From the NCBI GenBank assembly GCA_019118425.1, contig DWYZ01000235.1, forward strand, positions 1 to 33,472: 33,472 nt of DNA. Reading direction: 5' to 3'. This document shows positions 1 to 33,472 of this stretch, piece by piece. The notes under the pieces were generated by a model. It ran no database searches. It was not told where the DNA came from and was given only the letters and a program-made list of their open reading frames with translations. The position numbers were made by a program, and so were the translations under genes. Each line of letters opens with the position of its first letter. Position 1 is the first letter of the stretch. Source of the stretch: Candidatus Blautia faecavium (lineage in GTDB: Bacteria > Bacillota > Clostridia > Lachnospirales > Lachnospiraceae).

Positions 1-236
1 TTTTTTATCTTTTATTATCGTCTGATAGTTTATCACATTTCCGTGTAAAATCAAAGAGTTTCATATAAAAAACTGCACTTGAAGGAATTAGAAAATCGTA
101 TATAATTCTACTGCAAATTTCGTAAATAATCCAAAACCATTTCCTGCCTTTTCACATGGAAATCCCTATGATCGGGGCATAGAAACAACAGAGAGATTGC
201 AGAAGTTCCAGACATTTTTTTAAAGGCAAAAATTTC
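1..236. other. AT-rich leader region without a recognised gene
   Basis: This stretch lies upstream of the MarR promoter. I see no open frame with a ribosome binding site and no clear RNA fold. It is AT-rich, with T-runs at its left edge that could be the tail of a terminator lying outside the window. Confidence 0.4.
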
Positions 237-265
237 TTGACAATCAGCAGGATAAAGAATATGAT
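237..265 (+). promoter_or_regulatory. Strong sigma-A promoter of the MarR gene
   Basis: A consensus -35 (TTGACA, 237-242) is followed by a 17-base spacer and a near-consensus -10 (TATGAT, 260-265). It sits 63 bases before the MarR start codon. The -10 overlaps the left arm of the operator palindrome at 264-283, so repressor binding should block polymerase. Confidence 0.8.
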
Positions 266-283
266 ATACAACGTATTGTATAT
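264..283. promoter_or_regulatory. MarR operator, copy 1 (perfect palindrome)
   Basis: ATATACAA-CGTA-TTGTATAT is a perfect 8+4+8 inverted repeat starting inside the -10 box of the MarR promoter. Its core (TACAA, four bases, TTGTA) recurs at 776-789 before the next gene. A palindrome of about 20 bp over the promoter is the usual MarR operator arrangement, so autorepression is inferred. Confidence 0.7.
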
Positions 284-327
284 TATGCAGTCAAATAAAT
301 CTATGTATACAGGAGAAAATCATTATC

Positions 328-756
328 ATGAGCGAGCTTGAATACACCGTGGCAAGAAAAATTATCCGCATGGGAAATATGATCGTTGCCAGACGAAATC
401 AGCAGATCCGGGAACTCGGACTGACAGCCGAACAGGCGGATGCTCTTCTGTTTTTCCGAAAAAGCGAGGGAAAATCAGCTGTAGACTTAAAAAGACATCT
501 TGGAATATCACATCAGGCCGCCAGAGGCATTATCGAACGGTTGGCAGAAAAGAATCTGCTGATACTGACCGTATCAGAGGAGGATGCACGTTATAAAAAA
601 GTTTTCCTTACAGAAGACGGTAAAAATCTATGCCGCAAAATGATAAAAAACGGCACACATACAGGAAGCAGGCTTTTGTATGGTTTAAGCGAGGAAGAAA
701 AACAGGCATTCTGCAGCACGATCGATCTTGTTTTAAAAAATATGGGTGCTGAATGA
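328..756 (+). CDS. MarR-family transcriptional regulator
   Basis: A 142-residue protein of normal MarR length, expected to act as a cytoplasmic dimeric winged-helix repressor. The winged helix is visible near residues 50-100: a helix-turn-helix (DLKRHLGISHQAARGIIERL) followed by the wing, where the family's DxRxxxVxLT motif appears as DARYKKVFLTEDG. The N- and C-terminal helices would form the dimer interface. It is preceded by a strong promoter whose -10 overlaps a perfect palindrome, and a near copy of that palindrome precedes the membrane protein gene at 839. The simplest reading is that it represses itself and that gene in response to an unknown ligand. The Shine-Dalgarno (AGGAG) lies rather far (12 bases) from the ATG. 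Confidence 0.9.
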   Translation: MSELEYTVARKIIRMGNMIVARRNQQIRELGLTAEQADALLFFRKSEGKSAVDLKRHLGISHQAARGIIERLAEKNLLILTVSEEDARYKKVFLTEDGKNLCRKMIKNGTHTGSRLLYGLSEEEKQAFCSTIDLVLKNMGAE

Positions 757-775
757 TTCAATTTATAAGCAAATG

Positions 776-797
776 TACAACATATTGTATATATAAT
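776..797 (+). promoter_or_regulatory. Promoter -10 with MarR operator, copy 2
   Basis: TACAA-CATA-TTGTA (776-789) matches the core of the palindrome at 264-283 at all positions except one loop base. A consensus TATAAT (792-797) follows immediately, 41 bases before the ATG of the membrane protein gene. No good -35 is visible. The palindrome lies where the spacer would be, which fits repression by the upstream MarR protein (inference). Confidence 0.55.
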
Positions 798-838
798 TTC
801 TGTATACATACAAAAAAGTTAAATGGGAGGGACTATCT

Positions 839-1513
839 ATGACAGCAAAAGAAAATATATCAAAACGTCTGATTTTTTATATCCTGGGGCTCAATTTCAT
901 TGCCATAGCATTGGTTTTAAATATCCGATACAATCTGGGCGTAGCTGCATTTAGCTCAGTTATGTATTCTATATCTAGTATTTATGGAATATCCTTAGGA
1001 ATTGCTTCGATCATCTGCTATTTAATATTTGTTCTGGCGCAATGCATTTTATCAAGAAAAATTACAGCCATGTACCTGATCGAAATACCCTTTTCCTTTG
1101 CTTTTGGATTCCTAACTGATTTTTATGATATGATCATACCAGATTTCACGGCAATTCTGCCAATTCGGGTAATTTTATTCCTTGCCACCATGTTTTTAAC
1201 GGCACTGGGTGTTTTTCTTTACGTCAACGCAGCATTTATCATGATCCCTACAGAAGGAATTGTAGAAACTATTTCTAAAGTTTTCAGTTCCCGATTTTCT
1301 CTTGTTAAAAACATTTTCGATATTTCCATGGTTGTAATCAGTGTTCTGCTGTGCCTTTTTTACCGCACACCGCTGTACGGCATTGGAGCAGGAACGATTT
1401 TGTCAGCATTCTGCATTGGAAGGATCATAAAGATCTATGAATCCTTTCTTTCGATTCCAGGGAATCCAAAAACAGTAAACGTCAAGGAAGAAATATACCC
1501 TGAAAATAATTGA
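839..1513 (+). CDS. YczE/YyaS/YitT-like integral membrane protein
   Basis: A 224-residue, very hydrophobic protein with about five membrane segments. The N-terminal region (LGLNFIAIALVLNIRYNLGVAAFSSV, cited here only by its key residues NLG near residue 32) and the later acidic-containing loop before IMIPTEGIVETIS resemble the YczE/YyaS/YitT membrane family, for which no transport or enzymatic activity is firmly known. A GGGAGG ribosome binding site lies 9 bases before the ATG. It follows the MarR gene by 82 bases and carries the same operator in front, so it is probably the regulated target, perhaps an exporter or stress membrane protein. That role is inferred from context only. Confidence 0.7.
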   Translation: MTAKENISKRLIFYILGLNFIAIALVLNIRYNLGVAAFSSVMYSISSIYGISLGIASIICYLIFVLAQCILSRKITAMYLIEIPFSFAFGFLTDFYDMIIPDFTAILPIRVILFLATMFLTALGVFLYVNAAFIMIPTEGIVETISKVFSSRFSLVKNIFDISMVVISVLLCLFYRTPLYGIGAGTILSAFCIGRIIKIYESFLSIPGNPKTVNVKEEIYPENN

Positions 1514-1587
1514 GCGGATGGAATTCACCCTTTCCTCACATTCCTTCAGCAGCAATTAAAGACAAAACTATTTCCTCGTTTATAACC

Positions 1588-1624
1588 AAAAGAAGGATAT
1601 CGCCTTCAGCAATATCCTTCTTTT
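1588..1624. terminator. Bidirectional rho-independent terminator
   Basis: A perfect 13-bp stem (AAAAGAAGGATAT / ATATCCTTCTTTT) with an 11-base loop lies between two convergent genes. The stem ends in T-runs on both strands, so it can end transcription of the membrane protein gene (plus) and the anti-sigma gene (minus). Confidence 0.85.
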
Positions 1625-1674
1625 ATCCGTATTTTCCTTTCATAAGATTTTCCGTTTTCACCATCGGGGCAAAT

Positions 1675-3249
1675 CTAATTCAGGATACCGGCATTTCTTC
1701 CATAAATTTCAAGATAATCGGAAATCGCATCCAGCTTGTTATCCGCTGTCTGCATTACGTTCTGGGTCTTTGCATAGGATCCTCCTGTAAGACTTCCATT
1801 TGCATAAAGCTGCCCTGCAAGACTATGTACGCTTTCATACTGGCTTCTTCCCTTAACCAGCAGCGACATACAGGTATTATATGCATTCTGGCATCCTTCC
1901 GTATTTTCCAGCGGCTCCATACTGGAAATCTGTGTAAGAAGGCTGTCCACGCTAGCAATAAGCTTTTCAAGCTCCGTGCGCATTGGCTGCGGTATATCCG
2001 TCACATCTTCCCACTGTGAGGTATTCCCTCCAGGCAATTCTTCATCGCCGGAACCTAAACCAGCAGAATCCCCCGGCTCTTCCACTTCCGGGTCTTCTGT
2101 TGTGCCTGTGCCGTCATTTTCCCCCAGATTGCTTCCCGGATCTTCCTCCTCCGGTATCTGAGGTGTCTTATCAGGATCCTCCCCTCCGGGTATCTGGACA
2201 TCAGATGTATCCTGATCTGTTCCGGTCACACCGGAACCTCCCTGCTGCAAAGCATCGCCGCCAGTCACCACATTTGTGATGCCCCCATCTAATGACTGGT
2301 CTGTATTTTCGGCAGGATCTGTTAAGGAATCTTCCTGGTCAGAAAAATTCTGACCTTTGTATGGTCTTATGTCATTTACCGTTCTTCTGGATTCTGTATC
2401 TTCTGATTTTTCTGTATCGTTTGCGGCGAGATAAATCTCAGTCTCAGAAATTTCTTCCTCTTCCTGGGATTCTTCCTCTGCCGGTCTCTGGGCAATATAC
2501 TCAGAAACATCCACAGACTCCTCTTCCAAAAGTCTGGTAATCTCAGATATGCTCAGTCTCGCCAGTTCCTCTACAGTAAAATCCGGTCTCTTAAGGATCA
2601 GTCGCTGAATAAAGCAGGCTTTTCCTGGTGAAATCTCGTACTTCATGGCCATTTCAGAAATAGAATCGCTTGTTTCATAGGACTGATGATATACAACACC
2701 CTTGATCTGCTCTTCTTTTAACGTTTCTTTTACATTGTCAGCAACCATAAGCTGCAATTCCGCGGACCTTTTTTCATTGCCCTGAGAGACTGATACCAAT
2801 ACGGAACTGCTCTCCTGGTCCAGGTAACCATCGCTTATCATGGTATCCACCAGTGTACTTACTGCATCCTCCAGTTTGGCATGTTTCAGATCCTCTCCTA
2901 CATCGTCCAGAATCTTTACCCCATCTGCGTTTAACGCATTTAAACGGACGACCCGGTCGCTGCGGTTTATCTCCAGCTCCAGGCTTGGATTCACATCAAT
3001 TTCTACAACGGAATCCACCTTGAGGATCATCTGATACACACCTAATCCTAAAATCAGCACACAGCAGGCTGCCACCAATGCTGCCGTTCGTGCGGCTCTC
3101 ATCCATAAATTTCTGCTGCTTGACGGCTTCTCCTTCAGCATCCAGACTTCAGACTCCAGCCTCGGACTATTGTCAGCTAAAACCTTCTGGAACACATCAG
3201 GTGCCATTTGATTTATGCCCCGATGGATTCTGCTTTCTATATCATTCAC
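1675..3249 (-). CDS. RsgI-like membrane anti-sigma factor
   Basis: A 524-residue single-pass membrane protein, predicted to hold the neighbouring ECF sigma factor at the membrane. Residues 1-50 are a cytoplasmic sigma-binding region and about 54-76 the membrane helix. Directly outside comes VVEIDVNPSLELEIN (81-95), the conserved juxtamembrane motif of RsgI-type anti-sigma factors. In that family the Asn-Pro bond (here Asn87-Pro88) undergoes self-cleavage needed for signalling. The rest is extracellular: a folded part to about residue 240, a long acidic Glu/Asp/Gly/Pro-rich linker (about 255-415) and a short helical C-terminal region. No carbohydrate-binding module is recognised, so the signal is unknown. 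The start overlaps the end of the sigma gene by 8 bases, indicating translational coupling. A bidirectional terminator follows. Confidence 0.85.
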   Translation of the reverse strand: MNDIESRIHRGINQMAPDVFQKVLADNSPRLESEVWMLKEKPSSSRNLWMRAARTAALVAACCVLILGLGVYQMILKVDSVVEIDVNPSLELEINRSDRVVRLNALNADGVKILDDVGEDLKHAKLEDAVSTLVDTMISDGYLDQESSSVLVSVSQGNEKRSAELQLMVADNVKETLKEEQIKGVVYHQSYETSDSISEMAMKYEISPGKACFIQRLILKRPDFTVEELARLSISEITRLLEEESVDVSEYIAQRPAEEESQEEEEISETEIYLAANDTEKSEDTESRRTVNDIRPYKGQNFSDQEDSLTDPAENTDQSLDGGITNVVTGGDALQQGGSGVTGTDQDTSDVQIPGGEDPDKTPQIPEEEDPGSNLGENDGTGTTEDPEVEEPGDSAGLGSGDEELPGGNTSQWEDVTDIPQPMRTELEKLIASVDSLLTQISSMEPLENTEGCQNAYNTCMSLLVKGRSQYESVHSLAGQLYANGSLTGGSYAKTQNVMQTADNKLDAISDYLEIYGRNAGILN

Positions 3250-3835
3250 CTGACTTCACTCCTTCCATGTAATTTTTTAGCTTTTTAAGCCCTCTGCGGT
3301 ATTTTGATAAGACCGTAGAAAGGGGAATGTTTAATAGGGAAGCGATTTCTCTGTGTTTCATTCCGGAATTCGCATGAAGAAGGATGATATTCCTTTCTTC
3401 ATCCGTAAGGACAGAAAATGCCCCTTCAAGCGCAATCCTGTCATCGTGATCCTCTACGCGGGAAAAATCGAGTCCATCATCGCGCAGAGCCTCCATTGAC
3501 ATAACATCAAGCGCTGTTTCCCTGCGGATCTTCATATATGCAAGGTTTTTGGCTATGGTAAAGATCCATGCCAGCGGCTTTCCTTCCTTCTTTTTATAAA
3601 GGTGGGCGCCATTCTTAATATTAATGAAGGTATCCTGCAGGATGTCTTCCGCATCCTGCTGGTTCTTCAAGATAGAAAGAAGCAGTGCGTATACTGCCTG
3701 GTAGCTGGCATAATATAGCTTTTCCAAAGCCTGCATATCACCTTCTGCAATTCTGGAAATCCACTCTTCTTGAATCGTAGCTGATAAGCGTACGGTTTCG
3801 TTTTGTTCATCCGGAATTACACAAAACAAAATCAT
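3242..3835 (-). CDS. ECF-type RNA polymerase sigma factor
   Basis: A 197-residue sigma-70-family protein of ECF size. Region 2 lies at about residues 35-105 (LEKLYYASYQAVYALLLSIL, then QDAEDILQDTFINI and AWIFTIAKNLA). Region 4 lies at about 135-190, with the helix-turn-helix MKHREIASLLNIPLSTVLSK. An AGGTGA ribosome binding site 5 bases before the ATG supports this start. It is coupled to its anti-sigma factor by an 8-base overlap. It should be released to transcribe stress or cell-surface genes when the anti-sigma factor is cleaved; targets cannot be named from this window. The 81 bases before it, after queH, are very AT-rich and probably hold its own promoter. Confidence 0.9.
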   Translation of the reverse strand: MILFCVIPDEQNETVRLSATIQEEWISRIAEGDMQALEKLYYASYQAVYALLLSILKNQQDAEDILQDTFINIKNGAHLYKKKEGKPLAWIFTIAKNLAYMKIRRETALDVMSMEALRDDGLDFSRVEDHDDRIALEGAFSVLTDEERNIILLHANSGMKHREIASLLNIPLSTVLSKYRRGLKKLKNYMEGVKSGE

Positions 3836-3916
3836 ATCTTCACCTGTTATTGATTTCCCTTTCTGATACTATAATGCACGAGAAGCCCATTTTATTGCAT
3901 CGAAAATAAAAAAATT

Positions 3917-4534
3917 TTAATTTTTTTTATTTTTTTTCGAGAAAACGCATCCACAGTAGTCCTGACGGTACAGATTGTACTGTCTGGAGAGCTCAATGGA
4001 GCGCTTATACCCGTCTTTTTTCTTAAAATCCGAGGGAAGATGTTCTACTTCATAGATGTCTGCCAGTTCCTCTCCGATCTCATTAATCTTTGCCGCATTT
4101 TTCAAAGGACTGATGGACAGGGTGGTGGTAAAATAATCATATCCGCCTTCCCTGGCTTTTTTTGCGGCCTCTTCCATCCTCATCCTATAACAGGCAAAGC
4201 ACCGTCTGCCTCCTTCCGCTTCCTCTTCCAGGCCTTTCGCCATGGCAAAGAAATCCTCAGGACGGTACTCTCCCTCCTCAAATTTTACTGGATGAATAAA
4301 TTCCATTTCTTTTATCATCCTGCGCAGCTCTTCTGCCCTTTTTTTATATTCCTCATCAGGAAAAATATTAGGGTTATAAAAAAATATGGTAATCTCAAAA
4401 TACTGCGACAGATATTCCAGCACATAGCTGCTGCAGGGCGCGCAGCAGGCATGGAGAAACAACCTTGGGATCCTGCCCTCATTCTGTTCTCTGTCTAGAA
4501 GCTTTTCCAGTTCTTTTTGATAATTTCTGTTCAC
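3917..4534 (-). CDS. queH: Epoxyqueuosine reductase QueH
   Basis: A 205-residue protein of the QueH (former DUF208) family, which reduces epoxyqueuosine to queuosine at the tRNA wobble position and is unrelated in fold to the cobalamin enzyme QueG. The diagnostic motifs are present: FLHACCAPCSSYVLEYL with CCAPC at residues 30-34, FFYNPNIFPDEEY, RRCFACYRMRMEEAA, and a C-terminal YCGCVFS. These cysteines bind the iron-sulfur cluster and metal in characterised members. It overlaps the upstream psd gene by 56 bases in a different frame, so the two are probably co-transcribed. Length and motifs look complete. Confidence 0.93.
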   Translation of the reverse strand: MNRNYQKELEKLLDREQNEGRIPRLFLHACCAPCSSYVLEYLSQYFEITIFFYNPNIFPDEEYKKRAEELRRMIKEMEFIHPVKFEEGEYRPEDFFAMAKGLEEEAEGGRRCFACYRMRMEEAAKKAREGGYDYFTTTLSISPLKNAAKINEIGEELADIYEVEHLPSDFKKKDGYKRSIELSRQYNLYRQDYCGCVFSKKNKKN

Positions 4535-5408
4535 CGATCCGTTCTCCCATCTTTACAAGCGTTTCATATCCATTTTCGGAATTTTCCACTAAATCAAAAT
4601 CCAATCTCACCTTATCCGGCTGTAAAAGAAGCACTACCGTAGAACCGCCAAAAGCAAAAAAGCCCTTTTCCTGTCCTTTTTTCACTGCACAGGCATCCTT
4701 TTGGAAATTATGAATCTTTCCCACCAGAAGGGCTCCGACTTCCATCATCAGAACAGTTCCCAGACAGCTTGTCTTAAGAAGGGTATATTCACGTGTATTC
4801 TCTACATATGCCCTTCCGTCTTCCTGGGCTGCCTGTCCTGCCGGATAGAGCCTGCCTCGGATGTATACATTGGGAGACTTCCATCCATCTGCCACATAGC
4901 AGTATCTGTGGCAGTCTTCCACTGTCAGACGAAAGATCACCGCGTAACCGCCCTGGTATCTCCGGGTCAAATGAGAATTCCGTAGAAGCTGGTCCAGGGT
5001 ATACTCCATATCCTTGATAAAAAATCTGGAATCTCTTCCAATCCTGCATACTGTAGCCTTACCATCACAGGGGCTCACCAGGATCTTATCTCCTTTCGCT
5101 ACAGGCCTGGCCTCAGGCTTTTGTTTCCGGGTAAAAAAATCATTATACGAAGTATAATTTTTTTCTTCGTACTCGGACAAATCTATCCTGTTCCGCTTGA
5201 CAAAACCTGGGATCAATCCCTTAGAAATACCGGAATCCAAAAACCAGCCGGCAAGCCTGGATATAAAAGGACGGACTATGATCTTAAGGCAAAGCCTTCC
5301 GCCCCAGTCCTCATATAAATGTCTGATCAGACGGTCCCGGCCGCTTTCCTCTATGGTAATATTTCCTTTTCTGTCAATGTATCTCATCCGCCTCACATCC
5401 TGTCGCAT
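4479..5408 (-). CDS. psd: Phosphatidylserine decarboxylase
   Basis: A protein of about 309 residues that converts phosphatidylserine to phosphatidylethanolamine at the membrane. The self-cleavage motif that creates the pyruvoyl group is FAFGGSTVVLLL near the C-terminus (GGST here; the family uses LGST or GGST). The conserved catalytic histidine lies in VEDCHRYCYVADG, and SPCDGKA is the usual N-terminal family motif. I chose the ATG at 5408 because GAGGA lies 5-6 bases before it. The frame is also open from 5420 (no ribosome site), and family alignments would also allow 5387. It is first in a run with queH, with which it overlaps by 56 bases. Confidence 0.92.
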   Translation of the reverse strand: MRQDVRRMRYIDRKGNITIEESGRDRLIRHLYEDWGGRLCLKIIVRPFISRLAGWFLDSGISKGLIPGFVKRNRIDLSEYEEKNYTSYNDFFTRKQKPEARPVAKGDKILVSPCDGKATVCRIGRDSRFFIKDMEYTLDQLLRNSHLTRRYQGGYAVIFRLTVEDCHRYCYVADGWKSPNVYIRGRLYPAGQAAQEDGRAYVENTREYTLLKTSCLGTVLMMEVGALLVGKIHNFQKDACAVKKGQEKGFFAFGGSTVVLLLQPDKVRLDFDLVENSENGYETLVKMGERIGEQKLSKRTGKASRQRTE

Positions 5409-5510
5409 AATTTTCCTCATCCGTTTCAGGTCAATTTGCAGCCAATAACAAATTTTATTTCTAGTCTCATTCTACACTAAATATGATTTCTTCGCAAGCC
5501 CATGACAGAA

Positions 5511-5557
5511 AAGAGCCTCGTTACTGGCCACACGGTGACCAGTAGCGAGGCTCTTTT
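5511..5557. terminator. Long hairpin terminator built on the repeat end
   Basis: A 17-bp stem (AAGAGCCTCGTTACTGG / CCAGTAGCGAGGCTCTT, with one G-T pair) is followed by T4 on both strands. The upper half of the stem is the outer end of the MITE-like repeat at 5520-5652. It lies just upstream of the plus-strand ABC genes, between divergently transcribed psd and ABC operons, so it may insulate or attenuate transcription entering the ABC genes. Confidence 0.65.
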
Positions 5558-5652
5558 GCATTTAAAGTTCGCTTCTCTTTAGCCAAATTGCCTGTTGAAT
5601 CATACTGGCCCGAACCACGCAGCAGGTGCATGGTTCAAGTGTGACATATAAC
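5520..5652 (+). repeat. MITE-like repeat, copy 1
   Basis: This 133-bp sequence recurs at 21713-21845 in the same orientation, with only scattered substitutions and two single-base indels. The ends form imperfect terminal inverted repeats (GTTACTGGCCACAC / GTGTGACATATAAC), here more decayed than in copy 2. Internal features shared by both include AGCCAAATTGCCTGTTGAAT and a hairpin at the AACCACGC motif. No coding potential is seen. It fills most of the 311-base gap between psd and the ABC ATPase. Confidence 0.75.
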
Positions 5653-5719
5653 AAAGACTCTGCTATCACAGTCCTGTCCGGACGCATATGATAAAACAAA
5701 GAAAATTGGAGGCAACGCT

Positions 5720-6487
5720 ATGAAACCACTTTTGGAAGTAAAGGATGTCTGTCTCTCCTATCACAGTCTGTCAGGAGAAACCGCCGCCCTTTCCCATATC
5801 TCCTTCGATTTGATGCCAGGAGAGTTTCTCGCCATTGTTGGTCCCTCCGGATGCGGAAAATCTACTCTTTTAAACCTGATCTGCGGACTTTTAAAGGCAG
5901 AACAGGGAAGCATCCTCATGGACGGGACACCTGTCCTTTCCGGAAATTCCCGCATCGGATATATGCTCCAAAAAGACTATCTGCTGGAATGGCGCAGTAT
6001 TTATAAAAATGTGCTTCTCGGTCTTGAAGTACGCCATGAACTTACCCCGGAAAAGCTTGCTTATATTGAAGAAATGCTTATCACCTATGGTTTGGACAAA
6101 TTTAAAAACGCACGTCCCTCCCAGCTTTCCGGAGGCATGCGCCAAAGGGCTGCCCTTATCCGCACTCTTGCCCTGCGGCCGGATCTCCTTCTCCTGGATG
6201 AGCCTTTCTCAGCCCTGGACTACCAGACCCGTTTAAATGTCAGTGATGATATCGGGCGGATCCTGAAACGAGAGCACAAGCCTGCAGTCCTGGTAACGCA
6301 CGATATCTCGGAGGCCATCAGCATGGCCGATCGGGTCATCATCCTTTCTAAAAGGCCAGCCACGATCCAAAAGATCGTGCCTATAGAACTTGAAATAGAA
6401 AACCGGACGCCTCTTTCCTCAAGAAATGCTCCGGGTTTTAAATCCTATTTTAATCTGATATGGAAGGAGCTGAACAAAAATGTATGA
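5720..6487 (+). CDS. NitT/TauT-type ABC importer ATPase
   Basis: A 255-residue nucleotide-binding subunit. Walker A is GPSGCGKSTLLNL (about residues 40-52), the Q-loop follows in GYMLQKDYLLEWRSI, the signature is QLSGGMRQRAAL, and Walker B is LLLLDEPFSALD, with a switch histidine in LVTHDISEAISMADR. The DYLLEWRSI segment and overall pattern match the nitrate/sulfonate/taurine/pyrimidine-precursor importer class (NrtD/SsuB/TauB/ThiZ). The substrate cannot be told: no TPP or other riboswitch is visible and no binding-protein gene lies nearby. GGAGG lies 7 bases before the ATG. Its end overlaps the permease start by 8 bases. The partner permease is interrupted, so the transporter is probably inactive in the integrated state. 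Confidence 0.9.
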   Translation: MKPLLEVKDVCLSYHSLSGETAALSHISFDLMPGEFLAIVGPSGCGKSTLLNLICGLLKAEQGSILMDGTPVLSGNSRIGYMLQKDYLLEWRSIYKNVLLGLEVRHELTPEKLAYIEEMLITYGLDKFKNARPSQLSGGMRQRAALIRTLALRPDLLLLDEPFSALDYQTRLNVSDDIGRILKREHKPAVLVTHDISEAISMADRVIILSKRPATIQKIVPIELEIENRTPLSSRNAPGFKSYFNLIWKELNKNV

Positions 6488-7178
6488 TCCTTCACCTGCC
6501 CAAAAACAATATCTTCTTCATAAAAAGCGGGAAAAACAGTTCATCGCCATAGCCCGTGTCCTTCTTTTTCTGCTTTTTCTTGTTTTATGGGAAACTGCCG
6601 CGAAACTGGGCTGGATCGACTCCTTTATATTCGGAAGTCCTTCTCTTATCACAAAGACCTTCATAGAAATGTGTATGGATCAGTCCCTGTTTTCTCATAT
6701 CGGCATCACTCTTGCAGAGACCCTCATCAGCTTTTTCCTGGTGGTCATATCTGGCATCGGCACTGCCGTCCTCCTATGGGCATGTCCGAAGCTTTCTCAG
6801 ATTTTGGAGCCTTATCTTGTAGTTTTAAACAGCCTGCCCAAGTCTGCCCTTGCCCCTTTGCTCATTGTATGGCTTGGGGCTAACATGAGGACCATCGTAG
6901 TAGCAGGCATGTCTGTGGCAATCTTCGGATCCATCATCAATCTGTACACCGGCTTCTGCGAGATTGACCCGGAAAAAAGGAAGCTGATCGCCACCCTTGG
7001 AGGAAATAAAAAGGATGAACTTTTTAAAATCGTCCTTCCTTCATCCGTTCCCTTGATCTTAAGTATCATGAAGGTAAATATCGGCCTGTGTCTCGTAGGC
7101 GTCATTATCGGAGAATTCATCGGCGCCAGAAAAGGGCTGGGATATCTGATCATCTATGGAAGCCAGACATTTCTGTGA
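6480..7178 (+). CDS. ABC importer permease, 5' part, cut by the integrated element
   Basis: A BPD-type permease of the NitT/TauT class with five of the expected six membrane helices. The EAA-like coupling loop is at ATLGGNKKDELFKIVLPSSVP. The frame ends at GLGYLIIYGSQTFL then TGA. Relatives continue here with about 35 residues forming the last helix. That tail exists in the same strand and frame sense at 16002-16107 (FKLTWVLMSIVILC and onward). Joining the parts at TT 7170-7171 / 16000-16001 gives a 265-codon gene of normal family length. Only the last two codons (TTT CTG) and the stop come from the inserted element. The truncated protein is probably non-functional unless the element excises. 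Confidence 0.88.
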   Translation: MYDPSPAQKQYLLHKKREKQFIAIARVLLFLLFLVLWETAAKLGWIDSFIFGSPSLITKTFIEMCMDQSLFSHIGITLAETLISFFLVVISGIGTAVLLWACPKLSQILEPYLVVLNSLPKSALAPLLIVWLGANMRTIVVAGMSVAIFGSIINLYTGFCEIDPEKRKLIATLGGNKKDELFKIVLPSSVPLILSIMKVNIGLCLVGVIIGEFIGARKGLGYLIIYGSQTFL

Positions 7179-7190
7179 ATGTACATTCTG
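7151..7190. other. attL: left junction of the integrated element
   Basis: The left half (7151-7169) is permease coding sequence, the crossover dinucleotide is TT (7170-7171), and the right half (7172-7190) is element sequence ending in the arm TGTACATTCTG. That arm is the exact reverse complement of CAGAATGTACA at the other end (15981-15991), and both arms lie at the same distance from TT. The choice of TT is supported both by restored reading frame and by 19/19 symmetry. Confidence 0.85.
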
Positions 7191-7300
7191 AAAAAATCTG
7201 TCATCCACCTGTTGTTTATCCCTCCTTAAAACATCTTTAGGAAAGAGCAGACGCTCTTCCCCGAAATCTATATTTATATACAAACAGCCTCTGTACGGCC

Positions 7301-8674
7301 CTAATTTTTCTTAGGAAGAAAAATTTCCACCTCTCGTCCGTCCTTACTGATGGAAAGGCGGCCTTTGTGAGATTTTACGATCTGCTGTACGATCCGAAGT
7401 CCCATGATGTGGATCCCCTTTGGCGGTTCTTTTTCCTCCAGGATAGCCTCGCGTACCGGCAACGGGATTCCCTTTCCTGTATCTGCTACGGAAATAAGGA
7501 TATCTTCCTCTTCCTGCCGGCAGGTTACGGTAATCCTGCAGCCGTTGGGATTGTGGCGGATGGAATTTTGGATCAGGTTCCGTACCCCGCGTTTTAAAAG
7601 CTGCACATCGCCAGAAAGCTTCGTCTGCTCCAGAGACCGGTCTGTTTCCAGTTCCAGCTCATATCTTTCATCCTCTTCTCTATTTAAAAATTCTGCCACC
7701 ACGCTTCTAAGCAGGGCTGCCGGACGGTAGTCCTCCACCCGGAGAGGCTGCATCTCATAGGCCAGCTTACTTGTCAAATTCAAATCCTCGATCAGCTGCC
7801 GGATGCGGATACTCTGTTCCTGGATGATCTTTGCCTGGTTTCTCTCTTCTTCAGAAAGATTTCCGCTCTCCGCAAGATTCTCCGCATATCCTAAGATCAT
7901 AGACAAAGGTGTACGGATATCATGGGAGACTCCGGCGATCCACTCTGTTCTGGCTGTATCTCTTCTGGCAATATCCTTTTTCTGTTTTTCCAAAAGCAAG
8001 GAAATCCGGTTAAGCTGTTCTCCGACTTCTTTTACCACACCTTTCGGATGGATATTCACCGCGGTGCCTTCTGATAATTTTTCTATGCCATAGTTAATAG
8101 GAAGCAAGGACTTATGAAACTTCCTGCTCATAACGAATAGAATGACCAGAATAGCAGCTATATCCACCCAAAACAGAATGGGGATGACACGCCATAGTGT
8201 CTTTATATCTTCCCTTTCCCAGGTAAGACTATATTTTACCTGAGTATCTTTTCCATTTCCCACAGCTAAAAGCCCATTATCCGTATCCCAAACCTTCATA
8301 GGATAATCTTCCAGATACCATCGTGAAAAGGAGGCCACATCCGCCAGATCGTATCTGTGATCCAGTGTCTTAGGGAGATTCCAGGAAAATAAAATTTCTC
8401 CTGTGTCCTCATCTAAAAGCATAGCAAAGACAGCCTCTGTCTGAATGAGATATGCTTTTCCCTCTTCAGATAAGGCATATCCCTCGTCTGTTTTTTCTAC
8501 CATCTGATCTGCCGTAGCCCGAAAACGCATAATAGGAAAACGTTCTCCGTTTTTTTCTATAACAGTATTGGCCGTCAGCGCCATTAAAACCGCCAGATTA
8601 ATCATGACGAACAAAATCATCAGGACAATAGCAGTCACCAGATACCGTCTGTATATTTTCAGCAGTCCCTTCAT
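7301..8674 (-). CDS. Sensor histidine kinase (Cpr/bacitracin-type two-component system)
   Basis: A 457-residue membrane kinase. Membrane helices lie at about 11-33 and 163-183 and enclose an extracellular sensor of about 130 residues, followed by a HAMP-like linker. The phospho-acceptor is His251 in WIAGVSHDIRTPLSMILGY, the N box is NLIQNSIRHN, and the G box is VADTGKGI. The ATG at 8674 is chosen because GAGG precedes it by about 5 bases and it follows the regulator's stop codon by 13 bases; the open frame runs on to 8767 but that extension lacks a ribosome site. It is co-transcribed with the response regulator and divergent from the transporter it probably controls. The arrangement resembles CprK of Clostridioides difficile. 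Confidence 0.9.
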   Translation of the reverse strand: MKGLLKIYRRYLVTAIVLMILFVMINLAVLMALTANTVIEKNGERFPIMRFRATADQMVEKTDEGYALSEEGKAYLIQTEAVFAMLLDEDTGEILFSWNLPKTLDHRYDLADVASFSRWYLEDYPMKVWDTDNGLLAVGNGKDTQVKYSLTWEREDIKTLWRVIPILFWVDIAAILVILFVMSRKFHKSLLPINYGIEKLSEGTAVNIHPKGVVKEVGEQLNRISLLLEKQKKDIARRDTARTEWIAGVSHDIRTPLSMILGYAENLAESGNLSEEERNQAKIIQEQSIRIRQLIEDLNLTSKLAYEMQPLRVEDYRPAALLRSVVAEFLNREEDERYELELETDRSLEQTKLSGDVQLLKRGVRNLIQNSIRHNPNGCRITVTCRQEEEDILISVADTGKGIPLPVREAILEEKEPPKGIHIMGLRIVQQIVKSHKGRLSISKDGREVEIFLPKKN

Positions 8675-8687
8675 TTTTACCTCTTTC

Positions 8688-9392
8688 TTATTTTGCCATT
8701 TTATATCCCAGTCCCCGTACAGTGAGCAGATAACGGGGATGAGAAGGATCTTCTTCCACTTTTTCACGCAGCCGCCGCATATGGACCATCAGTGTATTTT
8801 CATACCCATAATAGCTGTCTCCCCAGATCGTCTCGCACAAAGTATCAAAGGTGACGATATTTCCCCTGTTCTCTGCTAATTTTTTCAGCAAAAGAAGCTC
8901 TTTGGCCGTAAGTGCAGTCTCGGCACCGTCTTTTTGGGCCACAGCGCTTTTAAAGTCAACCTGGCAGTTTCCAAGAATCAGCTTGTCTGTCCCTTCTTTT
9001 TTCTCCTGATAATGATAGGTTCTTCTAAGAATAGCGCTTACCCTTAAAATCAGTTCCTTCATCAGAAAAGGCTTGGTCATATAATCATCCGCCCCAAGTC
9101 CAAGTCCTAAAAGCCTGTCCTCATCTTCATCCCTTGCGGAGAGAAATAAAACCGGGGCCGCAGAACGTTCTCTAAGCTCCTCCATAAAAGAAAAGCCGCT
9201 TCCATCCGGAAGATTTACATCCAGGATCCAAAGCTTCACCTCATCCTTCGTAAGCTCTTCCCGCGCCTGGCTTACATTGTAAACTGCCTTTATATTAGAA
9301 AAACCGGCCTTTTTCATCAGCTCTAACACCATAGTGCAAAGCTCTCTATTATCATCCACCAAAAGGATCCGGCTTTCATGAATCTCTGACAT
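8688..9392 (-). CDS. OmpR-family response regulator
   Basis: A 234-residue regulator. The receiver domain is at about residues 8-120: acidic pocket Asp13/Asp14, phospho-acceptor Asp58 in LWILDVNLPDGSG, switch region VLFLSARDEDEDR, and conserved lysine in DDYMTKPF. The C-terminal DNA-binding winged helix (about 135-232) shows TAKELLLLKKLAENRG, TLMVHMRRLREKVEEDP and a terminal VRGLGYKMAK. An AGGAGGAG ribosome site precedes the ATG. It should be phosphorylated by the adjacent kinase and bind the phased TAAGG repeats in the 163-base gap between it and the transporter operon. It is equivalent in position to CprR of C. difficile (inference). Confidence 0.93.
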   Translation of the reverse strand: MSEIHESRILLVDDNRELCTMVLELMKKAGFSNIKAVYNVSQAREELTKDEVKLWILDVNLPDGSGFSFMEELRERSAAPVLFLSARDEDEDRLLGLGLGADDYMTKPFLMKELILRVSAILRRTYHYQEKKEGTDKLILGNCQVDFKSAVAQKDGAETALTAKELLLLKKLAENRGNIVTFDTLCETIWGDSYYGYENTLMVHMRRLREKVEEDPSHPRYLLTVRGLGYKMAK

Positions 9393-9460
9393 AATGTTCT
9401 CCTCCTTTCTTTCCTATTATAATATATTTTTCTTTTTCCGCTACTGCATTATGAAAAATT

Positions 9461-9513
9461 TAAGGTAAAAGTAAGGCAGGCTTCATCTGGATGTAAGGCA
9501 GCACATATATGAT
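9461..9513 (+). promoter_or_regulatory. Phased response-regulator sites and transporter promoter
   Basis: TAAGG occurs at 9461, 9472 and 9494, spaced 11 and 22 bases apart, that is on one helical face. The last two are part of an identical nonamer GTAAGGCAG (9471-9479, 9493-9501). A -10-like TATGAT (9508-9513) follows with no acceptable -35, and the last repeat occupies the -35 area. This is the classic layout of a promoter activated by an OmpR-type regulator. Confidence 0.6.
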
Positions 9514-9555
9514 GAATTCCATCAAAAGAATATTTACAGAAAGGAAGAAAATATT

Positions 9556-10476
9556 ATGAATTATGCAATCGAAACACACGGACTGACCAAGCTTTATTCC
9601 GGCCAGCACTCCGTTAACCATGTAGATCTCCAGATCCCAGAATACAGTATTTATGGATTTTTAGGACCTAACGGCGCCGGCAAAAGCACTACCATGAAAA
9701 TGCTCCTGGGTCTTGTCAAACCCAGCCAGGGAACCGTTTCCATCTTTGGAAAAAAGCTTTCCCAAGGCAACAGACTGGAAATCCTTAAGCACACCGGTTC
9801 ACTGATTGAATCTCCTTCCTACTACGCTCATCTTACAGGAAAGGAAAATCTTTCTCTGATCTGCATGCTGAAAAATGCTCCTGAGTCAGAGATTGACCGG
9901 GTGCTCCACATTGTCCGTATGGAAAACCAGAAAGACAAAAAGGCCGGCCAGTATTCCCTGGGTATGAAACAGCGCCTGGGATTAGCCGCCGCCCTCATCG
10001 GTTCTCCCAAGCTTCTTTTACTGGATGAGCCTACCAACGGCCTGGACCCGGCAGGGATCCAGGAAATGCGCGACCTTATCTGCTCTCTTCCAAAGGAATA
10101 CGGGATCACCGTCATGGTTTCCAGCCATCTTTTAAGCGAGATCGACCAGATGGCAACCCACACCGGAATCATTGACAAGGGCGTCCTTATTTTTCAGGAT
10201 ACCTTAAAAGCCCTTCATCAAAAAAGCGGCCGTAAGCTTCGACTCCACACTACGGACAATAATCTTGCCGCAAATATATTAAGTGCCAGGGGCATTCCTG
10301 TCCGCTATTCTTCTGACAGGCGTTTTCTCACCCTGGCAGATAACGGGGATGAAAGCACAGCCGCTGCCGTTGCTTGCCTCGTCCGCCAGAATGTAGGTAT
10401 CCTCCGTCTGGAAGAAATGGAAAATTCTTTGGAAGAAATCTTTCTTTCACTTACCGGAAAGAAGGTGAGCTTATAA
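9556..10476 (+). CDS. Lantibiotic-resistance ABC transporter ATPase (LanF/CprA/BcrA type)
   Basis: A 306-residue nucleotide-binding subunit. Walker A is GPNGAGKSTTMKMLLG (about residues 35-50), the signature is YSLGMKQRLGLAAAL and Walker B is LLLLDEPTNGLDPAG, with the switch histidine in VSSHLLSEIDQ. The SLGMKQRLG signature and the C-terminal extension of about 90 residues are typical of the BcrA/LanF group, which removes membrane-active peptides such as lantibiotics or bacitracin. An AAAGGAAG ribosome site lies before the ATG. It is the first gene of a three-gene operon, and its stop codon shares one base with the next ATG (TAATG). It is probably induced by the divergent two-component system. 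Confidence 0.9.
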   Translation: MNYAIETHGLTKLYSGQHSVNHVDLQIPEYSIYGFLGPNGAGKSTTMKMLLGLVKPSQGTVSIFGKKLSQGNRLEILKHTGSLIESPSYYAHLTGKENLSLICMLKNAPESEIDRVLHIVRMENQKDKKAGQYSLGMKQRLGLAAALIGSPKLLLLDEPTNGLDPAGIQEMRDLICSLPKEYGITVMVSSHLLSEIDQMATHTGIIDKGVLIFQDTLKALHQKSGRKLRLHTTDNNLAANILSARGIPVRYSSDRRFLTLADNGDESTAAAVACLVRQNVGILRLEEMENSLEEIFLSLTGKKVSL

Positions 10477-11228
10477 TGACTGCTTTTCTTACGGAAATAA
10501 AAAAATGCCGGGGACGAAAATTATGGTTCGTATATCTATGCGCCTTTGCCGTGATCCTTTTATGGCTGGGAGGCGCTCTCTCCCGCAATCCTCTTATGGA
10601 AACGGAGGCAGAGACAGGATATTACTATCTCCTTCTGAATTATACTTTAATGAACCTGATCTTTTTCCCAATCGTTCTTGCCACCGCTGCCAGCCGGGTA
10701 TGCGATATAGAAAATAAGGGAAATACTTACAAGCAGCTTTTTACCATGCAGTCCAGGCTTAGCCTCTTTCACTGCAAGCTCCTTTTAAACAGTATCTATA
10801 TCTTTCTTTTCTGTCTTGGAGAAGTTGTTTCTCTATATACAATGGGAAAGATCTTTCATGTCACACAGGAAGTTCCGTGGAAGCTTATAGGATGGTTTTT
10901 GGTTTCTACCTTTGGGGTCAGCCTCATTTTATATATCATGCAGCAGGTGCTCTCTCTGCTTATGGCCAATCAGCTTATGCCCTTATTTATCGGTCTTATG
11001 GGGACCTTTACCGGAGTATTTTCCGCCTTTTTCCCAAACACCATTTTAACCTCCATTGTTCCCTGGGGGTACTATGCGGTGTCCAGTCCAGTTGTAATGG
11101 AATATTCCAGGGGAGCGACTACTTTTTCCATTGTTCCCCTTCCCTTTGGACAACTGCTGGGATTCCTTATTTTCGGCCTGGCATTTTATATCATTGGAGT
11201 CAACAGATATTTAAAAAAGGAGGTTTGA
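10476..11228 (+). CDS. Lantibiotic-protection ABC permease 1 (LanE/CprB type)
   Basis: A 250-residue membrane subunit with about six helices. The short cytoplasmic N-terminus (MTAFLTEIKKCRGRKLW) leading into the first helix is typical of MutG/LanE/LanG permeases, whose members start with a charged 'E..K.K.S..W' pattern. The start at 10476 overlaps the ATPase stop by one base, a sign of translational coupling; the frame is open further upstream only inside the ATPase gene. The next permease follows after 4 bases. Together the two permeases should form the membrane channel that expels antimicrobial peptides from the membrane. Confidence 0.85.
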   Translation: MTAFLTEIKKCRGRKLWFVYLCAFAVILLWLGGALSRNPLMETEAETGYYYLLLNYTLMNLIFFPIVLATAASRVCDIENKGNTYKQLFTMQSRLSLFHCKLLLNSIYIFLFCLGEVVSLYTMGKIFHVTQEVPWKLIGWFLVSTFGVSLILYIMQQVLSLLMANQLMPLFIGLMGTFTGVFSAFFPNTILTSIVPWGYYAVSSPVVMEYSRGATTFSIVPLPFGQLLGFLIFGLAFYIIGVNRYLKKEV

Positions 11229-11232
11229 TCAA

Positions 11233-11964
11233 ATGCTGTTTTCTTGTATCAAAGGCGAAAATTTAAAACTAAAACGTTCTTTTATCTGGATTGCCTTTTT
11301 CCTTCTGCCCCTGATCCCGGCTTTCATGGGTATGAACAATTATTTGAATAACCGGGGAATTCTTACCAATGACTGGTATTCCCTATGGACCCAGGAGACT
11401 TTGTTTTATTCTAATTTTTTCTTTGCTCCTATGGCCGCTATTTACTGTGCTTATTTGTGGCGTGTGGAAAATTTTAATCACAACAGGAATTCTCTTATGA
11501 CTATGCCCGTTTCTGTAACCTGTATTTTTATGGGAAAACTCTTAAGTGCTTTTTTCGTGGTTATCCTAACCCAGCTTTGGGTAGGCGTCCTTTTTCTCAT
11601 TACCGGAAAAATGGCCGGACTCCCCGGACTGCCCTCCCTTCTTATCCTGAGCTGGCTTATGCGGGGACTCCTCGGCGCTTTAGCAGTCACTGCTCTGCAG
11701 TGTGTTCTTTCGATGTGTCTCCGAAGCTTTGCCCTTCCGGTAGGGATCGCAGCCCTTGGAAGCATTACCGGCCTGATCGCCATGAACACAAAAGCTGGAT
11801 ATTTTTATCCGTATTCTCTGATGATTTTCGGAATGAACGCCAATAAGTCTGACGATATTCTCGGAAATACCCTTACTCTCTTTCTTGGCAGCAGTATCTT
11901 CTATACAATTTTATTTACTGTCATAGGAATTTTAATTTTGAAAAAAAGAGATGTTAAAGCCTGA
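11233..11964 (+). CDS. Lantibiotic-protection ABC permease 2 (LanG/CprC type)
   Basis: A 243-residue membrane subunit with about six helices. It starts MLFSCIKGENLKLKRSFIW, the same charged N-terminal pattern as its neighbour. The AAGGAGG ribosome site lies inside the end of the preceding gene. Conserved-looking features include a long helix pair around residues 95-140 and a Gly-rich segment near residues 175-185. It is expected to pair with the upstream permease and ATPase. Which of the two corresponds to LanE or LanG cannot be decided by eye. The next gene begins after a 107-base gap that probably holds a separate promoter. Confidence 0.85.
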   Translation: MLFSCIKGENLKLKRSFIWIAFFLLPLIPAFMGMNNYLNNRGILTNDWYSLWTQETLFYSNFFFAPMAAIYCAYLWRVENFNHNRNSLMTMPVSVTCIFMGKLLSAFFVVILTQLWVGVLFLITGKMAGLPGLPSLLILSWLMRGLLGALAVTALQCVLSMCLRSFALPVGIAALGSITGLIAMNTKAGYFYPYSLMIFGMNANKSDDILGNTLTLFLGSSIFYTILFTVIGILILKKRDVKA

Positions 11965-12071
11965 AATATATTTAAAGGCCTCCTATATTTTTGTAGAATT
12001 ATATGAAATTATATGATAAAATAAGGTTGTTCTAATTATTCTTTACAAATCCAATATAAAAGGAGGTTACT

Positions 12072-13787
12072 ATGAAAAAGAGAGTTTGTGCTGTATTTAC
12101 AGCGATTTTCCTGGGTGTTACTGCGCTTCCTTCCAGTACCTTTGCAGCTGAATCTTATCAGGAAACGGAAAAGGCAGCGCTTGGTGAATTTCTTACGGAG
12201 TTTATTTCTTTATACACATCCGGACTTGATAACTATGAACAGGCTTTGGCCGGATCTTATGGCGATTTTACCATAACCTTAGGAGAAGCGGGACGGGGAC
12301 TTTTAGGCATGATGTTTCCTGCGGATGTCTCCTGGCTGGATAATCTGAAGTTTTCTACAGATGTAACAATAAAAGACGGACAGATGGGAGAAGTGTTAAA
12401 CATATCCTTAAATGATACGGATATTCTTTCTGTAAATCTGTATTCCGACTCCACGACAGGGGATGTATTCGTACAGATTCCGGAATTATCCGAGAGTTAT
12501 TTAAGCGCTAATTGGCAGGATATGTTCCAGGAAACTCAGACCCTGACAGAAGGGACTACTTCTGTGTCTCTTTCCATGGATGATCTGATAAAATATATGA
12601 GCATTTCCGAAAATATTTTAGAATATCTTCCTTCGGCAGATGCTCTGGAAAGTATCATCAATACTTATGGAACCATGTTTATCGAAGGATTTGCCGAGGG
12701 AGAAACCGGTTCCGAAACATTAACCGTATCAGATGTCAGCCAGGAATGCACTACCTTTGAGGGTGTCCTTGATAATTCTGATGCCCTAACTGTAGTGAAA
12801 GATATTCTTACTCAGGCGCGGGAAGATGAAAATATCCGCGAAATTTTAACAGGAATAGAAAACAGCGGTTCCGGAAACGAAAACCTTTACCAGCAGTTCC
12901 AGGACGGCATAGATTCTTTATCCGCTGATCTCTCAGAAAGTGAAGAAAGTGATGCTTCCGCAGTTATTTCCAAAATCTGGACAGACGATACGGACAAGAT
13001 TGTGGGGCGCCAGATTTCTTTCCAGGAGGCAGACGGTACCTCCACTCCATTTTTCACTTGCCAGACTCCGTCAAACGGCAGTGACCGTGGTCTTCTTCTG
13101 GAGTTAGGCAGTGAAGGCAGCACTATAGCTCTGACAGGAAGCGGCACAGTAAACGGCGCTACAATGAAAGGAACTTATTCTGTTCTGACAGATTCCGAAC
13201 CCGTTCTTTCCATTGAATTATCCGACTACGATACAGAGACTGCCGCAGAGGGAAAGTTAAATGGTGTTTATACACTTTCCATTCCAGCCACAGCAATCGA
13301 AGATGAAGCAGCTGCAAGTTTAATGAATGGATTTTCTCTTGCCGTTACCCTCGCTTCCGGTGAGACAGATTTCTCCGCTACAGCGGATATTTTAAGCGCA
13401 GGAGAATCTTTGCTGAGTCTGAATTTCACCTCTGATCTGGGAGACGGTGTAGAAATTCCTGATCTTACCGCAATATCAGGAACTGTATACGATACCTTAA
13501 ATGCAGATGACACTGCCGCATATGCGGAAGAAATAAGCATGGATACTATTCTGTCTAATCTTACAGCAGCTGGTATGCCGGAAACCTTCATTGAAGACGT
13601 GATCAGCGCGTTCACTTATACAGAAGAGGATTATTCCACTTATGAAGATACTTACAGCGATGACGATTCAGATGACGGATTATCGGAAGATTCCAGTGCT
13701 TATGACGATTCCTCTGCAGCGGATGATTCCATAGATGACACTCTGACTGAAGAGACCGAAGTTCCTGCGGACAGCAGCGCATCTTAA
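12072..13787 (+). CDS. Large acidic secreted protein of unknown function
   Basis: A 571-residue protein not recognised with confidence. A clear signal peptide (KK start, hydrophobic core, cleavage near TFA/AES at about residue 25) shows export. The mature part is beta-rich with alternating polar/hydrophobic stretches and very acidic. It ends in an Asp/Ser/Glu-rich tail from about residue 520 (DDDSDDGL, DDSSAADDS). There is no sortase motif, lipobox or membrane anchor, so release or non-covalent surface binding is likely. AGGAGG lies 6 bases before the ATG, and a strong terminator follows. It lies inside the mobile element, directly after the peptide-resistance transporter. A role in binding cationic peptides is attractive but purely inferential. 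Confidence 0.85.
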   Translation: MKKRVCAVFTAIFLGVTALPSSTFAAESYQETEKAALGEFLTEFISLYTSGLDNYEQALAGSYGDFTITLGEAGRGLLGMMFPADVSWLDNLKFSTDVTIKDGQMGEVLNISLNDTDILSVNLYSDSTTGDVFVQIPELSESYLSANWQDMFQETQTLTEGTTSVSLSMDDLIKYMSISENILEYLPSADALESIINTYGTMFIEGFAEGETGSETLTVSDVSQECTTFEGVLDNSDALTVVKDILTQAREDENIREILTGIENSGSGNENLYQQFQDGIDSLSADLSESEESDASAVISKIWTDDTDKIVGRQISFQEADGTSTPFFTCQTPSNGSDRGLLLELGSEGSTIALTGSGTVNGATMKGTYSVLTDSEPVLSIELSDYDTETAAEGKLNGVYTLSIPATAIEDEAAASLMNGFSLAVTLASGETDFSATADILSAGESLLSLNFTSDLGDGVEIPDLTAISGTVYDTLNADDTAAYAEEISMDTILSNLTAAGMPETFIEDVISAFTYTEEDYSTYEDTYSDDDSDDGLSEDSSAYDDSSAADDSIDDTLTEETEVPADSSAS

Positions 13788-13818
13788 AGCACCTATTATT
13801 TTCTCGTATAATATCTTT

Positions 13819-13845
13819 GCCGGGCTTTTAAGCCCGGCATTTGTT
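13819..13845 (+). terminator. Rho-independent terminator after the secreted protein gene
   Basis: A perfect 9-bp GC-rich stem, GCCGGGCTT / AAGCCCGGC, with a 2-base TT loop (13819-13838) is followed by a T-rich stretch. It lies between convergent genes: the secreted protein (plus) and the serine recombinase (minus). Confidence 0.85.
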
Positions 13846-13881
13846 TTATTCCCGCGCACAGCAGTGCTTCTCCCTTATCTT

Positions 13882-15690
13882 TCACAGCACCTCCCAGATC
13901 CCATTTCTCCCCTTTCCGCGGAAACAGATTCTCCCCTCCTTCTTTAATTCCCTGATCTTATAATTTATCCCGGATAGACTGATTCCCAGTTCTTCCGCCA
14001 GCTGCTTTGCTGTAATATGAGGATTTTCCTTCATCCTCTCTACGATTTTTTCTCTTTCCTCACGTTTCCGGCCAAAATAGTCGAACCGGTTTCCTATATC
14101 CACCCGTATATTATTTTCCTCTTTGTCTAATTCCTTACTTCCATCCTGGATATACGGCATATTATTTTCCGTATAAAAAACAAATTTAAGGTGATCCGGA
14201 TATACAAAAACCGTTTCCAACTGATCTAAAAACTCCAGCGCAGCTGCCTTTTCTATCCCTTTTTTCTCTTGCAGAAATTTTTCTATCTTTGCGATCCGCT
14301 GCTTTGCCTCCTGGCCTTTCACCTTTTTCTGTTCCAAATCATGGATTCTGCCGGCATTTTTCTGTAATTCCTGTTCCAGCTCTTTCTGTTTCATCTGGTA
14401 AATCACATCCGGGATGATCTCATCCAGCAGCTTATCTAAAAGAGCATCCATCTGCCGCCTGATCTGCTCCTGCTTTTTCTTCTGCCGTTCTATTTCCTGC
14501 CAGGTATCCTTTTCCACGAAAATATCTTCCAGCATTTTTGTACTCTTTTTTATTATTTTCTGACTGTCAAACTGCCCTGCATCAATATAAATATCCTTTA
14601 AAAGCCCATATAATGTTTTTTCGTCCAAATGTATGTTATCGCAGCCTGAGTTTTTTGAATTTTCCCGCCCGGGACAGATCCTTCCATGTGTTAAATATTC
14701 TCTGCAGCTCCAGAGCTTTGTTATTTCTTTCGTTTTCCCTTTTCTTCTTGTGATTCTGTAGTAAGGCGCACCGCATATCCCGCATCTCAGCTTCCCGCTA
14801 AGAGATGACTTGCCCTCATTTTTTCCGATTTTTTTTCCGCCGATTCCAACTGTCCTTTTCTCGTCCATCCGGTCATTTGCGCGCTGCCATAATTCTTCCG
14901 ATACAATGGCCTGAACACGATTTTCATGTATAAACTGCTTTTCTTTCGGCATTTTAATTGTTTGCTTTGAATCAAAATCATAATGCACACGACGCATGAC
15001 CACAGTTCCTTTATACATAGGATTTCGTATCATCCTACGCATATCTTCTGCTAAAAATTCTTTTCCCGTAGGCCGTGTAACGCCCTCCTGTGCCAGAATT
15101 CCGGCAATGGTCCTGCATCCATAGCCAGCGGTGTACAGCATAAAAACGCGCCGTATCACCTTTGCCTCCTCCTCAACGATTTCCACGCTCTTATCCGGTC
15201 CTTTGCAAAATCCATATGTATTAGACGGAAGCATAACAGAACCGCCTTTTTTTTGTCTGTTATAGTGAGCATTATTGATCTTTTTGCTCAGCTCCCGGCT
15301 GTACTCTTCTGCAAGAATGGCCTTTATCCCTGTAAGCAGCCCGTCATCTGTACTATAAAATTTTCTTTCTATATACATATAAAGCTGCTTCTGAGAAACG
15401 GTCAGACGATCCACAAAAAGATACCAGTCTTTTGTATTCCTCATTAATCTGTCCTGAGACTTGATGACAACGATATCGAATTTGTCCCTGAGAAGGTCAT
15501 CATAAAGCCGGTTATATTCTGTCCTTCCTCTGGTACTGGTCCCGGAACGGCTTTCTACATAGGAATCTACAAGGACCCACCCCTGTTTTTCCACACATTC
15601 CCTTGCCTCTGCCACCTGCTTTATAAGGGCATCCTTCTGGCATTCCTCTTCTGTGCTGCATCTGGCGTATATAACCGCACGGCTCCTCAT
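13882..15690 (-). CDS. Large serine recombinase (element integrase) with C-terminal winged helix
   Basis: A 602-residue site-specific recombinase. The resolvase catalytic domain (about 1-150) has the nucleophile Ser12 in VIYARCSTEEE and the motif QDRLMRNTKDW. The recombinase domain (about 155-260) contains TRPTGKEFLAEDMRRMIRNP and YKGTV. A zinc ribbon begins at LRCGICGAPYY (about 300-350), and a charged coiled coil spans about 390-460. Residues about 542-602 add a winged helix (ITAKQLAEELGISLSGINYK) that classical integrases of this family lack. The start codon overlaps the stop of the 50-aa gene upstream (ATGA). Its position next to the attR arm is typical of serine integrases. It is the likely enzyme for integration at 7170/16000; a separate directionality factor has not been identified. 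Confidence 0.92.
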   Translation of the reverse strand: MRSRAVIYARCSTEEECQKDALIKQVAEARECVEKQGWVLVDSYVESRSGTSTRGRTEYNRLYDDLLRDKFDIVVIKSQDRLMRNTKDWYLFVDRLTVSQKQLYMYIERKFYSTDDGLLTGIKAILAEEYSRELSKKINNAHYNRQKKGGSVMLPSNTYGFCKGPDKSVEIVEEEAKVIRRVFMLYTAGYGCRTIAGILAQEGVTRPTGKEFLAEDMRRMIRNPMYKGTVVMRRVHYDFDSKQTIKMPKEKQFIHENRVQAIVSEELWQRANDRMDEKRTVGIGGKKIGKNEGKSSLSGKLRCGICGAPYYRITRRKGKTKEITKLWSCREYLTHGRICPGRENSKNSGCDNIHLDEKTLYGLLKDIYIDAGQFDSQKIIKKSTKMLEDIFVEKDTWQEIERQKKKQEQIRRQMDALLDKLLDEIIPDVIYQMKQKELEQELQKNAGRIHDLEQKKVKGQEAKQRIAKIEKFLQEKKGIEKAAALEFLDQLETVFVYPDHLKFVFYTENNMPYIQDGSKELDKEENNIRVDIGNRFDYFGRKREEREKIVERMKENPHITAKQLAEELGISLSGINYKIRELKKEGRICFRGKGRNGIWEVL

Positions 15691-15839
15691 ATATTTTCTT
15701 CTTCCTGGATATTCTGCAGCATCCTGGCTTTTTCTGATGAAGAGATCAGGTTTTCTTCTGCAAGTATCTCTGCAATCTTTATCATAATACTTTGTTCATG
15801 GTTTACGAGCTTTCCTTCCATCTGCCTGGTACATTCCAT
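15687..15839 (-). CDS. 50-residue protein coupled to the serine recombinase
   Basis: A short gene encoding MECTRQMEGKLVNHEQ, then a helical region rich in Ile, Leu and Glu ending NIQEEENI. GTGAGGG lies 8 bases before the ATG. The stop overlaps the recombinase start by four bases (ATGA), so the two are translationally coupled. The middle (IAEILAEENLISSSEKARML) resembles the short SHOCT-like helical modules found beside integrases of Gram-positive mobile elements, where a 'GLISEEE' turn is typical; this match is by eye only. It may assist or direct recombination, for example as a directionality factor, but this is unproven. Confidence 0.6.
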   Translation of the reverse strand: MECTRQMEGKLVNHEQSIMIKIAEILAEENLISSSEKARMLQNIQEEENI

Positions 15840-15980
15840 CTGCCATACCCTCACTTATAACTTGCTTTTAGATATAGCAAAGAGCGGATTAAACGCCTGC
15901 CATATCCAGAGTCTTATTTTAAGATATGATCATTCTGCAGATTTGGTTACTCTATCTCTTCTATCTCTTTTAAAGGGTTT

Positions 15981-16020
15981 CAGAATGTACAGCCACTTCT
16001 TCAAGCTCACCTGGGTGCTT
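15981..16020. other. attR: right junction of the integrated element
   Basis: The left half (15981-15999) is element sequence starting with the arm CAGAATGTACA, the core is TT (16000-16001), and the right half (16002-16020) is permease coding sequence (CAAGCTCACCTGG). The attP and attB left halves share AGCCA at the same distance from the core (15991-15995 and 7161-7165). The element also supplies an AAAGGG and an ATG (15985) in frame with the permease tail. Confidence 0.85.
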
Positions 16021-16107
16021 ATGTCTATCGTTATTCTTTGTATCATTGCCATGATACTGTACGGAATTTTAAGTTTCATTGAGAGGAAATATCAGAAGCA
16101 TATATAA
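16000..16107 (+). pseudogene. Displaced 3' end of the ABC importer permease
   Basis: These 35 codons (FKLTWVLMSIVILC onward, ending ERKYQKHI) form a single membrane helix and a basic tail. They match the expected last helix of NitT/TauT-type permeases and directly continue the protein broken at 7170. In the present arrangement the segment is in frame with an ATG inside the element end (15985) preceded by AAAGGG at 7 bases, so a 40-residue peptide could in principle be made. Treated here as a gene fragment. A longer upstream reading from 15862 is an accidental fusion with element sequence. Confidence 0.85.
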
Positions 16108-16134
16108 TAAATTTCTGAAGGCAAAAAACATATC

Positions 16135-16184
16135 CAAAAAAAACAGGAGGCTGTCCTGAAACATCAGTTTCAGCAACAGTCTCC
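16135..16184 (-). terminator. Terminator of the suf-larE-cupin operon
   Basis: A hairpin with arms GGAGGCTGT (16146-16154) and ACAGTCTCC (16176-16184) encloses a perfect CTGAAAC / GTTTCAG inner stem with loop ATCA. On the minus strand it is followed by a run of eight or more T (plus-strand A-run ending at 16143), ideal for terminating the cupin gene's operon. It may also stop the plus-strand permease transcript. Confidence 0.85.
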
Positions 16185-16205
16185 CGTTCTGTTAAGATTT
16201 TATTT

Positions 16206-16532
16206 TTAGTCAAGAATAATCAGCGCCATAAACACAAGAGGTTCCTGGCCCACGTTAGCCAGGGCATGGCCGCAGCCGTCAGGCGTAAAGGTCACATCTC
16301 CGGCCTTTACTCTGCGAAGCTCTCCATTGTCACTGTATACTCCTTCTCCGGAAAGGATATAATAAGTCTCGCTTTCTTTATGATGTTCATGAAAACCCAA
16401 AGAACATCCAGGCTCAATAGTAACCTCTGCGTAAAGTCCGCACTTGCCGTTCAGCTGTTCTTTTTCGAGAAGATGCTTAATGGTCACATGTCCAAAACCG
16501 CCGCACATCCTTTCAATTCTCTCTGTCCGCAT
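16206..16532 (-). CDS. Small single-domain cupin
   Basis: A 108-residue cupin. Cupin motif 1 is GFHEHHKESETYYILSGEG, with the metal-binding His-His-Glu set. Motif 2 is near FTPDGCGHALANVG, with a second histidine. The start at 16532 is chosen because AGGGAGG lies before it; it overlaps the end of larE by 20 bases. Such small cupins are metal-dependent isomerases, sugar-binding or sensing proteins, and the substrate cannot be told. As the last gene of the suf-larE operon it may act in sulfur or nickel-pincer chemistry, but that is context only. Confidence 0.85.
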   Translation of the reverse strand: MRTERIERMCGGFGHVTIKHLLEKEQLNGKCGLYAEVTIEPGCSLGFHEHHKESETYYILSGEGVYSDNGELRRVKAGDVTFTPDGCGHALANVGQEPLVFMALIILD

Positions 16533-17370
16533 ATCCGTTTTCCTCCCTTCGGCCTGCATCCATACTTCCGCTTCGAAATCCTTCCAGATCCAACGTGATG
16601 TATGTAAAGCCAAGATCTTTTAGTTTTCTTGTAATCTCCTGCCTGCAGTCAAGGAACTTAAAAAAATCCTTCTGGTCAATTTCCACCCTGGCAATGTCCT
16701 TATGGACGCGCACCCGTACATTATAAAAGTCCAGCCCTCTTATGAATTCTTCCGCTTTATCGATCCGTTCCAAAAGCGTCAGGTCGATCTCCGTGCCGTA
16801 AGGCAGACGGGTAGCCAAGCAGGGGCTGGAAGGACGGTCCGCCACAGGGATCCCATACTCTCTGGCAAGAGCGCGCACTTCATCCTTCGTAATATGAAGC
16901 ATTGCCAATGGACTTTTTACTCCCAGCTCCTTCACTGCTTTAAGCCCGGGACGGTACACATGAAGATCGTCTTCATTGCTCCCTTCCAAAAGGATACGCA
17001 CGCCATGTTCTTCTCCGAACTTCAGCATCCGGGTATACAGCTCCTTTTTACAAAGATAACAGCGATCCAAAGGATTCATCCGTATCTCCGGCACCGCCAG
17101 CTCATTCAGCTTCAATACCACATGCTTCGCGCCGGTTCTTTCAAGCACTAACCTGGCAGCTTCTAAATCCGCCGCCGGATGCAGAACAGTATCCATGGTA
17201 AGCGCATATACTGTCCTTTTGCTTTCTTTGGCAGCCTCCCACGCCATTACCAGCAGAAGGCTGGAATCCACTCCTCCGGAAAACGCCACACACACGTCTT
17301 CCTTCAGATATTCCCTTAAAAGCAGCTTCAGGTTTTGTTTTTTTTCTTCTAATGTATGTAATATCTCCAA
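16513..17370 (-). CDS. larE: LarE-type ATP-dependent sulfur transferase
   Basis: A 285-residue PP-loop ATPase. The pyrophosphatase loop is SGGVDSS (residues 31-37 from the chosen start). Cys104 and Cys107 (DRCYLCKKELY) and Cys184 (PSSPCLATRLPYG) form the three-cysteine set seen in cluster-binding LarE proteins such as that of Thermotoga maritima, unlike the single sacrificial cysteine of Lactiplantibacillus LarE. LarE sulfurates the nickel-pincer precursor. Neither larB nor larC is in the window. I prefer a TTG start at 17370, with GGCGG before it and family-like N-terminus MEILHTLEEKKQNLK; a GTG at 17406 would overlap the upstream gene and lacks a site. It follows the membrane protein gene by 11 bases and overlaps the cupin gene. 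Confidence 0.85.
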   Translation of the reverse strand: MEILHTLEEKKQNLKLLLREYLKEDVCVAFSGGVDSSLLLVMAWEAAKESKRTVYALTMDTVLHPAADLEAARLVLERTGAKHVVLKLNELAVPEIRMNPLDRCYLCKKELYTRMLKFGEEHGVRILLEGSNEDDLHVYRPGLKAVKELGVKSPLAMLHITKDEVRALAREYGIPVADRPSSPCLATRLPYGTEIDLTLLERIDKAEEFIRGLDFYNVRVRVHKDIARVEIDQKDFFKFLDCRQEITRKLKDLGFTYITLDLEGFRSGSMDAGRREENGYADREN

Positions 17371-17381
17371 AATCTTACCGC

Positions 17382-18068
17382 CTAATCTGCAAGCGAAGCG
17401 ATCCACTTCGCAGCGCTCTCTGTATTCGTTGTATTAACCAAAACTCCAATATAAACCGGTTCATAAGGAAGATCCAAGCCCTCCCCTATGTCCTCCTGGG
17501 GAAGCTCCAAATGATAGGTATCAATAGAATCCCCAAAGGAATTATACACTTCCTCACCTAAAAGTTCCTTTAAATCCGCGAAATAGCCCTCTCCCTCATA
17601 AATCTCACAGGCGTCTTCCGATAGCAGAACCACATCAAGGGTCTGTGCCTGAACCTGTGTAACAAAAGCCATCTGAGAATAATAATCCAGCCCTCCTGAA
17701 CTTGCGTCCGTCACATAACTGGACGTCACCTCTATCACCTGGTTTTCATCTGTCAGTTCCAGGACTTCCCTTATTCCCTCTGAAAACGTGTCCACATTGC
17801 TTGTCCCCGCGTCAAAGACGCTGATGGCTAAAACCGTCTCTTTCTGCGCGTTCTGGTAAAGATCCACTCCGATAAATATCAGAGCGATAAAACCGATCAC
17901 ACCGAAAATCGCCGCCTTATAATACATCCAGATATATTCCAGTTTTCCGGCGATTCCCATATTTTTTAATTTTTCTTTTTCCAACAGACGCTTTTCTTTT
18001 TTCGTAAGGTCTGACTCGTGCTTCTCCTTCAGTTCTTCCAGGTTGATTTCCTTTTTTTCTTTCCCCAT
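17382..18068 (-). CDS. Single-pass membrane protein of unknown function
   Basis: A 228-residue protein that I cannot assign. The N-terminal 45 residues are strongly charged (KEKKEINLEELKEKHESDL) and probably a cytoplasmic helix. A membrane segment follows at about 52-70 (AIFGVIGFIALIFIGVDLY). The remaining roughly 155 residues are acidic and would lie outside the cell. They include VLAISVFDAG near the membrane and a region resembling an alpha/beta binding fold (TLDVVLLSEDACEIY). It lies 8 bases after the SufB/D gene and 11 bases before larE, so it belongs to this operon. Such a placement between cluster assembly and sulfur transfer genes is unexplained. Confidence 0.8.
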   Translation of the reverse strand: MGKEKKEINLEELKEKHESDLTKKEKRLLEKEKLKNMGIAGKLEYIWMYYKAAIFGVIGFIALIFIGVDLYQNAQKETVLAISVFDAGTSNVDTFSEGIREVLELTDENQVIEVTSSYVTDASSGGLDYYSQMAFVTQVQAQTLDVVLLSEDACEIYEGEGYFADLKELLGEEVYNSFGDSIDTYHLELPQEDIGEGLDLPYEPVYIGVLVNTTNTESAAKWIASLAD

Positions 18069-18076
18069 GTATTCAC

Positions 18077-18994
18077 CTATTTCAAGAATCCGCTTACAAT
18101 CTCTTCCTCTGCTTCTTCCTCTGTAAGTCCCAGTGTCATCAGTTTGATCAGCTGTTCTCCCGCGATTTTTCCAATGGCAGCCTCATGGATCAAAGCGGCA
18201 TCCACGTGATTCGCAGACAGCTCCGGCGTAGCGCTGATCTTTGCATGATCCATGATAATGGCATCGCATTCTGTGTGTCCGCTGCAGCGGTTATTTCCAT
18301 GTATATGAGAATCAAACAGCTGATAGGAATCGTCTCTTGCTACCGAACGGGAAACGATGTTGGCAGAACTGTCCTCCCCATCCATCTGCACATCAAAATA
18401 GCTCTCCGCTCTCTGACTTCCATGGGTCATCAGTCTTTCCATGACGATCAGCTTCGCTCCGTCCTTTAAGTATGCCCTGTTTTCTCTCTTTGTAGAATCC
18501 ACTCCCCGGATCTGGGCAGTATCCATTTCCATGAAACTGTCCTCGTCCAAATGGATCTCTGTCACAGGATTCATGATCCGCTCACCTTTTCCATCGCCGC
18601 TCCCATAATGCTTTTCCACATATTTGATATGGGCGTTCTTTCCTACATAAAAACGATGGATTCCATCGTGACGGCTTGCCGCGTCTCCTCCGTTATGGAT
18701 ACCGCAGCCGGCAACGATGGTGACATCCGCGTCATCCCCGATATAAAAATCATTATACACGACTTCCTTTAATCCGGATTTACTTAAAACAACGGGGATG
18801 TGTACGCTCTCCCTTTTCGTACCTGGCTTGATATGAATCTCGATTCCTGATTTATCTTCCTTTGTGATAATTTCTATATTACTGGTGCTGTTGCGCTCTA
18901 CACTTTCTCCGTTGGCCCGGATATTATAGGCTCCTTCCGGAATTTCATGCAGGCCGGTCACTTCCATGAGCAGCTCTCTTTGTATTGCGTCCAT
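18077..18994 (-). CDS. SufB/SufD-family iron-sulfur assembly protein
   Basis: A 305-residue member of the SufBD beta-helix family, which acts with SufC as the scaffold for iron-sulfur cluster building. The core is visible as repeated beta-strand turns (HIKPGTKRESVHIPVVLSKSG; DADVTIVAGCGIHNGGD; RFYVGKNAHIKYVEKHYG). The C-terminal family signature is GHTECDAIIMDHAKISATPELSANH with IHEAAIGKIAGEQLIKLMTLGLTEEEAEEEIV nearby (key residues His, Glu, Gly). It is much shorter than E. coli SufB and lacks the long N-terminal region, as in the minimal SufCB-like systems of anaerobes. It follows sufC by 13 bases. Confidence 0.9.
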   Translation of the reverse strand: MDAIQRELLMEVTGLHEIPEGAYNIRANGESVERNSTSNIEIITKEDKSGIEIHIKPGTKRESVHIPVVLSKSGLKEVVYNDFYIGDDADVTIVAGCGIHNGGDAASRHDGIHRFYVGKNAHIKYVEKHYGSGDGKGERIMNPVTEIHLDEDSFMEMDTAQIRGVDSTKRENRAYLKDGAKLIVMERLMTHGSQRAESYFDVQMDGEDSSANIVSRSVARDDSYQLFDSHIHGNNRCSGHTECDAIIMDHAKISATPELSANHVDAALIHEAAIGKIAGEQLIKLMTLGLTEEEAEEEIVSGFLK

Positions 18995-19007
18995 GTCTTA
19001 CTCCTCC

Positions 19008-19757
19008 TTATCTGCCGCTTTCCAGTTTATTGCATCCGAATCCTGACGCATTGGCTGTTCCTAAAAGATGAGGAAGTATCTCCTCTTTACTTCCCTGCAT
19101 AGTCACCTGTCCATCAGCGATCAATAAAATCTCATCTGCAATATTTAAGATCCTTTCCTGATGAGAAATGATCAGTATGGAACCATGAAGCTGGTTATGC
19201 ATATCGTCAAATACCTGGATCAGATTCTGAAAACTCCACAGATCGATTCCGGCTTCCGGTTCGTCAAAAACAGACACTCTTGACTTCCTGGCCATAACCG
19301 TGGCGATCTCAATGCGCTTGATCTCCCCGCCGGAGAGACTTGCGTTTACTTCACGCTTAATGTAATCCTTCGCACATAAGCCTACCTTAGAAAGATATTC
19401 ACAGGCCCGTTTAATTGATATTTCCTGTCCGGACGCCAGGCGGATCAGATCAAATACCGTGATTCCTTTAAAGCGCACTGGCTGCTGAAACGCATAGCTG
19501 ATGCCCAGCTTTGCCCTGTCTGTAATGTTCATATCTGTAATGTCTTCGCCATCCCAAAGGATCTGACCGGAGGTAGGTTTTTCAATTCCCGCTATCACCT
19601 TAGCTAATGTAGATTTTCCGCCTCCATTCGGTCCTGTAATGACTACGAACTTATTGTCCTCAAGGGTAAAGCTGACATCTTTAAGAATGCCCTTTTCTTT
19701 CGCATTTCTGGACTTTTCGTCAGGCACCTGAAAACAAATATTTTTTAGTTCTAGCAT
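19008..19757 (-). CDS. sufC: SufC, ATPase of iron-sulfur cluster assembly
   Basis: A 249-residue ABC-type ATPase. Walker A is GPNGGGKSTLAKVIAG (about residues 40-55), the signature is ASLSGGEIKRIEIATVMAR and Walker B is RVSVFDEPEAGIDLWS, with the switch histidine in ISHQERIL. The signature LSGGEIKR and the DEPEAGIDLWSF pattern are characteristic of SufC rather than of membrane transporters. It partners with the SufB/D-type protein encoded directly downstream, in the cytoplasm. It is the first gene of the five-gene operon, behind a promoter overlapped by a perfect palindrome. No sufS or sufU lies in the window, so sulfur supply must be encoded elsewhere. Confidence 0.93.
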   Translation of the reverse strand: MLELKNICFQVPDEKSRNAKEKGILKDVSFTLEDNKFVVITGPNGGGKSTLAKVIAGIEKPTSGQILWDGEDITDMNITDRAKLGISYAFQQPVRFKGITVFDLIRLASGQEISIKRACEYLSKVGLCAKDYIKREVNASLSGGEIKRIEIATVMARKSRVSVFDEPEAGIDLWSFQNLIQVFDDMHNQLHGSILIISHQERILNIADEILLIADGQVTMQGSKEEILPHLLGTANASGFGCNKLESGR

Positions 19758-19786
19758 ATCATGCCCTCCATCTATTGTTCTTTGTC

Positions 19787-19815
19787 GCGAATAGTATTCG
19801 CAGTAAATTTGTCAA
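19787..19815 (-). promoter_or_regulatory. Promoter with overlapping palindromic operator before sufC
   Basis: On the minus strand a consensus -35 TTGACA (19815-19810) is followed after 16 bases by a weak -10 (TATTCG). The -10 lies within GCGAATAGTATTCGC (plus-strand 19787-19801), a perfect 7+1+7 inverted repeat. Such a site over the -10 suggests repression. An Rrf2-type iron-sulfur sensor would fit the operon, but the regulator is not in the window. Confidence 0.6.
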
Positions 19816-19853
19816 CATTAAGTATCATACCATATTTTCCAGAAAATGAACAG

Positions 19854-20852
19854 CTACTTTTCAGAAAATTTCACTATCCGCCCTTTTGCGCTGTTTAAGA
19901 CAGCTGCTAAAAGAGTCGTAAGGATACAGACCATAACCGGACGTGTCCACAGATACAGATTGGATTCCTGCCCGTGCACAAGCAGGGCCAGATCTTTCCA
20001 AATATCCCCTACGGCCATATGAAGGACGTAAATGGCAAAAGTATACTTTGCTCCGATCCAGCCCAGTACCTCTGGTCCTTTTTTCCCCTCCTGAAAAACA
20101 GCAAAAAGAAAAAAACTAACGGAAAGGATCACAGAGCCGGCAAACAATTCTCTTCTTCCAAGAAGGAAATATTCTGCAATGCTTAAACCCGCTCCCGCCG
20201 CTATAAGAACTGCCCACACAGCGGATGGCACCCTTTTCTGCAATTTTCCCTTCTCCTTGTGTATAAAATGTCCCAGCATAAAAAAAGGAAAACCAGTAAA
20301 CAGATAATTCCTAAATTCCATGATCCGATAAGTATTTCCCGCCTCTCCGCTTCTTCCATCCATCCAGAAATTGCAAAAGAGGAGTACCGGGATCAGCGCG
20401 TAGGCAATCTTGTGAAGGCGCAGCTTCTCCACAGCCCAAAATAACAGATAACAATATAAAAGGGCGAACAAAAACCACAGATGAGGCTTCACCGGCGTGG
20501 TACTGTTATATTTAACAAAATCTTCTATATTATGCGGTACAAGGAGATTTTTTAGCCAGTCTCCCACACTCTCTCCTTCTATCCCCTTCTGGATACATTC
20601 CCACACAATATAAAAAGGCAGCGCCAAAAAAGCCAAATATAAAATGTGTTTCACTTTTCCCGGCATTCTCTTAAGGACGGCTTCTCTCGATTCCCTATAA
20701 CAAAAATATCCGGAAATCAGAAAGAAAAAAGGAACCGCGAATCTGGCTGCAGCATTGATCACATTTCCTGTCTCTCCCGGAAACCGGATATGCAGCAGGA
20801 CTACCGAATATGCGGCTGCTGCCTTGGCACTGTCTAAAACCTGATTTCTCAT
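19854..20852 (-). CDS. Acyltransferase family 3 membrane protein
   Basis: A 332-residue protein with about ten membrane helices. It starts MRNQVLDSAKAAAAYSVVLLHIRFPG, in which the conserved DSAK...A...VVLLH motif of acyltransferase-3 proteins is clear; the histidine of this motif is thought to be catalytic. A second family pattern, AVPFFFLISGYF, follows at about residue 52. These enzymes add acetyl or other acyl groups to surface glycans, peptidoglycan or small molecules; the acceptor here is unknown. GGGAGG lies 7 bases before the chosen ATG at 20852; the frame is open to 20885. It is probably monocistronic, with a gap to its neighbours on both sides. Confidence 0.88.
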   Translation of the reverse strand: MRNQVLDSAKAAAAYSVVLLHIRFPGETGNVINAAARFAVPFFFLISGYFCYRESREAVLKRMPGKVKHILYLAFLALPFYIVWECIQKGIEGESVGDWLKNLLVPHNIEDFVKYNSTTPVKPHLWFLFALLYCYLLFWAVEKLRLHKIAYALIPVLLFCNFWMDGRSGEAGNTYRIMEFRNYLFTGFPFFMLGHFIHKEKGKLQKRVPSAVWAVLIAAGAGLSIAEYFLLGRRELFAGSVILSVSFFLFAVFQEGKKGPEVLGWIGAKYTFAIYVLHMAVGDIWKDLALLVHGQESNLYLWTRPVMVCILTTLLAAVLNSAKGRIVKFSEK

Positions 20853-20914
20853 TTTCATTCCTCCCAGCAGCCAGTAGTATAGCAAAGAGGAATATGCCGT
20901 GTCAACAGGCTGCT

Positions 20915-21655
20915 CTAAGGATACAGCCAGCTTCCCTCCAGTCTGGCCAGCAGTCTGGCGTTATGATAAGCCATTTTTAAGGTCAGGCAGGTTCGTCCCA
21001 GATAGCATGTGCCGTCTGCGGTTTTTACGCAGGCTAAGGCCAGATCCGGCTTGGAAGGCGTCTGCAGGCAAATGGGAAGTAAAAACTGAATGGAATGATT
21101 ATAATACTGCGGGATAGCTGTCTTATAGTCCGCCTCCAGCATTCTTCTGGTCTGACAAAGCGCCCCATCGAAAAGCTGCAGCTTCATCCGGCTGTTCCGA
21201 ACATTTTCCGGGAGCCTCTGGGCGTTCTCCTCTTCCCCGAAAATATGCTCATACTGAGGGATAATGTCTAAATGTGTATCAAAAACTAATTCCGCAGGAT
21301 CTGTAACGTATTCTGCCCGTGGGGGAAGCCCGCTGATCCCGGCTTTTAATAAATAATACTCTGTGTAAAAGCCGTCCAGAAACCAATCCTGCCTGTCAGG
21401 CACCAGATTGGGAACAAAGCAGGCATACACCGGCTGATAATAATAATTAAAAAGGCCTGTATTAAAGATTGCGTATTCTTTTTCAATTAATATTTTTCCT
21501 TCTTTATAAACTCTTTGAAATGTGTGCTCCAGGTAACCTTTCAGTATACCGTTATCCTCCCCATTGTCAAAGCTCCATTTCTCCGGGACCATCCTGGAGA
21601 GATTTTGTATCTGCCGGTTATAATTCCCGCAGTACGTAAAATCAAATAAATTCAT
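20915..21655 (-). CDS. DUF3825-like protein
   Basis: A 246-residue soluble protein without signal peptide or membrane helix. The segment EYAIFNTGLFNYYYQPVYACF (about residues 60-80, key residues FNTGL) is the pattern I associate with the DUF3825 family, and the C-terminal third (YYNHSIQFLLPICLQTP, then ACVKTADGTCYLGRTCLTLKMAYHNARLLA) supports this by eye. Members contain a predicted nucleic-acid-binding fold and occur in bacteria as stand-alone or fused proteins; the function is not established. No partner gene is obvious. It is preceded by a 500-base gap rich in hairpins and the MITE-like repeat copy 2. Confidence 0.7.
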   Translation of the reverse strand: MNLFDFTYCGNYNRQIQNLSRMVPEKWSFDNGEDNGILKGYLEHTFQRVYKEGKILIEKEYAIFNTGLFNYYYQPVYACFVPNLVPDRQDWFLDGFYTEYYLLKAGISGLPPRAEYVTDPAELVFDTHLDIIPQYEHIFGEEENAQRLPENVRNSRMKLQLFDGALCQTRRMLEADYKTAIPQYYNHSIQFLLPICLQTPSKPDLALACVKTADGTCYLGRTCLTLKMAYHNARLLARLEGSWLYP

Positions 21656-22155
21656 ATAATCCTCCTATTCGCTGCCGGTCACATGATAACATGCAGCGGC
21701 TATTCATATTTTGTTACTGGTCACACGGTAACCAGTAACGGGCAATTCGGCATTCAAAATTCGCTTCGCTTTAGCCAAATTGCCTGTTGAATCATGCTGG
21801 CCCGTAACCACGCAGCAAGTGCGTGGTTCGTGTGTGACCTGTAACCATATTTTTCTTTCTTTTGTACCTTTGGGAATTTTCTTCTTTATCTGTATATTTT
21901 ATTTAGGGAATTTTTTCAGCAGAACTGCCAAGTAAAGATTTTCTGTTGCTGGTCACCATGTGACATGCAATAATTTTCTCTTTTTAACATACCACACCTA
22001 CCGCCAAATAGCAAGCTTTCAAACTCTTATTTTACAGAGAAAACAGCATGTGTTATAATGGGGATACTTATTATATGTCTCACCTGAACCACGCACTTGC
22101 CGCGTGATAACGGACACTTACTTACCATATTGATTACAGACCAGGAGGATTTGCC
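21656..22155. other. 500-base intergenic region rich in hairpins
   Basis: No gene is seen here. It holds the MITE-like repeat copy 2 (21713-21845), a hairpin with GCTGC/GCAGC arms (21671-21697), a hairpin at 21946-21970 (TTGCTGGTCAC / GTGACATGCAA, two mismatches), and a short inverted fragment related to the repeat's right end at 22086-22113 (GAACCACGCACTTGC). The promoter of the methyltransferase gene should lie within the last 100 bases. Confidence 0.5.
21713..21845 (+). repeat. MITE-like repeat, copy 2
   Basis: A 133-bp copy of the sequence at 5520-5652. It has 14-bp terminal inverted repeats with one mismatch (GTTACTGGTCACAC / GTGTGACCTGTAAC). The left end also forms its own hairpin (GTTACTGGT / ACCAGTAAC). 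Internally, GGCAATT pairs with AATTGCC and AACCACGC with GCGTGGTT. The structure suggests a short non-autonomous element or a structured repeat of the REP type. No transposase of a matching family is in the window. Confidence 0.75.
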
Positions 22156-23031
22156 ATGACAAAAGAAGAGTTTAAACAGCTGACCAAAAATCCTGTTCTC
22201 CTAGACGGAGCCACCGGATCGAATCTGATGGCCAGCGGAATGCCCAGAGGAGTATGTACAGAAACCTGGATAATGGAGCATAAAGACGTGATCTTAAATC
22301 TGCAGAAAGCTTATGTAAAAGCGGGAAGCCAGATCATCTACGCTCCCACCTTCGGAGGGAACCGCCTCAATCTGCGTATGCACAGCAAAGAAAATGACCT
22401 TGAAACGATCAACCGCACTCTTGTCTCCTATGCGAAAGAAGCGGCAGACGGAAAAGCCTTTGTGGCCGGCGATATCACCACAAGCGGAAAAATCCCAGGC
22501 GCGGACGAATCTTATACCTATATGGAAGCATTCCAGATGTATCAGGAACAGATTGGCATTTTAAACGATGCCGGAGCTGACTGTATCATTGCGGAGACAA
22601 TGATCAGCATTGAGGAAACCCTTGCCGCTGTAGACGCGGCCGGCAGCATCTGTTCCCTTCCGGTGCTGTGCTCTATGACAGTGGAAGCAGACGGCAGCAT
22701 CTTCGGAGGTGGGAACGCCCTGGAAGCTGCCGCAGCCCTGGAGAGCGCAGGCGCCTCTGCCGTAGGGGTCAACTGTTCCGTAGGACCTGACCAGCTTGTT
22801 TCCGTCATCCGCAATATAAAAGAAACCGTATCCATCCCAGTTATCGCCAAACCTAACGCAGGAATGCCGGTAATAGACGAAGAAGGAAACGCCGTCTACT
22901 CTATGGACGCTTTAAGCTTTGCCCGCCACATGAAAGTTCTGGTGGAAAACGGCGCCACCCTTATAGGGGGATGCTGCGGCACCACCCCAGAATTTATAAA
23001 AGAAACCGCCCGCATTCTTGGTCTTAAATAA
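22156..23031 (+). CDS. Homocysteine S-methyltransferase family protein
   Basis: A 291-residue protein with the zinc-dependent homocysteine-binding barrel. The N-terminal substrate motif is LLDGATGSNLMASGMPRG, and the zinc ligands are the Cys of VGVNCSVGP and the pair Cys273-Cys274 in LIGGCCGTTPEFI. It lacks the folate, cobalamin and activation domains of MetH. It could therefore use S-methylmethionine or, with partner proteins encoded elsewhere, act as the first module of a split methionine synthase. CAGGAGG lies 9 bases before the ATG. It converges with the DUF362 gene, the two stops being only 7 bases apart, with no terminator between. Confidence 0.88.
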   Translation: MTKEEFKQLTKNPVLLDGATGSNLMASGMPRGVCTETWIMEHKDVILNLQKAYVKAGSQIIYAPTFGGNRLNLRMHSKENDLETINRTLVSYAKEAADGKAFVAGDITTSGKIPGADESYTYMEAFQMYQEQIGILNDAGADCIIAETMISIEETLAAVDAAGSICSLPVLCSMTVEADGSIFGGGNALEAAAALESAGASAVGVNCSVGPDQLVSVIRNIKETVSIPVIAKPNAGMPVIDEEGNAVYSMDALSFARHMKVLVENGATLIGGCCGTTPEFIKETARILGLK

Positions 23032-23038
23032 CCGGAAC

Positions 23039-24178
23039 TTACTTTACCCGGATTGCTTTTTCAGGGCACATCTCCTGACAGCAAAAACAGCGGATACACT
23101 TTTTATAATCATAAACCGGCGGCTGTCCTTTCCCTTTGGAAAAGCTCACTGCTTTTTGGGGGACAGGACAGCTTTTTACACAGATACCGCAGCGGATACA
23201 TTTTTCCTGGTCTATATACGGCTTTTTTTGAAAAATGTTAAGGGCGCGGGCCATTTTTTCCCAGATTCCATTTCTCATAACACTTCTGTCCGCCTTAAAA
23301 TCCGGTCTGCCCCATTTCTTTACTGCTTCCTCCATGGAAACTGGGCCTTGCGGAGTGACTAGGCTTAACTTTTCCTCCCTCCAAAATCCAAGTCCCATTT
23401 TCTCTCCATGATAATTCGTCGGCACAAGCTTAGGATCCAGATGGATCAGGCGGCAGAATACACTGTCCAATGCCACAGGATCCGCAGACAGCAGCATCAC
23501 ATTCATAGGTACAGGATCTCCGGAACCCGGTCCATTTCCCTCCATAGCCACAATCCCGTCCATTAGATAAAGCTTAGGCCGCATAAAGGTATTCAGATCC
23601 ACCAGCATACGGGCAAAGCTGTCTGCGCTGGGATACTGCGTGTGTCCTTTCGCCTTGTGAAAGCCATAGACAAATCCATAGCTGTTTTTCACCGCTCCTG
23701 TTATTCGTTCCAGAGCATGTGTCTTCATTTTGCAAATGGACAGAATGCTGTCACATTCTAAAAGCTCTTTGGGCAGAATAAATTCTTTTGCCTGTATTCC
23801 CTTACTGTATGCGACACGCCTTCCCTCGGAAAAATCTACTGCCGGAATATTCAGTCTTTCAAGGGCAGTATCCATTCCCGTGCCTTTGATGACTTTTCTG
23901 GTGCTGCTTGTACCGCAGGAGTCTCCCAGGATAATATTTTTATATCCTTCTTCTCTCAGGATCCGACCCAAAGCCGCCACTACCGCCGGATGGGTGATTA
24001 CAGCCTTTTCCACCTCTGCCCTTTTTAAAAGATTCGGCTTAAGCAGGATCTTATCCTCTTTTTTAACGAAGGTCTCTATTCCCCCTAATAATTCCAGACC
24101 TTTTTTCAATTGTTCATATACAAGTTCTTCCCTGTAGGAATTACAGGGAAGAAGGATCACTTTACTTTTTTGTTCCAT
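23039..24178 (-). CDS. DUF362 protein with two 4Fe-4S ferredoxin motifs
   Basis: A 379-residue protein. Residues 1 to about 300 form the DUF362 domain (LLKPNLLKRA, VITHPAVVAALGRILREEG, ILGDSCG, GAVKNSYGFVYGFHKAKGH, MDGIVAMEGNGPGSGDP). The C-terminus holds two cluster-binding motifs: CIRCGICVKSCP with a further Cys-Pro, and CIRCFCCQEMCP. These proteins are probably redox enzymes or electron carriers, but no reaction is established for this type. It lies 11 bases downstream of the ptsI stop on the same strand, so the two may share a transcript. No functional link to PTS is known to me. Confidence 0.88.
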   Translation of the reverse strand: MEQKSKVILLPCNSYREELVYEQLKKGLELLGGIETFVKKEDKILLKPNLLKRAEVEKAVITHPAVVAALGRILREEGYKNIILGDSCGTSSTRKVIKGTGMDTALERLNIPAVDFSEGRRVAYSKGIQAKEFILPKELLECDSILSICKMKTHALERITGAVKNSYGFVYGFHKAKGHTQYPSADSFARMLVDLNTFMRPKLYLMDGIVAMEGNGPGSGDPVPMNVMLLSADPVALDSVFCRLIHLDPKLVPTNYHGEKMGLGFWREEKLSLVTPQGPVSMEEAVKKWGRPDFKADRSVMRNGIWEKMARALNIFQKKPYIDQEKCIRCGICVKSCPVPQKAVSFSKGKGQPPVYDYKKCIRCFCCQEMCPEKAIRVK

Positions 24179-24189
24179 ATTTTTTTCCT

Positions 24190-25821
24190 TTATTTATCAG
24201 AACTTACGCTTAAATCTGATTCCCGGATTGCTTTCCGTACCGGAAGAATACACACAGGAACTACTGAAAGAGAATCTACGCCCATGCGCAGGAATTTTTC
24301 TGTCAGGGCTGTGTCTGCCGCAAGCTCACCGCAGATGCACACTTTACAGTTTTCCTTATGAGCAGAATCGATCACCATCTTTATCATTCGGATAATCGCA
24401 GGATGATGATCGTTATATTTCCCCCGAAGGAGGGGATTCTGCCGGTCCATAGCCAGGGTATACTGGGTAAGGTCATTCGTTCCCATACTCAAAAAGTCTA
24501 CCCTTCTGGCCAGCTCCCGGCTAATCATCACCGCAGCAGGTGTTTCCACCATAATACCGGTGAGAATATCCTTATAAGGGATCTTTTTTTCGGTAAGCCC
24601 TTTCTTGATCTCGTCTATGATCTCCTCTATTTCATCCAATTCCTCTTCTGAAGTGATCATCGGATACATCATGGCAATATTTCCATAAGCGCTGGCCCGG
24701 TAGATTGCCCGGATCTGCGCCTTAAACATCCTTTTTCTGTCCAGGCAGAGACGGATTCCCCTGTTTCCCATAATGGGGTTTACCTCATCCGGGATATCCA
24801 GATAATCCGCCTGTTTATCCGCGCCTAAATCCACTGTCCGGATCACCACAAGCCGGTCGCCCATAGTTTCCGCTACCTTTTTATAAGCACAGAACAATTC
24901 ATTCTCTCTGGGATAATTTTCCCTTCCAAGATACTGGAATTCACTGCGGAAAAGGCCGATCCCTGCCGCGCCATAGTACAATACATTGTTTATATCATCC
25001 AGATTGCTGATGTTTGCATAAAGTCCGATCTTTTTTCCGTCACGGGTCACATCCTGCACAGTCTTCAGTTTCAGCAGGGCCTCCCTTTCCTTAATGTCCG
25101 CCTGTCTTCTGATTTCATATTCTTTTAAAAATTCTTCATTTGGATAAAGGTATAAAGTCCCCGTATAACCGTCTACTATGGCCTCCGCATCCTCCCAGTC
25201 GGGCTGTGTCTCGATTCCCACCAGAGACGGGATCGCCATGGACTTTGCCAAAATAGAAGTGTGGGATACGATAGAACCCTGGTGGGTAACCACTGCGAGG
25301 ATCTTGTCTTTATCCATTTCCATAATTTCTGTAGGAGAAAGATTTTCCGCTGCAAGAATCACCGGCTGATCGCCCAGATCGATCTTGGGAGAAATCCCTC
25401 CAAGGACTTCGATCAGGCGGTTGGATATTTCCTGTATATAGAAAATCCGTTCGCATATAGCCGGTTCCTGAAGATTCCGGAACGTATTGGAAAGCTCATC
25501 TCTGTTGGTCATCACTGCATATGCGGCATTTACCTTCTCGGAAGTGATGATGCTCTCAATAGCCCGCCGAAAGCTGTCTGTCTCCAAAAGCTTCGCCTGC
25601 TTCTGAAAAATTTCCGCTTCTGTCTGCCTTCCGGCGCAATTTTTTTCATACAGCTCACGAAGCCTTATGCCTACCTGGACTCTGGCTCTGTTAAAGGTAT
25701 TCAGTTCTTTTTTTATGTCGCTTACCATATACTGCCGTATCTGATATTCATTCTTATGATAGAAAAGTATCTTCCCGATGGCAATTCCTGAAAAGGTTGC
25801 GGTTCCCTTATAAATTTCCAT
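24190..25821 (-). CDS. ptsI: PTS enzyme I (phosphoenolpyruvate-protein phosphotransferase)
   Basis: A 543-residue cytoplasmic enzyme that passes phosphate from PEP to HPr. The phosphorylated residue is His187 in GSIVSHTSILAKSMAIPSLVG. The PEP-binding domain shows GAAGIGLFRSEFQYL, NPIMGNRGIRLC, and MVETPAAVMISRELARRVDFLSMGTNDLTQYTL (key residues E, D, N), and the active-site cysteine lies in VCICGELAAD. The start at 25821 (MEIYKGTATFSGIAIGK) has AAGGGG before it and matches the family's N-terminus; the frame extends to 25872. The protein is slightly shorter than E. coli enzyme I. It is not next to ptsH here, and instead follows the polyamine transporter genes. Confidence 0.93.
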   Translation of the reverse strand: MEIYKGTATFSGIAIGKILFYHKNEYQIRQYMVSDIKKELNTFNRARVQVGIRLRELYEKNCAGRQTEAEIFQKQAKLLETDSFRRAIESIITSEKVNAAYAVMTNRDELSNTFRNLQEPAICERIFYIQEISNRLIEVLGGISPKIDLGDQPVILAAENLSPTEIMEMDKDKILAVVTHQGSIVSHTSILAKSMAIPSLVGIETQPDWEDAEAIVDGYTGTLYLYPNEEFLKEYEIRRQADIKEREALLKLKTVQDVTRDGKKIGLYANISNLDDINNVLYYGAAGIGLFRSEFQYLGRENYPRENELFCAYKKVAETMGDRLVVIRTVDLGADKQADYLDIPDEVNPIMGNRGIRLCLDRKRMFKAQIRAIYRASAYGNIAMMYPMITSEEELDEIEEIIDEIKKGLTEKKIPYKDILTGIMVETPAAVMISRELARRVDFLSMGTNDLTQYTLAMDRQNPLLRGKYNDHHPAIIRMIKMVIDSAHKENCKVCICGELAADTALTEKFLRMGVDSLSVVPVCILPVRKAIRESDLSVSSDK

Positions 25822-25883
25822 CTTTTCCCCTTTCTGACGCATTTTACTCACGGAGTACGTTGACTGCGTCAATAATGGTAGAT

Positions 25884-25906
25884 TTGGAAGTTTTTTACTT
25901 CCAAAC
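25884..25906. other. Stem-loop between potD and ptsI
   Basis: TTTGGAAGT / ACTTCCAAA arms flank a short T-rich loop (A-rich on the minus strand) in the 100-base gap between potD and ptsI. There is no T-run after the stem on the minus strand, so it is not a classical terminator; it may be an mRNA processing or stabilising structure. A second small palindrome, TTGACGCAGTCAA (minus strand), lies near 25860-25872. Confidence 0.4.
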
Positions 25907-25921
25907 TTATCCCCTTTGTCC

Positions 25922-26950
25922 TTAGTCGCAGGCAGCCCTGAACTCCGTCCAGTTTTTATTATACTGCTCTTCCGCTTCCTGACTTACATTCTGTACGATT
26001 TCTCCGCTGGTAACCGTATCCGGCACTACCAGGTTAGGATCTACCAGGTCGTCCGCTGCCTGGTTTGTACAGTAATAGCCAATATAATTAAAGCACTGTG
26101 CGGCGATCTCCGGTCTTAAGATGTAATCTACAAACTGATAGGCAGCCTCTGAATTAGGCGCCTCACTGGGGATAAACATACCCATGATGCCAAAGCCAAG
26201 GCCTTCTTCCGGATACACGACTTTAAGATCCGGATTCTCCGCCAAAGCTGCCGTTACCTGAGAAGTATACAAAAAGCCCACGCTTGCCTCTCCGTTTAAC
26301 AGCGCGTTCTGCGTATTATCATCCTGTATCATCCTTACATTAGGTGCAAGCTCTAAAAGCCGTTCTCCAGTCTCTGCAATTATATCCACATCTTCCTCGT
26401 TCATGCTTCTGCCCATAGAAAGCTGTGTGATGCCGTTGATCACCCGATAATTCCCGATCAATGCAATACTGTCCTCCAAAGATGGATCCCACAGGTCTTT
26501 ATATCCTGTAATCTCAATGTCAACCTGCTCCGGATCATAGACAATCAAAGGAATTCCCGAACCATAAGGAACCGTATATTCATCCTCCGGATCGTAAAAC
26601 TGCCCCTGGAAAAGCGGGTTGATATTTTCAAAGCCTGACAGCTTATCTTTATCCAGCTTTTCCGCCAGGCCTTCCTCTATCACGGTCTCCAGGATATAGT
26701 CATCAGCGATCACCACATCATAATCGCCGCCTTCTGCCTGGGAAAGCTTCTCCAGCATGGTCTCGTCTGTGTCAAAATTAGAGTAGATGATCTCAATTCC
26801 TGTTTCCTCCTCAAAACCATCCAAAACTTCCTGAGGGAACATTCCTTCCCAGGTAAACAGCACCATCTCTTTACTGCTGTCAGAACCACAGCCGGAAAGT
26901 ACAGATGCTGTCAGAGCGGTGCACAATAGGCCAACCACAATTTTTTTCAT
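25922..26950 (-). CDS. potD: Spermidine/putrescine-binding lipoprotein PotD
   Basis: A 342-residue substrate-binding lipoprotein. The signal ends in the lipobox LSGC (MKKIVVGLLCTALTASVLSGCGSD), giving a lipid-anchored extracellular protein. The fold shows the PotD/PotF pattern: VLFTWEGMFPQEVLDGFEEETG, DVVIADDYILE, VPYGSGIPLIVYDPEQVD, and a C-terminal VDYILRPEIAAQCFNYIGYYCTN region. The start at 26950 has GAGGAG 7 bases before it; the frame is open to 26986. It is the last gene of the amidohydrolase-potA-potB-potC-potD run. Polyamine binding is inferred from family and operon. Acidic residues suited to amines are present in the pocket segments. Confidence 0.92.
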   Translation of the reverse strand: MKKIVVGLLCTALTASVLSGCGSDSSKEMVLFTWEGMFPQEVLDGFEEETGIEIIYSNFDTDETMLEKLSQAEGGDYDVVIADDYILETVIEEGLAEKLDKDKLSGFENINPLFQGQFYDPEDEYTVPYGSGIPLIVYDPEQVDIEITGYKDLWDPSLEDSIALIGNYRVINGITQLSMGRSMNEEDVDIIAETGERLLELAPNVRMIQDDNTQNALLNGEASVGFLYTSQVTAALAENPDLKVVYPEEGLGFGIMGMFIPSEAPNSEAAYQFVDYILRPEIAAQCFNYIGYYCTNQAADDLVDPNLVVPDTVTSGEIVQNVSQEAEEQYNKNWTEFRAACD

Positions 26951-27009
26951 GTTTTTTCTCCTCTTCTTTTTCTCACTCTTTTTCATTTTCCTTCTTAAAG
27001 TATATGTTT

Positions 27010-27028
27010 CTGGTCAAAAGCTGACCAG
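27010..27028. repeat. Hairpin CTGGTCA / TGACCAG between potC and potD
   Basis: A perfect 7-bp stem with a 5-base loop, followed on the plus strand by AGTAATGTAAC. The arms resemble the GTTACTGGTCA end of the MITE-like repeats at 5520 and 21713, so it may be a degenerate remnant. Confidence 0.4.
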
Positions 27029-27046
27029 TAATGTAACAAGTATATC

Positions 27047-27853
27047 CTACTTTTCACCTGTTGAAAAGGGGAAGTTCTTCTTGGCTGTACGCTTTTTTAT
27101 CAGCGAGTACAGGATCATGACCAGGATCGTTACTCCTAACATAATGGTACAAAGAGCGTTGATCTCCGGCGTAACCCCTGTTTTCAGCTGTGTATAAACC
27201 TTGATGGGCAAGGTAGAGATACGCGGTCCGTTTACGAAGATGCTGAGCACCACATCATCCATAGACATAGCGAAAGCCAGCAGGGAACCGGAAAGCACCG
27301 CCGGCATAATGAGAGGGAGGGTAATGTCCCAAAAGGCTCTAAAAGAACCTGCTCCCAGGTCCCTGGCCGCCTCTTCCAGCGATGGATCCATTCCCACAAG
27401 TCTGGCCTTCACCTCCATAAGAATATAAGGCACGCAAAAAACCGTATGCCCTAAAAGGAGGGTCAGCATTCCAAAGGGAAGCCCAAGCAAGGAAAAAAAT
27501 GCCATTAAGACCATCCCAAGGATAATTTCCGGTATCATCAAAGGAAGGATGGAAAGGTACTCCATCACGCCTTTCGTTTTCCAATGGATACGTGACAGTC
27601 CTACTGCTCCCAGTGTTCCTATCACTGCGGATAAAAGGCAGCTTAAAACGCCCAGGATCAAACTGTTTCCCAAAGCCTCCATCATATCACTGTCCGCAAA
27701 AAGATTTTCGTACCACTTCATGGAAAAGCCGGTAAAGGCAACGGGAAGCTTGGATTCATTGAAGGAAAACACTACCACCACTGCAATGGGCAGATACATC
27801 AGGAAAAATATAACGCCCAGATAGATCCTGGAAAACTTAGAACTTTTTTTCAT
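27047..27853 (-). CDS. potC: Spermidine/putrescine ABC permease PotC
   Basis: A 268-residue permease with six membrane helices. The N-terminal pattern YLGVIFFLMYLPIAVVVVFSFNESK and the segment SLEEAARDLGAGSFRAFWDITLPLIMPAVLSG, whose EAA loop contacts PotA, are typical of PotC. It also has SMDDVVLSIFVNGP, the PotC-family helix end. The start overlaps the stop of potB by four bases (ATGA), showing translational coupling. It pairs with PotB to form the polyamine channel in the membrane. Confidence 0.92.
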   Translation of the reverse strand: MKKSSKFSRIYLGVIFFLMYLPIAVVVVFSFNESKLPVAFTGFSMKWYENLFADSDMMEALGNSLILGVLSCLLSAVIGTLGAVGLSRIHWKTKGVMEYLSILPLMIPEIILGMVLMAFFSLLGLPFGMLTLLLGHTVFCVPYILMEVKARLVGMDPSLEEAARDLGAGSFRAFWDITLPLIMPAVLSGSLLAFAMSMDDVVLSIFVNGPRISTLPIKVYTQLKTGVTPEINALCTIMLGVTILVMILYSLIKKRTAKKNFPFSTGEK

Positions 27854-28704
27854 CCGATTCCCTCCAATTCTTTTACATTTGTAATTTTACGATATAGCAT
27901 GATCATCAGTGTAGTAAGGACCATTAAGACCACTGCCAGGGCCGCCGCAAAGGGCCAGTCGCCTACCCTTGTCATCTGTTCCTGTATCAGGCTTCCTACC
28001 AGCACGATCTTATTTCCGCCAAGGATATCCGCAATAAAGAAAAGCCCCATAGACGGAATAAAGGTTAAAATAATGCCGGACAACAGTCCCGGAAGAGTAA
28101 GCTTAAAAGATACGGTCCAGAAAGCCTTTATTCTGGAAGCCCCCAGATCCCTGGCAGCCTCCACAAGGGACCAGTCCAGTTTTTCCGCGCTGGAATATAC
28201 AGACAGGATCATAAAAGGCAGAAGTACATACACCATTCCTACCACGATAGCAGGATAGCTGTACAAAATTTTCAGAGGCTCCTTGATGATCCCAAGCTTT
28301 TGTAAAATGAAATTCAAGACTCCCTTATTCTGCAGGATAATGATCCATCCATAAAGACGGATCAAGGAATTCACCCAAAAAGGAAGCATCAAAAGAAGCA
28401 TTGCCTTTTTCTTTTTGCTTTCTGGAAGCATTGCCATAAAATATCCGAATGGATACCCTACAATGCAGATCACCAGCGTGCTGGTAACAGCCAGCTGGAA
28501 AGACTGCACAAAGGTATTAAAATATACAGGTTCCAGGATTTTTTTATAATTCTCCAGATTAAATACCCAATCCACTCCGTGGCCCGCGCTGGGCTCGGCA
28601 AATGAAAGAGCCACCATATAGATCAACGGTCCTACCACAAAAAGCAAGGTAAAAAAGTACAGCGGAAGGATCATCCAAACGGATCTGTTTTTTCTTTTCC
28701 CCAT
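27850..28704 (-). CDS. potB: Spermidine/putrescine ABC permease PotB
   Basis: A 284-residue permease with six membrane helices. The EAA loop is SLVEAARDLGASRIKAFWTVSFKLTLPGLLSG. The FIPSMGLFFIADILGGNKIVLVGSLI stretch is characteristic of PotB/PotH. I chose the ATG at 28704, with GGGAGG before it and one base after the potA stop codon; the frame is open to 28734 inside potA. It is coupled to potC downstream by a four-base overlap. Confidence 0.92.
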   Translation of the reverse strand: MGKRKNRSVWMILPLYFFTLLFVVGPLIYMVALSFAEPSAGHGVDWVFNLENYKKILEPVYFNTFVQSFQLAVTSTLVICIVGYPFGYFMAMLPESKKKKAMLLLMLPFWVNSLIRLYGWIIILQNKGVLNFILQKLGIIKEPLKILYSYPAIVVGMVYVLLPFMILSVYSSAEKLDWSLVEAARDLGASRIKAFWTVSFKLTLPGLLSGIILTFIPSMGLFFIADILGGNKIVLVGSLIQEQMTRVGDWPFAAALAVVLMVLTTLMIMLYRKITNVKELEGIG

Positions 28705-28705
28705 C

Positions 28706-29779
28706 TTACGCCTCCCTGTCCACAAGGACCGCATCTTCTGCGTTAAACCGGTAGCATACCTTTTGTCCTACCTTTACATTTGCATCAATGCCATAACGGC
28801 TGGCAATGATCTCTTTCCCGTTTTCCAGAGTAAGAACCATCCGAAGCTGCCCTGCCGAAAAGCTCTTTTCCGTAACTAACGCTTCCATTCCACAGCCACA
28901 GTTTTCATCAAGCAGGATATTTTCACTTCTCACTGCAATGGTCACAGGTTCTCCTGGCGTAAGTGTCTCTCCTCTTGCTTCTGCAAGCGCCTTCCCGCCG
29001 CCTAGGGAAATGAGCACCTGGGAGCCCGCCATACGGTCCACCGTTCCTTCCAGGATGTTTGCGTTCCCTACGAAGGTAGCCACATAGCTTGTTTTAGGAT
29101 GATTGTAGATCTCATCCGGAGTCCCGATCTGTTCAAAGGTTCCTTTGTTCATCACCGCAATGCGGTCGGACATATTGATCGCCTCTTCCTGGTCATGGGT
29201 AATGTATATGAAAGTAAGGCCCAGTTTTTTCTGCAGCCGCTTCAGTTCTATCTGCATGGCCCTGCGCAGCTGCAGATCCAGCGCTCCTAAAGGTTCATCC
29301 AGCAAAAGTACCTTAGGATTATTTACAAGAGCTCTTGCAATAGCCACTCTCTGGCGCTGACCTCCGGAAAGCTCTGACGGTTTTCTTTTTTCATAGCCCG
29401 GCAGCTGTACCAGTTCCAGCATTTTCGTCACTCTGGTTTTTATCTCCTTTTTGGGAAGCTTCTTTAATTTCAGTCCATAGCCGATATTATCCGCCACATT
29501 CATATGAGGAAAGAGTGCGTAGTTCTGAAAAACCGTATTTACATCCCGCTTATCCGGAGCCAGCTGCGTTACGTCTGTACCCTCTAAGAACACCTGACCC
29601 GCGTCCGGCTGCTCCAGTCCGGCAATGATCCGCAAGGTCGTAGTCTTGCCGCATCCGGAGGCACCTAATAAAGTAATAAACTCTCCTTTTTCGATAGCAA
29701 GGCTAATCCCCTGAAGGACTTCTGTTTCCCCGGAAAAGCTCTTTTTTATATTTTTAAGTTCTAAACAAATCTCTGCCAT
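28706..29779 (-). CDS. potA: Spermidine/putrescine ABC ATPase PotA
   Basis: A 357-residue ATPase. Walker A is [16 protein letters not shown] (about residues 38-53), the signature is [16 protein letters not shown], and Walker B is [16 protein letters not shown], with the switch histidine in [15 protein letters not shown]. The Q-loop segment [18 protein letters not shown] is typical of PotA. A C-terminal TOBE-type domain (about 240-357) is present. It powers import of polyamines by PotBC. It follows the M20 amidohydrolase gene by 13 bases, so all five genes form one operon. Confidence 0.94.
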
Positions 29780-29792
29780 TTTCCGCTCCTAA

Positions 29793-31097
29793 TCATATAT
29801 GAAATTGTTCTTTAATATATTCCACGTAACTGTCCCGGCTAAATACCGGATGATATGAATCAATGATCTTTTTCGCCTCTTTTCCCTGCTCTTTTAAAAG
29901 TTTATATACGCTCAACGCCAGCATTTTTGCAGGAAGGATGTAAGCTGTGTCTTCGTCTGTGACCTTAAAGTCTGCTCCATGGAGCGACCCTTCGGTTCCT
30001 GCGAAGGTAAAATTAAGCACTGGGAACAGATGGGTCAGATCCCCCACATCTGTGCAGGCATCGTTGAAATCTTCTTCTACGGCACATCTTGCGGGAACTT
30101 TTAGATCCCGGGCCGCTTCTATAAGGGCGGTATCTGCCGGGCGAAAGCGAACCGGCATATATCCCTGAAGAATCTCACGCCGGATTTTTCCGCCAAAAGC
30201 ATAAGCTGCACCGTCATAAGCTCTGTCAATCATTTTCCGTACAGCCTGTATCCGTTCCAAATCCGCTGCCCTCACCTTAGTCTCCACAACAGCCTCTTCC
30301 GGAACACTGTTGATCACTTCTCCGGCTTTTCGGATTACATTGTGAAGACGGACATGATCCTTTTCCCGAAAGGTTTCCCGCATCAGCCCCATCATTTGAA
30401 TGGCGCTGGTGGCGATGCTCAATGCATTCACTCCATCCCAGGGGTTTATGGCGGCATGGGCCGCTTTTCCCTGAATATTCACTACTTCCGCGGTAAAACC
30501 ATTGCTTGCCGCATTTCCCAAATATAATTTTTCTTTACAAGGGATCATGTGCACATGGGTAGTCATGATAATATCTGTGTGATCCAATTCTCCTGTTCGG
30601 ATCAATTCACTCTTGCCGGAAGCTGGGAATCCTATCTGTAATTCCTTTATCCGCCTGCGTTTTTCTGCATTGACATATTCCTCCGCCGGCACCGCAAAAA
30701 AGGTGACGCCTCCGTCAAGAGAGGCGCGCACCTCTTTTTCACAAAGCGCCATGGCCGCTCCCGCCATAGCCGCCAGCTGTGCGTGATGCCCGCACGCATG
30801 GGCTGCTCCTGTTTTCGGATCAGCCAAAGGGTGCGACCAACAGACAATTCCGTCCATCTCCCCTATGATTGTCACATTGGGGCCTTCTTTTCCTTTTATA
30901 TCGCCCCGCACTCCTGTCCGTGCGAGACTGGTCCTTACCTTTAAATCCAGATCCCGGAATATTTTTTCCACACAGCCGGCCGTTCTTTTTTCCTCAAACC
31001 CAAGTTCCGGATGCTGTTCAATATCTTTGGCAAAGGAAAGGATGACATCTCTTTTACTGTCTATCGTTTCTATGATTTTTTTCTCAATATGATCCAT
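29793..31097 (-). CDS. M20-family amidohydrolase (AbgB/aminoacylase-like)
   Basis: A 434-residue metallopeptidase-fold hydrolase. Zinc-binding motifs are recognisable: GEMDGIVC, ACGHHAQLAAMAGAAMAL, AEEYVN, and a C-terminal GTEGSLHGADF. The dimerisation domain lies in the middle (about 190-300). The sequence suits the group that cleaves acyl-amino bonds, such as p-aminobenzoyl-glutamate hydrolase or N-acyl-amino acid amidohydrolases. GGTGGAG lies 5 bases before the ATG. As first gene of the polyamine transporter operon it may release an amine or amino acid from an imported conjugate, for instance an acylated polyamine. This is inferred from context and is not a known assignment. Confidence 0.88.
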   Translation of the reverse strand: MDHIEKKIIETIDSKRDVILSFAKDIEQHPELGFEEKRTAGCVEKIFRDLDLKVRTSLARTGVRGDIKGKEGPNVTIIGEMDGIVCWSHPLADPKTGAAHACGHHAQLAAMAGAAMALCEKEVRASLDGGVTFFAVPAEEYVNAEKRRRIKELQIGFPASGKSELIRTGELDHTDIIMTTHVHMIPCKEKLYLGNAASNGFTAEVVNIQGKAAHAAINPWDGVNALSIATSAIQMMGLMRETFREKDHVRLHNVIRKAGEVINSVPEEAVVETKVRAADLERIQAVRKMIDRAYDGAAYAFGGKIRREILQGYMPVRFRPADTALIEAARDLKVPARCAVEEDFNDACTDVGDLTHLFPVLNFTFAGTEGSLHGADFKVTDEDTAYILPAKMLALSVYKLLKEQGKEAKKIIDSYHPVFSRDSYVEYIKEQFHI

Positions 31098-31151
31098 TTT
31101 AACTCCACCTTCTTTTTCAGAAACTGCCTCCTCCTCTGGGCATATATTTTT

Positions 31152-31179
31152 ATCTTAACATATAATGCTGATTTTGCAA
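31152..31179 (-). promoter_or_regulatory. Promoter of the amidohydrolase-potABCD operon
   Basis: On the minus strand, -35 TTGCAA (31179-31174) and -10 TAAGAT (31157-31152) are separated by 16 bases, about 55 bases before the start codon. The surrounding 200 bases are AT-rich, and no riboswitch is seen. Confidence 0.5.
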
Positions 31180-31264
31180 GCATTTAAAGGTTATTTTGGA
31201 TAATTTTGGTACAAATTAATCTTTTCAATTATGTAAAAAAATCAATTTTTATACAAAAAAACGC

Positions 31265-31292
31265 TTGCTTTTTTTTTAGAATACGCTATAAT
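31265..31292 (+). promoter_or_regulatory. Promoter of tRNA-Thr
   Basis: -35 TTGCTT (31265-31270), a 16-base spacer rich in T, and a consensus -10 TATAAT (31287-31292) lie 20 bases before the tRNA. Confidence 0.65.
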
Positions 31293-31312
31293 AATCTTTG
31301 TGTCAAACACAA

Positions 31313-31385
31313 GCTGAAATAGCTCAGTCGGTAGAGCACTTCACTCGTAATGAAGGGGTCGTGAGTTCGAGTCTCATTTTCAGCT
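31313..31385 (+). tRNA. tRNA-Thr (anticodon CGU)
   Basis: A 73-base cloverleaf without encoded CCA. The acceptor stem is GCTGAAA / TTTCAGC, the D arm GCTC / GAGC, and the anticodon stem CTTCA / TGAAG with loop CTCGTAA (anticodon CGT). The T arm is GTGAG / CTCAT with loop TTCGAGT. All arms pair. It reads ACG threonine codons. The gene borders a phage-like region, and tRNA 3' ends are common prophage integration sites. Confidence 0.95.
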
Positions 31386-31394
31386 TTGCAGTAG

Positions 31395-31435
31395 AAGGCC
31401 GGAAACCTTGGAAAATCAAGAGGTTCCGGCCTTTT
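31395..31435 (+). terminator. Terminator after tRNA-Thr
   Basis: A stem AAGGCCGGAAACC / GGTTCCGGCCTT (near perfect, 31395-31407 and 31422-31433) with an inner CTTG / CAAG pairing is followed by T4. It starts 9 bases after the tRNA. Confidence 0.85.
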
Positions 31436-31729
31436 AATTTATATTTTCTTGTCTTATGGTTTTTGACAAAAAGGCTTGAAAATGTTTAAAAAAGGCTGAA
31501 AATCGTTACAACGAGTGGTCAAAAAAGTGGTCAAAAAAATTGCCCTCAAGCCCGCATAAACACTGGGGTTTCGGGGACTTTGAATATTCAAAATGTGGTC
31601 AGCTCCCGAAGATATATAAATTGTGAATCTCTGGACATAATAGTCTGCCTTTGCACACATGATCCATTGGTTTTACTTCCAAATTATAATTCCGTCCGGC
31701 CGGACATGCCGTGAGAAATGGAGGAAAAT
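31436..31729. other. Intergenic region at the phage-like boundary, with tandem 12-bp repeat
   Basis: No convincing gene is present between the tRNA terminator and the small phage-like gene. GTGGTCAAAAAA is repeated twice head to tail (31515-31526, 31527-31538). A minus-strand frame of 68 codons (31454-31660) contains FLTTFLTTRCNDF, which could be the end of a decayed integrase, but evidence is thin. CCGGCCGG lies at 31696-31703, close before the next gene. Confidence 0.4.
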
Positions 31730-31990
31730 ATGAAGGAACTTAGAAAAGAAATGATCCAAGCGCTATACGATAACTGGACCGATGGAATTTTCCCCGGAAC
31801 AAAGACAGATGTACCGGAAGTTAGGGAAGCTATAAACGGAATCACCGCCCGCTGTAAAGCCACCGGTACGGATGCCCTCTACATCGAAAGCACAATAAAC
31901 GCCGCCATGTGCGCGCGTGAAGAGGCAGCGTTTACCGCTGGATTCTATTTATGTTTAGAACTGCTAAACGGAAACATATTTAAAAAATAA
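31730..31990 (+). CDS. Small phage-type protein (DUF6809-like)
   Basis: An 86-residue protein. The start at 31730 has GGAGG 5 bases before it; an ATG 12 bases upstream lies in the ribosome site itself. It is predicted all-helical: an N-terminal helix (MKELRKEMIQALYDNW), a middle helix and a C-terminal REEAAFTAGFYLCLELLNGN. This ending resembles the 'EAF..GF..G..L..E.L' of short DUF6809-type proteins common in clostridial prophages, by eye only. Function unknown. It converges with the endolysin gene and is followed by a terminator at 32000-32025. Confidence 0.7.
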   Translation: MKELRKEMIQALYDNWTDGIFPGTKTDVPEVREAINGITARCKATGTDALYIESTINAAMCAREEAAFTAGFYLCLELLNGNIFKK

Positions 31991-31999
31991 CCTGCATAG

Positions 32000-32025
32000 G
32001 GCGCTCCTGAATCGGAGCGCCTTTT
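32000..32025 (+). terminator. Terminator between the small phage-type gene and the endolysin gene
   Basis: A perfect 8-bp stem GGCGCTCC / GGAGCGCC with loop TGAATC is followed by T4 and a T-rich stretch. Confidence 0.9.
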
Positions 32026-32034
32026 CTTCTATAT

Positions 32035-33429
32035 TTATTTCAGATATCGGAATGTCCCTTCCTGGATATACTCTGTCACGAATCCTTCTGTTGGGTGTGC
32101 TAGTTTAACCAGGTACCAGGTGTTTCCGGCGCTGTCTTTCGCGCTGCCTTTCATAAGGTCTGCAAGAGATCCTTTCTTGATCTGTGGGAACAGTGAAGCC
32201 TGTCCATAACTGGTCCCGGCTCCCAGGTAGCACTTTGTGGTCTTGTTAATGCGCACCGCGCATACCGGAGTATCCGGGTCGATGCAGCTCTCTGCCTGAG
32301 TGGTCCCGGAATTTGGCTGAGTGTTTCCGCTGCTGCCGGATCCTGTTCCACCTTTCGTGTACCGCAGCACACAGTCCCACGGATAATTCCGGTAAGTACG
32401 GATCAGGAATTCCTTTCCGGTCTGGTCTCCGGGGCTTCCGCCGGTAGCTGTCCCCTTTTCATTTATGGACGCCTCCACTTCTTTTCCATTTCCGCAGTAC
32501 ATTGCCACGTGGTGGGCGTGATTAAGGAGTACGTCCCCTCTCACTAGTCCACTTCCGTTAGACAGTTTTACACTGCTGGTCACATCCTTGAATCCAAGCT
32601 GCGTAAATACGCTATATATATTTCCTGTGTAAGTGGCCCCTTTGGTTTTCACCGGCACCCCGGCCAGTTCCCAGGCTGTGATTACCGCCGAAGAGCAATC
32701 GTAATCACCTTTTTCTCCCCATCTGTAGATCTGATCATAGCCGTGGCTACTGTCATTGGCCCAGTTTTCCATCTGTTTTGTTGCTTTTTCTATTACACCC
32801 ATGTCAACCTCTCCTTCCGGAAAATATTTCTTAAGACTGTTATATACAAACTTCTGTCTTGCCTTGTAAGCACCCACCTGGTTTCCCGTATCCGTCTGGC
32901 AGGCAGCATAAAGATTATCCAGCGTATACGGCAGGTCTGTTTTCTTTAAAATGCGTTTTACTGCCGATAGGCCGCCCTGGTGCCTCAAGTTAGCACACAT
33001 GGCCTGCGTAGCCGGATCTGTAACGCCCAGTTTTGCAGCCTCCTGGACATACTCTGCCATTTGTTCATCCAGAAGAGTATCCTGGCACTTTATGCCTGTC
33101 GTAGTGCTTATAAGCTTTACAATACCCTGTGCTTTAGCGCTGCCTTCTGCAATGTTATAACAGCTCCAGTCCGCAGACCGGGCATCTTCCCAGATGCCTG
33201 CCGTGTCCAGTTTCTCCCAGATGGTAGGATTGGCCTTATGTATCCGCTCCAGGAGTGTTTTTGCTTCCGGTCCATACCATTGGCCGGCGCCGATTGTAAT
33301 GGCATGTTCTGTGGAACTATTGGTATACGCTTCTGTAAAGCAACTATAGTTCTGGCATCCATACACCTGACCGCCAGTTTCTACGGCATAGATTATTTTC
33401 CGCAAAACGGTTTTCTGTTCTTCTGTCAT
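32035..33429 (-). CDS. Modular phage endolysin (two catalytic domains plus SH3-like domain)
   Basis: A 464-residue cell-wall hydrolase. Residues 1-205 form a lysozyme/chitosanase-like domain (IIYAVETGGQVYG with Glu17, then ITIGAGQWYG, key residues E and T). Residues about 215-358 form a CHAP or NlpC/P60-like amidase: Cys245 in YDCSSAVITAWELAG, histidines at 304-307 in LLNHAHHVAMYCG. A Gly/Ser-rich linker (360-380) leads to an SH3-like wall-binding domain (388-464; CYLGAGTSYGQASLF, WYLVKLAHPTEGFVTEYI). There is no signal peptide, so release needs a holin, which would lie beyond the window. GGAGG lies before the ATG. This is the lysis module of a prophage next to tRNA-Thr. Confidence 0.88.
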   Translation of the reverse strand: MTEEQKTVLRKIIYAVETGGQVYGCQNYSCFTEAYTNSSTEHAITIGAGQWYGPEAKTLLERIHKANPTIWEKLDTAGIWEDARSADWSCYNIAEGSAKAQGIVKLISTTTGIKCQDTLLDEQMAEYVQEAAKLGVTDPATQAMCANLRHQGGLSAVKRILKKTDLPYTLDNLYAACQTDTGNQVGAYKARQKFVYNSLKKYFPEGEVDMGVIEKATKQMENWANDSSHGYDQIYRWGEKGDYDCSSAVITAWELAGVPVKTKGATYTGNIYSVFTQLGFKDVTSSVKLSNGSGLVRGDVLLNHAHHVAMYCGNGKEVEASINEKGTATGGSPGDQTGKEFLIRTYRNYPWDCVLRYTKGGTGSGSSGNTQPNSGTTQAESCIDPDTPVCAVRINKTTKCYLGAGTSYGQASLFPQIKKGSLADLMKGSAKDSAGNTWYLVKLAHPTEGFVTEYIQEGTFRYLK

Positions 33430-33445
33430 GGCTTTTCCTCCATGT

Positions 33446-33468
33446 AAAAAGGAGGGTCTGCACCCTCC
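33446..33468 (-). terminator. Terminator upstream of the endolysin gene
   Basis: A 7-bp stem GGAGGGT / ACCCTCC with loop CTGC (33451-33468) is followed on the minus strand by T5 (33450-33446). It ends a minus-strand phage gene lying outside the window just before the endolysin ribosome site. Confidence 0.75.
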
Positions 33469-33472
33469 GAAA

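Follow-up and report, generated by a model that had tools for sequence, protein, structure and literature searches.

A probable integrative element with a large serine recombinase in an ABC permease gene of Candidatus Blautia faecavium, and its relatives at the same codon

On contig DWYZ01000235.1 of Candidatus Blautia faecavium (assembly GCA_019118425.1), the coding frame of an ABC transporter permease breaks off, and its C-terminal end lies several kilobases further on, behind a gene for a large serine recombinase (LSR). This raises the question whether a site-specific element has entered the gene at one exact point, whether it stands alone, and what becomes of the transporter that it splits. 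The window referred to here is the whole stretch of 33,472 nucleotides that was analysed.

The split permease and the ends of the element

An 8,830-bp element splits the permease gene, with the two copies of an unstranded TT core at 7170–7171 (attL) and 16000–16001 (attR), as placed by congener comparison and family alignment. Upstream lies a gene for an ABC transporter ATPase (5720–6487, plus strand), nitrate/taurine/SaoA-like with scores below the cut-offs, whose product shares 80% amino acid identity with copies in two congeners. The N-terminal 231 codons of the permease (6480–7172, plus strand) match BPD_transp_1, and the best NCBIfam models are SaoP and then SsuC, below cut-off. Its open frame (6480–7178) terminates in YGSQT-F-L-stop, the last part being read from element DNA. 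The remaining 35 codons and the stop, displaced by 8,830 bp on the same strand (16000–16107), encode FKLTWVLMSIVILCIIAMILYGILSFIERKYQKHI-stop, which comparison with congener loci identifies as the C-terminal end of the permease. The preliminary description of this locus had proposed that both parts join across the shared TT. This is confirmed by congeners that hold the whole permease: all 17 uninterrupted genes that were read (L033–L037, L039–L044, L046–L051) run as Y[GS]SQTFKLT..LMS through the predicted junction, and the segment at 16000–16107 belongs to the same permease in relatives. The junction lies at TT, because joining at the next best shared stretch, a TTC displaced by one base, would throw the gene out of frame. 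An open reading frame at 15862–16107 was rejected as a gene, being element DNA fused to the permease tail. The idea that an in-frame ATG from the attR arm serves as a new start codon for the C-terminal piece was dropped, because in many loci the codon there is CTG, ACG or GCG, or is lacking altogether.

The exact ends proposed for the element are borne out by its termini. Inverted-repeat search and comparison of arms across the family delimit a 19-nt inverted repeat (left arm 7175–7193, right arm 15978–15996, both given on the plus strand), which is complementary at 17 of 19 positions, centred exactly on TT and separated from it by exactly 3 nt on either side; the two arms would together form the attP dyad. 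Across 32 elements of the family (L085 and L108 left out), the left arm and the reverse-complemented right arm agree at 48%, but only in this register; the values are 21–29% at offsets of 1–6 and 25% for random interior 50-mers. The symmetry exceeds the 99% quantile of the control in 27 of these elements and does not in the other five. The surroundings of attB are not specially conserved, as 244 of 705 windows rank higher.

Gene content and likeness to known systems

As described earlier, the element carries an LSR gene, a small overlapping gene and a set of histidine kinase, response regulator and ABC transporter genes. The LSR (13882–15690, minus strand) is intact, an uninterrupted frame of 602 amino acids that encodes Resolvase, Recombinase and Zn ribbon domains and a C-terminal winged HTH. 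Overlapping its start, a gene for 55 amino acids (15687–15854, minus strand) encodes a candidate recombination directionality factor; no Pfam match was found for the small protein before the LSR in the four cases tested. The cargo begins with a histidine kinase (7301–8674, minus strand; its frame is open from 8767 and the start at 8674 is the probable one) and an OmpR/VanR-type response regulator with profile matches (8688–9392, minus strand). On the plus strand follow an ABC ATPase resembling lantibiotic-protection proteins (LanF/CprA) below the curated cut-off (9556–10476), a first ABC-2 membrane protein with a profile match (10476–11228), a second with a weak MutE/EpiE match (11233–11964), and a protein of 571 amino acids (12072–13787) with a signal-like N terminus by reading and no family over cut-off. 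A relative of this last protein, at 35% identity, is encoded just downstream of the permease in congener G037, outside the element there.

Lantibiotic-resistance clusters of the CprABC/LanFEG type combine genes for an ATPase and two ABC-2 membrane proteins with an adjacent two-component system (PMC5786555), and the cargo in the window has this layout. Unlike in those clusters, the proteins stay below the curated lantibiotic-transporter models (TIGR03740, 262.7 against a cut-off of 309.75 bits; the MutE/EpiE model TIGR03732, 21.6 against 145.2 bits), and the function is putative. Thus, of the antimicrobial-peptide resistance module described before, the gene set is present, while the label rests on homology below curated cut-offs. 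The same kinase–regulator–ABC cluster occurs elsewhere in congener genomes, at all five loci fetched. Among the element proteins in the window, no relaxase was found by Pfam and no transfer gene was recognised; plasmid records matched neither the element DNA nor the 571-aa protein.

Our literature search, in agreement with the preliminary description, found no described element with this permease target. SCC elements combine a fixed site, in rlmH/orfX, with exchangeable cargo. The element shares both traits, and the best NCBIfam models of its LSR are CcrB and then CcrC. However, membership was rejected due to scores far below the cut-offs of 900 (CcrB 95.7 bits, CcrC 63.9 bits) and the different target. 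Serine-recombinase integrative and mobilizable elements (IMEs) and LSR islands are described with the LSR near one end, inverted-repeat att arms, an internally disrupted gene and variable cargo (PMC5704250, PMC10083194, PMC12904643), all of which applies to the element in the window. In PMC10083194, one LSR is documented with a TT core, a single site within a prolyl isomerase gene is reported as the target of many LSRs, and so is a Mg-chelatase/protease gene; the main text of that paper contains none of the words permease, transporter or Lachnospir. Here, in contrast, the target is an ABC permease codon common to many genera, Pfam shows no relaxase in the window element, and the disrupted gene is little decayed. 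A coding gene that can be restored is also split by skinCd, which has a serine recombinase and the 72-aa accessory protein CD1234 (PMC5025042), and by gin, which lacks phage genes, varies in content between strains and has a 9-bp core and three recombinases (PMC5595907). While the present element is like them in its serine recombinase, its restorable split gene and possibly, through the small gene before the LSR, an accessory protein, skin splits sigK and gin splits gerE, both being excised under sporulation control (PMC5025042, PMC5595907), whereas the gene split here encodes a transporter permease.

A family of elements at one permease codon

The island proposed earlier is a real element, but it is not a lone one: the search for the element elsewhere returned 56 further loci with a related LSR (at least 41% identity) in the Lachnospiraceae and allied Clostridia that were scanned, and it is rather one member of a wide family. 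Within the fetched stretches, both permease halves were in reach at 33 of these loci, the N-terminal half only at 11, the C-terminal half only at 7 and neither at 5, the last being contigs of 3,078–7,765 bp. The same codon is cut in 50 of the 51 loci with permease sequence in reach, L108 being the exception. Both halves lie in order around the LSR in 31 further loci and also in nine of ten larger loci that were followed, one of them in a record titled complete genome (L083 in G485). Because related cassettes occupy the same point in dozens of species, the permease site looks like a shared docking port. Single loci deviate: the C-terminal part of the permease is inverted relative to the N-terminal part in L085, the LSRs of L100 and L104 end about 100 residues early, and the last residues of the C-terminal piece in L107 deviate and read on, possibly by a small frameshift. 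L113 (24% identity, no LSR match) was left out of all family counts. Among loci whose LSRs reach 32–38% identity, L191 splits a PBP-like gene, and no permease piece was found at L190, L192, L193, L055 and L056.

The LSR, the att arms and the small gene before the LSR stay, while the cargo is a different one in almost every element. Those that are complete within their locus span 2.5–10.3 kb, and some are larger, with up to about 45 kb between the halves (L085 left out of this comparison). Even L071 and L072, despite N-terminal permease parts that are 99.3% identical in DNA, carry different cargo (7.7 and 3.4 kb). A HerA/TrwB-like ATPase of the HerA type adjoins the LSR in all three large relatives tested, RecT/YqaJ/DUF932 proteins are present in the one tested for them, and a relaxase-like protein scores over cut-off in one of the large relatives, G484. 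The LSR frame is free of visible breaks in 55 of the 56 loci. Some short frame ends at or near the LSR start in every one of them, with a pattern that by eye is common to 55 (23 sequences aligned; L110 differs). In L108, where the LSR is broken, the permease is whole and its C-terminal part occurs a second time at an attR-like end. Our first reading of L108, a repair after the death of the LSR, is no longer preferred, because in G484 the C-terminal part is also present twice, with about 2 kb between the copies and a similar attR-like arm in front of each of them; that attB was regenerated and elements were stacked is an equal reading.

Occupation of the site is sporadic. Sixty-four genomes of the genus were searched, own included and one per species, and 46 hold the orthologous permease at 70% identity or more. 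Four are interrupted at this codon (G000, which is the window, G035, G037 and G039), by a different element in each; 17 were read and are whole, and 25 were judged by open-frame length only (265 aa or more). Of 397 family genomes, 26 have the LSR.

Condition of the split gene and competing explanations

Extra decay of the split permease is slight or absent. No stop codon was found in 45 N-terminal parts or within the first 30 codons of 41 C-terminal pieces, window included in both sets, and the C-terminal piece diverges about in step with the N-terminal part, just as it does where the gene is intact. Among the least diverged pairs, the ratio of C-terminal to N-terminal divergence is 1.52 for split (11 pairs) and 1.19 for intact genes (13 pairs); at high divergence it is 1.11 and 1.11 (split–split), 1.15 and 1.12 (split–intact) and 1.07 and 1.01 (intact–intact). 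L108 and L085 were kept out of the occupied set, the whole copy in L108 was counted as intact, and L038, L045, L159 and L182 were skipped as not intact. Because the ratio is higher in split pairs, the split permease may be under mildly relaxed constraint. Within pairs that have related LSRs, the C-terminal piece keeps low dN (L092/L114, dN 0.04 and dS 0.68; L096/L106, 0.04 and 0.30; L083/L109, 0.05 and 0.79; for the latter two pairs no N-terminal part was in reach for both members). Distances of LSR and permease are correlated (Mantel r 0.58, 0 of 2000 permutations, L108 left out) and their dS is similar in several sister pairs; the nearest relative of an LSR is also the nearest relative of the permease in only 14 of 44 cases. 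Since the split gene has hardly decayed, if at all, we infer a turnover of insertions, through excision or through frequent new entry into empty chromosomes.

We propose, with a probability of about 0.8 and from sequence comparison, that this is a site-specific integrative element driven by its LSR at one attB in the permease codon. The LSR would join the dyad-symmetric attP of a circular form to attB, the F codon in YGSQ[TV]F|K of a SaoP/SsuC-like ABC permease with TT as core, and integration would probably take place by the LSR alone. The small protein before the LSR may act as directionality factor for excision, by analogy with the 72-aa CD1234 of skinCd. While inserted, the element would leave the permease without its last hydrophobic segment and hence off; as in gene-intervening elements, the coding gene is split such that exact excision would restore the frame, and with it the permease. 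The copy in the window carries a CprABC/LanFEG-like cluster of sensor, regulator and ABC genes and, for transfer, would depend on a helper.

More speculative, and possible rather than probable, is that the codon is a family-wide reversible docking port, which elements with swappable cargo enter and leave often while the transporter stays under selection. The state of the transporter would then be tied to the cargo, in an on/off, swap-in system unrelated to sporulation in which the small protein is the key to excision. As a special case of the site-specific element, the cassette could be kept at this codon as a switch, with regulated excision by LSR and small protein turning the transporter on in some cells or conditions. 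The small gene and the unbroken LSR in 55 of 56 loci, the sole broken LSR beside a whole permease, the little-decayed halves and the correlated distances with similar dS in sister pairs favour such a switch. Nevertheless, we consider it unlikely: cargo is freely exchanged, no link to a regulator or to sporulation was noticed, L108 may equally be a regenerated attB, and the sporadic occupation (4 of 46 congeners known interrupted, 25 of the 46 judged by frame length) argues that the element is no fixed part of the transporter.

The opposite view, a plain one-way insertion into a dispensable gene with recent copies and later loss of the permease, would agree with reports that serine-recombinase IMEs disrupt host-dispensable genes (PMC5704250), and the four LSRs in the genus differ by 42–52% and the permeases by 17–29%, which fits independent arrivals. 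The absence of stops and the low dN within pairs that have related LSRs speak against it and make it distinctly improbable. LSRs are common in phages, and matches occur in 432 of 50,697 phage records, none reaching 60% identity; a prophage remnant carrying its integrase is nonetheless very improbable, as no phage structural gene was found in the window element or in the relatives' cargo scanned (about half of the clusters), and 18 LSR loci on viral contigs reach at most 41% identity, two short edge matches aside, none with a permease piece. Although the draft assembly consists of 318 contigs, of which the window is one, an assembly artefact or a chance likeness of the two permease pieces is refuted by the relatives with halves in order around the LSR.

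Returning to the site-specific element, its family supplies many natural combinations of LSR, attP and attB from gut bacteria, directed at one site and accompanied by candidate directionality factors. A single transporter gene can act as a hotspot where candidate defence, toxin–antitoxin, transport and signalling genes are exchanged, with no visible loss of the host gene. Whether gene-splitting elements serve as switches outside sporulation thereby becomes a question that is testable in cultured carriers.

One permease codon and the ends of the element

The window contig is one of 318 contigs of a draft assembly. On it, an ABC ATPase gene (5720-6487) is followed by the N part of the permease gene, which starts at 6480 and whose reading frame breaks past YGSQT-F; the missing 35 residues are encoded at 16000-16107. 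The junction was checked by comparison with intact permease genes and not by a join of the two window halves. An ortholog at ≥70% identity is present in 46 of the 64 genus genomes, the own genome counted, and all 17 uninterrupted orthologs whose 3′ ends were read continue as F-K-L-T with the whole last segment. The permease junction proposed in the preliminary description is therefore right.

Measured from core to core, the window element has 8,830 bp. The arms at 7175-7193 and 15978-15996 are separated from their TT copy by 3 nt each and pair at 17 of 19 positions. Across 32 elements including this one, arm symmetry appears only in the TT-centred register (48% versus 21-29% at offsets 1-6, with a random interior control at 25%), and 27 of the 32 exceed the 99% quantile of the control. 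Outward from the core, the consensus is roughly tagctG.G.aggCaTtcTGAtA for the left arm and GAGgTG.G.aggCAtt.TGAtA for the right arm.

In three further congeners (G035, G037 and G039), elements whose large serine recombinases (LSRs) are 49-57% identical and whose cargo differs interrupt the permease at this codon. The LSR alignment, used to scan one genome per species, yielded 57 loci; after removal of the unrelated L113, 56 family loci remained, all at ≥41% identity. The titles of their records name Lachnospiraceae, Dorea, Hungatella, Mediterraneibacter and Clostridium, among others, and the three congeners are included (as L100, L058 and L069, respectively). The fetched stretches contain both permease halves in 33 loci, the N part alone in 11, the C part alone in seven and neither in five, the latter being whole contigs of 3,078 to 7,765 bp. 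The cut lies in the identical codon in 50 of 51 informative loci, the exception being L108. Ten one-sided loci were traced in their genomes. In nine of them (L063, L076, L078, L080, L083, L087, L109, L110 and L111) both halves were found on one contig, ~14 to 45 kb apart, where the long intervals may be single or stacked elements; L062 has its C part on a different contig. Of 51 loci, 37 have the LSR antiparallel to the permease and 14 have it parallel. The longest gap between permease halves, ~45 kb, is that of G489 (contig C11), in which a flagellin-like gene along with glycosyltransferase- and sugar-enzyme-like genes was noted by reading (L227:1147-19314).

The closest known systems include site-specific serine-recombinase IMEs (PMC5704250, PMC12904643), for which MAFF2-type genes make up 116 of 256 matched sites (PMC12904643), and the gene-splitting elements skinCd (PMC5025042) and gin (PMC5595907); an LSR survey (PMC10083194) is also among the closest literature. 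No published description of the element was found in the literature searched, a scope outside which most subscription papers and preprints lie.

Constant core and changing cargo

Where both ends are in the locus, elements are 2.5-10.3 kb long (n = 33, the window and L108 counted). The LSR frame shows no visible break in 55 of 56 loci, and the LSRs of L100 and L104 end ~100 residues earlier than the others. A short ORF of 37-110 codons precedes the LSR in 56/56 loci, a count that is unselective because the script takes any ORF in this position; by eye, with 23 sequences aligned, a pattern ..LL..e.LI.peE.. is common to 55 of 56, L110 lacking it.

Non-LSR ORFs of ≥75 aa form 81 clusters, 20 of which have two or more members; for two of the 20, all members come from a single element. 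Matches in family scans of roughly half of the clusters included AAA-ATPase/PDDEXK_9, the PADLOC candidate systems PDC-M38 and PDC-M42 (DUF3990), a sacsin-helicase protein fitting TmtA/MkoA models, nucleotidyltransferase, ParE, HipA-like and TerD proteins, TRAP, FecCD and Na/Ca exchanger proteins, GGDEF-EAL, chemoreceptor and kinases, as well as DUF362, nitrilase and D-glutamate cyclase. Between L071 and L072 the permease N parts are 99.3% identical at the DNA level and the elements differ by 4.4 kb in length.

In the window cargo, a histidine kinase, a response regulator, an ATPase and two ABC-2 proteins resemble CprABC/LanFEG clusters, with scores below curated cut-offs. Since the same five genes occur in identical divergent order in all five fetched congener loci (L212-L216), none of which contains the permease, the cargo looks like a genus-resident cluster picked up by the element. 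The second-best ATPase in the window's own genome is 47% identical. Elsewhere in the window, at 31312-33429, a tRNA-Thr gene is followed after ~0.65 kb by a 464-aa gene near the contig end that reads as a lysin/amidase; this region may be a prophage remnant.

Duplicated permease ends and possible movement

At L108:6163-13518 the permease is whole to its stop and the LSR is in broken pieces; a second C-terminal permease copy, identical at 116 of 120 nt, lies behind an attR-like arm. The locus may represent a regenerated attB or a repair. G484 (L233:8746-10890, G484:C73) contains two permease 3′-end copies ~2 kb apart with a similar attR-like arm before each, possibly a stacked cassette without its own LSR. 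The gene pair between these copies reads as DUF3990-type. Taken together, L108 and G484 suggest elements able to bring along a duplicate of the permease 3′ end and so to regenerate attB, which would permit stacking of the kind seen in SCC arrays. At L085:13256-15347 the C-terminal piece with attR is oriented opposite to the N part, through either inversion or misassembly.

Family scans found no relaxase or conjugation gene in the window element. In three large relatives (G489, G487 and G484) an ATPase with a HerA match adjoins the LSR, with a TrwB-like match in two of them. G489 also encodes RecT, YqaJ and DUF932 proteins, with look-alikes in other relatives by reading. The G484 element encodes a relaxase-like protein (41 bits, cut-off 24.6), and look-alikes in G489 and G487 fall under the cut-off (14.5 and 18.9 bits). 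As relaxase matches over the cut-off lie outside the element in eight of nine large-relative genomes, helper functions for its transfer are plausible.

Occupation and turnover

Among 397 family genomes, the permease was found in 206 (E ≤ 1e-55) and the LSR in 26 (E ≤ 1e-100). Some weaker LSR matches use another target (G185) or have no permease piece (G127, G326 and G335), and occupation therefore amounts to at most about an eighth of permease-bearing genomes. At L191:7221-15327 (G185:C70) two gene pieces (ORFs 14212-15327 and 7221-7943) that read as a SpoVD-like penicillin-binding protein flank a 32% identical LSR together with genes that read as DnaK-like and methyl-accepting-type.

No stop codons were found in 45 N parts (L086 partial, L108 from the whole gene) or in the first 30 codons of 41 C pieces; the C piece of L107 has a deviant tail. 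The C-piece/N-part divergence ratio was compared for 32 split and 46 intact genes over five bins of permease divergence. It was 1.52, 1.00, 0.99, 1.11 and 1.11 for split-split pairs, 1.27 (one pair), 0.90, 1.01, 1.15 and 1.12 for split-intact pairs, and 1.19, 0.96, 1.02, 1.07 and 1.01 for intact-intact pairs. These ratios are compatible with mild relaxation and not with free decay. Extra decay of the split permease is therefore slight or absent.

LSR and permease distances correlate (r 0.58; 0 of 2000 permutations), and the nearest neighbour is the same for both in only 14 of 44. Related-LSR pairs with similar dS for LSR and permease N part are L071/L072, L092/L114, L062/L081 and L074/L111; the values are unlike in L098/L103 (0.52 vs 0.98) and L059/L066 (2.7 vs 1.1). 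The simplest inference is that occupation of the permease is transient on evolutionary time scales, which would fit regulated excision and frequent re-insertion alike.
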